A stretch of DNA of 46,320 bases from an uncultured Candidatus Saccharibacteria bacterium. Lineage in GTDB: Bacteria > Patescibacteriota > Saccharimonadia > Saccharimonadales > Saccharimonadaceae. Below are positions 1 through 46,320 of this stretch, piece after piece. Positions within the stretch are counted from its first letter, which is position 1, and each line of letters begins with the position of its first letter. Under the pieces are notes generated by a model, which did no database searches, had not been told where the DNA came from, and saw only the letters and a program-made list of their open reading frames with translations. Both the position numbers and the translations under genes were made by a program. The stretch is from the NCBI GenBank assembly GCA_946409745.1, contig CAMJXP010000002.1, positions 1 through 46,320 on the forward strand. The letters are read 5' to 3'.

Positions 1-1351
1 ACTTAGTTCCCTCGGATAGTTGGAATCTGATAAATTCTGTAATCTCATCCTTAGTGAAGCTCGTCTCAAACGAATCCGCCGCGATATCGAGAATCTCCGG
101 AAGCTTCAAAAGGTACTCCTTCGAGCCAGTCAGTTTTTTGATAATGCCGGATAATACTTCCTGTTGATTTTCACCACGATGTTTATCGCCACGATAGTAT
201 TTTTTACGTTCACGAGCAAAACGCAGCGCACATTCACCATCCACAGTTTGTGGGCCATACGGGTAATAACATTTCTTAGTTGTTCCTGCTTTTGGATCAG
301 CATTAAGTGTCATCTCCGTGTCCGAGAATATTTCAATTCCATCGAGCTGATCCACCACCTTAATCACAGTTTGGAAACTCACCTTCACCGTGCGATCGAT
401 TTTAATGCCAAGGAAATCTTCAATCGTTGTCTTACTCATATTCACACCATAAAGCCCAGCGTGTGTGAGTTTGTCCTTTAGTCCGGTCGTACCATGGAGT
501 TGCACATACGTGTCGCGTGGAATTGTCGCAAGGAGTATCTTTCCCTTTGCTGGATTCACCACTGCGAGGATATTCACATCCGAGCGTGCCGTCGCGTCAT
601 CAATTCCAATTCGTGAATCACTACCGGAAATATAAATAATAAATGGCTCTTTCGTTACTTCCACCGGAGTCGTCTCCGCTTGTTCTTTGTCATAGGTGAT
701 CTTGTAGTTAAAGGCTACCTTATATTTATCCGTAATGGTTTCCACGGCTTCGGTCAGCGCGTTAAAACGCTCCGCTTCCATCACACTGGCAGTCGAAAGA
801 TTCTTATCAAGAGTACTAAGCAAAGTATTAGTATCATCATAATAATCAATCATGATGTCACCAGTATTTTTCCTTAACTCTTCGCTCGCCAACGTCGCCC
901 GCGTATCTGCACGGAGAAACCCAACACTCTTACCGGCAAGCTCACTCGCTTCGTCGATATCACTCGCTACCGGCACTACCACACTATACCATTTCGATTC
1001 AGTAGTCTTAGTAGTAATACGGCTAAAGAAATTATTTAGTGAGCCAGAATATCTCATCGCAAAGAGCGAAAGGCTAATCGTGACGATAGAAAGGATAGTC
1101 GCGAGCACCTTGGTAATAGTTTTTGGTAACTTTTTCGTAAAGACGAGTTTATAAGAACAAAAGGCCAGGATAGCAAGAAGCACAGCACCAGCGGCAATAA
1201 TAATATAAGCTGGCAAAATCTGCATCTTGATCAAAGACACAACGAGAAGCATCGACGTGATGAGCTCACCCAGCATCAAAAAGGCAAAGACCAATTTTGG
1301 TGGCTTGATGAATTCTAGACGGCTTCTACTTTTTTTATTATTCTTCGGCAT
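1..1351 (-). CDS. LytR-CpsA-Psr (LCP) family protein, C-terminus cut by the window edge
   Basis: Reverse-strand translation from ATG at 1351 (MPKNNKKSRSRLEFIKPPKLVFAFLM...) gives several TM segments, then the LCP core (IYISGSDSRIGIDDATARSDVNILAVVNPAKGKILLATIPRDTYVQLHG... HAGLYG...FLGIKIDRTVKVSF...ALRFARERKKY). Missing from the ORF track because no stop lies in the window. Confidence 0.9.
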   Translation of the reverse strand, partial: MPKNNKKSRSRLEFIKPPKLVFAFLMLGELITSMLLVVSLIKMQILPAYIIIAAGAVLLAILAFCSYKLVFTKKLPKTITKVLATILSIVTISLSLFAMRYSGSLNNFFSRITTKTTESKWYSVVVPVASDIDEASELAGKSVGFLRADTRATLASEELRKNTGDIMIDYYDDTNTLLSTLDKNLSTASVMEAERFNALTEAVETITDKYKVAFNYKITYDKEQAETTPVEVTKEPFIIYISGSDSRIGIDDATARSDVNILAVVNPAKGKILLATIPRDTYVQLHGTTGLKDKLTHAGLYGVNMSKTTIEDFLGIKIDRTVKVSFQTVIKVVDQLDGIEIFSDTEMTLNADPKAGTTKKCYYPYGPQTVDGECALRFARERKKYYRGDKHRGENQQEVLSGIIKKLTGSKEYLLKLPEILDIAADSFETSFTKDEITEFIRFQLSEGTK

Positions 1352-1442
1352 CCCTTCTCCCGATGCCCACCACATATATTATATATAATATAACATATTT
1401 TTCATATAATTGCAATCTATTTACAGATCACAAAAGGTTTGT

Positions 1443-1448
1443 TATAAT
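1443..1448 (+). promoter_or_regulatory. Promoter of orphan sRNA candidate (TTTACA at 1420-1425, 17 bp, TG-extended TATAAT)
   Basis: TTTACA-N17-TATAAT with TGT before the -10; no plus-strand CDS downstream. Confidence 0.6.
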
Positions 1449-1454
1449 AATCCC

Positions 1455-1521
1455 ATCGATAGGAGTCTAGGACTTCCTATCACTATGCTGGTGAGATTAG
1501 GTTCCTAACCTAATCTTTTTT
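1455..1521 (+). ncRNA. Candidate ~67-nt small RNA with intrinsic terminator
   Basis: Predicted TSS near 1455; hairpin gatagga...tcctatc, then a 10-bp terminator stem AGATTAGGTT-CCT-AACCTAATCT followed by TTTTT. Confidence 0.55.
1494..1521 (+). terminator. Intrinsic terminator of sRNA candidate
   Basis: Perfect 10-bp inverted repeat, 3-nt loop, T-run only on the + side. Confidence 0.75.
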
Positions 1522-1766
1522 CTTCGGTTTGACCTGTTTTCTACGACCAATGTTCAAGATTATTAAACCTATTTGCATCGCTCGCTCCTTTCCAGGACTC
1601 TGATCGCGCCTAGAATAAATCTTCTTAATGAGCCCCTCAAACGCCACGAGTCCGTTGCAACTCCTGGACAAATGACCCACTAATCTCCAAAGACCAACAC
1701 GAAAGAAAAACTAACATAGTAACAAAAAATCTGCAACCCCCACCTATAAACTAACCGCAAGTCTAA

Positions 1767-2255
1767 TTAAAACAACGATCTAAAGTAAGCGAGTAGCTTC
1801 AGACGCTTGGTAGCCGCCACTTCTGCTGGCGTATCGCCACTATTGAGTTTTGCGCGAAGCATCGTAGAAGAAACCTTCTTGGTATACGGGAAGTAAACCA
1901 CATCCACACCGTATTTTTTTAATTCAGCTTCGCATTTAGAAAAGAGTTCAGAACCTTTCCAGTCGTCACCCACAAACATCGCATCAAATTTATACTTATG
2001 ATAGGCTGCAATTTTATCCTTATTGACTTGAGGTACAACCTTATCTACATACCTACAACCAAGCACAACTTCGCAACGATCTTCAAACGGAATGATTGGA
2101 GTTTTATTTTTCGTCTTTTGGACGAGTTCATCAGTTGAAACACCGACAATAAGATAATCGCATTGCTCTTTAGCACGGCGCAATAAATTAAGATGTCCTA
2201 CATGGAACATGTCATAAACACCGGTAGTGTATCCAACTCTATACTTTTTACTCAT
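1767..2255 (-). CDS. Cytidylyltransferase, glycerol-3-phosphate cytidylyltransferase (TagD)-like
   Basis: YRVGYTTGVYDMFHVGHLNLLRRAKEQCDYLIVGVSTDEL contains the HxGH nucleotidyltransferase motif; likely start MSKKYR at 2255 rather than ORF start 2294. Confidence 0.85.
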   Translation of the reverse strand: MSKKYRVGYTTGVYDMFHVGHLNLLRRAKEQCDYLIVGVSTDELVQKTKNKTPIIPFEDRCEVVLGCRYVDKVVPQVNKDKIAAYHKYKFDAMFVGDDWKGSELFSKCEAELKKYGVDVVYFPYTKKVSSTMLRAKLNSGDTPAEVAATKRLKLLAYFRSLF

Positions 2256-2303
2256 ATTACCCATTATTTTACCACTAGATTGCATAATTGTCAATTTTAT
2301 TAC

Positions 2304-3734
2304 CTATTCACTGCCAACATCAATCTCTTTTTTCTTTTTCTTCGACTTCAACATCTTCAGAATGCTCTTCATATTGTACTGATTAAAGCAGACTACAAGA
2401 TATACAACCAATACAGCGTTCAAGATATTCATCCAAAAGATATTCAAATGATAAATCACAGATGAAGCGATAAACGCAATCGTGAATAACGTGAATGTCT
2501 TTACATCAAACTTAAACTTTACATACTTCTTACAGTCATGGACACGATATAAGCCCATCGCCATATACGAAACTAGTGTTGAAATTGTCGCGGCATGTAA
2601 CCCGATGAAGTTAATCAAAGCTAAATCGACCGTAATATTAATCACAGCAGAGATAATAGTCGTAGTAGCAATCGCTTTTGTCTTTTTCTTAGCAACATAA
2701 ATGCCACCAATCAAACTAATCAATACATGCCAGCTGTTTGCATATAAAAGCACCGGAATATAGTTATAAGAATCGTGGTATTGCTCACCAATTAGTAGAT
2801 TGTAGAAAATCGGAATCGCCACCAGAATAAGCAACGCAATACTTGAGAAGAAAATTAAAAGCTGATTAATCATCTTTGTGAAGAATTCATCTCGATCCTT
2901 GTCGTCAATATGAAGCGATGCTGATTCTTGCCATGACACATTAAAAATCGAAAACACACTGTTTAGAATATTTGAAAACTTGCACGATACCGTATAAATA
3001 CCATTAGCCGCAGCATTAAGGAAGATGCGAATGATAGTTCTATCAGAAGCATTAACTACCCACCACGAAAGTGAATTCGGGATCATCGGCACAGAAAACT
3101 TCAAAAATTCGTTGATAGTTTTCTTTGAGATCATACTTGGTGAAAAGTTCTTATATAGTCTCGCGCTAAAGAAGACGAACAGGATACAAATGATATTCGC
3201 GACGGATGAAGAAATAAGAATACTATCCGCACCACGTCCCATAAATGCAATTAAAATAACATTCATCACAAGCGTACTTACGCCAGTAAGTACACTTGCG
3301 ATGGTGTAATGCATAATCTTACCGGTGCCACGAAGTATCTGCAAAGTTACACCAGAGATCATCAATACGACAAGATTCATTATTATCCAAAGGTGGTTTG
3401 GAAGTGTTACAAACAGCGAAACAATTAGTGAGATGATTAACGCCAATACGATAGACCAAAGTAACACGAACAATACATTACTAATAATTCCCTTGGTTTT
3501 TTCAGGCGATTTTCTTACATCTACAAGAAAACGGAAAGTCGCACTATCCATGCGAAGCGTCAAAACTGGAATAAGCAAAGTAATATAGGTTTGAATCAAA
3601 TCAACCGTGCCATAATCACTAGTCGCTAGCTTAGATGTGTAAAGCGGAAGCAAAAGAAGGCTCATAAACTGCGTAGCAAACTTGCCAAGCAGCAAGATGA
3701 GTGTATTCTTTATAAATTCCTTGCCTTTACTCAT
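2304..3734 (-). CDS. Polysaccharide flippase (Wzx/MATE-like)
   Basis: ~475 aa multi-TM protein starting [49 protein letters not shown], typical of O-antigen/oligosaccharide flippases. Confidence 0.85.
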   Translation of the reverse strand: MSKGKEFIKNTLILLLGKFATQFMSLLLLPLYTSKLATSDYGTVDLIQTYITLLIPVLTLRMDSATFRFLVDVRKSPEKTKGIISNVLFVLLWSIVLALIISLIVSLFVTLPNHLWIIMNLVVLMISGVTLQILRGTGKIMHYTIASVLTGVSTLVMNVILIAFMGRGADSILISSSVANIICILFVFFSARLYKNFSPSMISKKTINEFLKFSVPMIPNSLSWWVVNASDRTIIRIFLNAAANGIYTVSCKFSNILNSVFSIFNVSWQESASLHIDDKDRDEFFTKMINQLLIFFSSIALLILVAIPIFYNLLIGEQYHDSYNYIPVLLYANSWHVLISLIGGIYVAKKKTKAIATTTIISAVINITVDLALINFIGLHAATISTLVSYMAMGLYRVHDCKKYVKFKFDVKTFTLFTIAFIASSVIYHLNIFWMNILNAVLVVYLVVCFNQYNMKSILKMLKSKKKKKEIDVGSE

Positions 3735-4578
3735 TGAAAAACACCTCTTCTCCATCTTCAAACTTTATGTATTCCGGACTATGCGTGATTCTTTTCTCTT
3801 TTGGTGGCAATTGCATATAGTTCGGACCATAAATATTAGTAAGGACATAGTCGCAATTCCTTGGCGCAAAGTATTCTTTTCCTTCAAATTTAACTTTACT
3901 CAAAGGAAGGATTTCATCGATTAAATGCGTTTGACGCAAAACACCATATTGACTACCATAATTGATATAATACATGCAGTTCTTGTTGTTTTCCGACTCT
4001 ACAATTTTATTCAATTTCTTCATAATACTTTTAACGCTACGATGCTTATATAAAAACAGAAAATTGTCTATTCTCTTACGCTCTACTCTCTTTGTCCTTT
4101 TACTTTTCCGCATGCAAATACGTTTCAAAAAAACAATTCTACGCCATTTGAGTTTTATGAAGGAATCCTTAAAATGATTTGTATAGTCAAGTGGGAAAAT
4201 ATCTACCCAAATGCCCTGACCACCATCATACGATTCAGACATCGTCTTTTCTCTCATTATGGTATTTTTTAACTTGACCTTCGAAAACATATAACAATAT
4301 TCATCATTCGTCGAGATATCTTCAAGAAGAAACCTATCGCCTAACTCTTTTGGAGCAATTCCTAGAAACTTCTCATAGTCTTCGCGAGGCATTGAAATAT
4401 CCAGATCGTCGTCCCATGGGATAAAACCATTGTGTCTTATCGCACCGAGCAATGTACCACCAATCAATAAATACCTCAGCCCATTCTTATCACATACTCT
4501 AGCAATCTCATCTAGGATTTCTTGCTCAGATCTATGGATTTTATTCAAAGTTTTCTTATCATATCCTATCTTTCCCAT
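3727..4578 (-). CDS. LicD family phosphotransferase
   Basis: [35 protein letters not shown] is the classic LicD/nucleotidyltransferase-fold signature. Confidence 0.93.
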
Positions 4579-5183
4579 GATATACCCTCCTTAATTACTT
4601 TGGCAGGGCAACCACCAACTAATGTTCTCGACGGGACATCCTTTGTAACCACAGCACCAGCAGCAATAATACTACCATCGCCTATAGTGACACCGGGGAG
4701 GATGATAGCTCTCATCCCGATCCAAACATTTTTCCCAATCGTAATTGGCTCGCTCATCTTATAACCGCTCTGTTTTACTCTATGGTTATTACTATCACGA
4801 ATGAATACTTCTTCCGAAATAATAGTATTATCACCAATACTAATCTTAGTAAAAGCTTCAATTCTAGTATTGCTATTAATAAGACAATTCTCGCCGATGA
4901 CTAGTTCAGAGCCCTCGTTTACTGATACCCTGCATCCAGATCTGAATACGACATTTTTACCACATTTAAACGATCCATTATTAGACACGAATAACGAGCC
5001 AACGGTTTTGTTTTTTATGATTCTTGAAAAATGCCACTCTTTATTAAACTGTAAACCTTTCTCAACATCAATAACTGCCTTCTTCGAGATGTCAATCATC
5101 GCCGGCTTAAAAATGATTAATCCTTTGTGCAGATAAAAAAGTTTAATCTTAAATACAAGAGCTATCTTCTTTAAAATGTTCAT
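4566..5183 (-). CDS. Hexapeptide-repeat acyltransferase (LbH family)
   Basis: [20 protein letters not shown]...[51 protein letters not shown]. Confidence 0.93.
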
Positions 5184-6115
5184 TATCTGTTCCTCCCAGC
5201 TCTCTTTTGTATTCTTTTACTCTTAATCAAACAATACATAGATTCATAAAAATACGGATTACATAACAAGGTGATGCCATTTCCAGCAAATGCGAAAAAT
5301 TTTTTCTGCTTCTTGTAATCTTTCATCTTTTTTGTTGTCTTATAGTATTTTTCAATTACGAAGGTTTTATGTTTCCCTTTACTGCTGTCTAAATATTGAA
5401 TGTAATCAGAATAGTTACTAACCATGCTTTTTTTATAATTGCGTCGTACATATGATAAACTAGTTTTTTGAATCGCTCTTTTAGTGCTCGATACACCAGA
5501 ATCATTTAGCCTGTATCTTAAAAGAACATCGCCCAAATTATCAATCCTCTTTCCTTGTAAAGTTAAGCGCACCAAAAATTCATAGTCTTCACACGCAGGG
5601 AAATCAATATACTTATTATTTTTAAATAGTTCTACTTTCCCAAGCCAAGTAGGGTGTGCCATTGGGCTATTGTAACGAAGGTATTCTTTTATAGATTCTG
5701 GGCCCTTAGGGTAAATGGTCGGCGCGTCGGCGTTTTTACCGTTCATGTCCATATTCACAATATCGCATCCAACCAAATCTAAATCATTTTTCAACAAGAA
5801 ACCTAATTCTTTCTCTAGTCTTTTTGGATCGGCACAATCATCGGCGTCCATACGAGCAATATATTCTCCTTTCGCCAGATCAACTGCCTTATTTAAACTC
5901 GCCGTCAAGCCAATATTCTGCTTATTAATTATCTTTACAATACGCTTATCCTGCCTACTAATTCTATCGATGCAGTCTATTAATTCTTTTCTATTTGGAG
6001 CATCGATAACGACAATTAATTCAAAATCCTTTAGCGATTGTTGAAGAATGGATCGAACGGACTGTTCAATTAAAGAAATCGGCTCATTATATACTGACAT
6101 AATTACAGAAATCAT
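5183..6115 (-). CDS. Glycosyltransferase family 2
   Basis: [35 protein letters not shown]...[18 protein letters not shown]. Confidence 0.93.
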
Positions 6116-7374
6116 TTTGACTCTCCATCAATCTTAGCTAAACTGTTTTCTGGCAAATAGTTCATAGCAATACTTAAAGCGAATATAATTGGCGGAAATT
6201 CATAATATACTGCACCCTTATATTCAAATATTAGAAATACAATCATCAATTGCACAATCATCAGTTTGCTCATTTTTCTCAAACTAAAAAGCGAATAGGC
6301 CGTGAATAAATATGAAAGAATAGATCCAAAAACACCCCAAAACAGTATATTACGTAAATAACCAACATCCGTCTGCATATAATAATGGCCATCTTTTTTG
6401 TAATAACCATCGCCAAACATAATTGTACTCTCCGGTATCTCAATTTGGCTCATCTCTTGCAACCTATCAAAAGATGCATTATTTGCGTCGCCAGTCGATA
6501 AAAGGTTAATAATTGGCGTCGACATCCATCTATACCAGTCGCTAAATACTGGTACGTCTTTTAATGCATTAAGAGAAATAACAATAATAATTGGCAAGCT
6601 ACAAAACAGAATAATCCTCTTGATATTCTTTCTATTCCAATATAATATGGCAGCTATAGTTACTATTGACGAAACTATCACGCCGCTTCTACCATAAAAC
6701 ATATTACCCAATATACATCCAAGGAATAAAACTAAAAATTGGATAGCACTAATAGGCTTTTCATTCGAACCATATCTCAAAAACAGTGTAAAAATAACGC
6801 TTATAGTACAATATAGTGTCAATCTAAAACCAGCAAAACCCTGCCACCCTAACCGGAAAGTATATCCATACGAATTTAACAAACTCTCAGACGACACTTC
6901 TTTCACGAATATTGAGAACCATGTCTCTTGTATAGATGGAATTAAAACAAACAACAGCGTGCAAATTACATATACAACATGCGTCAACGCAAAATAGTAC
7001 ATAAAATAATAAGCAGCCTTTTCCTCCTCTGTCTTCTTCAAGATGACACATAAAAGAAACATATAGATAATTGCTTTTCTGAAAAAATACGACGATACTA
7101 TTAAGTGTGAATAATCGCCAGTTTCATGCAGAGCTATGGACAATAAACTAAGTAATAATAAGAAAACAGCAAATAATATAGTTTTGCTCTGCCTTAAACC
7201 AATTTTATTAAATACCGATCTATTAATCAGGATATAAAGGAAAGGAATGCCATAAGAAACAATAGTCAATAACAACGGAAAAGCTTTCAATGAAGGCGTG
7301 TACATGAAAAAGCAAAACAGAAACAGAATAAGCGGGCTCGTCTTTAGATATTTTCTTTCAATCCTATTTTTCAT
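6112..7374 (-). CDS. O-antigen ligase/polymerase-like membrane protein (Wzy-like)
   Basis: ~10 hydrophobic segments with a large loop; position between glycosyltransferases and flippase. Confidence 0.7.
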   Translation of the reverse strand: MKNRIERKYLKTSPLILFLFCFFMYTPSLKAFPLLLTIVSYGIPFLYILINRSVFNKIGLRQSKTILFAVFLLLLSLLSIALHETGDYSHLIVSSYFFRKAIIYMFLLCVILKKTEEEKAAYYFMYYFALTHVVYVICTLLFVLIPSIQETWFSIFVKEVSSESLLNSYGYTFRLGWQGFAGFRLTLYCTISVIFTLFLRYGSNEKPISAIQFLVLFLGCILGNMFYGRSGVIVSSIVTIAAILYWNRKNIKRIILFCSLPIIIVISLNALKDVPVFSDWYRWMSTPIINLLSTGDANNASFDRLQEMSQIEIPESTIMFGDGYYKKDGHYYMQTDVGYLRNILFWGVFGSILSYLFTAYSLFSLRKMSKLMIVQLMIVFLIFEYKGAVYYEFPPIIFALSIAMNYLPENSLAKIDGESK

Positions 7375-9484
7375 AACTCGACCTCTCAGGAAGCTTCTTA
7401 TTTAAAATAGACGAAACACTCTTTTTTATTTCGCTAAAATCATTAGCACCGACGTCGTCTGGCAAAATATCATTAATACAGACAACCTTCACCTTCTTAG
7501 AATTCACAGCACGTTCAACCTGTTTAATACTATTTTTCGAATTAAACTTGATGTGTTTTCCGGTTTTTACCGAACGAGGCACGAAACGATTCTCGCATAG
7601 TTGCCATTGTATAAAAATGTATTGGTTAACGTCGCCGTTATCTCTAAATCTATGTGAGCTTGTTTCACTTAAAATTTGTTCCTCCGCATCCCAAACCTTA
7701 CAAAAGGTTTCTTTCAAAAATGGAACACTAACATGATGAGCCTTATAACCGGTAAAGTACGGATATATAATTTGAGACAAAGTACGAATATTATAAGAGC
7801 CATACTTTACATTAATCCATTTAAACGGATGCTTATGAACTATTTCTTTCTTTTTAAAGTGTCGATTAATTAATAAAACATCATTAAACATCATTTGTGC
7901 GAATTGCTGATCGCCTTCCATTCCAGTAGCGGCATTAATATCTGCAACTTCAACGGGCAGCCCATTTTTAAAGAAATAACTCGGTTTGACCTTGTTGACC
8001 AAGAATACATCGTCATTAAAATAGACGAAATGCTCAGACAAATTCGGAATGCGATGGATATTTACTTCAATAGCAGATGTATTGTATACTGGCAAGTTTT
8101 CTTTTTTCAGAATGTCTTTATGGTCTATAATGGTCAACTTTGGGTTATCTTCTTTTAACCATTCAGGCTTTTGATCATCCGTTACTAAATATACATGATT
8201 AACCCATGGTGCATATTTTTCAACCGCCCTGAACCAATATTTAAACGTGCCCCAATCTCTATATCTGGCAGCGCAGTCAGCAATATCAATGTCCGCTTTG
8301 TATTTCTGTTTCTTTGCTAACCATCTCGGATCAGCACCATCCACCCATAAAACAACAAAGTCGATAGGATATGGCTCTTTTTTGCTAGCAATCCTTGGGG
8401 AATGGAAATAAACCTTATCCATACAACTTTTAACACTAACCAATGAAAATGTTCTATCGATAATAACTTGGAGCGTATTCAATTCCAAAATCCTTTTCCG
8501 AAAACCGTCAGAATCACCTTGACTAACAGCCACTAATCCACACTTTTCACAAACATCACGATTCCCTCTACAATCCGTCGCTACAATCGGAATACCACGA
8601 AATGCCGCTTCAAGTAAATTAACCGGCAGTCCTTCTTGGCGAGATGATGAAACAGCCACATCAGAAATCTGCAATAATTCCGGGATATCGTTTCTAAATC
8701 CGAGGAAGTGCACTTGATTATCCAGGCCTAAATCTTTTGCGAGCTTCTGGCATTTACCATTCAAACTGTCCTTACCCGGTAATAGTAGATGCATGTTCTT
8801 CTTCTCATCAAATACCGGCTTCAGTGTATTAATTAACCAAGTTTGATTCTTTCTTTTTGACAATTCTGCTGGGAAAATCAATACAAAATCATCTGCTTTT
8901 AGGCCAAGCGATTCGCGAAGAGCGAGTTTTTCTTTCGCACTCATCTTCTTTTCAAACTTCTTCGGATCTACACCCACACCTGGCACATACTGGATATCCT
9001 TACAACGCTTACCAAACTTCTTCTTCGCTCGTTCATAATCTTCGTTATTAATCGTAATCAGCGTATCCGTGTATTTAGCGAGATACCATTCCACCGGATA
9101 AAACATTAACCAAAAATGTAGTGGTGCACCTTTGTAGAAATGGAATCCGTGTGCCGTATAAATCACTCTCGTACCATTTTTTCGAGCTGATCTAGCCGCC
9201 ATTCTCGCCACCACTCCACCCATCGGCGTATGACAATGAATAATATCGTATTTTTCTTCTTTAATTGCTTTACGAAGTTTGCGAATTGCTTTGAAATTTG
9301 AAATAAACTTGAACGGGCTGCGTTTAATCGGTATTGAGATTTTCTTATCACAATACTTAATCGGCTTATCCGACTCAGTAGCAACTGACGTTTCCCAACC
9401 CTTTTCTTTAAACATTTTTAGAAATGGCAAATGAAAAAGCTCAATATGCGAATCCACCGTTGCCACAAATAAAACCTTTTTCAT
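7364..9484 (-). CDS. GT4 glycosyltransferase fused to Stealth-family phosphotransferase
   Basis: N-half: MKKVLFVATVDSHIELFHLPFLKMFKEKGWE...VPGVGVDPKKF...SSSRQEGLPVNLLEAAFRGIPIVATDCRGNRD. C-half: PIDFVVLWVDGADPRWLAKKQKYK (CR1), YRDWGTFKYWFRAVEKYAPWVNHVYLVTD..., HFVYFNDDVFL (CR2). SD aaaggag before ATG at 9484. Confidence 0.9.
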   Translation of the reverse strand: MKKVLFVATVDSHIELFHLPFLKMFKEKGWETSVATESDKPIKYCDKKISIPIKRSPFKFISNFKAIRKLRKAIKEEKYDIIHCHTPMGGVVARMAARSARKNGTRVIYTAHGFHFYKGAPLHFWLMFYPVEWYLAKYTDTLITINNEDYERAKKKFGKRCKDIQYVPGVGVDPKKFEKKMSAKEKLALRESLGLKADDFVLIFPAELSKRKNQTWLINTLKPVFDEKKNMHLLLPGKDSLNGKCQKLAKDLGLDNQVHFLGFRNDIPELLQISDVAVSSSRQEGLPVNLLEAAFRGIPIVATDCRGNRDVCEKCGLVAVSQGDSDGFRKRILELNTLQVIIDRTFSLVSVKSCMDKVYFHSPRIASKKEPYPIDFVVLWVDGADPRWLAKKQKYKADIDIADCAARYRDWGTFKYWFRAVEKYAPWVNHVYLVTDDQKPEWLKEDNPKLTIIDHKDILKKENLPVYNTSAIEVNIHRIPNLSEHFVYFNDDVFLVNKVKPSYFFKNGLPVEVADINAATGMEGDQQFAQMMFNDVLLINRHFKKKEIVHKHPFKWINVKYGSYNIRTLSQIIYPYFTGYKAHHVSVPFLKETFCKVWDAEEQILSETSSHRFRDNGDVNQYIFIQWQLCENRFVPRSVKTGKHIKFNSKNSIKQVERAVNSKKVKVVCINDILPDDVGANDFSEIKKSVSSILNKKLPERSSYEK

Positions 9485-9494
9485 CCCCACTCCT

Positions 9495-10217
9495 TTAAGC
9501 ACTCGCCTTGTTTCTCTTTTTCAAATCCCGAATATCATCATGTATTCCGGCTTTGCCAGCATCGACTTCTTCCCCGACAAAAACCTGTCTAAAAGTATAA
9601 ACAATCACTTTAATATCCATCCATAGCGAATAATTCTCCACGTATTCTAGATCGTAATCAATCTTCTCAAAAATCGTAAGGCCGTTCCTACCCTTCGCTG
9701 CAGCGAGGCCAGTAATACCAGGGCGCACCTTCGTGCGTCCACGTTCCATCTCATTCATATTCTGCCAATATTGTGGAATCCATGGCCTCGGCCCAATAAA
9801 GCTCATCTGTCCAAGAAACACATTAATAAACTGTGGGAGTTCGTCAATCGAGGTCCTGCGAATCAACTTCCCCACCTTCGTATACTGATCCTCGCATTTA
9901 GTATTCATCACATCATTATCTGCCGCCATCGAACGGAATTTAAAGATATAAAATTCCTTGCCGTCCTTGCCGGTGCGAAGTTGCTTAAAGAGAACCGGAC
10001 CTTTCGAATCACATTTAATTGCAACCGCCGTAATCACGAAAAGCGGCGATAGTAACACTAATACTACCGCCGAAATCGTGAGATCCATTACGCGCTTGAA
10101 AGTGCCATAAACTACAAAATGCACTGCATGGAGTTTCTCTTGCAGTGGCGTTCTGACCGTACTGATTTTAAGCACCTGCTGTTCCGCAGTGCTCGCAACA
10201 ATTTTCTTCTTTGGCAT
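9495..10217 (-). CDS. Bacterial sugar transferase (undecaprenyl-phosphate sugar phosphotransferase)
   Basis: KRVMDLTISAVVLVLLSPLFVITAVAIKCDSKGPVLFKQLRTGKDGKEFYIFKFRSM...GLAAAKGRNGLTIFEKIDYDLEYVENYSLWMDIKVI. Confidence 0.95.
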   Translation of the reverse strand: MPKKKIVASTAEQQVLKISTVRTPLQEKLHAVHFVVYGTFKRVMDLTISAVVLVLLSPLFVITAVAIKCDSKGPVLFKQLRTGKDGKEFYIFKFRSMAADNDVMNTKCEDQYTKVGKLIRRTSIDELPQFINVFLGQMSFIGPRPWIPQYWQNMNEMERGRTKVRPGITGLAAAKGRNGLTIFEKIDYDLEYVENYSLWMDIKVIVYTFRQVFVGEEVDAGKAGIHDDIRDLKKRNKASA

Positions 10218-10251
10218 CCTTCTCCTATGATGCCCACCAACTATCTATTAA

Positions 10252-10280
10252 TATATCACAGAGTTGCCAAATTGTCAATT
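10252..10280 (-). promoter_or_regulatory. Promoter of sugar transferase gene (TTGACA-N17-TATATT)
   Basis: Minus strand reads TTGACAATTTGGCAACTCTGTGATATATT upstream of the 10217 ATG. Confidence 0.65.
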
Positions 10281-10311
10281 ATTATATATAATATAAAAAC
10301 CATAAGTAGAA

Positions 10312-10340
10312 TCAAAAAAGAGCCCGCGTTTACGGGCTCT
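10312..10340 (-). terminator. Intrinsic terminator after surface-protein gene
   Basis: Minus strand GAGCCCG-TAAACG-CGGGCTC-TTTTTT. Confidence 0.85.
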
Positions 10341-10352
10341 TCTCTCTGTATT

Positions 10353-12395
10353 TTACTTTCCTCTGTATAGGCGCATGTGGCGCAATTTTCTAAACGTCGC
10401 CGCTGACACAATCATGCCAACCATCACAGCGGCTACCATTGAAGCACCCGTTGCTGAAGCAGTCACCATCGTGAATCTACCAGTGTCTGGAGTACCAGCT
10501 GGAGTTGGCGCAGCTGAATTACCAAGGCCAACCACACCATAGGTGGAAAGGTGAGTAATAGCACCTTCAACCCACTGGTGACCAGTTTCGCCAAGAAGCT
10601 GTGCCGTATGGCGCTCGACCTCAACACCGTTTTCGAAGTAGACAATCGCCACACCACCATCGTATTGCGAAAGTGCAGCACCTTGTTCTGCGGTCAAATC
10701 GAATACAAGCGTCATATCTACACCGTTAATACCAATGGTTTGGCCGTCACGATCGAGCATATTGACATCTGCCGCAAGAATTAAAGTGCCACCTTCTTCT
10801 GCATTAAGCGTTAAACCACCTGCAGTCGCATCTACCGCACTCAGCGTTGCTTTCCTATCAACAATTAGCTCACTATTAAATTCAACCGTGGTAGAGACAT
10901 GGCCTGCCACCGCACCACCGTCTTCAAGGAATTCGTTATTATAGTCAACATTGATTGGATAGATCTCGTATACACCGTTATCATTAAGTTCGGCTTCGTT
11001 ACCTGGCGTAATCGCATCCGCGCTTGGCTCTACCATAAAAGTACCGCCAGAAACTTCCGGAGCAATCGCATAAGGTACATAAGTGATTGGGTTGCTTGCC
11101 GTGGAATGCTCATTGTAAGCGTTTACGAAATTTTCACGAGCAGTATTGCTCTGTTCAATCTGCTCTGCGGTAGGAACGCTAAACGAACCGGTAAATGTAC
11201 CGCCATTAATCGTTAAACTACCATAAGAATCTACTGTGGTGGAAACTTTTTCTTTTGTATCTTTGTCGGTATAGCTCATGTTCATGGACTTGCCAGTCTG
11301 AGTGAAACCGTTAATCTCTGCACCTTCATTAATCGTTAGACTAGCACTGTATGATGCTTGATAAGCCAAGCCACCGTTAAGGACCGCACCGTTACCAAAT
11401 GTCGTAGTGCCACCCGTTACGGAAGTTAGACCAGTTACAGTCACATTCTCAACCGTCGTGGTACCAGCAGTGATATTCATGGCACCACCAACCGTAACAC
11501 CACTAAGTGTACGCTCGCCACCCTTGACGTCAAGATCGCCGGTGATGGTAACATTATTTAACACAACGGCACCCGCGATTACAGCATCCTTCAAAGTTAC
11601 ACCAGTTACTGTACCAGTCGCCGTAGTTGTACCAATTTCAAGATCTTTGCCGGTAGTACCAGTAAGTACTACGCCACTCTTAATATTGATTACGACAGCA
11701 CCGGTTTTGATCCAAGCCGCGGTACCGTTAGTCGTAACACTACCTGCATTGAGGTCAATCGTACCAGCACCACCAGCGTAAATACCATAGTAGCCGCTTG
11801 GTGCTTCTCCTGGACTCCTGATTTCGCCACCGTTCATTTCGAATGCGCCATCAGTTGCAACTTTCACAGCAAAACCTTCTCTACTATTTGCTCTACCGAG
11901 CGGAGAAACTAGCGTACCGCTATTTAACACTAACTTTGCGCCAGCTTCCACTCTAATCAGCTCTGGCGAAGTGTTGCCAGCGTGACCATAGCGAATCGTA
12001 CCGGTTTTTTCATTACTAGAATCAAGTACTGTTAAAACTGAACCCTCGCCGGTTACAGCAATCGCAGTATTACCACCAGAACCACCACTGGTGCTAGCGG
12101 TATCCAGCACGTGACCATTCAAATCCAATGTCATTGAATGATTAACCTCGATGGATGGTTTTTTGGATACTTGTACATAGTACGTAATATCTGAGCCAAG
12201 CTTTACGTTCTCGCCATCTGCAATCGCCTGTTTCAGATCGTTATACTTTGCTTGATCGGTCTCACCCTCTGGTACAGCATAACCACCGTCCATCGTGTAG
12301 GCATAGGCACCACCAACGAAATGCGGCGCCAAAATATTGACGCCTGCCGCAAGCGCTGCTACCGAAAAAGCAATAACTGCTTTCCTTTTTGCCAT
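10353..12395 (-). CDS. Secreted surface protein with beta-helix-like repeats and a C-terminal TPDTG + TM + basic-tail sorting-like signal
   Basis: N-terminal signal peptide MAKRKAVIAFSVAALAAGVNILAPHFVGGAYA; G/T/V-rich repeat body; C-terminus TPAGTPDTGRFTMVTASATGASMVAAVMVGMIVSAATFRKLRHMRLYRGK. SD ggagg before ATG. Confidence 0.8.
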   Translation of the reverse strand: MAKRKAVIAFSVAALAAGVNILAPHFVGGAYAYTMDGGYAVPEGETDQAKYNDLKQAIADGENVKLGSDITYYVQVSKKPSIEVNHSMTLDLNGHVLDTASTSGGSGGNTAIAVTGEGSVLTVLDSSNEKTGTIRYGHAGNTSPELIRVEAGAKLVLNSGTLVSPLGRANSREGFAVKVATDGAFEMNGGEIRSPGEAPSGYYGIYAGGAGTIDLNAGSVTTNGTAAWIKTGAVVINIKSGVVLTGTTGKDLEIGTTTATGTVTGVTLKDAVIAGAVVLNNVTITGDLDVKGGERTLSGVTVGGAMNITAGTTTVENVTVTGLTSVTGGTTTFGNGAVLNGGLAYQASYSASLTINEGAEINGFTQTGKSMNMSYTDKDTKEKVSTTVDSYGSLTINGGTFTGSFSVPTAEQIEQSNTARENFVNAYNEHSTASNPITYVPYAIAPEVSGGTFMVEPSADAITPGNEAELNDNGVYEIYPINVDYNNEFLEDGGAVAGHVSTTVEFNSELIVDRKATLSAVDATAGGLTLNAEEGGTLILAADVNMLDRDGQTIGINGVDMTLVFDLTAEQGAALSQYDGGVAIVYFENGVEVERHTAQLLGETGHQWVEGAITHLSTYGVVGLGNSAAPTPAGTPDTGRFTMVTASATGASMVAAVMVGMIVSAATFRKLRHMRLYRGK

Positions 12396-12487
12396 TTTTC
12401 CTCCATAGCTTTATACATCAATTATAATGCTTAAGCCGTGCTTAGAACAAGTATTGTTTATGTTAAAATTTATGATTTAGTACATGA

Positions 12488-12521
12488 AAAATGCCACCAT
12501 ATATTATATATAGTGGCATTC
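12488..12521 (-). terminator. Terminator of ribosomal protein operon
   Basis: Minus strand AATGCCAC-tatatataatatatg-GTGGCATT-TTT just downstream of rpsH. Confidence 0.75.
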
Positions 12522-12547
12522 TACGTAAAGCGGTCAAACTTTGTGCG

Positions 12548-12949
12548 TTACCAAACGCGAACTAGGATTTCACCACCAAGACCATTCTTCTTGGCTTCAC
12601 GACCAGTCATGAGACCTTTCGAAGTGGACACGATAACCGTACCACGACCGGACTTCACTACTGGAAGTTCTACTGCTGAAGAATATACGCGGCGACCTGG
12701 CTTTGAAACCTTGGTGATTTCATTGATTTTTGCCAAAGTACCCGGCTCGTTGATGACAACGTGGAGCATCCCACGTGGCTTCGCCTCTTCAACTTTGTAT
12801 GAAGCGAGATAGCCGTTCTTCACCAAAATTTGGACAATTGCCTCTTTTAGCTTAGAAGTAGGAACGAGGATCTCATTCTTGTTTGCTGAAATCGCATTAC
12901 GAATGCGGGTAAGTAAATCGGCGATTTGATCAGTTGTTTGAAGTGACAT
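12548..12949 (-). CDS. rpsH: 30S ribosomal protein S8
   Basis: QTTDQIADLLTRIRNAISANKNEI...STSKGLMTGREAKKNGLGGEILVRVW. Confidence 0.97.
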   Translation of the reverse strand: MSLQTTDQIADLLTRIRNAISANKNEILVPTSKLKEAIVQILVKNGYLASYKVEEAKPRGMLHVVINEPGTLAKINEITKVSKPGRRVYSSAVELPVVKSGRGTVIVSTSKGLMTGREAKKNGLGGEILVRVW

Positions 12950-12965
12950 ATCTTTCTCCTTTCTC

Positions 12966-13235
12966 CTACCAGCTACTCTTAGTTACACCAGGAATTTCAC
13001 CCTTCGATGCTTTTTCCCGGAAGTTAATACGACTGAGGCCAAAACGGCGCATATACCCACGTGGACGGCCATCGAGCATATCACGGTTTTTAAGGCGTGT
13101 TGGGCTGGCGTTCCTTGGGAGCTTTTGGAGACCTTCGAGGTCACCAGCGGCTTTGAGCTCAGCACGTTTGGCTTTATATTTTTCGTACATTTTGCGGCGT
13201 TTTTCGTCACGGAGTACAGCAGATTTCTTAGCCAT
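12966..13235 (-). CDS. rpsN: 30S ribosomal protein S14 (zinc-independent form)
   Basis: [20 protein letters not shown]...[51 protein letters not shown]; no CxxC pairs; start trimmed to MAKKS at 13235. Confidence 0.96.
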
Positions 13236-13236
13236 C

Positions 13237-13821
13237 TTACTTGTCTCCTTTCTCAAACGGCATTCCGAAGAGTTCTAGCAATTTGGTGCTTCCTTCCTTT
13301 GAACCATTCTTAATAATAAACGTAACTTCAAGGCCATGGAGAACAGCTGCATCTTCGAAAGTAATTTCTGGGAAGACAGTTTGTTCCTTAAGACCAAGAT
13401 TGTAATTACCTTGCTTATCAAATGCAGTGCGGCTCACACCGTGAAAATCACGTACGTGAGGGAGTGCAATGTTAATCAAGCGATCAACGAATTCGTACAT
13501 TTTGTCATTACGTAGAGTGGTGAGGTAACCAACTGGGGCACCCATACCTTTACGAATCTTAAATGTCGCGATTGATTTCTTTGCGAGTCTCGAAGTGGCA
13601 GCTTGGCCGGTAATCTTCGCGAGGGTGAGTTCCACCGTCTCGGTGAATTTCTTGTCTTCACGCTTCTTACCAACACCACAAGAGACAATCACTTTCTTAA
13701 GTTCTGGAACCTGATTGATGTTCTTTAACTTAAGTTCTTTTTGTAGTTTCGCCTTTAGCTCTGAGTTATAGAGCTCTTTAAGGCGAGGTGCAGTTTTAGC
13801 TGCAGATTTCTTTTCCGCCAT
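13237..13821 (-). CDS. rplE: 50S ribosomal protein L5
   Basis: [35 protein letters not shown]...[36 protein letters not shown]. Confidence 0.97.
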
Positions 13822-14117
13822 TACTTAGCTCCTTTCTTTGCCTTAGCGTCTTTCTTATCTGCCTTCTTAGCAGCTTTCTTTTCTACCTTTGCCGCTTCTA
13901 CAAGCTTCAAATTCGATAAATCAATTCCAACATGGATAGTCTTTTTACCACCTTTTGGATTGGTATAAGATTTCTTCATGTGGCGTTCGACTACGCCGAT
14001 ACCTTCGAGCATAGCTTTACCGGCCTTGCGATCGATTTTGACAATTTTAGCTTTCTTGCCTTTGTTGTCACCAGCGATTACGAGCACGGTGTCATTTGCT
14101 TTGAGATTCTGTGCCAT
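13821..14117 (-). CDS. rplX: 50S ribosomal protein L24 with Lys-rich tail
   Basis: DTVLVIAGDNKGKKAKIVKIDRKAGKAMLEGIGVVERHMK. Confidence 0.95.
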   Translation of the reverse strand: MAQNLKANDTVLVIAGDNKGKKAKIVKIDRKAGKAMLEGIGVVERHMKKSYTNPKGGKKTIHVGIDLSNLKLVEAAKVEKKAAKKADKKDAKAKKGAK

Positions 14118-14118
14118 C

Positions 14119-14487
14119 TTAGAGTACCTCCGGTGCTAAGCTAATAATCTTCGTAAATCCAAGATCACGAAGCTCGCGTGGGATTGGACCAAAGACACGA
14201 GTGCCTTTCGGCGTCTTGTCCTCATTGACGAGCACAGCTGCGTTTTCATCGAAACGGATGGTTGAACCATCTGGACGGCGAATTGGTTGAACGGTACGTA
14301 CGATTACGGCCTTCACCACTGCCTTCTTCTTGATGTTACCAGTTGGGGATGCATCCTTCACTGAACAAGTCACGATATCGCCAACTCTCGCATAGCGAGC
14401 ACGTGTACCACCAAGGACGCGGATCACACCGAGTTCCTTAGCGCCACTGTTGTCAGCGACCTTTAGTCTAGTTTCTTGTTGAATCAT
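14119..14487 (-). CDS. rplN: 50S ribosomal protein L14
   Basis: [27 protein letters not shown]...[24 protein letters not shown]. Confidence 0.98.
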
Positions 14488-14488
14488 T

Positions 14489-14824
14489 TTATTCTTCCCC
14501 CTTTTCTGCCTTAGCTACCTTGTCGGCGCCAACCTTTTCCGGCATTTCCACGGTGTTTACATCGTCCTTTAGTTCGACAGTACCACGTGATTTTTCAAGC
14601 ACTTTCACGAGCTTGTATGCCTTGGTCTTTGAGATTGGGGCAACCATCATAATTTCTACGCGGTCACCAACCTTGGCCTCATTCTTCTCATCGTGAGCGG
14701 TGTACTTACGAGTCTTCGTGTACTGCTTGCGATAGAGAGGATGAGTCTCACGACTTACGATGGAGACGGTAATGGTCTTATCACGCTTGTCGGAGGTCAC
14801 GATTCCTTGTAATGTGTGTGCCAT
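14489..14824 (-). CDS. rpsQ: 30S ribosomal protein S17
   Basis: [46 protein letters not shown]; start reassigned to 14824 so it does not overlap rplP. Confidence 0.96.
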
Positions 14825-14825
14825 A

Positions 14826-15245
14826 TTAGAACTCCTCTTTCTTAATAATTTTGCATTTAACTGGCAACTTGTGAGAAGCAAGGCGAAGTGCCTCTTTTGC
14901 TTGCTCATCAGTTACGTCAGCGATCTCAAACATCACGGTACCGGCTTTGACCTTAGCTACGAAGAACTGTGGTTCACCTTTACCGGAACCCATTTTCACA
15001 TCAAGTGGTTTCTTGGTCACTGGAGTATGCGGGAAAATGCGAATCCAGATTTTACCACCACGCTTAATGTAACGGGTAATAGCTTGACGGGCAGCCTCGA
15101 TTTGGCGGCTGTTGATACGTTCGTTGTCGAGTGACATCAGACCGTAATCACCGAAAGCGACCGTGTTGCAACGAGTTGCAACGCCTTCGTTTTTACCTTT
15201 GCGTACCTTGCGGTGTGCAGTTTTCTTTGGAAGTAAAATAGCCAT
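14826..15245 (-). CDS. rplP: 50S ribosomal protein L16
   Basis: MAILLPKKTAHRKVRKGKNEGVATR...GKIWIRIFPHTPVTKKPLDVKMGSGKGEPQFFVAKVKAGTVMFEI. Confidence 0.98.
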   Translation of the reverse strand: MAILLPKKTAHRKVRKGKNEGVATRCNTVAFGDYGLMSLDNERINSRQIEAARQAITRYIKRGGKIWIRIFPHTPVTKKPLDVKMGSGKGEPQFFVAKVKAGTVMFEIADVTDEQAKEALRLASHKLPVKCKIIKKEEF

Positions 15246-15246
15246 C

Positions 15247-15873
15247 TTATTTCTCCCCCTTGTAGATCCAAACCTTTACACCAACGATACCGGCAATGGT
15301 TGGAGCATGATGACAATGGAAATCAATGTCTGCTCTTAGCGTATGTAGAGGCACTGAGCCTTCAATGAATTTCTCACGGCGAGACATTTCCGCACCGTTA
15401 AGACGGCCAGAAACCTCGATACGTACACCCTTAGCACCTGCATTCATCGTTGATTGCAGAGCCATCTTGACTGCACGACGGAAATTCATACGCTTACCAA
15501 GTTGGAAACCGATATTCTCGGCCACAAGTTTAGCGTTTAATTCTGGTTTTTTAACTTCTTCGACGTTGATACGAACTGGACCAGCGACGATCTTTTCGAG
15601 CTCTTTCTTGAGCTCATTGATACCTGCGCCTTGCTTACCAATCACGGCACCAGCTTTAGCGGTGAGAATCGTAATCGTAGTAAGGTTAGCGGAGCGTTCA
15701 ATATTGATTCTAGCGATGGTTGGGCGGCTCTTAAAGCGGTCCTCAATCATTTCGCGAATCTTGACGTCTTCGACAAGCCAGTGACGGAAATCAGCCTTGC
15801 GGGTAAACCACTTGGAAGACCAGTCTTTGCTGACCTGGAGACGGTAAGAGATGGGATTAACCTTTTGACCCAT
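15247..15873 (-). CDS. rpsC: 30S ribosomal protein S3
   Basis: MGQKVNPISYRLQVSKDWSSKWF...KAGAVIGKQGAGINELKKEL (KH domain)...GRLNGAEMSRREKFIEGSVPLHTLRADIDF. Confidence 0.98.
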   Translation of the reverse strand: MGQKVNPISYRLQVSKDWSSKWFTRKADFRHWLVEDVKIREMIEDRFKSRPTIARINIERSANLTTITILTAKAGAVIGKQGAGINELKKELEKIVAGPVRINVEEVKKPELNAKLVAENIGFQLGKRMNFRRAVKMALQSTMNAGAKGVRIEVSGRLNGAEMSRREKFIEGSVPLHTLRADIDFHCHHAPTIAGIVGVKVWIYKGEK

Positions 15874-15874
15874 A

Positions 15875-16276
15875 TTACTTTTTCTCCTTCTTCGCTTCTA
15901 CCTTTTCTTCGGCAGCTTTTTTAACTTTTTCTTCGCCGGCGACCTCGACAAAGATGTTGCTACTAATCTTTTCGTAAGGAAGTGCACGACCACGTGATGC
16001 TGGGACATAGCGACGCATACGAGTGCCACTCGTTACAAAGATACGGGCGATTCGAATGGTTTTCGGATCAATCGAAACCTTCGAATTATTAATCAAATTT
16101 GCATTGGCTGATTCAACGGCTTTGAGAACTGCACGAGCAGCGCGGCGTGGAGTGTTTTCAAGAATCACTACAGCGTCGGCAACATAGCGATCACGTACGA
16201 GTGATGCAACTACGCTAGTCTTGCGTGGCTGTGAATCAATGCCTTTTTCATATGCATGTGCGAAATGTGTAGTCAT
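15875..16276 (-). CDS. rplV: 50S ribosomal protein L22
   Basis: RKTSVVASLVRDRYVADAVVILENTPRRAARAVLKAVESANANLINNSKVSIDPKTIRIARIFVTSGTRMRRYVPASRGRALPY. Confidence 0.95.
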   Translation of the reverse strand: MTTHFAHAYEKGIDSQPRKTSVVASLVRDRYVADAVVILENTPRRAARAVLKAVESANANLINNSKVSIDPKTIRIARIFVTSGTRMRRYVPASRGRALPYEKISSNIFVEVAGEEKVKKAAEEKVEAKKEKK

Positions 16277-16278
16277 AA

Positions 16279-16572
16279 TTATGCCTTTCCTTTCGCAGCT
16301 GCAGCTTCAGCGGCTTTCTTGCCGCCATGGCGCTTAAATTTACGGGTTGGCGCGAACTCGCCAAGCTTGTGACCGACCATGTTTTCTGAAATAAACACAG
16401 GCACGTGCATTTTACCGTTGTGAACGGCAATCGTACGACCAACCATTTCTGGTGAAATCGTCGACTGGCGGGCCCAAGTCTTGATCACGGTGCGATCTTC
16501 GGCGGAGAGAGCGGCAACCTTCTTCGCGAGTTTGTAGTCTACAAATAGACCTTTCTTAAGACTCCGAGACAT
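16279..16572 (-). CDS. rpsS: 30S ribosomal protein S19
   Basis: [19 protein letters not shown]...[57 protein letters not shown]. Confidence 0.98.
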
Positions 16573-17405
16573 TATTTCCTCTTTCCTTCGTGGCGACTGC
16601 GCACGATCATTTTATTAGTTTTCTTATTATGACGAGTACGGTAACCAAGCGTGAGCTGACCCCAAGGAGTTCTTGGAGCTTTACCAGAACCGTGACGACC
16701 ACCGTCACCACCACCGTGTGGGTGATCCGTAGCGTTCATTACGACACCACGTACAGTTGGGCGAATGCCTTTGCGGCGCTTGCGACCAGCTGCACCGATT
16801 TTAACGTTCTGATGCTGTAAGTTTGATACAGTACCAATCGAAGCTTCGCAGCTAGCGAGGACCTTACGGACTTCGCCTGAAGGCATCTTGAGGGTGGCAT
16901 AGCCATCTTCTTTTGCCATTAATTGTGCAGAAGCACCAGCAGCGCGAACCATTTGAGCTCCACGACCTGGCGTTAATTCGATTGCATAAACAAATGTACC
17001 GACTGGGATGTTTTCGAGTGGAAGACGGTTTGAATCTTCAACTTCAACATCGCCAGTCTTGAAGGTGGTACCTTTTTCCATCTTCGTATCAGCGAGTACA
17101 TAATAATATGTACCGTTTTGATCTTTCACACGAGCAATGCGTGCTGAACGGTTTGGATCGTATTCGATTTCCTCAACCTTAAGGGTAAGACCTTTTGGAA
17201 GGTTGTAGGTCATGATACGATAGTGGCGCTTGACACCACCACCACGATGGCGGACGGTGATACGGCCTTGATTGTTCTTACCCGCTTGCTGCTTCTTGGC
17301 GGCGAGAAGTGACTTCATCGGCTTCTTAGTCGTGATTTGGTCATAATCTTCTGTCGTCTTCTGACGTTGCGCCGGAGTAATCGGGCGATATGCTTTAATA
17401 GCCAT
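16572..17405 (-). CDS. rplB: 50S ribosomal protein L2
   Basis: [15 protein letters not shown]...[19 protein letters not shown]...[41 protein letters not shown]. Confidence 0.98.
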
Positions 17406-17815
17406 TATTTATTCTCCTTACCTGCATTCTTGTCAGCCTTCTTAGCTGCTTTTTCAGCTTTCTTGGCTTCCTTTGCGCTGGTTTTATTATCTTCTTTTTC
17501 CGGCTCATCAAATACACGAATTGAATTGCCTTCAGCTAAAGTTACATAAGCGAACTTGCGGTCCTGGCGGTGAGTAATGCCTGGGTAAGCGTGCTTGCCC
17601 TTGCTGAATTTAGTTTTCTTACCGTCGCGGATCATCGTGCGAACGTCTGTAACTTTCACATTAAATTCTTTTTCAACCATCTTGGCCACTTCTTGTTTTG
17701 AAGTCGAGCGCTTTACGATAAATACGTAAGTGCGCTTGGTTTGCTCAAGATAGGTCTTCTCGGTAGCACGTGGCTCGAGGATGTGAAGATTGATATTGGT
17801 TTTTGCGTCTGCCAT
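17405..17815 (-). CDS. rplW: 50S ribosomal protein L23
   Basis: ILEPRATEKTYLEQTKRTYVFIVKRSTSKQEVAKMVEKEFNVKVTDVRTM. Confidence 0.95.
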   Translation of the reverse strand: MADAKTNINLHILEPRATEKTYLEQTKRTYVFIVKRSTSKQEVAKMVEKEFNVKVTDVRTMIRDGKKTKFSKGKHAYPGITHRQDRKFAYVTLAEGNSIRVFDEPEKEDNKTSAKEAKKAEKAAKKADKNAGKENK

Positions 17816-17816
17816 T

Positions 17817-18413
17817 TTACTTCTCTCCCTTCAACCACTTTACGGTAGCTTTATATCCTGCATCGCCGAATACAATTGCATCAGCGTTCATGATGTCAAA
17901 TACATTAAGATAAGTTGCACGAACCAACTTCACATTTGGAAGGTTGTTGGTCGAGCGAAGGATTTCTGGAGTCTTCTCAGAAACCACTGCAAGTACTAAC
18001 TTATCTTCGAGCTTCATGTCCTTAAGAACCTTAGCTGCAGTCTTGGTCTTGCCATCAAGTTTGACGGTTGGTTCAAGCATAAATACAGCTTTGTCTTTGT
18101 TCTTAATTGAAAGAGCTTGACGTACGGCTTGGAGCTTAGCGCTGCGAGAGATCTTCTTAGTGAAGTTTTCTTCGCCGGTGCGACCAAATGCTACACCACC
18201 ATGGCGCCAGATTGGGTTACGAGTCGAACCAAAACGAGCACGACCAGTACCTTTTTGCTTCCATGGCTTCTTGCCACCACCGCGGACTTCACCACGCTTC
18301 AAAGTTTTAGCGTGTGATGAACGTGAGTTTGCAAGATATGCATCGTATGCAAGCTTAATGAGTTCATGATTTTCGACGGAAAGGCCGAATACATCTTTAT
18401 CTAAAGTAGCCAT
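17817..18413 (-). CDS. rplD: 50S ribosomal protein L4
   Basis: HAKTLKRGEVRGGGKKPWKQKGTGRARFGSTRNPIWRHGGVAFG. Confidence 0.97.
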   Translation of the reverse strand: MATLDKDVFGLSVENHELIKLAYDAYLANSRSSHAKTLKRGEVRGGGKKPWKQKGTGRARFGSTRNPIWRHGGVAFGRTGEENFTKKISRSAKLQAVRQALSIKNKDKAVFMLEPTVKLDGKTKTAAKVLKDMKLEDKLVLAVVSEKTPEILRSTNNLPNVKLVRATYLNVFDIMNADAIVFGDAGYKATVKWLKGEK

Positions 18414-18414
18414 C

Positions 18415-19035
18415 TTATTCCTTTCCCTCCACCGTTACGATTCCTTTTTTCGGACCAGGCACAGCGCCTTTAAGACCGATTAGATTGTTGGCCGCATCAA
18501 TGTATGCAACAACAAGATTTTTGACAGTGACGGTGTCGTGGCCCATACGGCCTGGCATTCTTTTGCCTTTGAAGACTTTCTGTGGGTACATCGAACCAAT
18601 GGAACCAACTTTACGAATGTCGCCCTTAAAACCATGGGTATTACGGGATTCGTTAAAGTTCCAGCGCTTAACGGTACCGGCATAGCCTTTACCTTTGCTC
18701 GTGCCAGTCACAGAAACTTTGTCACCAAGCTTGAAGCTCTCAACCGTGAGAGTATCACCAAGCTTTAGTCCTTCTGGGATTTCATCAACACGAAATTCCT
18801 TTAGAACCTTAGGATTAATATTTTCACCGGCCTTCTTTACGTGGCCAGCAACCGACTTGCTCAGATTCTTACCCTGACCATAACCCACCTGCACAGCGTT
18901 ATAACCATCGGTTTCGACGGTTTTAATCTGAGTCACCGTGGCTGGGCCGGCTTGGAGAATCGTTACAGGAGTAACTACACCATCTTCGCCGATGATCTGG
19001 GTCATACCAATTTTGGTGCCGAGAATGACTTGCAT
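18415..19035 (-). CDS. rplC: 50S ribosomal protein L3
   Basis: MQVILGTKIGMTQIIGEDGVVTPVTILQAGP...GKGYAGTVKRWNFNESRNTHGFKGDIRKVGSIGSMYPQKVFKGKRMPGRMGHDTVTVKNL. Confidence 0.98.
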   Translation of the reverse strand: MQVILGTKIGMTQIIGEDGVVTPVTILQAGPATVTQIKTVETDGYNAVQVGYGQGKNLSKSVAGHVKKAGENINPKVLKEFRVDEIPEGLKLGDTLTVESFKLGDKVSVTGTSKGKGYAGTVKRWNFNESRNTHGFKGDIRKVGSIGSMYPQKVFKGKRMPGRMGHDTVTVKNLVVAYIDAANNLIGLKGAVPGPKKGIVTVEGKE

Positions 19036-19135
19036 CCTTATCCTTTCCTTTATTTTTTTACACTATTAAAACTAGACTTTTAGGCCGGTTTCCCCTGTTA
19101 AAATCACAGAAGACCTCACCTTATGTCTAGATAAC
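19036..19135 (-). promoter_or_regulatory. Structured 5' leader of the rplC-led operon
   Basis: ~100-nt untranslated leader bounded by inverted repeat ctagac (19072-19077) / gtctag (19125-19130); SD-like ggaaaggataagg before ATG. Confidence 0.45.
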
Positions 19136-19141
19136 GCTATA

Positions 19142-19170
19142 ATTTTACCACACTTTTCAAGAGATTACAA
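19142..19170 (-). promoter_or_regulatory. Ribosomal operon promoter (TTGTAA-N17-TAAAAT)
   Basis: Minus strand TTGTAATCTCTTGAAAAGTGTGGTAAAAT. Confidence 0.7.
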
Positions 19171-19197
19171 GGGGTTTTTAAGAGATTTTCTAAAGAA

Positions 19198-19713
19198 TTA
19201 TTCGTCTTCGTGTTTGGTGATTTTGATATCAATGTCTTTGATTGAATTTTTCGTATCCAAATTAACGTCAAACGACTCATCTTCATCCGTCACAAACATG
19301 AAATAGGCCTTGTCGTAATCTTTGCTTAAATATTTGTAGCTATCTTTTTTGTAACTGATTCGCTTCACATTCGGACGATTCTCAGAAAGGTATTTTGCAA
19401 GTGTATTGATAAGCTTTGAATAATGATCTGCCATCATGCCCATCTTCTTCAACTGGTAAAGCCCAATCATGACAATTTGGCCATCTTTAATTTCGGTATC
19501 TTGTTGCACTTTACGAATTCTTTCACCAGAAATTGGGTCGATTTCGGTCGTGATGCGTTCATTTTCTGGCAAAATTCCACCGCTTCTATCGATTTTAATC
19601 ACACCGGTTGCAATTAAAATAATCAAAGTCAAAATTGCCACCCCAAAGATTACGCCAACTGCGATGAGTGCTCTACCTTTTTTCGTACTGGTTAATAAAT
19701 TCTCGTTATTCAT
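19198..19713 (-). CDS. Single-TM membrane protein with extracytoplasmic domain, cassette partner of the adjacent hydrolase
   Basis: One N-terminal TM segment (ALIAVGVIFGVAILTLIILIATGVI); starts 1 nt after the upstream gene's stop; domain resembles that of 21103..21819. Confidence 0.75.
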   Translation of the reverse strand: MNNENLLTSTKKGRALIAVGVIFGVAILTLIILIATGVIKIDRSGGILPENERITTEIDPISGERIRKVQQDTEIKDGQIVMIGLYQLKKMGMMADHYSKLINTLAKYLSENRPNVKRISYKKDSYKYLSKDYDKAYFMFVTDEDESFDVNLDTKNSIKDIDIKITKHEDE

Positions 19714-19714
19714 A

Positions 19715-21055
19715 CTATTTGCTAATTGCGTAGGCGTTTGATAAGCCTGCTGTTACTTGATATGGATCATAGCTGGAAATTTGATCGTGGCTACCGGCCG
19801 AATCAGCCACAATCCATTCACCAGAATCGGTAATACCAACAATTGCGACATAGTGACCACCTTCTGTAAATGGATAGCCACCAGCGCCCACTGCGTGAAT
19901 CATTTTGCCTGCTCTAAGCGCCGCGTTAATCGTTTCAACACTTGCATTGCCAAGGTTCTGGGCGTGAAGTCCGTAATGGTTCGCTAGCACATTGGAAATT
20001 TCCCAGCTACTGCCACACAAATCGCCACCAGCACAGCGTACATGCATACCAGCTCTACCGGCCACATCGGCTGTATCTGCCGGCGTTACGCTCATGCCCA
20101 TCGTCGCCAGAATCGAGGCAAACGAAGTTGGGCCACAGCCGGATTCACAAATCGAGTTCATATCGTGACCGTTAATACCTTGATTACCATAGTTGAGACT
20201 GCCCCATGCTGGATCACACTGACTGAATGAAACTACGCCATCAACGGTCACTGGGTTACCTGGACCACCACTGTAGCCACCGCCACCACCATCTTCATCT
20301 TCTGGTACACAGTTCACTACTCCATTACTACCAGTGCTTGGATCGCCCGTATCTACCACTTCTGGTAAATCACCTGGTGCAATGCCGAGGAATTCACCGG
20401 CTTTTTCGTAACGCCTTTGGAAATCATCCGTGGCTGGGTTTTCATACTTACGCCACACTTGGTTCACGGCACCAGCAAGGTCAAGTGAGTTTAACTCACC
20501 TGGGCTACAACCATAGTATGGGTCATTTAATTCCTGGACCAAATACCCCACCTGTGCCTGAATCGAAGTCACCGGAAGGTTTCTGCTATCCGCGTATTCC
20601 TGAAGTGCCTGGACGCGTGATTCGTAAGTCCACTGGGCGAGACCAAAACCACCGCTATACGTCTTACCGCCATCCCAAGCACGGAAGTTCTCTGCCACAA
20701 TTGCGCCGCCTTCAAGGACGCGTGGATTAAGATTCGACTCCCAGTACAAGTTACCGAGAATTGCGGCTGCGGATTGTTGAGAATAACCATTTTCCATCAA
20801 GCTGCCCATCAGGCCACTTGCGTTATCATCCGCTGAATAATAGTAATCAGACGGGTCTACGACTTGATAATTCGAAGAACCGGCCTCAACACAAGCGTTT
20901 GAGCCATATGGATCGTAAAAAAGAATGTTGTTCTGTGCAAACTTCTCGAGCATTTCTTCAGACATCGCCGCATGCGCAACCGAAGTGCATACGCCAACTA
21001 CCGCTGCAAAGGTCAACGAAACGCCCACTACCGGTAAGATTTTACGTTTATCCAT
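19715..21055 (-). CDS. Secreted peptidoglycan hydrolase: tail-lysozyme-like domain + peptidase C39-like domain
   Basis: Signal peptide MDKRKILPVVGVSLTFAAVVGVCTSVAHA; MENGYSQQSAAAILGNLYWESNLNPRVLEGG (tail lysozyme); GCGPTSFASILATMG...GGHYVAIVGITDSGEWIVADSAG (C39/CHAP-like Cys-His). Start reassigned from 21091 to 21055. Confidence 0.85.
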   Translation of the reverse strand: MDKRKILPVVGVSLTFAAVVGVCTSVAHAAMSEEMLEKFAQNNILFYDPYGSNACVEAGSSNYQVVDPSDYYYSADDNASGLMGSLMENGYSQQSAAAILGNLYWESNLNPRVLEGGAIVAENFRAWDGGKTYSGGFGLAQWTYESRVQALQEYADSRNLPVTSIQAQVGYLVQELNDPYYGCSPGELNSLDLAGAVNQVWRKYENPATDDFQRRYEKAGEFLGIAPGDLPEVVDTGDPSTGSNGVVNCVPEDEDGGGGGYSGGPGNPVTVDGVVSFSQCDPAWGSLNYGNQGINGHDMNSICESGCGPTSFASILATMGMSVTPADTADVAGRAGMHVRCAGGDLCGSSWEISNVLANHYGLHAQNLGNASVETINAALRAGKMIHAVGAGGYPFTEGGHYVAIVGITDSGEWIVADSAGSHDQISSYDPYQVTAGLSNAYAISK

Positions 21056-21102
21056 TGATATAAGTATAATATGTTTTTTGCAAGATATCAAGCATAATGC
21101 TT

Positions 21103-21819
21103 TTAATAGTCGGCGGATAAATCAATGTAATTCACCATCACATGGCCATCCATCTCAAATCCTTTTTGTTGTAAGATTTCAATCCCCGCTTCTCTTTGTC
21201 CGCCACTATAATCAACAATCGTAAAGCTCAGCGAACCATCCTCTAGCACTGCGCCACGTATTTCAACGTGAATTGCCATTCTTGAATTAAAATCAAAAGA
21301 ATCAATCACGATTGGAAAATCCTTTAGTCCTCGTACTTCATCGAGTGTATTTGCCATTTCTGTATTATCATACATACTTACGCAATGACTTTCCGGATAT
21401 TTACTTTCTTTTGTGGTGGCACAACGGATAATAATCCCATCCGATACTTCAACTTTCTTAGACCAATCCATGATAACCTTATAAGTCTGTTTAAAATCGT
21501 CAACATCTATTAAAAAATTCGCCGTCGTAATATCTTGGTCAGTTTTTGTTCCGTACGAATCCGAACGGATTACTGCACTCACTTTATCTTCGTCGGTCGC
21601 ACCGGCTTTTGCTACTAATAAATTCTTTAATTGTAACCCCAAACTTTCTACCTGTGCTTTTGGCATTGATTCCGGATAGCCGGTAATCGTCACGTGGCTT
21701 TTCGCCCACGACTGGCTTTCGACAATCGACAAAATCACCGCAATTAATACAATGACTAGCGTCACTCCGATACTGATAATTCCGATTTTTGGCAGTGAAA
21801 GTGATGGTTTGTTCTGCAT
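21103..21819 (-). CDS. Single-TM membrane protein with extracytoplasmic domain, cassette partner of the adjacent hydrolase
   Basis: N-terminal TM (IGIISIGVTLVIVLIAVILSIV); abuts the 21820 stop; DSYGTKTDQDITTANFLIDVDDFKQTYKV resembles DSYKYLSKDYDKAYFMFVTDEDESFDVNL of 19198..19713. Confidence 0.75.
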   Translation of the reverse strand: MQNKPSLSLPKIGIISIGVTLVIVLIAVILSIVESQSWAKSHVTITGYPESMPKAQVESLGLQLKNLLVAKAGATDEDKVSAVIRSDSYGTKTDQDITTANFLIDVDDFKQTYKVIMDWSKKVEVSDGIIIRCATTKESKYPESHCVSMYDNTEMANTLDEVRGLKDFPIVIDSFDFNSRMAIHVEIRGAVLEDGSLSFTIVDYSGGQREAGIEILQQKGFEMDGHVMVNYIDLSADY

Positions 21820-23145
21820 TTAGATTCCTTTCAATACATTATCTGTGTACGCATAAGTTGGCCCGTATGGGCTTGGTGAATTCGTGTAATCAGACAGGTT
21901 GTAAACCTGTGCTCGCGGGCGATAGCTTCTCGCGCCTCGGCTAGAGCCGCAACTCGCTTCGCCGATAATTATCTGGTTTTTTGCTTCATCAATTCCTAGC
22001 ACGATGCCGGTATGATTTGCCCAACCATCCGCCGAACCACTCATTGGTCCAGAACTCATAATTGCATAAAGTCTCGGCACTTTCCCACCATTTTGGAGTT
22101 GTGGGTGCATCGCTAGGTTTTGCCTTACGGCCTGTGAACCTTGAATGAGTGCTACGCCTCTTGGGCCTAGCGTCGTATAACGATTTAGAAACCACTTCGT
22201 AAATGCCGAGCAGTTATTAAGTGAACCACTTGGGCACCCCACATCCTCAATCGATACGCCCTCAAAAGTCACTGTACCATGTTGCATTTTATCTGACTCT
22301 CTCGCATACGCTTCCATGAATGATTGCGCTTGGCTAGTTTCCATGCCACCGTTTACGAGCTTACCTTCTGCCACTGCGGCATTTTCTTCGGCTTTAGTTT
22401 CGGCAGTCTTCGTCACTACACAAGACGAAATCTCGTCGAGCCCCACTCCGTCGCTCGCTTCACCACCACCGGCTGCATTCCTGGCCGCATTTTCGTACCA
22501 TTCCGGATGTTCCTCGGCTAATTCTTTTGACGACTTCCATCCCTCTTCTTCTGACACTTTTTCAATCATCGAAATTAGAGAGCTCAGTTTCGATACATAA
22601 TTTGGATCAGTCGCATATCCAGCATTCTTAATTGCCTGCGCATACGCGTACGGATTCGTCACCGTATCACCCTGAAATACACCATGATTTCGGTAAGTCG
22701 AAGTGTTTACAATGTTTTTATAATAGCCTTCCCAACCTTCCGCCGGTGTCGCATACGAAAAAGCATTGTCCGGATTACTATCAAACGCTCCAATACCAAA
22801 GAAATTATTTCTTTCTCTTGCAAAATAAGACGTACCCGAAGCCGATTCCAAAATCCCCTGTGCCATCACGGTTTCCCAAGGAATCCCATAATTAATACTA
22901 TGCATCACCGCAATATCGTGATAAGTTTTGATAAATCCAATCTGTGTTCCATCCGGCTCACCGCTTAGCACTCCACCCTCGTACGAGCCAATGCAGCTAC
23001 CATACGGATCGTAAAAAAGAATGTTGTTGTCCGCATAAATCGAGAGTTCATCTTCGGTCATTTTATTCTTAGATGCAAACGTACCGGTCGTAAAAACCAG
23101 GCTCGTTCCGAGAATGCACGTAATCAGAAATAATTTACGCTTCAT
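21820..23145 (-). CDS. Secreted peptidoglycan hydrolase: glucosaminidase-like + CHAP-like domain
   Basis: MKRKLFLITCILGTSLVFTTGTFA signal peptide; YGIPWETVMAQGILESASGTSYFARERNNFFGIGAF...; NCSAFTKWFLNRY...HTGIVLGIDEAKNQIIIGEASC. Overlaps the prfB 3' end. Confidence 0.85.
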   Translation of the reverse strand: MKRKLFLITCILGTSLVFTTGTFASKNKMTEDELSIYADNNILFYDPYGSCIGSYEGGVLSGEPDGTQIGFIKTYHDIAVMHSINYGIPWETVMAQGILESASGTSYFARERNNFFGIGAFDSNPDNAFSYATPAEGWEGYYKNIVNTSTYRNHGVFQGDTVTNPYAYAQAIKNAGYATDPNYVSKLSSLISMIEKVSEEEGWKSSKELAEEHPEWYENAARNAAGGGEASDGVGLDEISSCVVTKTAETKAEENAAVAEGKLVNGGMETSQAQSFMEAYARESDKMQHGTVTFEGVSIEDVGCPSGSLNNCSAFTKWFLNRYTTLGPRGVALIQGSQAVRQNLAMHPQLQNGGKVPRLYAIMSSGPMSGSADGWANHTGIVLGIDEAKNQIIIGEASCGSSRGARSYRPRAQVYNLSDYTNSPSPYGPTYAYTDNVLKGI

Positions 23146-24229
23146 TACTTTGAGCATAACAATTTTCTAAGAAATTATCAATAAACCCGTCTATCTCACC
23201 ATCTAAAACCGCATCCGGATCGGTCTCTTCATACCCGGTGCGCGTATCTTTTACTAACTTATAAGGTTGAAGTACATAATTTCGAATTTGCTGCCCCCAG
23301 CCAGCAGACTCACCTGCGCGGAGCTTATCAATAGATTCCGCGTGTTGTTCTAACTGCATCTGCACAAGCTTACCGCGGAGAATTTCCATCGCTTTTTCCT
23401 TGTTCTGTAGTTGCGAACGCTCGTTTTGAATCGCTACCACGGTATTGGTCGGAAGGTGTGTAATGCGTACTGCCGAATTTGTCGTGTTTACGCTCTGCCC
23501 ACCATGCCCGCCGGAATGATAGACATCAATCCTTAAGTCCTTTTCATCAATCTTCACATCCGTATCGGCTTTAATTACCGGCAAAATCTCGACTAGTGCA
23601 AACGAAGTCTGGCGGAGATTATTTGCGTTAAATGGCGAAAGCCTTACCAATCGATGTACGCCGTGTTCAGACTTGAGTAGTCCATACGCATTCGTACCGT
23701 TTACTTCATACACGCCAGTTTTAATCCCGGCTTCTTCGCCCGCCACCCGTTCCAAAGTCTGCACTTTAAAGCCTTTTCTTTCAAAGAATCTGAGATACAT
23801 GCGTTCCAGCATCCCAGACCAATCCATCGCTTCCGTACCACCAGCACCCGCCGTAATGCGAATAATTGTATCTTTATCGTCGTACGGACCATTGAACCTA
23901 AGTGCTTTTTTCAGCTCCAGAAAATCATTTTCCATTGCCTCAACTTGTCCGGCAATTTCTTCTTTTAAACTCTCGTCGGACATTTCGATTAATTCTTTTA
24001 TATCTTCAATCTGAGTTTTTAGCAGACGCCATGGTTGAGTCTCTTCAGTAATCCGCGCTAACTCCTGATTTTTACTGGTCGCTTCTTCGATATTGTGCCA
24101 AATTTCCGGCACTGCCACTTCTTCTTCCAGCTTCGCAAGCCTCGCCAGTTTCTCATCAATTTTCAGTCGTTCGTACGCTACCAAAAAATCATCTTCCAGT
24201 TCCGTCAGTCGCTTCTGTAATTCCTGCAT
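23135..24229 (-). CDS. prfB: Peptide chain release factor 2
   Basis: GGHGGQSVNTTNSAVRITHLPT (GGQ motif), RLSPFNANNLRQTSFA (SPF recognition tripeptide), no in-frame UGA frameshift site. Confidence 0.96.
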   Translation of the reverse strand: MQELQKRLTELEDDFLVAYERLKIDEKLARLAKLEEEVAVPEIWHNIEEATSKNQELARITEETQPWRLLKTQIEDIKELIEMSDESLKEEIAGQVEAMENDFLELKKALRFNGPYDDKDTIIRITAGAGGTEAMDWSGMLERMYLRFFERKGFKVQTLERVAGEEAGIKTGVYEVNGTNAYGLLKSEHGVHRLVRLSPFNANNLRQTSFALVEILPVIKADTDVKIDEKDLRIDVYHSGGHGGQSVNTTNSAVRITHLPTNTVVAIQNERSQLQNKEKAMEILRGKLVQMQLEQHAESIDKLRAGESAGWGQQIRNYVLQPYKLVKDTRTGYEETDPDAVLDGEIDGFIDNFLENCYAQSNEA

Positions 24230-24266
24230 ATCTTTATTATAACACTAGATATGCTATAATCGAAGT
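24230..24266. promoter_or_regulatory. 37-nt divergent leaderless promoter module (prfB / 24267 gene)
   Basis: atctttATTATAACACTAgatatgcTATAATcgaagt; the -10 hexamer on each strand is exactly 6 nt from its ATG. Confidence 0.75.
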
Positions 24267-25025
24267 ATGGAAAAGTTAACCCCCTCACACGAATCATTAG
24301 AAACCTCAAAATCTCGCGATCAAAAAATCGGCGAAACCGCCCTCGAAGAAACCTCCAAAAAAGAGCGTGTCGCCACCTGGGCCGAACGCTACTACCAAAC
24401 CGAAAAGAACTATATGCGCCATCGCAAAAACATCGTTTCTCTCGATTACGAAGATCTCGTTGACTGGGAAAATCGCGCCAAAATCTCCTTTGATGCCATG
24501 CAAAACGCCGAAAAATCGGCCGGTTTTCGCTCCCGTTACGAGCGCGATCGCACCGAAAACATCGGCTTTCTAAACCCAGACGAAAACATCGAAGCCGATT
24601 CCGGCAAATTCTACATCCGCCGCCAGCGCGCTCTTAATAAAGCCATCGAGGAGTCCGATTCTAAAACTAAGGAAGAAGATTTAAAAGCCGGTGACGAACT
24701 CTACCGTTTTGTCGGCGAGCACCTCTATTACGAGCATGATTACGAAACCAGAAGAAGCGACCTCCAGGCCTATGACAGCCGTCGCCACGCCGCTCATAAT
24801 GCTCTTATTAATCACCTTAACCATATGAATGATCTCGCCCGCCAATACGGCGTCACCCCTTTTACTTTCCGCAATTTCGAAGATAACGACTTCACCTATA
24901 TCAAATCCTCCGATGTTGGTGGCTTCACCGATGCCCGCTCTGAATATGATCGTTCTACCGTCGAAGCCTACTGTAGGAATGCCTTTAGCTCTGCCTACGA
25001 AAAAGCCGAAAAAGACCATCGCTAA
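24267..25025 (+). CDS. Hypothetical charged, predominantly helical protein
   Basis: 252-aa ORF with a -10 (TATAAT) 6 nt upstream; no family recognised. Confidence 0.75.
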   Translation: MEKLTPSHESLETSKSRDQKIGETALEETSKKERVATWAERYYQTEKNYMRHRKNIVSLDYEDLVDWENRAKISFDAMQNAEKSAGFRSRYERDRTENIGFLNPDENIEADSGKFYIRRQRALNKAIEESDSKTKEEDLKAGDELYRFVGEHLYYEHDYETRRSDLQAYDSRRHAAHNALINHLNHMNDLARQYGVTPFTFRNFEDNDFTYIKSSDVGGFTDARSEYDRSTVEAYCRNAFSSAYEKAEKDHR

Positions 25026-25037
25026 CAGATAAAACTA

Positions 25038-25066
25038 TTGACTTTTTTAAGCATATGTGCTATAAT
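25038..25066 (+). promoter_or_regulatory. Promoter TTGACT-N17-TATAAT with TG extension
   Basis: ttgactttttttaagcatatgtgctataat-like arrangement upstream of the 25106-region ATG with SD gagaggggtgg; hexamers at 25038-25043 and 25061-25066. Confidence 0.75.
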
Positions 25067-25105
25067 TAAGGTATCGTTCTATCTTTATTGAGAGGGGTGG
25101 TCAAA

Positions 25106-25378
25106 ATGAACGAGTATCTTAAGGTCTTCGATGTCGAGGGCTTTGTCAAGAATCTGAAAAATGATGTTTTCCACGATGAATTTATCAACAAACTTGGTCG
25201 GACTCTCGCATTTTCGAAGCTCCGCTGCGGCGGGGAGTATCGCTTAACCGGTGAAGAATGGGCTGTTATCGAGCGCGGTTTTCGCGCCCTCGGTGTACCC
25301 ATGGTACTTTCTACCAGTGAATCTATCGAACTCGCCCACGCGCTTACGGCTCGTGCCGTCACATCTGCCCACTTTTAG
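25106..25378 (+). CDS. Hypothetical small protein
   Basis: Open frame with SD (gagaggggtgg) before ATG at 25106 (MNEYLKVFDVEGFVKNLKND...), strong promoter and downstream terminator. Confidence 0.7.
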   Translation: MNEYLKVFDVEGFVKNLKNDVFHDEFINKLGRTLAFSKLRCGGEYRLTGEEWAVIERGFRALGVPMVLSTSESIELAHALTARAVTSAHF

Positions 25379-25385
25379 TGGGTCA

Positions 25386-25415
25386 TAGCCCGCCTACTTG
25401 CGGGCTTTTTTATAT
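25386..25415 (+). terminator. Intrinsic terminator
   Basis: AGCCCGC-ctact-tGCGGGCT-TTTTT. Confidence 0.85.
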
Positions 25416-25453
25416 CAAAAAAGCAGAGAGGCCCCTATAAAAGGGGCCATTCT
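25416..25453 (-). terminator. Intrinsic terminator for the minus-strand 84-aa gene
   Basis: Minus strand AGAGAATGGCCCC-ttttata-GGGGCCTCTCTGCTTTTTT. Confidence 0.8.
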
Positions 25454-25708
25454 CTACCGTGTGAGATGCCAGGACAAATCACTCGAGTTGAACTCGAGTC
25501 GCATTTGCTCCCGACCAACCAGAATGTCGAAAATGTGAAGCGTGGCTTGCCCCGCGAAGTGAATATGGGTGCGGAGCAGCTCTGTCACTTCAGTTTCTGT
25601 TTGTCCACGTCGCCTGAAAGTGAGAGGCTGGCATGGCGTCATTTCGTAGCTGAAAAGCGCCATCACTTCGACTTGTTCTGTTTTGTTGTTTTTGTTAAAG
25701 TTTTTCAT
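25454..25708 (-). CDS. Hypothetical 84-aa protein
   Basis: SD AAAGGAG before ATG (aattaaaggagtctttt-ATG), own terminator; chosen over the opposite-strand ORF 25466..25723. Confidence 0.7.
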   Translation of the reverse strand: MKNFNKNNKTEQVEVMALFSYEMTPCQPLTFRRRGQTETEVTELLRTHIHFAGQATLHIFDILVGREQMRLEFNSSDLSWHLTR

Positions 25709-25846
25709 AAAAGACTCCTTTAATTAAATTATTAGAGTCATTTATGTGAGCCTCTGTTTTATTGGCTCGTAGTAATAAGGCAAAATGACAATACCTTACT
25801 ACCTTAAACTTTTCTCTTTACCAGTGACCGAAGTATAGCAAGAGAC
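25709..25846 (-). promoter_or_regulatory. Long structured 5' leader of the 84-aa gene
   Basis: Inverted repeats GTAGTAA(ta)AGG/CCTTACTAC (25769-25802), gagcc/ggctc, and gactc/gagtc overlapping the SD. Confidence 0.45.
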
Positions 25847-25852
25847 ACTTCT

Positions 25853-25874
25853 ATTTTACCACATGTGGTATAAT
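25853..25874. promoter_or_regulatory. Symmetric back-to-back extended -10 promoter dyad
   Basis: ATTTTACCACATGTGGTATAAT: TGTGGTATAAT on + and TGTGGTAAAAT on -, around the perfect palindrome TACCACATGTGGTA (25857-25870). Confidence 0.6.
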
Positions 25875-25913
25875 AGTAACCCTGGGAGAACATTAAAAAA
25901 GGAGGTGGTTGAT

Positions 25914-26759
25914 ATGGAGAGAGCAGTCTCTGCTATCGATGACCTGAAAAAGCTTGGTGATAGGTTAATAGTATTCGAAGATGATGCTACAAATCCGCCG
26001 TCGCTTACCATTGTGAAATTCCCCGAAAATCGCGGAACCATCATCCAAAGGGGCGTCCTTTATGATTGGTATGGCCGTGAAGTCGAACTTGGAGAAAGCA
26101 TCAAACGCATCGTTGAGCCATTTGGGCATTATACCGACGGCATCGACCTGACGCACTGTCACGATAATTTTGTCGTGGAATTAAAAGACGGCACTTTTGC
26201 AATTAGTGGCATTAAATATTATCGCTTGCCAAGATCGGAATGTTTAGGCTATTCTGGCCTAAAATATGCCATCACGGGCGGTGCCTTAAAAATGATGCCA
26301 CACATGTACCTAGATGAATCACTTCCGCGTTATGAAGAAATCAAATTAGACGCTCTGAAAGACACTTGTTTTGAAATCTTCAAACGTTGGAACGGTCCCC
26401 ATGAGTACGCTCTTGGCATCAATCCAATTTTCTGCAATTCGGTCGAAAAAGGCCTCACGCATCTTATTTGCGGCGAACTTGCCGGCGGTAATGGCAGATG
26501 TTGGTTTTCTATCGCAGAGAACCGCGAAATACTCTTAAAAACCACCAAGACTAAACTCGGTCGCATGGAAGAACCCCCACTTTATCTCAGCATGGACGAA
26601 ATCTTTGGCGAAATCACGGTCTCAGAAGACGGTAACAAACTTACTGCTAGAGTACCTAAAAAACATTTTGACAAAGAATCGATTCGTATCTCTACGGACG
26701 CTGAAGTTTTGGGGCACATGGAAGAGTCCCACTTTTGGTGGTACCTTGACCCAATCTAA
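25914..26759 (+). CDS. Hypothetical protein
   Basis: SD aaggaggtgg before ATG at 25914 (MERAVSAIDDLKKLG...); ORF-track start 25863 lies in the promoter. Confidence 0.75.
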   Translation: MERAVSAIDDLKKLGDRLIVFEDDATNPPSLTIVKFPENRGTIIQRGVLYDWYGREVELGESIKRIVEPFGHYTDGIDLTHCHDNFVVELKDGTFAISGIKYYRLPRSECLGYSGLKYAITGGALKMMPHMYLDESLPRYEEIKLDALKDTCFEIFKRWNGPHEYALGINPIFCNSVEKGLTHLICGELAGGNGRCWFSIAENREILLKTTKTKLGRMEEPPLYLSMDEIFGEITVSEDGNKLTARVPKKHFDKESIRISTDAEVLGHMEESHFWWYLDPI

Positions 26760-26768
26760 TCCCAGGTT

Positions 26769-26796
26769 CCCCGTTTTTACAACGGGGATTTTTTAT
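26769..26796 (+). terminator. Intrinsic terminator
   Basis: CCCCGTttttacAACGGGG-ATTTTTT. Confidence 0.8.
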
Positions 26797-26811
26797 GTTA
26801 TAATATTTCTT

Positions 26812-27750
26812 ATGATTTGGAACGATTTAAAGAGACCGTTTTTAATTTTAGCTCCGATGGAAGGCGTCACCGACGTGGTTTTTCGCCAAGTTGTCGCGCG
26901 CGCCGGTCGTCCGGATCTCTTTTTCACGGAATTTACTAATGTTTCGAGCTACGCCTCCGAAAAAGGCCGCGCGAATGCTCTGGAACGTCTCGAAATCGCT
27001 CCAACCGATTCCCCGATTATCGCTCAAATCTGGGGCAAAAACCCAGAACATTTCGCAAAAACTTGCGAAGCCCTTGAAGGCCTTGGTTTTGTCGGCGTCG
27101 ATCTAAACTTCGGCTGCCCAGACAAACACGTCAACAAAGCCGGTGGTGGTGCTGCTATGATTAAAACTCCAGAGCTCGCCGTCGAATGTTTCCGCAATGC
27201 CGTGAGATCCACTAATCTCCCAGTTTCGATTAAAACTCGTCTCGGCTGGGCTAAACTCGACGAATACGAAGATTGGCTATCTACTCTCTTAAATGAGCAT
27301 CCGGCTGCACTTACTGTTCATCTCCGCACTAAAAAAGAAATGAGCAAAGTTCCGGCTCACTATGAATTAATTCCAGAGATTATTAAACTTCGCGACACGC
27401 TTAGCCCGGAAACTAAACTAATCATTAATGGTGATATTAAAGATAGGACCGCTGCACTTAAACTTCACGAAACTTATCCTGAGGTTGATGGTTTCATGAT
27501 TGGCCGCGGCGTCTTCGCTAATCCATATTGTTTTACCGATCACACGCCAACTCGCGAAGAGCTCATGGATTTACTCCGTTTTCACCTTGATTTACACGAA
27601 GCCGAATCGAAGAAGCATTATCTTTCTTACGAACCATTAAAGCATTTCTTCAAGATTTACATCAACAACTTCCCTGGCGCCTCGGACCTCCGCGCTAAAC
27701 TGATGGAAACCCATTCCGTACCTGAAGCGCGTGCTATAATAGAGTCATGA
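26812..27750 (+). CDS. dus: tRNA-dihydrouridine synthase
   Basis: LILAPMEGVTDVVFRQVVARAG...VDLNFGCPDKHVNKAGGGAAMIKTP...MIGRGVFANPYCF; start reassigned to 26812. Confidence 0.95.
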   Translation: MIWNDLKRPFLILAPMEGVTDVVFRQVVARAGRPDLFFTEFTNVSSYASEKGRANALERLEIAPTDSPIIAQIWGKNPEHFAKTCEALEGLGFVGVDLNFGCPDKHVNKAGGGAAMIKTPELAVECFRNAVRSTNLPVSIKTRLGWAKLDEYEDWLSTLLNEHPAALTVHLRTKKEMSKVPAHYELIPEIIKLRDTLSPETKLIINGDIKDRTAALKLHETYPEVDGFMIGRGVFANPYCFTDHTPTREELMDLLRFHLDLHEAESKKHYLSYEPLKHFFKIYINNFPGASDLRAKLMETHSVPEARAIIES

Positions 27751-28973
27751 AAATCGCATTATTAGGTTACGGCAAAGAAGGCAAAGCTGCCGAAAAATAT
27801 TTTAAAGCTAAATTCGACGCGGAGTTCGAAATCTTTGAGAACTTCACGCGCGATGAAATCGAGAAAAAAGATTTCTCTAGTTTCGACTTAGTTTTGCGTA
27901 GCCCTTCCGTCCCACCACTCCATCTTAAAAATGAATCCAGTTTAACCCGTTATTTCTTTGAACACTGCCCTTGCCCAATCATCGGCGTCACCGCCACTAA
28001 AGGTAAAGGTACTACCTGCTCCTTTATTAAATCCTTGCTCGACGCCCATCATGAAGATGCCTATCTCGTCGGCAACATCGGCACCCCAGCTATTGAATCG
28101 CTTGATGCTTTGAAACCTAATTCCGTCGTTGTCTACGAAATGAGTAGTTTCCAGCTCTGGGATCTCGAAAAATCTCCACACGTCGCCGTCGTTGGCACCA
28201 TCGAACCGGATCACTTAAACGTCCATAATGGTTTTGATGATTACGTGAACGCCAAAGCCAACATCTGCCGTCATCAATCGGCCGATGATTATTTAGTTTA
28301 TTTCTCTCTTAGTAGCGACTCCAAAAAGATTGCCGATACGTCAAGCGCCAAGAAACTTACTTACCCATTTAATTTACCATCCGACATCCTCGATGCCATC
28401 GTTATCCCTGGCGAACACAACAAGATGAACGCTATGGCCGCTATCGCTGCCGTCGCCTGCTACAAAAATATCTCACCAGACGAATATTTAAGCACCTATA
28501 AAACCGAAATTATTAAAGGCTTAAAGAGCTTTAAAGGCCTCCCGCATCGCCTCGAATACGTCGGCGAATTAAATGGTGTTAAATATTACGACGATAATTT
28601 CTCCACCAACCCAGCTTCGACCAGGGTAGCCATTGACGCCTTCCCAGATAACAATGTTATCGCCATCATTGGTGGTCGCGACAAGACGGATAACGAAGAT
28701 CTCCCAGAAATCTACGAAGTTATTTCCGCAAAGAACGTGAAAAAAGTCATCCTAATGGGCGAATCCGGTCACGAAATCGCGAAGCGCTGGCAAGATGACC
28801 GTTTCATCGTCGTTGAGTCTTTGAAAGACGCCGTAAAGACAGCCAAACAAGAAGCCGAAAAACTGGCTAGCGCCATCGTTTTGATGTCCCCCTCCGCTGC
28901 CAGCTTTGATATGTTCGAAAACGTTTACGATCGCGGTGCTAAATACCAAGCTTTAATTAAACGCCTCTTTTAA
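27747..28973 (+). CDS. murD: UDP-N-acetylmuramoyl-L-alanine--D-glutamate ligase
   Basis: PIIGVTATKGKGTTCSFIKSLL (P-loop), GIPGEHNKMNAMAAIAA-like motif, YYDDNFSTNPASTRVAIDAF, IIGGRDKTDN. Confidence 0.92.
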   Translation: MKIALLGYGKEGKAAEKYFKAKFDAEFEIFENFTRDEIEKKDFSSFDLVLRSPSVPPLHLKNESSLTRYFFEHCPCPIIGVTATKGKGTTCSFIKSLLDAHHEDAYLVGNIGTPAIESLDALKPNSVVVYEMSSFQLWDLEKSPHVAVVGTIEPDHLNVHNGFDDYVNAKANICRHQSADDYLVYFSLSSDSKKIADTSSAKKLTYPFNLPSDILDAIVIPGEHNKMNAMAAIAAVACYKNISPDEYLSTYKTEIIKGLKSFKGLPHRLEYVGELNGVKYYDDNFSTNPASTRVAIDAFPDNNVIAIIGGRDKTDNEDLPEIYEVISAKNVKKVILMGESGHEIAKRWQDDRFIVVESLKDAVKTAKQEAEKLASAIVLMSPSAASFDMFENVYDRGAKYQALIKRLF

Positions 28974-29996
28974 TTCTTCTTCCGTCACTGGCTTAGTAGT
29001 GTCAGCCGTAGTTACCGGCGTTACTACTGTTCCCGTTCCTGGAGCCGCCGCATCATTCTTAAATGGGTTTTCTTTCTCCGGTTCGGACGGCGTTTCGCCT
29101 TCGCCGCCATTGTCTTTCTTACCTTTACCAAGTTTCTTAATTACTAAGAATAGTAAGCCAAGTATAATTAAGGCACCTTCCGAAATTGCCACAATCATCC
29201 AAATCAAAGAATTATCTTCTTTTTCTTCACATTTCTTACAGGTTTCACAAACTGGGCATTCGAGGCTTGCTCTCGTCACTTCCACGATATAGTCTTGTCT
29301 CGTACCATCTTCAGCCGTTACAATTACGACAAATTTATTAAGGCCAACTTTCAAAATCTGCTTTCCGACTGCACCAGTTACAGTTGCTTTACTATCGGTC
29401 GCCGTTACTTTGAGGTCGATTTCCGAAACATCATTGTCGACAGCAATCTTGTAGTTATCACCATCAAGTTTCGCTTCCTTTTCACCAATCATAATTGATT
29501 TTACGCTCGTATCACTACTCTTCGCTGCGGTATCCGGCACTGGTGTGTCTGGAGTTGGCGTTGGGGTAGGTGTAGGAGTTGGTGTTGGGGTAGGGGTAGG
29601 TGTAGGAGTTGGCGTTGGCGTTGGATCCTTTACAGTTAACCGCACCATACGTGTCTTTCCAGAAATTGTTACATCATCGTAAGTTGTCATATCGGTAGCA
29701 GTCACCGTAATCACCGTCGTGCCAGACACTAAACCCGTTACCGTCACGACCGCGCTACCTTTATCAAGAAATTCCTTTGTTGTCGAAATTGAAGCTACGC
29801 CAGGATTGCTAATTGAAATATCCACGCGTCCAGCTGCATTATCTGCCGTAATTGTAAATGTGCCAGTCTTACCCTTTTCAATCGTTAGTGTCTCCGGTGA
29901 CACTCTCATATCGCCAGTTGCATAAGTTAATCCAGATGGCAAAACCATCGATAGTGCTAGGGCAATTGCCAGCAGAATGCTTTTAATCTTTTTCAT
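28953..29996 (-). CDS. Surface protein: Big2-like domain, Pro-Thr linker, cadherin-like beta-sandwich, Cys-rich juxtamembrane motif, TM
   Basis: Signal peptide; PTPTPTPTP linker; IMIGEKEAKLDGDNYKIAVDNDVSEIDLKVTATDSKATVTGAVGKQILKVGLNKFVVIVTAEDGTRQDYIVEVTR; CPVCETCKKCEEKEDNSLIWMIVAISEGALIILGLLFLVIKK. ATG overlaps the upstream stop (TAATG). Confidence 0.85.
   Translation of the reverse strand: MKKIKSILLAIALALSMVLPSGLTYATGDMRVSPETLTIEKGKTGTFTITADNAAGRVDISISNPGVASISTTKEFLDKGSAVVTVTGLVSGTTVITVTATDMTTYDDVTISGKTRMVRLTVKDPTPTPTPTPTPTPTPTPTPTPTPTPDTPVPDTAAKSSDTSVKSIMIGEKEAKLDGDNYKIAVDNDVSEIDLKVTATDSKATVTGAVGKQILKVGLNKFVVIVTAEDGTRQDYIVEVTRASLECPVCETCKKCEEKEDNSLIWMIVAISEGALIILGLLFLVIKKLGKGKKDNGGEGETPSEPEKENPFKNDAAAPGTGTVVTPVTTADTTKPVTEEELKEAFN
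29551..29624 (-). repeat. In-gene tandem repeat encoding (PT)n linker
   Basis: Reiterated ggtgtaggagttggcgttgg units. Confidence 0.9.
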
Positions 29997-30820
29997 TACG
30001 ATCTCCATTCTCCAGTCCCATCCATAATGTATAGTCTGACTTTCACATAGTCACCCGAAGTTACTTGATCATCTTTCGTAATATCCGCCGCAAACCAAAT
30101 TGCTGAACCTTCGTCAATCGTTTCGGTTTCCATGATGTGCTTCTTAATCTTAATATAATCAGCCGAATTAATCGAACCATCGCGGTTTACATCGCCAAGG
30201 AATGCCAAAGTATAATCAAAGTTTACGCCAGAAATCGTGATTCTCAATTTATCGCCGGTTATAACAGTATCATTATCGGCCTCAGACCCATCACCTCTTA
30301 AATGTGAAATCGTAGCTGAATCACCAGCTTCAACTCTGTCTTCAACATCACCAAAATCGCCGCTGTTTAGGAGGAGGATATTATCAGCAACGAATTCAAG
30401 TTGTGCATCTTCTGCAATCGACGGGCCAACGACTACGTCCACTGTATAAGTCGTAGATGAGGAGAGTTGTTCTTCGTCGAATGTTACTACGTCGGTCAGC
30501 GTCACCGTAATGGTGGCCGTACCAACGCCTGCGCCGGTTACTGTGATTGTCTTGACGCCTTCGTTTTCGATACCAGAGTCGAGAAACACGCTAGTATCTG
30601 AAATCGTCGCGACATCCGTATCACTAGAAGCGATGTCGACACGTCCAGCTGCATTCGTCGCGGCAATACTAAATGTCCCGGTTCCACCATACGCCACGTT
30701 GAGATTGTCGGTCGAAACTGCCACGCTCCCAACTGCTAGTGCCGTATGCGAAAAGAGCGCAAGCATAAGTGCTACTACTGCTAGTGTCGCTCCGATTAAT
30801 TTTTGTTTTAGTCTTTTCAT
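29996..30820 (-). CDS. Secreted Big2-like protein with dockerin type I-like pair
   Basis: GDVNRDGSINSADYIKIKKHIMETETIDEGSAIWFAADITKDDQVTSGDYVKVRLYIM; coupled to the upstream ORF by ATGA overlap. Confidence 0.87.
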   Translation of the reverse strand: MKRLKQKLIGATLAVVALMLALFSHTALAVGSVAVSTDNLNVAYGGTGTFSIAATNAAGRVDIASSDTDVATISDTSVFLDSGIENEGVKTITVTGAGVGTATITVTLTDVVTFDEEQLSSSTTYTVDVVVGPSIAEDAQLEFVADNILLLNSGDFGDVEDRVEAGDSATISHLRGDGSEADNDTVITGDKLRITISGVNFDYTLAFLGDVNRDGSINSADYIKIKKHIMETETIDEGSAIWFAADITKDDQVTSGDYVKVRLYIMDGTGEWRS

Positions 30821-33800
30821 GAATCTCCTCCATTCATAATATAGTTTCTTACTTTTATATAATCCATAGACGAAACCAGCGTGTCGTCATTTAGATCCGC
30901 AGCCAAGAAGTACGGCGTTGAAACAGCGATCGTTTCAATCGTCATGATGTGCTTCTTTATATCAACATAGTCTCCCGACGAAACGTCGCCATCGCCGTTT
31001 ACGTCGCCGGAAACCACCATCAAATAATCATAATACCAACTATCATCGACCGACATCCTCACCGTATCGCCGGTCCTAATCTCATCATATACTGCCTCGT
31101 TGCTATTCTTGTCGAAATGCATATAAGTTACTTCGGCATCATTAGACATCTCGAGATGGCTCGTCACATCCGTGATACCGCCCTCATGCATCTTTAGGAC
31201 TCCCGAACCGCTTTCCGCGACCACGCCATCCGAAGTATCTACCACTGGACCGACAACGGTTACAGTCATATCGCGTTCATTGCCATCGTATTGTAGCAGC
31301 AAATGAATCGTCGCTACACCTGGCTTCACGCCTACGATTTTAATGTCTTCTGGATAGTAATTATTATCCGCATTCTTTTCATCAATTACTTCCACTGCAC
31401 CGCCACCAGAATCTGTCACGGTATAGGTAACTCTCGCTGCATCCATAATCGGCTCAATATAGTTCATAAGAGACATCGTCTCGCCCTGCTTCAGTTCAAT
31501 ATCCGTATCAATCGTCGAAAATTCAAATAATGAAGCATTAGCAACCTTTGCGAGCAGTGGTGTTCTAGCTACGCCGTCCACCGTTCTCGTCGTCCAACCA
31601 ATTCCGGTCTTATAATTATTAATCTCATTTTCATAAAACTTACCGCGCTTAATCAGTGCCGATGCGATGTAATTCGTGAGATTAATGTCTGTATTATCTT
31701 CTTTACCGACGATTTGGTTGTGATAATCGGTATAGGTATCATCAGCTTTAGCCTTCGCAGTGATCGTACCGGCATTTTGCATAAACTTCAAAGTCAGGCC
31801 ACCATAAGGTCCCACGCTACCAAATATACCGCTAGATTCTTGCCCAGACACATCTGCCGAGGAGAAAACATATTGGAACGAAAGACTATTCGCACCATTC
31901 GCAAATGTCGTCTTACCAATTAGAGCGCCGGCATTTCCTCCGGTTGACTCAACCGAACCACCTATAATATATATGTCCTTAAATTGCGGCGTAGTATTCA
32001 TTGGGTTATAGAAACAACCAATCAACCCCGCATTTTGCGAGCCTTTAATATCCATATTGTCGATGAATATTGAAATTAATGGATAGTACGAGCCACCACC
32101 ACCCTGCATATAACCAAACATGCCTGCACATTCATCATCGCTAGTCACTTTCAAATTCGAAATCTTATGGCCACCACCAGATAGTTTACCCGTAAATGGC
32201 GTCATCGCTGTACCGATTGGCGTAAATGGCTTCGTTAGCTCGATATCATTACTGAGTTCAAACAAAGCGTACGGATATGCTCTCATCGCCGAGAATTCAC
32301 TTTCCTTAGAAATCAGATACGGATCACCATCCACGCCCGTACCACCAGCTACCGAAATACCCGAAATCGTAATATTCACATCGTCACAACTATTTTGATA
32401 GCAAATCTTGAGTATAAAATCGCCAGACCCAATATTGGTGTTAATCGCAACGTAGGCATTAATTTTGTTGGCACCCACACCATTATTCGTTACAGTTAGA
32501 TTGCCAGATGTAATATCCGTACTACCATTCCACAAAGAATAAGTTGGCGTCGCGCCAGAAGGAATGTTCTTGGTGTAAGTCATTACTTTAAGATCGTGTG
32601 TCGAGTTTTGCGGAATAATACCCACATTAATATCAATGTCATCCGTGCTAGTATGTGGCGTATCGGTGACATTTGAAGTAAAGACACTAATCGCATTCTT
32701 AATCATTACTTTAGAGCCAGTCACACTTACCGTAAATGCCTCGCTATCTAGGATAATATTCTGGTCCGAAACATCAATCGTAAAGACGCCCGGCCAAATC
32801 ACCGTACCATCAAACACGATGCGATTATTCACTCCATCCGACACCGTAATTGTATAGTTGGTGTTGTATGAATAAGAAAGAATCTTAATCAACTCAAGTT
32901 TTTCTGCACCAGCAACTTTACGGGTTACCGTAATTGAATCCGAATAGCCAGAACCGGTACCATGATACCAGTGATTGCGGTGATAATTATTATCCCAAGT
33001 TCTTTCACTCATTAGTGACATGTCGGTCGAGAAATTAATCTGCATTGTCGACCTAGTTGAATCATAGGCAATGTAAATATAGTCGCGACCATCACTTCTC
33101 ACACCCCAAGAGTTTCTCACGAGCCACGCGCCCACACCAGATACTCTTTCGCCACTATCACAGTTTCCATAAACGTTTGGCGCTAAGTGCATTGAACCAA
33201 AGCGGCAAAAGACCCAGGAATAATTATCGTCCCAACCGATAATCTGCATCGAGTGGGCACCGAACGCGCCATCTTGTTGACAGGATACTTCGTCAAAGAT
33301 AATTGGACGACCGTTCCAATCAGAACCACAAGAACCAGTTGGTGAACCCGTCGAAACTTCCGCGCCACCATAACGCATAATGCCATCTTTTGCATATTTA
33401 ACATAGTCACTTTGTGTCAAAGCCGACTTTGGTAACATAATGGCCCGATTCAATTCGTAAATTGGTATGTTGTAATTCAGGATGTATGCCATTTCACGTG
33501 GGTTTACATCATTAGTTGTATACGGAAAGAATGATTCTGGAGCCAGTGCCAAACCATTTGCCGCAATCCATGATGCCATGTAAAAATTACCGCCCTTTGT
33601 CAGCAGGCGTGAGCCATCTTCGTTTACATAATTATTAAAGCCGTTTGTACTCGTTGCATAATCCATTTGGCGGATTGAGAATTGTTGGGTTGTCAGCGCA
33701 TTGTATGATTGATTATTTTTTCTCATCAAGAAGCTTTCGGCCTGCTCGTTAAATGCAAAATCCCAACAAAGTCCATACGAACCCTGATTCTTGAGCGGCG

Positions 33801-34281
33801 TAATGTAAGACCTACCGTTCACATTACGAAGATCAAATGTCTCCGGAAAAACTTCGTCCTTACTTAGATACTCATTATAAACCGTACTTTCAGTCGTCTC
33901 GGTCGTTGGGGCTTTTTTGCTACCACCCCGTTTAGTAGTTGGTTCTGCTTCTTTCGTTTCACTCAAAGCGTAAACCATTGGGATCACATCAACTTCCGCT
34001 TTTTCTTCGTCGCTAAGCTCGAGATATCTTACGTATTCTGGATTAAGATAAAGCTCACCAGATTTCTGATTCTTTTCGGTCAAAATCAAAGAGCCATTTT
34101 CTTCATAATTCTTACGGATGAATTCCTTTGCAACATCCGGAAGATAACTATAATCGTCGGACTTAAGAATTACGTCAATTGCTTCAAGTGCGTAAGCCTT
34201 CTGAAAACCAAAAAATCCAGCAAATATAGCAAATGCTGTAATCATTAAAATAAATCTGTTTTTTAGCTTTGACCTAAGCAT
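30817..34281 (-). CDS. Secreted C1A (papain-like) cysteine peptidase with beta-helix/GLUG-like region and C-terminal dockerin-like pair
   Basis: TPLKNQGSYGLCWDFAFNEQAESFLM (Cys), FGAHSMQIIGWDDNYS (His), AWLVRNSWGVRSDGRDYIYIAY (Asn); C-term GDVNGDGDVSSGDYVDIKKHIM...AADLNDDTLVSSMDYIKVRNYIM. Start reassigned to 34281. Confidence 0.9.
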   Translation of the reverse strand: MLRSKLKNRFILMITAFAIFAGFFGFQKAYALEAIDVILKSDDYSYLPDVAKEFIRKNYEENGSLILTEKNQKSGELYLNPEYVRYLELSDEEKAEVDVIPMVYALSETKEAEPTTKRGGSKKAPTTETTESTVYNEYLSKDEVFPETFDLRNVNGRSYITPLKNQGSYGLCWDFAFNEQAESFLMRKNNQSYNALTTQQFSIRQMDYATSTNGFNNYVNEDGSRLLTKGGNFYMASWIAANGLALAPESFFPYTTNDVNPREMAYILNYNIPIYELNRAIMLPKSALTQSDYVKYAKDGIMRYGGAEVSTGSPTGSCGSDWNGRPIIFDEVSCQQDGAFGAHSMQIIGWDDNYSWVFCRFGSMHLAPNVYGNCDSGERVSGVGAWLVRNSWGVRSDGRDYIYIAYDSTRSTMQINFSTDMSLMSERTWDNNYHRNHWYHGTGSGYSDSITVTRKVAGAEKLELIKILSYSYNTNYTITVSDGVNNRIVFDGTVIWPGVFTIDVSDQNIILDSEAFTVSVTGSKVMIKNAISVFTSNVTDTPHTSTDDIDINVGIIPQNSTHDLKVMTYTKNIPSGATPTYSLWNGSTDITSGNLTVTNNGVGANKINAYVAINTNIGSGDFILKICYQNSCDDVNITISGISVAGGTGVDGDPYLISKESEFSAMRAYPYALFELSNDIELTKPFTPIGTAMTPFTGKLSGGGHKISNLKVTSDDECAGMFGYMQGGGGSYYPLISIFIDNMDIKGSQNAGLIGCFYNPMNTTPQFKDIYIIGGSVESTGGNAGALIGKTTFANGANSLSFQYVFSSADVSGQESSGIFGSVGPYGGLTLKFMQNAGTITAKAKADDTYTDYHNQIVGKEDNTDINLTNYIASALIKRGKFYENEINNYKTGIGWTTRTVDGVARTPLLAKVANASLFEFSTIDTDIELKQGETMSLMNYIEPIMDAARVTYTVTDSGGGAVEVIDEKNADNNYYPEDIKIVGVKPGVATIHLLLQYDGNERDMTVTVVGPVVDTSDGVVAESGSGVLKMHEGGITDVTSHLEMSNDAEVTYMHFDKNSNEAVYDEIRTGDTVRMSVDDSWYYDYLMVVSGDVNGDGDVSSGDYVDIKKHIMTIETIAVSTPYFLAADLNDDTLVSSMDYIKVRNYIMNGGDS

Positions 34282-34335
34282 TAGCTTAATTATACTTTTT
34301 TCTCTGAAAAAAATCAATAATTAAGCTTATGTTTT

Positions 34336-35607
34336 TTAGAAATTTAAATGCGTTTCGAGTTCCGAAATTACGGCTTTTTCCACAGAGGAAACGGTCGCAA
34401 AGCCTTTAATGCCAGACCCGGCAAATTCGCGTGCGAGTTCAATCATTTTCGCTTTATCAATTCCCTTAATCAGATTTGGCATATCATCGTATCGTTCAAT
34501 CGTTTCGTTCGTGAAATAATTCTCGGCGTAATAATCCGCGATCTGGCCCACCGTTTGTGCACCCATTTGGAATCTGCCGAGTGCATATGAACGTGCTGCC
34601 TCAAAATCTTCATCCGAAATTTCGCCGTTTAATGCTTTTACCATTTCGGTTTGAATTAACTCAAATAATTCCATCGCATTTTCGATGTTTACTTCCCCAT
34701 CAAAATCCCAATACGAATTCGTGGCGTTGCTTGCAATCGAGCTACCCATACCGTAAACTAAGCCACGTTTCCTCGCCGCACCAAAAATTTTCGAATTCAT
34801 CGTACCATTTAAAATGTGATTTAAACAACTCATCGCAAACACTTCATTTGGTTCTAAATGTCTTGGCGTGACGAGTGAAAATCCAAACGTAATATTCGAA
34901 GCATCTTTTCTTCTAATTGACACGGCTTCGGACGAATGCAAATCCGAACGTGGAATCTCGAATTTTTCACCTTCTTTTAGATCCCAATTTTCGAGTTCGT
35001 GAATGATTTTATGTTTTCGTCCATGAATCTTTCCTGCGATGATAAACAACATATTCTTCGCTGTATGTGTTCTGCGATAATGTTCACGAATATCTTTTAA
35101 TTCAATGTTTGGAATTGTTTTAAGTCTCTCCGGCAAATCCAAAATATCTTCGCCCACGGCTTGTTGCACGCGTGGCCATAGCAAACGATAATAATCATTC
35201 ATATAGCCCGTGAGCTCCGACTTCACATTGGCTTTTTCGGATTTTAATTCTTCTTCATTGAACCTCGGTTCGCAAATGGAAAGTTTCTGCAAGTCCATAA
35301 TGCGATCCCATTCAAAATCGGCACATTCCGTTTCGTAACACACTGAAATATCCGAAGTCCACGCATTGTGGTAAGCACCATTTTTCGTAAACTCCGCTTC
35401 AAACGCTTGCTCGTCTTTAAACTTCGAGTTCGCACCAAAAGCGAGATGCTCCACTACGTGTGGTATTTCGTACACTTCGTGGCTTTTCGCATACATCATG
35501 CCGGCCCGGAACTGAATCCTGGTCGACATCACTGACGCACCCGGAATATCGATTAATAGCCCTTTAGCGCCATTTTTTAGCGTGATTTCTTCAACTGAAT
35601 GCTTCAT
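34336..35607 (-). CDS. M16-family metallopeptidase (insulinase-like)
   Basis: YEIPHVVEHLAFGANSKF (HxxEH) with downstream Glu in EEELKSEKANVKSEL. Confidence 0.92.
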   Translation of the reverse strand: MKHSVEEITLKNGAKGLLIDIPGASVMSTRIQFRAGMMYAKSHEVYEIPHVVEHLAFGANSKFKDEQAFEAEFTKNGAYHNAWTSDISVCYETECADFEWDRIMDLQKLSICEPRFNEEELKSEKANVKSELTGYMNDYYRLLWPRVQQAVGEDILDLPERLKTIPNIELKDIREHYRRTHTAKNMLFIIAGKIHGRKHKIIHELENWDLKEGEKFEIPRSDLHSSEAVSIRRKDASNITFGFSLVTPRHLEPNEVFAMSCLNHILNGTMNSKIFGAARKRGLVYGMGSSIASNATNSYWDFDGEVNIENAMELFELIQTEMVKALNGEISDEDFEAARSYALGRFQMGAQTVGQIADYYAENYFTNETIERYDDMPNLIKGIDKAKMIELAREFAGSGIKGFATVSSVEKAVISELETHLNF

Positions 35608-35610
35608 AAA

Positions 35611-38367
35611 TTACTTGCGTTTCTTGGAAGATTTCTTCTTTGAACCAGATTTTTTCTTCGTCTTCTTCGTTGGAGCTTTCTTGCCAGTTGCACCTGGAGT
35701 CTTCTTTTTAAATTCGGAATCGAGATTCTTTTCACCCTTCTGAACTTCATTCACACCGCGTTCGGTTTGTTTACCGGCCATCTTAGTGAGTTCAGATTCA
35801 TATTCTTCACCATCCGTCACATTGTCATCGCGAGCTTCTGCCGGCGTAATTGTGAGCAAGATATGAAGCACTTCTTCGCGCAGATTTCTTTGCAAACCAT
35901 CAAAGAGTTTTTGCGATTCAGAACGATATTCTACGAGTGGATCGCGCTGGCCAACTGAACGCCAGTGAATACCTTCACGGAGATGTTGCATGTTTTCGAG
36001 ATGTTGCATCCATAAAGTATCGAGCACCTTGAGATACACTTCACGCTCAATCTTGCGCATGATTTCCGGCGTAAATTCATCTTCCTTCAGTTTATAAGCT
36101 TGTTCAACTGCCTCGAGCGCTAATTTTTCACGATCTTTTTCTTTGCGCTTCAAACCGATTTCGGAAATCAAGTCATCATCGAAATCAAAGACGGCCTTAA
36201 ATTCTTCGTTGAAATTCTTATTCACGCGTGACGAGAATTCGGTCAGCATCTTCGTCTCATCTACCATCAAGCGATGAATCTCTTTGTAAATGTCCTCGCC
36301 TTCCAAAATCTTGCGACGAATCATGTAGACCACTTTACGATGACGGTTAATCACGTTATCGTATTGCACCACATTTTTACGTGAATCGAAGTTAAATCCT
36401 TCGATACGCTTCTGTGCTGATTCAAGAGTCTTTGAAATCGTCTTCGTTTGGATTGGCATATCATCATCCACGCCGAGTCTAGTAAGGATCATCTTCACAC
36501 GATCACCTTGGAAAATACGCATCAAATCATCTTCACACGATACAAAGAATTGTGTTGTACCTGGGTCACCCTGACGACCACCACGACCGCGGAGCTGGTT
36601 GTCTACGCGACGTGAATCATGACGTTCTGAACCAATCACGACGAGACCGCCGAGTTCTTTCACGCCTTTACCAAGTTTAATATCGGTACCACGACCAGCC
36701 ATGTTAGTAGCGAGCGTAATTGCACCTTTTTCGCCAGCTTTCGCAATAATCGCGGCTTCACGTTCATTGTTCTTAGCGTTCAAGATTTCATATGGCAAAC
36801 CAAATTGATCGAGATATCTTGCAATCTCTTCGTTGTTTGCAATCGAACCAGAACCCACAAGCACTGGCTGACCTTTGTCGTGATATTTCTTCACTTCTTC
36901 AGCGATTGCCTTGAGCTTGCCCGCCTTGGTTTTGTAAATCAAATCATCCTTATCCACACGGGCAATCGGCTTGTTTGGTGGAATTTGAATTACGTCAAGT
37001 GCATAGATCTGCTGGAATTCTTCCGCTTCCGTAAAGGCGGTACCGGTCATACCTGAAAGTTTCTTATAAAGTCTAAAGAAATTCTGGAACGAAATCGTTG
37101 CGAGCGTCATCGACTCTTGCTTTACGACCACACCTTCCTTGGCTTCAATCGCCTGGTGCAGACCTTCGTTGTAACGACGACCTTGCATCAAACGGCCAGT
37201 ATGCTCATCCACAATAATCACTTCACCAGAGTTTGTCACCACGTAATCCTTGTCGCGCTTAAAGACGACTTCAGCGCGGAGCGCTTGTTCCATGTGATAC
37301 ACGAGGCGCGTATTCTTAGTTGAATACAAATTATCGACACCCAAAATCTTCTGTACTTTTTCAATACCAGCGTCAGTCAAAGTTACCGAGCGACGTTTTT
37401 CGTCAAAGACATAGTCATCCGGTGTCAGTCTTCCGGCTACCTTGGCGAACTGGTAGTATGATTCCGGATTGTCACCGGCTGGTGCCGAGATAATGAGTGG
37501 CGTTCTCGCTTCATCAATTAAGATTGAGTCCACCTCATCCACGATAGCAAAGTTTAATTCGCGTTGGCGGAGATATTGGACTTCCGAGGTCATGTTGTCG
37601 CGGAGATAATCGAAACCGAACTCGTTGTTCGTACCATAAGTAATATCAGCGTTGTAAGCTTCTTTTCTGGTAGCCGGACGGAGATGGCGAAATCTCTCAT
37701 CGTCGTGCTCTTCGTTTTCGTATTCACGATCATAGATGAATGAAGCTTCGTTAATAATCACACCAACCGAAATACCGAGGAAATCGTAGATTGGACCGTT
37801 CCAACCGGCATCACGTTGAGCGAGATAATCGTTCACGGTGACAATATGTACACCACGACCGGTCAAAGCATTAAGGTATGCTGGGAGCATTGCGACGAGT
37901 GTTTTACCTTCACCCGTCTTCATCTCGGCTACATTACCTTCATGGAGTGCCATACCACCGATGAGCTGCACATCGTATGGACGCATCTTAAGTACGCGCT
38001 TTGATACTTCCCTTGCTACCGCAAACACATCTGGGAGCAGCTCGTTCAAAATCTTCGTGTCATCAGTTTCAACACGCTTCTTGGATTTCTTTACCTTCTT
38101 AGACTTCTTAGTATCTACCTTTTTCTCTTCGAGTTTCGCAGTCTTCAATGCTTTCTCGATTTTTTTCTTAAAAATATCCGTCTGAGCCGCGAGCTCTTTG
38201 TTGCTCATCTTTTCGTATTTCGGCTCGAGTTTATTAATTTCTTGCGCACGCTTCCAGTATTTCTTCAGAATCTTCTTCTGGGCGTCACCAAACACGCCCT
38301 GCAAAAATTTAGTAAGGGCAGTTTTATCAGCCAATTTATCAGTCGGCTTCTTTTCTTTTTTCGCCAT
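35611..38367 (-). CDS. secA: Preprotein translocase subunit SecA
   Basis: MKTGEGKTLVAMLPAYLNAL, VHIVTVNDYLAQRDA, YGTNNEFGFDYLRDNM, DEVDSILIDEARTPLIIS, GRGGRQGDPG. Confidence 0.98.
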   Translation of the reverse strand: MAKKEKKPTDKLADKTALTKFLQGVFGDAQKKILKKYWKRAQEINKLEPKYEKMSNKELAAQTDIFKKKIEKALKTAKLEEKKVDTKKSKKVKKSKKRVETDDTKILNELLPDVFAVAREVSKRVLKMRPYDVQLIGGMALHEGNVAEMKTGEGKTLVAMLPAYLNALTGRGVHIVTVNDYLAQRDAGWNGPIYDFLGISVGVIINEASFIYDREYENEEHDDERFRHLRPATRKEAYNADITYGTNNEFGFDYLRDNMTSEVQYLRQRELNFAIVDEVDSILIDEARTPLIISAPAGDNPESYYQFAKVAGRLTPDDYVFDEKRRSVTLTDAGIEKVQKILGVDNLYSTKNTRLVYHMEQALRAEVVFKRDKDYVVTNSGEVIIVDEHTGRLMQGRRYNEGLHQAIEAKEGVVVKQESMTLATISFQNFFRLYKKLSGMTGTAFTEAEEFQQIYALDVIQIPPNKPIARVDKDDLIYKTKAGKLKAIAEEVKKYHDKGQPVLVGSGSIANNEEIARYLDQFGLPYEILNAKNNEREAAIIAKAGEKGAITLATNMAGRGTDIKLGKGVKELGGLVVIGSERHDSRRVDNQLRGRGGRQGDPGTTQFFVSCEDDLMRIFQGDRVKMILTRLGVDDDMPIQTKTISKTLESAQKRIEGFNFDSRKNVVQYDNVINRHRKVVYMIRRKILEGEDIYKEIHRLMVDETKMLTEFSSRVNKNFNEEFKAVFDFDDDLISEIGLKRKEKDREKLALEAVEQAYKLKEDEFTPEIMRKIEREVYLKVLDTLWMQHLENMQHLREGIHWRSVGQRDPLVEYRSESQKLFDGLQRNLREEVLHILLTITPAEARDDNVTDGEEYESELTKMAGKQTERGVNEVQKGEKNLDSEFKKKTPGATGKKAPTKKTKKKSGSKKKSSKKRK

Positions 38368-38399
38368 ATTATCTCCAATCTTCTCTATATTCTAGCACA

Positions 38400-38765
38400 C
38401 TAGTGTCTCTTAATAAAGAGATTTTTGAGGCTTCTTCTTTGGCGATGTGGTTGTGTTTCCAATTTATAACGACGGATTTGCCCAGTGAGTTTTGCTTCCA
38501 CCAAATCCACACCCGCAAACACGTTCGAACATTCATCTTTAGCCGCTACGACCTTGCCACCAGGAATATCCATCGCCACCGAAATCTCGTATTTGTCGCC
38601 TTTGCTCTTACCGATTTCCGTCACAATTACTTTTGCAATCACATCTTTTTTCGAACCACGTGGTAAATAGCGATCGAGTTTACCGATTCTCTTTTCGACG
38701 TACTTACGAAAGCCATCCTCAACCTTATAGCCATTGTTTCCAGTGACTTCAATTTTTTCAATCAT
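38400..38765 (-). CDS. hpf: Ribosome hibernation promoting factor, short form
   Basis: VTGNNGYKVEDGFRKYVEKRIGKLDRYLP...DMDIPGGK-like core...AGVDLVEAKLTGQIRRYK. Confidence 0.88.
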   Translation of the reverse strand: MIEKIEVTGNNGYKVEDGFRKYVEKRIGKLDRYLPRGSKKDVIAKVIVTEIGKSKGDKYEISVAMDIPGGKVVAAKDECSNVFAGVDLVEAKLTGQIRRYKLETQPHRQRRSLKNLFIKRH

Positions 38766-38766
38766 T

Positions 38767-40011
38767 TTAGATTTCCTCCTTATTGTTTAGATATGGCCTG
38801 AGTACCTCTGGTACCTTAAATTTACCACCTTCAGTTGCATAGTTCTCAAGAAGCACTACGAGCGCTCTAGCTAGCGGGATTGCGGTACCGTTCAAAGTGT
38901 GCACAAATTCAATCGTACCATCTTTGCGACGAACTCTACAGTTTACTGCTCTAGCTTGGAAGTCTGTACAGTTTGAACAACTGGTGATTTCCTGGTACTT
39001 CTGATTCACTGGCGACCAGTATTCCATATCATATTTCTTCGCCGCTGGCGCACCAAGATCGCCGGCCGCAATGTTAATTATATGATAAGGAATACCAAGT
39101 CCTTGCCAAATGTCTTCTTCAATCGCGAGAATCTTTTCGTGAATCTCTTTTGATTGTTCTGGCAAACAAAATGCGTACATCTCGAGTTTGTTAAATTGGT
39201 GTACGCGGAACAAACCACGCGTGTATTTACCATACGTACCCGCCTCTTTTCTAAAGCATGGTGAATAACCAGCATAGAACAAAGGAAGTTTATCTTCGTC
39301 AATAATCTCATCCATATGATAGCCGGTGAGTGACATCTCAGCCGTCGCGATTAATGCTAAATCTTCACCTTCAATGTAATATTCATCAGATTGATCCGAA
39401 GTGCGTGGGTTAAAACCACAACCTTCGAGTACTCTCGAGCACACCATGTCTGGTACCGTCATAAAGGTGAAACCGTGTTCCAACACTTTTGACAAACCAT
39501 ATTGCAGTAATGCGTTCTCGAGTAAAGCCATTTCGCCCTTTAGGTAATAGAATTTCGCACCAGCGACCTTCGCACCACGCTCGAAATCTACCCAGTCACG
39601 GCTCACGGCGTAGTCCAAATGATCAACACCTTTTTCATGATGTTTGCCCCAAGTCTTAACTTCCTTCGAGCATTCCTCACCACCAAGTGGTACATCGTCA
39701 AAAATGATGTTTGGTACGGTCTTTAGTAATGCGTTGAGTTTCGTCTCGGCTTCAGTTAATTCCGCCTCGCATTCTGCAAGCTCGGCTTTTACTTTCTTGC
39801 CCTCTTCAACGAGTTCCGGAGCTGGCTTACCACCTTTCATTTTACCGGCGATTTCATTACGCTTTTGTCTCAGCGCCTCCACGCGCGAAAGAATAGATTT
39901 TCGTTCATCATCCAGTCGCACAACATCGTCTACATTAATTTTATAGCCTTTTTCTTTGGTGGACTTCTTCACCAAATCGAGATTTTCTCTGATAAACTTC
40001 ACATCTAACAT
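38767..40011 (-). CDS. serS: Seryl-tRNA synthetase
   Basis: MLDVKFIRENLDLVKKS...; class II motif 2 region PCFRKEAGTYGKYTRGLFRVHQFNKLEMY; EITSCSNCTDFQARAVNCRVR. Confidence 0.97.
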   Translation of the reverse strand: MLDVKFIRENLDLVKKSTKEKGYKINVDDVVRLDDERKSILSRVEALRQKRNEIAGKMKGGKPAPELVEEGKKVKAELAECEAELTEAETKLNALLKTVPNIIFDDVPLGGEECSKEVKTWGKHHEKGVDHLDYAVSRDWVDFERGAKVAGAKFYYLKGEMALLENALLQYGLSKVLEHGFTFMTVPDMVCSRVLEGCGFNPRTSDQSDEYYIEGEDLALIATAEMSLTGYHMDEIIDEDKLPLFYAGYSPCFRKEAGTYGKYTRGLFRVHQFNKLEMYAFCLPEQSKEIHEKILAIEEDIWQGLGIPYHIINIAAGDLGAPAAKKYDMEYWSPVNQKYQEITSCSNCTDFQARAVNCRVRRKDGTIEFVHTLNGTAIPLARALVVLLENYATEGGKFKVPEVLRPYLNNKEEI

Positions 40012-40058
40012 ATTAAAACTATTATAACACTAAATAGTTAAAAATCGATTAAAATAGG

Positions 40059-40811
40059 TTAGTTTAGCTTGCGCCACAGGTTGAAATAATCGCCGAGATG
40101 TAGGTCGGCCGGACGGGCATCCAAACTAAGCTGAAGCTCGTTGAAAATATCCGTAAGCTTTTCTTTGTTCGCAAATGGCGCTAGATTATGGATCAATTTC
40201 TTTCTTGGCGCCGAAAACGCCTGTGCTATTACTCTAAAGATTTCGTCTGGGAAAATCGGACCGGAGGAATGCGGTGCAAGTACAATCACGCGACTATCCA
40301 CCTTTGGTGGTGGTGTAAATTCAGCCTTCTTCACGACTGGACCAAGTGCGACACTGGCGCGGTTCTTTACAAATAATGACAGCGTCGATTCTTTTTCATC
40401 CGCAATTCTTTCGGCCACTTCCTTTTGAACTAGAAGCACAATCTTTGCCGGCACGTTCTTAGTTGTTAATAATTTCTCAATAATTGGGCTCGTAATATAA
40501 TATGGTATATTTCCGGCCACTGCATAACGTTCCGAAATTTCATCAAAATCAAATTTCAAAATATCTTTATTAATCACTTCGAGATTCTTACCCGGGAATG
40601 ATTTTGGTAGATTCGTTGCAAGATGCGAATCATATTCTACTGCCACCACGCGTTGGAAATTCCTGAGTAAACTCGAAGTTAGAGTCCCAAGACCCGGCCC
40701 AATCTCTACCACCAGCGCTACGTCATCCGGAGTTTTCGCAAGCTCCGCAATTTCATCGAGCACTGCACGATTATTAAGCCAATGTTGTCCTAGTGATTTG
40801 ATATTTTTCAT
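40059..40811 (-). CDS. rsmA: 16S rRNA (A1518/A1519) dimethyltransferase RsmA/KsgA
   Basis: LGQHWLNNRAVLDEIAELA...VVEIGPGLGTLTSSLL...VAGNIPYYITSPII. Confidence 0.95.
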   Translation of the reverse strand: MKNIKSLGQHWLNNRAVLDEIAELAKTPDDVALVVEIGPGLGTLTSSLLRNFQRVVAVEYDSHLATNLPKSFPGKNLEVINKDILKFDFDEISERYAVAGNIPYYITSPIIEKLLTTKNVPAKIVLLVQKEVAERIADEKESTLSLFVKNRASVALGPVVKKAEFTPPPKVDSRVIVLAPHSSGPIFPDEIFRVIAQAFSAPRKKLIHNLAPFANKEKLTDIFNELQLSLDARPADLHLGDYFNLWRKLN

Positions 40812-41897
40812 TTATACTCCATCGCGCCGAGTCCAGTCGGTCGCAAGATCAAATTGCTCAGGGTTCGCTACTGCAAACGAACCGGTATCATATACTTTGC
40901 CAAGTCCAAGGCTCGTTTCTACCACCGAGCAACGCGGATAACGGCTTAAGTTCGCCGCCACTAGTACGTACCCTTCCGCATCTACCTTCACACCATCAGA
41001 ACGCACCGAATAGGTCGCTGGCACGCCACATTCACGGGCGGCAATTCTCATCACGCCGCTCATATTAAGATCGTAATAAGTTTCTTGGCGCTCCACCTTC
41101 TGGCCATTCGCCTTCGTCACGGTATAACGATTGCGTCCCTTTGATTTGGTTAGTGGAGTTTGTTCAATCGCGCTAGCACCCACTGCCACGATTCTCGTGA
41201 CCGGCTCTTTCTTTACTTCTTCCGAGACTAACTTTCTCGTCGCCTCAGCCCCATCGACATATTGAACTTCATAAGTCTTCACTTTAACTCCGACCTCACC
41301 AAACTGGCGCACTTCTTCTTTACCTGGCGCGACATTGTAATCCTTTACTCTCTGCTCAGCAAACGGAATCTCTTCTTCCTCAGTTATCTTCGAACCGCCA
41401 TTTCTCTTAATGTCATAAATCTCCACCATTCCAAGCTCTAGGAACAGCGTATTCATCACCGGCTTTACCTCATCACCGTCATATACTTCAAATCCAGCGG
41501 CTCTCGCAATCGTTTTAAGATCGTAGCTCGCCGTCATCACATATTTATTATTGTCGCCATCACGCACCAGTGCCGGACGGGCCCGGTAAATATTAATAAA
41601 ATAATTATCGGCGTTCACGACAGTCTCAAGTGCTGGCTCAACAATATCACCGGTGGAAAGTTCCACACCGGAGCGTTCCAGAATCTCAGCCACAGTCGCT
41701 TCTTTAGATTTAACTGTCAACTTATCCGAGCCATCAAAAATATTCACAAAGTATTCCGATAAAAGAGTGGCTGGTTCTTCTTCGCCCGCGGCAAAGGTCC
41801 TCTGTAAAGTTAACGTGAAAATTGAACCTGCCAAAAGTAGGACAACACTGATCACTAATAAAATTAGAGCCTGATCGAGGTTTTTCGAAAGTCTCAT
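40812..41897 (-). CDS. YabE/RpfB-like protein: DUF348, G5-like and 3D domains
   Basis: VTVKSKEATVAEILERSGVELSTGDIVEP repeats; VGVKVKTYEVQYVDGAEATRKLVSEEVKKEPVTRIVAVG (G5); C-term 3D domain; placed next to rsmA as yabE is in Firmicutes. Start reassigned to 41897. Confidence 0.87.
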   Translation of the reverse strand: MRLSKNLDQALILLVISVVLLLAGSIFTLTLQRTFAAGEEEPATLLSEYFVNIFDGSDKLTVKSKEATVAEILERSGVELSTGDIVEPALETVVNADNYFINIYRARPALVRDGDNNKYVMTASYDLKTIARAAGFEVYDGDEVKPVMNTLFLELGMVEIYDIKRNGGSKITEEEEIPFAEQRVKDYNVAPGKEEVRQFGEVGVKVKTYEVQYVDGAEATRKLVSEEVKKEPVTRIVAVGASAIEQTPLTKSKGRNRYTVTKANGQKVERQETYYDLNMSGVMRIAARECGVPATYSVRSDGVKVDAEGYVLVAANLSRYPRCSVVETSLGLGKVYDTGSFAVANPEQFDLATDWTRRDGV

Positions 41898-41903
41898 ATT
41901 ACT

Positions 41904-41909
41904 ATTATA
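41904..41909 (-). promoter_or_regulatory. Extended -10 element (TGTGGTATAAT) of a leaderless gene
   Basis: TATAAT exactly 6 nt upstream of the ATG at 41897. Confidence 0.65.
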
Positions 41910-41916
41910 CCACATA

Positions 41917-41942
41917 ATAAAAACCCGGCGGGGACCGGGTTC
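41917..41942 (-). terminator. Intrinsic terminator of the ncRNA candidate
   Basis: Minus strand AACCCGG-tccccg-CCGGGTT-TTTATT. Confidence 0.8.
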
Positions 41943-42046
41943 TCAATAATCTCTAGGTGGAAAACAATTTAGCCAAATTAACTCAACGCTCTCCACCCAA
42001 TAAAACTTGATTCCAGTCCCTCTCAACGTTAGATTGACTTGAATCT
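41918..42046 (-). ncRNA. Candidate ~130-nt structured small RNA
   Basis: Promoter TTGACA (42075-42080)-N16-TAAAAT (42053-42058) with TGC extension; hairpins AATCT/AGATT (42028-42049) and ggtgga/tccacc (41956-41961/41992-41997) enclosing AAUUU/AAAUU; ends in a GC-rich terminator. Confidence 0.55.
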
Positions 42047-42205
42047 AACTTTATTTTAGCATAGCCAATTTGTATGTCAATATTGATTTTTGACTTTTTT
42101 GATGTTTTTTATTAGATAAAGTTTTCCACAAGCAAACAGGGGTACAAACTCAAAAACCGAACACTTTTCGCTTGACAATTTTTAACTTTATTTTACAAGA
42201 TATTT

Positions 42206-42763
42206 TTACAAATTGATGCGTTTGGCTTCAAAAAGCACAGTTGGTACAGCCGGAGGTGGCGTAAAATCAGTTGGTTTTAACGGCAAACGGATCTTAGTGT
42301 TGTAATCCTGGATCAATTTCAGCCCGAGTTGCGAGGTATAATGCCGCTCTGTGTTAATCAGTTTCAGCGCCATCTGCTTCTGCAGAATCAAGTAAAAGGA
42401 TTCCGGTGGGTTCTCTGCCTCAATTAATTTATGAATAATCGCCGAACTTAGGTGAAACGGTGGATTTGAGAATACTTTGTACGGTCCTTCCGGAAGCTCC
42501 ACATTCATAAAATCGTCTTCAATAATCTCGACGTTCTTAATCCCCCGTTTATTCAGATTTGCCCGAAGTTTCACCGCCGTCGCATGATCCGGCTCTACTG
42601 CTATCACCTTCATCACCCTATTCGCTAAAGCGCTCGTAATCACCCCTGAGCCTGCGCCAATCTCCAGCACGGTATCCCGTTTCTTAAGATTCGAATGACC
42701 AATGAGGATTAATGCCAGCTTTGGCGACCTTAAAAAGTGTTGTGATAAATTCGGGTCTCTCAT
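42206..42763 (-). CDS. Short rRNA adenine N6-methyltransferase-like protein (Erm/KsgA superfamily)
   Basis: LSQHFLRSPKLALILI...VLEIGAGSGVITSALANRV...VFSNPPFHLSSAIIHKLI; only 185 aa, so lacks the usual C-terminal helical domain. Confidence 0.87.
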   Translation of the reverse strand: MRDPNLSQHFLRSPKLALILIGHSNLKKRDTVLEIGAGSGVITSALANRVMKVIAVEPDHATAVKLRANLNKRGIKNVEIIEDDFMNVELPEGPYKVFSNPPFHLSSAIIHKLIEAENPPESFYLILQKQMALKLINTERHYTSQLGLKLIQDYNTKIRLPLKPTDFTPPPAVPTVLFEAKRINL

Positions 42764-42764
42764 T

Positions 42765-43454
42765 TTACGATTTCAGGCCGGCGTCGAAGAATAGTTTCAC
42801 GTATTCCCAACCCCAGTTTAAATCAAATCCACTTGGCGTGTAATTATTGAACTTGAAATGTGGCATCCCATCCACCAACTTCACCATCTTTTGCGCATTC
42901 TTCACAATATCGGCTAACGGCTCTTCATTTTCGACGCAAGTTTCAAAGGTTTCACCTAAGCCCACTTCTTTACCAGCCTTAATATAATACTCTTTTTCAA
43001 TCTTATTAAATTCATTATAGGCAGCTTTACCGGAATCTTTGAACCAACCGTTCCAAACCTTTACAATCAGATTATTATAATAGTCCCAGAATTTACCTTC
43101 GTTCTTTGCACAGTAAATCGCCTCAGCCGAATAGCGTGACTGAATCGACTGGCTCTGGCCATATTCATACATAAAGTCCGATAAACGCACCTCAACTAAG
43201 ATGTCGTTTTTCTCGATATATTCTTTGAATTCATCTTCATGTTCGATAATGGCATTTTCAAATGCTAAACAATACGGACAAGCGATATCTGAATAGATAA
43301 TGTAATAGTTTTTAGCATCCATATTACCAACCGTCATGTCTTTGTCCCAGACAATCTCTGAATTTGGCGTTTTATGCGTCATACTCGTCACGATCGCTGC
43401 AATCAAAATACCAAGCACGGCTACCACACCAATAATTCTAAATACTTTCCCCAC
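42765..43454 (-). CDS. Membrane-anchored DsbA-like thioredoxin-fold protein
   Basis: N-terminal TM; YIIYSDIACPYCLAFENAIIEHEDEF (CPYC motif). Starts GTG with SD ggagg. Confidence 0.87.
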   Translation of the reverse strand: MGKVFRIIGVVAVLGILIAAIVTSMTHKTPNSEIVWDKDMTVGNMDAKNYYIIYSDIACPYCLAFENAIIEHEDEFKEYIEKNDILVEVRLSDFMYEYGQSQSIQSRYSAEAIYCAKNEGKFWDYYNNLIVKVWNGWFKDSGKAAYNEFNKIEKEYYIKAGKEVGLGETFETCVENEEPLADIVKNAQKMVKLVDGMPHFKFNNYTPSGFDLNWGWEYVKLFFDAGLKS

Positions 43455-44064
43455 GCTCCTCCTTCTTCCTCTTCATGTATTTTTCATTCACTATTATAAC
43501 ATACGTTTCTTCGCCAAGTCTCTTGAGTGAAAGAACTGCAATTATAATTGCAAGCGCCGTCACAATCCCCGAGATTACCCCTACCATCGCGAGGCCACCA
43601 GTTGAAAATAGCGCACCAAGTAGTGGCGTGAGCAATGTTGTCCCGCAAGTCGGACATCCCGCGCCGAGTGCGATTAATCCGGTAATAATCCCCGCCTTCT
43701 CGACATTCGCCGAATTCGAACTCTCTTTACCATTTTTGATACGTTTCTTGTGCCAGAGTAAGACAATAAGGCCAATCAAAATCCCCTGGAGTAGTGCCAA
43801 GAAAAATACCGGCAGCCAATCGAGGAAAATCATATTAATCCCAAATACTCCGATTAAAGCATCGAGAATAATCTTCATACTCCCACTAAAGCCCACCATC
43901 CCCATTAGTTCGAATTTCGAAAAACCACCAGCTAGTAAATTCATTAAAGTTCCAAAGAACAAAAAAGCAATAATAAATCCGACCCAAAATCTCTTTTCCT
44001 TCGTCGCCAGCAAAATACCTTTGCCCGCGAGGACGAACTCATCTAGCCACTTCCTCCAATTCAT
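43438..44064 (-). CDS. Polytopic membrane protein with CPTCG motif
   Basis: Several TM segments; GLIALGAGCPTCGTTLLTPLLGALF; overlaps the DsbA-like gene. Confidence 0.75.
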   Translation of the reverse strand: MNWRKWLDEFVLAGKGILLATKEKRFWVGFIIAFLFFGTLMNLLAGGFSKFELMGMVGFSGSMKIILDALIGVFGINMIFLDWLPVFFLALLQGILIGLIVLLWHKKRIKNGKESSNSANVEKAGIITGLIALGAGCPTCGTTLLTPLLGALFSTGGLAMVGVISGIVTALAIIIAVLSLKRLGEETYVIIVNEKYMKRKKEERGESI

Positions 44065-44092
44065 GGAACTATTTTAGCACAAGTAAAAAGAT

Positions 44093-45364
44093 TTAGTTAA
44101 ACTTTTTGATTTCGTAAGTACCGGATTTGGCTTCGTTTTCACCAACCACAATACCATTTTCAGCTAGTTTTGCAGCGTAAGTCAGTTTATCGCCTAATCT
44201 TTTATCGGTCGCCACAATCGTCACTTTTTCACCTTGATCACGACGATCCTTCGCCACCCTCATAGCAAACTCAATCTCATTTTCTGTAATCGGAATCACT
44301 GCCGTATCAATTGGCTTACTTTCTTGACTTTTCACCAAATTATTTTCATTTAGAACATAAAATAGGCGCGTAAGTCCAATCGAACCCCCGACACCTGGTA
44401 GTTCTTGCTCGGTAAAGAAACCGGCCAAATTCTCATAGCGGCCACCGCCACAAACTGAACCAACCTGCTTGTATTCCGGCAAAACAAATTCAAACACGGT
44501 ACCCGTGTAATAATCGAGTCCACGCACAATCAACATGTCGGCTTCGATATCCGTACCACGGCCATCCATTTCGAGCGCAAGCATCACTTTCTCGAGTTCC
44601 GCGATACCTTTCTTGTAAGTATCGTTAAGATCGCCAAACTCACGAAGTGCCTGCGTCACACTAGCCCTACCACCATGAATGCCGATAAATTTGACTAACT
44701 GATTAATCTTTGCATTTTCAATCCCAAGTTCCGCAAATGCCTCACGCGTCGCTTCCGGTGACACTTTCTCGGCGTGATCGATTACGCCAAAAATTTTTCC
44801 CGAAAGTTCAGATAAACCCATCGCCTCGACGAAACCAGACAAGATTTTGCGGTTATTGATTCTCGCGAGCACTGGCGTACCGAGCTCAAAGCCTTTAAAC
44901 GCATCAAGCAAAGTTGCAATCACGTCGGCATCATAATAAATCGGCAAGTTGCCTCTACCAATCACATCCACATCGCACTGATAGAATTCGCGGAAGCGTC
45001 CCTTTTGTGCTCTCTCGCCACGGAAGTTACGTCCGATTTGCGTTACCTTAAATGGAAAAGTCAACTCATTTTCGTGTTCAACCACATAGCGCGCTAGTGG
45101 CACAGTGTGGTCAAAGCGAAGTGCCTGGTCGGCATCATCCTCAGACTCAGCCGTCTTAATCACTTTGTAAATCTGTTTTTCAGTATCACCACCCGCCTTG
45201 GCTAAAAGGATTTCGTTGCGGTCAATAATCGGAGTTTCGATGCTAAGAAAGCCATGGTTATGATAAACTTCACTGATTACGTTTTTGTATCGATCAAAAA
45301 TTGCTTGTGTTTCTGGTAGCAACTCTTGCATGCCAGAGATTGGTGAAGTATTCATCTTTTTCAT
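44093..45364 (-). CDS. hisS: Histidyl-tRNA synthetase
   Basis: PISGMQELLPETQAIFDRYKNVISEVYHNHGFLSIETPIID...RARFREFYQCDVDVIG-like motif 2...LIVRGLDYYTGTVFEF...GSVCGGGRYENL. Confidence 0.96.
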   Translation of the reverse strand: MKKMNTSPISGMQELLPETQAIFDRYKNVISEVYHNHGFLSIETPIIDRNEILLAKAGGDTEKQIYKVIKTAESEDDADQALRFDHTVPLARYVVEHENELTFPFKVTQIGRNFRGERAQKGRFREFYQCDVDVIGRGNLPIYYDADVIATLLDAFKGFELGTPVLARINNRKILSGFVEAMGLSELSGKIFGVIDHAEKVSPEATREAFAELGIENAKINQLVKFIGIHGGRASVTQALREFGDLNDTYKKGIAELEKVMLALEMDGRGTDIEADMLIVRGLDYYTGTVFEFVLPEYKQVGSVCGGGRYENLAGFFTEQELPGVGGSIGLTRLFYVLNENNLVKSQESKPIDTAVIPITENEIEFAMRVAKDRRDQGEKVTIVATDKRLGDKLTYAAKLAENGIVVGENEAKSGTYEIKKFN

Positions 45365-45401
45365 AGATTAATTATAACACTAAAAATGGTATAATATAAG
45401 C
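45365..45401. promoter_or_regulatory. 37-nt divergent leaderless promoter module (hisS / 45402 gene)
   Basis: agattaATTATAACACTAaaaatggTATAATataagc; aligns position for position with 24230..24266. Confidence 0.75.
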
Positions 45402-45959
45402 ATGAGCGAAGACGAGCAAGAAGTCATAGCAGAAGAAGTAGCCGAAGAGACTCCAGAAGTCGAAAACGCCGTTCTCGAAGAAGACCCGGACGAAGAAATC
45501 AAAATCTCCGTGCCAATTGCTTCAATCTGTCTTTCAGTATTACCTTTTGTTTTGTACACGATTTGCCTCAACACTTCCGGTGGCAGTCTTAAACAAGAAG
45601 GCGGTGCTGCGCAGTGGTGGATTCTAGCGGCTTATTACATCACAACCATCGGCTTTATTCTGGGTGTACTTTCATTATCCTTTGCTTTTGCTGCTCTTCG
45701 CACTCGCTACAAAGGTATGGCGATTATTAGCCTGCTCATTAAAGCCACCTATATTATTATCCTAGGCCTCACGCCATTCCTTGGTCCAGAGATTTTCTAT
45801 GAATTCCTATTTAATTATCATTTGCTAATCATCGCCGGCATCGGCATTGCCCTTAGCGTCATGCTCTACGGCATCGTCGGTATTCACGAACTCAACAAAC
45901 TCGAAAAAGAAGAAGCGCTCGCCCGAGCCGACACCGACATCGAACTGGCCGACGAATAA
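45402..45959 (+). CDS. Hypothetical membrane protein with acidic N-terminus, four TM-like segments
   Basis: MSEDEQEVIAEEVAEETPEVENAVLEEDPDEEIKISVPIASICLSVLPFVLY... plus further hydrophobic segments; followed by a terminator. Confidence 0.8.
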   Translation: MSEDEQEVIAEEVAEETPEVENAVLEEDPDEEIKISVPIASICLSVLPFVLYTICLNTSGGSLKQEGGAAQWWILAAYYITTIGFILGVLSLSFAFAALRTRYKGMAIISLLIKATYIIILGLTPFLGPEIFYEFLFNYHLLIIAGIGIALSVMLYGIVGIHELNKLEKEEALARADTDIELADE

Positions 45960-45971
45960 TTCTTCAACAGA

Positions 45972-45998
45972 AAAGCCCCCGAGAGTGGGGGTTTTCTG
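45972..45998 (+). terminator. Intrinsic terminator
   Basis: gCCCCCgagagtGGGGGTTTTC. Confidence 0.75.
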
Positions 45999-46034
45999 TA
46001 TAAACCTAATAGAAAGGAAGACCATATGAACATA

Positions 46035-46111
46035 TGGTGGGCGATACAGGAGTCGAACCTGTGACCTCGTCTACGTCAAAGACGCGCTCTAGCCAACTGA
46101 GCTAACCGCCC
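46035..46111 (-). tRNA. tRNA-Val (GAC), CCA encoded
   Basis: Minus strand GGGCGGTTAGCTCAGTTGGCTAGAGCGCGTCTTTGACGTAGACGAGGTCACAGGTTCGACTCCTGTATCGCCCACCA; anticodon loop TTGACGT. Confidence 0.95.
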
Positions 46112-46133
46112 ATAATAAAATTTCTTTGAAATT

Positions 46134-46210
46134 TGGTGAGTCGGGAGGGGCTCGAACCCTCGACACCGGGCTTAAAAGGCCCGTGCTCTAACCTGCTGAG
46201 CTACCGACCC
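46134..46210 (-). tRNA. tRNA-Lys (TTT), CCA encoded
   Basis: Minus strand GGGTCGGTAGCTCAGCAGGTTAGAGCACGGGCCTTTTAAGCCCGGTGTCGAGGGTTCGAGCCCCTCCCGACTCACCA; anticodon loop CTTTTAA. Confidence 0.95.
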
Positions 46211-46265
46211 AAGTTGTTAATTGTGGTGGCGCCGTTGGCGAAGCCCGGCCCACGCGTTCATTAGC

Positions 46266-46320
46266 TGGTGGCGCCGACTGGACTTGAACCAGTGACACAA
46301 GGCTCTTCAGGCCTCTGCTC
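46266..46320 (-). tRNA. tRNA-Phe (GAA), partial at window edge, CCA encoded
   Basis: Minus strand ...GAGCAGAGGCCTGAAGAGCCTTGTGTCACTGGTTCAAGTCCAGTCGGCGCCACCA; anticodon loop CTGAAGA. Confidence 0.9.

Follow-up and report, generated by a model that had tools for sequence, protein, structure and literature searches.

Exploring the window, i.e. the whole stretch of 46,320 nucleotides analysed from an uncultured Candidatus Saccharibacteria bacterium, we found two short, convergent putative transcription units between the LCP gene (2-1375, minus strand) and the next large gene, which encodes a cytidylyltransferase (1767-2294, minus strand) and faces the plus-strand unit. A sequence-only reading of this DNA had proposed the plus-strand unit as a small RNA (sRNA) with a strong promoter, a hairpin and a perfect 10-bp terminator with a T-run, and this part of the proposal was borne out. 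The consensus scan places an extended sigma-70 promoter at 1420-1448 of the plus strand (TTTACA at 1420-1425, a 17-nt spacer, TG, and TATAAT at 1443-1448; 11 of 12 matches). The -10 element is kept at homologues: at all 59 paired homologues 5 or 6 of the six positions are identical to TATAAT, compared with 31% of shuffles. The sRNA (1455-1521; start inferred, covariance-model match 1450-1521) would be about 67-70 nt long with its 3' end at the T-run ending at 1521; as the reading had noted, it is followed by no plus-strand gene. Its predicted 69-nt fold (-23.3 kcal/mol vs -13.9 ± 2.6 in shuffles, z -3.6) consists of the hairpin drawn there, GATAGGA-GTCTAGGACT-TCCTATC (1458-1481, covarying helix 1, loop GTCTAGGACT), a linker ATGCTGGT (1485-1492) and an intrinsic terminator (1493-1521, covarying helix 2). 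The terminator, an 11-bp stem at 1493-1517 with a T-run to 1521, is the sole terminator-like site on the two strands scanned (0.2 expected in shuffles). On the minus strand, ATGAAA-16-TATAAT at 1378-1405 resembles a promoter that would serve the divergent LCP gene; it lies 15 nt from the sRNA -35.

Scoring of the sRNA helices, carried out after the pairs had been named on the alignment, showed that 20 of 20 pairs co-vary with both sides changing (0.482 vs 0.233 ± 0.018), so that the compensatory changes sought in homologues are present; on the raw alignment, where a one-column shift puts the stems out of line, RNAalifold returned no structure. No Rfam family matched at the gathering score, in line with the earlier impression that the RNA resembles no recognised family, and a permissive E-value yielded one chance match (Plasmodium) far below the cut-off. 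Two copies, G000:C25 (L157:1001-1148) and G135:C4, similar to each other in layout and sequence, are exceptions to the rule of an independent sRNA promoter: the sRNA directly follows a tRNA gene, starting at the 3' end of tRNA-Glu (TTC in G000:C25, where a promoter of its own was not recognised), and may therefore be a tRNA trailer.

The sRNA is not the orphan it had been taken for. A convergent minus-strand mini-gene, overlooked in the sequence-only reading, has the sRNA as its cis-antisense partner; it consists of a 22-codon ORF (1578-1510; MQIGLIILNIGRRKQVKPKKKD) with its own leader and promoter. The ORF stops within the stem of the sRNA terminator, and the sRNA T-run provides the codons for the lysines in the C-terminal KPKKKD of the peptide. 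The 7-codon plus-strand ORF MLVRLGS, earlier suggested to make the sRNA a leader-peptide or dual-function RNA, is present, but its ATG is missing in nearly all homologues and the idea fails for want of conservation. In the minus-strand frame, pN/pS among 124 close pairs was 0.33, compared with values of 0.69 and 1.70 for the other frames, indicating that the peptide is under purifying selection and very probably translated. Homologous peptides (e.g. MQIGLIILNIGRRKQVKPKKKD, MTIQINLLCIIFPNRKRRSKKS, MSIKFSFWRIRITVKLSLRRGSRRKKSN and MMTIRVSIWHIRITLNVRLRRSRKKIRR) are 19-31 residues long (mean 25) and carry a net charge of +1 to +10 (mean +6). Their 12 N-terminal residues have a mean hydropathy of +1.3, the hydrophobic part of ~9-12 residues being short for a membrane-spanning toxin. 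Five representatives gave no Pfam match above cut-off and no NCBIfam match. In two cassettes (G140:C6 and G142:C38; L246, L249) the peptide MKVEICLIKLIFQRKRKVSRK is kept while the leader is not recognisable.

Alignment across homologues places the promoter of the peptide gene at 1736-1708 of the minus strand (TTGCAG at 1736-1731 and a weak -10, TAGTTT, at 1713-1708), too weak for the consensus scan that found the sRNA promoter. A conserved stretch, GCCTAGGCTTA ... AGAGGTGAAAACACTTATG, lies 60-130 nt upstream of several such promoters (L042, L043, L038, L131, L136, L194). The mRNA leader (1700-1579; covariance-model R2 match 1577-1700, E 7.5e-15) contains the Shine-Dalgarno (SD) sequence AAGGAG at 1590-1585, seen in the sequence and in the alignment. 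Analysis of the mRNA revealed four co-varying elements: a helix masking the SD, a rival 5' stem (P2), a pairing of the 5' and 3' ends, and a pairing of a leader hexamer with the loop of the 3' terminator. The SD-masking helix (GGUGAC/GUUGCC, immediately 5' of the SD; in the window GGGCTC at 1635-1630 with GAGTCC at 1600-1595) has 97.6% of its cells paired and a covariation of 0.955 vs 0.389 in shuffles. Its 5' strand can alternatively pair upstream with UUUAGUGGGC to form P2, which in the window joins TTAGTGGGTC (1683-1674) to GGGGCTCATTAA (1636-1625), agrees with the predicted fold and has a covariation of 0.270 vs 0.194 in shuffles. The two helices are mutually exclusive, which suggests a built-in switch.

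Opposite the sRNA 5' hairpin, the mRNA strand of most homologues has a stem-loop followed by T-rich DNA, e.g. AGAGAAGTT(CCTAG)AGCTTCTCTTTTTATG. The 3' end of the mRNA is therefore most probably located at this stem-loop, immediately at the sRNA promoter, and the whole sRNA would be antisense to the mRNA 3' UTR. The corresponding terminator of the window copy is weak, lacks a U-run and is not called by the terminator scan, so the mRNA end is uncertain here; the minus-strand transcript would be ~250 nt for a cationic peptide of 22 residues, wholly overlapped in its 3' UTR by the sRNA.

The mRNA 5' end, GGGUUG, has its pairing partner, CAACCC, in the 3' linker. The window version of this pairing, GUGUUGGU with ACCAGCAU, agrees with the predicted fold; the 5' element is GTGTTGGT (1700-1693) and its partner ACCAGCAT is the mRNA side of the sRNA linker. 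G187 has GUGUUGU with ACAACAC instead. Similarly, the leader hexamer UCUAGG (TCTAGG at 1614-1609) pairs with CCUAGA in the 3' loop, and a change in one is accompanied by a change in the other (CCUAGC/GCUAGG, GCUAGA/UCUAGC, UCCAUG/CAUGGA, UCCAGA/UCUGGA and GCUAAG/CUUAGC). In permutation controls, which use no tree and thus ignore shared ancestry, the end pairing scored 14.08 vs 11.02 ± 0.57 in 21 variants (0 of 5000 permutations), and the mean shared length of hexamer and loop at 35 variant loci was 5.77 vs 4.33 ± 0.16 for mismatched loci (0 of 2000). The sRNA itself carries the same hexamer (TCTAGG at 1466-1471 of the plus strand, opposite the loop CCTAGA) and a GGUUG-type element: being antisense to the 3' UTR, it bears both leader elements and could thereby displace both contacts. 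A direct block of the SD by the sRNA loop was also considered and rejected, for although UCUAGGACU and AGUCCUGGA match in the window copy, this match is not kept in variants G159 and G007, unlike that between leader and 3' loop.

A first DNA search of 100 relatives turned up another copy within the genome of the window itself (C32, 73% identity) and fragments in four relatives, three of which have the convergent mini-gene downstream and one (G026) the sRNA alone. Peptide profiles extended this to 36 loci with two kinds of peptide. Covariance models followed (E-values from such home-made models are rough): the sRNA model (R1) matched 80 of the 174 genomes of the genus, with up to eight copies each, and the leader model (R2) found 117 leaders in 70 of them. 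None was found in the 155 other genera of an order-wide sample (393 genomes, 156 genera). When all genome and viral collections were scanned for the peptide motif, 70 and 11 matches were obtained, respectively; those from Saccharibacteria appear to be loci already known and the remainder are probably chance. Weak peptide matches in G094, G202, G197, G009 (C4) and G006 (C1) were rejected, having neither leader nor sRNA, and an identical pair in G152 is probably a single locus assembled twice. Several cassettes (L033, L034, L241, L243) sit just behind genes ending in YWSST...RCVA-like repeats that resemble FISUMP-type surface proteins.

The sRNA model detected a convergent sRNA at 100 of the 117 leaders, nearly always 47-73 nt downstream, and the other 17 have by eye the same terminator, linker and loop hairpin wherever the sequence suffices, three loci (G159:C42, G054:C14, G176:C42) being cut by contig ends. 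A peptide gene without the sRNA was thus not seen at any leader with sufficient flanking sequence. The reverse does occur: 36 of 128 confident sRNAs have no leader match, several of these proving on inspection to have divergent leaders or intact ORFs. Among 23 no-leader loci read fully, at least 15 lack both the start codon and the leader while the sRNA promoter is intact, and the -10 match is 5.39 of 6 at sRNA-only loci vs 5.47 at paired ones. In C32 of this genome (G000), the locus of G187:C22 is found without promoter, leader and ORF start and with an intact sRNA; in another copy (G196:C3:66807) the start ATG is changed to ATA. Loss of the peptide with retention of the RNA is as predicted by selection against a toxic product, although the solitary sRNAs could be due in part to better detectability by the sRNA model.

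Taken together, the convergent antisense layout, the ORF under selection, the helices of the leader, the two 5'-3' complementarities and a loss that affects the peptide side alone make it likely that this is a type I toxin-antitoxin-like cassette in which the plus-strand RNA serves as antitoxin. What is expected of such a system is found at the sequence level: coding selection on a small peptide gene, an RNA complementary to its mRNA by position at paired loci, a strong independent promoter for that RNA (apart from the two tRNA-linked copies), and solitary antitoxins in place of solitary toxins. We propose that the nascent leader would hide its SD in the local helix. In the completed mRNA, the 5' end would then contact the 3' UTR and the internal leader hexamer the 3' loop, so that the molecule takes on a closed, poorly translated form. 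An abundant sRNA, complementary to the whole 3' UTR, would displace both contacts, and the resulting duplex of ~70 bp would then be cut by RNase III, the gene for which is present in this genome. Should sRNA synthesis stop, the more stable mRNA would be translated and the peptide would damage the cell, probably at the membrane.

Other explanations account for less of these data. The peptide might instead be a cationic antimicrobial or a signal directed at neighbouring cells or the host bacterium, silenced by antisense RNA and no poison to its producer. This would suit the mean charge, the short amphipathic N-terminal halves and the several sequence families, and Saccharibacteria live on other bacteria. 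We nevertheless consider it unlikely, as an export signal or processing site is not apparent by eye in such short peptides and the loss is one-sided with the RNA repressor kept, as expected if the peptide harms the cell that makes it. The copy number per genome, and the similarity of same-genome copies over ~190-420 bp, which stops roughly at the two promoters and gives way to unrelated flanks, could also reflect a harmless selfish or mobile repeat of ~300 bp with two RNAs that regulate nothing but its propagation. Amino-acid constraint on the ORF and the promoter and structure kept in RNA-only remnants argue against such a repeat, and inspection short of a systematic search recognised neither a transposase nor terminal repeats; we regard it as very improbable. 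The original proposal of an orphan trans-acting sRNA, possibly dual-function through MLVRLGS, that regulates glycan mRNAs has in its favour that a polysaccharide cluster adjoins the sRNA in the window. With a convergent gene directly opposite, the 7-codon ORF missing in most homologues, and homologous cassettes beside other genes in unrelated neighbourhoods, nothing favours glycan mRNAs as targets, and there is very little chance that this proposal is correct.

The type I-like reading applies to a candidate cassette that has well above 100 copies, dispersed through a single genus of very small, parasitic Saccharibacteria, and that is missing from the RNA and protein families we searched. In the open-access literature we found no paper on Patescibacteria, or on the candidate phyla radiation, that also deals with "type I toxin-antitoxin", and the titles and abstracts of the Saccharibacteria papers listed mention no system of this kind. 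With somewhat less confidence than in the toxin-antitoxin assignment itself, we favour the broader view that these are genus-specific, multi-copy type I-like cassettes of a candidate-phyla epibiont, in which two co-varying 5'-3' contacts would close the toxin mRNA, the antitoxin would act through its own copies of the leader elements that it displaces, and a single RNA switch would stay conserved as the peptides diversify. That up to eight cassettes are kept in genomes of 0.6-1.1 Mb bears on the role of such modules in reduced parasites. The profiles let annotators find peptides of 19-31 residues possibly missed by gene callers, and the RNA-RNA contacts are open to compensatory mutation in E. 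coli.

Among known systems, those of Bacillus subtilis (txpA/RatA, bsrG/SR4 and bsrE/SR5) consist of convergent genes. There the antitoxin and the 3' end of the toxin mRNA share an overlap of ~115-125 nt, and the mRNA is degraded by RNase III as a result; SR4 additionally refolds the ribosome-binding region (PMC8464778). The convergent 3'-end overlap and the RNase III gene are shared with the txpA/RatA type, whereas the sRNA here is ~70 nt and lies wholly inside the mRNA 3' UTR, leader elements pair with that UTR, and the peptide has 19-31 residues and no family match, compared with 59 residues and a transmembrane helix in TxpA. The par/Fst system of pAD1 (RNA I/RNA II) has convergent promoters, a short antitoxin RNA, masking of the SD and 5' end of the toxin mRNA, and a charged peptide tail (PMC7472228), all of which have counterparts in the Saccharibacteria cassette. 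A shared bidirectional terminator as in par was considered and rejected, since the shared stem has a U-run only on the sRNA strand and the mRNA of homologues ends at a different hairpin. Unlike in par, each RNA ends at its own hairpin and the RNAs do not pair via direct repeats at the translation start; nor did the five representatives match an Fst profile (Pfam, NCBIfam) or the peptides show PXXXG or a conserved Trp. Antitoxins of hok/Sok and aapA/IsoA act at the leader or 5' part of the toxin mRNA, whereas the putative antitoxin described here covers only the 3' UTR. Their toxin mRNAs form 5'-3' long-distance pairings and transient (metastable) SD-masking hairpins (PMC6733600), and it is such a long-distance interaction that covariation, permutation and predicted fold point to in our case. 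The toxin mRNA of timP/TimR has been described as adopting conformers that exclude each other, with a long-range pseudoknot disrupted by the antitoxin (PMC11228461); exclusive conformers and a long-range contact disrupted by the antitoxin are predicted here too, but timP/TimR is enterobacterial and encodes another peptide, and the contacts here link leader and terminator loop. Judged from sequence, the closest fit and best reading is therefore a txpA/RatA-like geometry combined with a hok/AapA-like 5'-3' closure of the toxin mRNA, serving a peptide family outside Pfam and NCBIfam.

Follow-up and report, generated by a model that had tools for sequence, protein, structure and literature searches.

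Small RNA A, encoded by an uncultured Candidatus Saccharibacteria bacterium, is probably a trans-encoded anti-sRNA (sponge) of a second small RNA, B, with the loop of its hairpin P2 serving as a long antisense to B. The analysis established computationally the presence of both genes, their conservation, the fold of A and a complementarity between A and B that co-varies. The window, that is, the whole analysed stretch of 46,320 nt, corresponds to contig C2 of G000, a Saccharibacteria genome of 637 kb. The partner RNA B is the main finding and lies beyond the reach of the window sequence alone. Features of the A locus are as follows.

41917–42080, minus strand: gap holding small RNA A, between the Erm/RsmA-like methyltransferase gene and the YabE/RpfB-like gene
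42206–42763: Erm/RsmA-like methyltransferase gene, one flank of the gap
40812–41897, minus strand: YabE/RpfB-like gene with its ATG at 41897, the neighbour 3′ of A and no part of the RNA
41904–41909, minus strand: TATAAT of the predicted own promoter of the YabE/RpfB-like gene, 6 nt before the ATG, an apparently leaderless arrangement (sequence)
42075–42080, minus strand: −35 box of A, TTGACA, within the palindrome TCAATATTGA that is frequent in A promoters (sequence)
42053–42058, minus strand: −10 box of A, TAAAAT, extended by TGC (sequence)
41918–42046, minus strand: small RNA A from predicted start to terminator end, about 129 nt (promoter and terminator in the sequence, fold, covariance model R1)
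42009–42045, minus strand: hairpin P1, GAUUC.AGUC...GACU.GAAUC (fold and compensatory changes)
42020–42029, minus strand: P1 loop ACGUUGAGAG, highly conserved (alignment of relatives)
41956–41998, minus strand: hairpin P2, GGGUGGA...UCCACC, with the anti-B stretch displayed in its loop (fold and compensatory changes)
41963–41996, minus strand: B-complementary stretch of A (complementarity and covariation with B)
41919–41942, minus strand: intrinsic terminator of A, ACCCGG...CCGGGUUUUU (sequence and fold)

The gap holds no open reading frame of at least 60 aa, in agreement with the initial annotation, which had seen no credible ORF there. That annotation had also proposed a promoter of the form TTGACA-N16; the 16-nt spacer is correct for TAAAAT but does not fit TGCTAAAAT. 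The transcript is predicted to start near 42046 on the minus strand. The terminator that had been assigned to the RNA is found at 41942–41919, and the nested GGUGGA...UCCACC hairpin with AAUUU/AAAUU is present in the sequence as described; hairpin P1 (42045–42009) was absent from that description. The fold of A has an energy of −52.1 kcal/mol versus −30.5 ± 3.7 kcal/mol in 200 dinucleotide shuffles, none of which was as stable (z −5.9). A as a coding gene was rejected, as the frame is not kept across species and loop lengths vary without preserving it. Thus, A has its own promoter, an intrinsic terminator and no conserved ORF, and its transcription is predicted. A search of Rfam 15, including 6S, SRP, tmRNA, RNase P, ydaO and other families, gave no family at the gathering score in the A region; by eye, the initial annotation had likewise matched none of the five families named here. 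The top sub-threshold match was GadY, with 19.3 bits versus a cut-off of 45, and a relaxed threshold brought just sub-threshold sRNA look-alikes, driven largely by the terminator.

The palindrome TCAATATTGA at 42076–42086 (minus) overlaps the −35 box of A and is possibly an operator. The sequence TCAATATTGAC occurs once in the window versus 0.07 expected, and also in many A promoters of the genus; in a subset of these it is accompanied by AACAAGGTTGAC. Elsewhere in the window, 46038–46320 (minus) contains two complete tRNA genes and a third truncated at the window end.

An alignment of 95 distinct A sequences, fitted to a covariance model and for this reason favouring structure, has 91.5% of its cells paired versus 82.2% when shuffled and 28–52% when slid. 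P1 is the best-supported helix of A, with two-sided changes in eight of its nine pairs; for the whole RNA, 14 of 15 pairs show such changes, and those in P1 are visible already in the first six sequences. A therefore has a conserved secondary structure with compensatory changes. Covariance model R1 found A in 111 of the 147 genomes of the genus at E ≤ 0.01, part of the weak matches being the antisense strand of B, and in about 100 of 147 at E ≤ 1e-4 (count from the R1 result table). Only two weak matches were obtained among 182 genomes of the other genera of the family, and both were rejected: that in G069 is the antisense strand of B and that in G187 is probably spurious. By these searches, A is confined to one Saccharibacteria genus. 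The repeated CGUUGAG reported for the gap has only partial significance: its first copy is the conserved P1 loop, and its second, within the B-complementary stretch, is replaced by GUGUAGAG in most relatives.

A lies mostly directly upstream of the YabE/RpfB-like gene, in the same orientation, and ends in a terminator, as a leader element would allow; a riboswitch or attenuator had been the alternative in the initial annotation. The ydaO (c-di-AMP) riboswitch, found upstream of cell-wall hydrolase genes, resembles A in being structured, having a terminator and preceding an RpfB-like gene, although A has no Rfam match and the gene seems to have its own promoter past the A terminator. A −10 box of the gene's own, TATAAT at 41909–41904, was correctly noted at the outset; with the ATG at 41897, it makes the YabE/RpfB-like gene look leaderless. 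In many relatives, this gene also has its own −10 box about 6 nt ahead of the start codon; at several of these loci, the automatically assigned start sits farther upstream than the probable real one. In G002, G016, G207 and G022, it is tRNA genes that follow A on its 3′ side. A is thus placed by sequence outside the 5′ leader of the gene, and it is very improbable that it acts as a 5′ leader element (attenuator or riboswitch), perhaps triggered by B. The proposal of an independent structured non-coding RNA of no known family, with its own promoter and terminator, is supported by its conservation throughout the genus, by compensatory changes and by the fact that the downstream gene has a separate promoter.

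When relatives were searched with the DNA of A, many genomes contained a second locus matching 34 nt of the P2 loop. At this locus, a promoter and a terminator are found on the opposite strand, and the RNA encoded there, B, is therefore antisense to A.

G000 contig C15, 2955–3071, outside the window: small RNA B, unannotated, beside tmRNA

The B promoter is TTGACA-N17-TATTAT or a near variant. B is predicted to comprise a 5′ hairpin, an unpaired stretch and a terminator hairpin with the loop UUCCUCGCAG. The unpaired stretch reads AAUUUAGCCAAAAUAACUCCACACUCUAC in most species of the genus; the family-wide core is AACUCCAC plus a CUCGCAG loop. B was found in 177 of 199 genomes of the family (130 of the 139 good ones) and in 56 of 61 genera, and was weakly matched in four other families; the Saccharibacteria genomes with B-matching sequence are in many cases of ruminant gut origin. 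In Rfam 15, the B loci matched tmRNA and tRNA only, with no match to B itself. A tmRNA gene is located near B at all five scanned loci of the genus and at 19 of 20 loci of other genera; both relative orientations occur, so this is a common neighbourhood and not an operon. Two copies of B were observed in G004 (C13 and C10; L125, L264) and in G224 (C5 and C17).

The CUCGCAG terminator loop is kept in B family-wide (L031, L391–L410) and is also present in some A terminators (G001, G128; L004 and L047). In the window, this heptamer was found twice versus 3.75 expected, which is no enrichment. The loop may be favoured in terminators or bound by a protein. By eye, the P1 loop of A could pair with this loop of B with one mismatch, and this putative pairing is weaker where the A loop is GUUGAAAG; the conserved P1 loop could also have its own partner.

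No recurrent long target of B was found in G000 or the other genomes searched, and exact complements of the B core in 40 genomes are almost solely the antisense strand of B. A 28-nt match of B in a membrane-protein gene (G000:C1:32164, E 0.003) was treated as chance, and a search for an anti-B RNA in another genus, g27, gave no consistent second locus.

In G000, the complementarity between the P2 loop of A and B covers 34 nt, with a match of about 85%. Strong duplexes, below −22 kcal/mol, are predicted in 69 of the 76 genomes having both RNAs; the cognate duplex has a mean energy of −36.8 kcal/mol, versus −19.2 ± 3.9 kcal/mol with dinucleotide-shuffled A. The cognate B outperforms other Bs for A in 91% of rows, and none of 10,000 partner permutations was as good. 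A second, less circular comparison took the fixed 19 nt of B as its only anchor for the two RNAs and scored the adjoining bases. Own partners again outpaired permuted ones, a result equalled in 0 of 20,000 permutations (z about 6.5), this z being overstated, as the permutation tests treat distinct combinations as independent and ignore phylogeny. Co-folding of full-length A and B of the window's genome gave a gain of 13.3 kcal/mol versus 3.6 ± 1.8 kcal/mol with the unpaired stretch of B shuffled.

Variants in the two genes are matched. AAUAUAG in B faces CUAUAUU in A in G228, G007, G266 and G012; ACAUUAUAG faces UUAUAAUG, with one G–U pair, in G272 and G005; AUUUUAG faces CUAAAAU in G218 and G271; and AUCUUAG faces CUGAGAU in G284, the sister genome G318 having AAUUUAG and CUAAAUG. 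The variable bases of B require at least six changes on a 33-genome tree of two neighbouring proteins, on which the changes in A match those in B in G284 (compared with its sister G318), G228/G007 and G218/G271; this shows that several of the A/B changes are separate events. A is thus complementary to the predicted exposed region of another small RNA, and covariation has kept this complementarity. Judged from such comparisons, A–B pairing is well supported. It is extremely unlikely that the complementarity is a sequence fossil, with the P2 loop copied from the reverse strand of B and the RNAs never pairing. A single long complementary block in most species is what a copied piece would give, yet both genes carry matched changes in several lineages, many G–U pairs maintain the pairing without sequence identity and extra matched blocks extend past the core (e.g. 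GGUCAAAACA in B and UGUUUUGACC in A, in G239, G301, G264 and G329). A mismatch that is always kept is also hard to square with repeated recopying.

This mismatch was traced in 61 anchored A–B pairs. Full pairing over the 10 nt facing CUCCACACUC occurs in none of them; opposite the 3′ C of CUCC, 52 lack a base pair, and the other nine, although matched at this point, have another mismatch within a few bases. GGAG is present in A, in the frame facing the B core, in just six of the 61. Avoidance of RNase III cleavage or of ribosome binding may be the reason; RNase III was found in 19 of 20 genomes. A rule for how decoys of this kind escape cleavage or ribosome binding, open to testing, is suggested by the kept mismatch.

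According to the proposed mechanism, in which transcription of the two genes, binding in the cell, mRNA targets of B and the outcome are all predicted, B is unpaired between its 5′ hairpin and terminator and would expose AACUCCAC, the CUCC of which could cover GGAG ribosome-binding sites of mRNAs. Once A is made, its GGCU loop would contact AGCC of B; the P2 hairpin would then open, leading to about 30 A–B base pairs. The duplex would sequester B, perhaps leading to its decay, and B targets would be relieved; owing to the mismatch facing the CUCCACACUC core, A would never hold a perfect copy of the target. The CopA/CopT plasmid antisense pair also makes a loop-first contact followed by a long interrupted duplex, but CopA and CopT come from the same DNA, whereas A on contig C2 and B on contig C15 are distinct genes with a match of about 85%.

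Action of A on B is the preferred direction, given the much wider distribution of B. The reverse, in which A is an effector sRNA acting on mRNAs through the P1 loop or P2 and B serves in the genus as a decoy for it or as a partner in degradation, would account for the highly conserved P1 loop ACGUUGAGAG, which B does not explain, and for some A genes that lack the anti-B stretch and still keep P1. This arrangement is unlikely, however: B is present family-wide (177/199) and A in one genus, which means that B existed without A, and the unpaired AACUCCAC of B is conserved where A is absent. The A genes without the B-complementary stretch, found in seven to eight genomes (e.g. G002, G207, G267 and G128), may have another role or have lost the pairing role. 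A is present with no B match in G201, G246, G300 and others, possibly reflecting B losses or assembly gaps. In G201, a 99%-complete genome where no B match was found, A is apparently in two pieces about 100 nt apart (L050, L561; G201:C1:113300–113800); with A split and B missing, the two genes have possibly decayed together.

Sponge RNAs are already known from other bacteria, and A would work likewise if the proposed action on B holds. RosA is a sponge of RoxS and FsrA in Bacillus subtilis, and RoxS is reported to pair with at least one target independently of Hfq (PMC8464778). Similarly to A, RosA stands alone and is complementary to that part of another trans-encoded sRNA which is C-rich and binds targets; there, too, the sRNA is able to act without Hfq. 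The two have unrelated sequences; RosA uses G-rich regions with 15 and 10 consecutive bases complementary to RoxS and is processed into several species, whereas A has one stretch of about 30 nt in a hairpin loop, co-varying with B across the genus. CrfA is a sponge of SisA-D in Caulobacter, the pair being recovered on Hfq (PMC12559287), and GcvB is sponged by SroC, derived from an operon mRNA, and by the phage-derived AgvB (PMC8383071). Each of these small RNAs inactivates another by base pairing, as proposed for A; A, however, has its own chromosomal promoter, unlike SroC and AgvB, and in contrast to the CrfA pair belongs to a genus where no Hfq was detected in 20 genomes by a search that did recover it from control genomes, among them E. 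coli and B. subtilis. A–B pairing would therefore be Hfq-independent. What sets A apart from the known sponges is how long its co-evolving block is, that the mismatch is kept and that A occurs in ultra-small bacteria.

The open-access literature searched contains no description of small RNAs that act by base pairing in Saccharibacteria or, more widely, in the candidate phyla radiation. A and B are two RNA families outside Rfam, one of them near-universal in a family of ultra-small host-dependent bacteria, and they make regulation in hard-to-grow Saccharibacteria directly testable. Covariation of two separate RNA genes over dozens of species is unusually clear genomic evidence of an RNA–RNA interaction. 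On a wider and more tentative reading, B might be a core Hfq-free regulator of Saccharibacteria, perhaps covering ribosome-binding sites; one genus would possess the dedicated, co-evolving anti-RNA A, with selection keeping its duplex with B imperfect, and B-like RNAs of some phages could interfere with this circuit.

Such B-like RNAs are found on IMG/VR viral contigs.

L268, 1–94, minus strand: B-like RNA
L271, 9059–9207, minus strand: B-like RNA
L458, 9592–9726, plus strand: B-like RNA

In the L268 and L271 copies, a 5′ hairpin is not recognisable by eye; the unpaired stretch in both is AUAUAGCCAAAAUAACUCCAC, and CCUCGC forms the loop of their terminator. These two contigs bear phage tail genes and tRNA genes, and their B-like RNAs could be phage-borne mimics of B.
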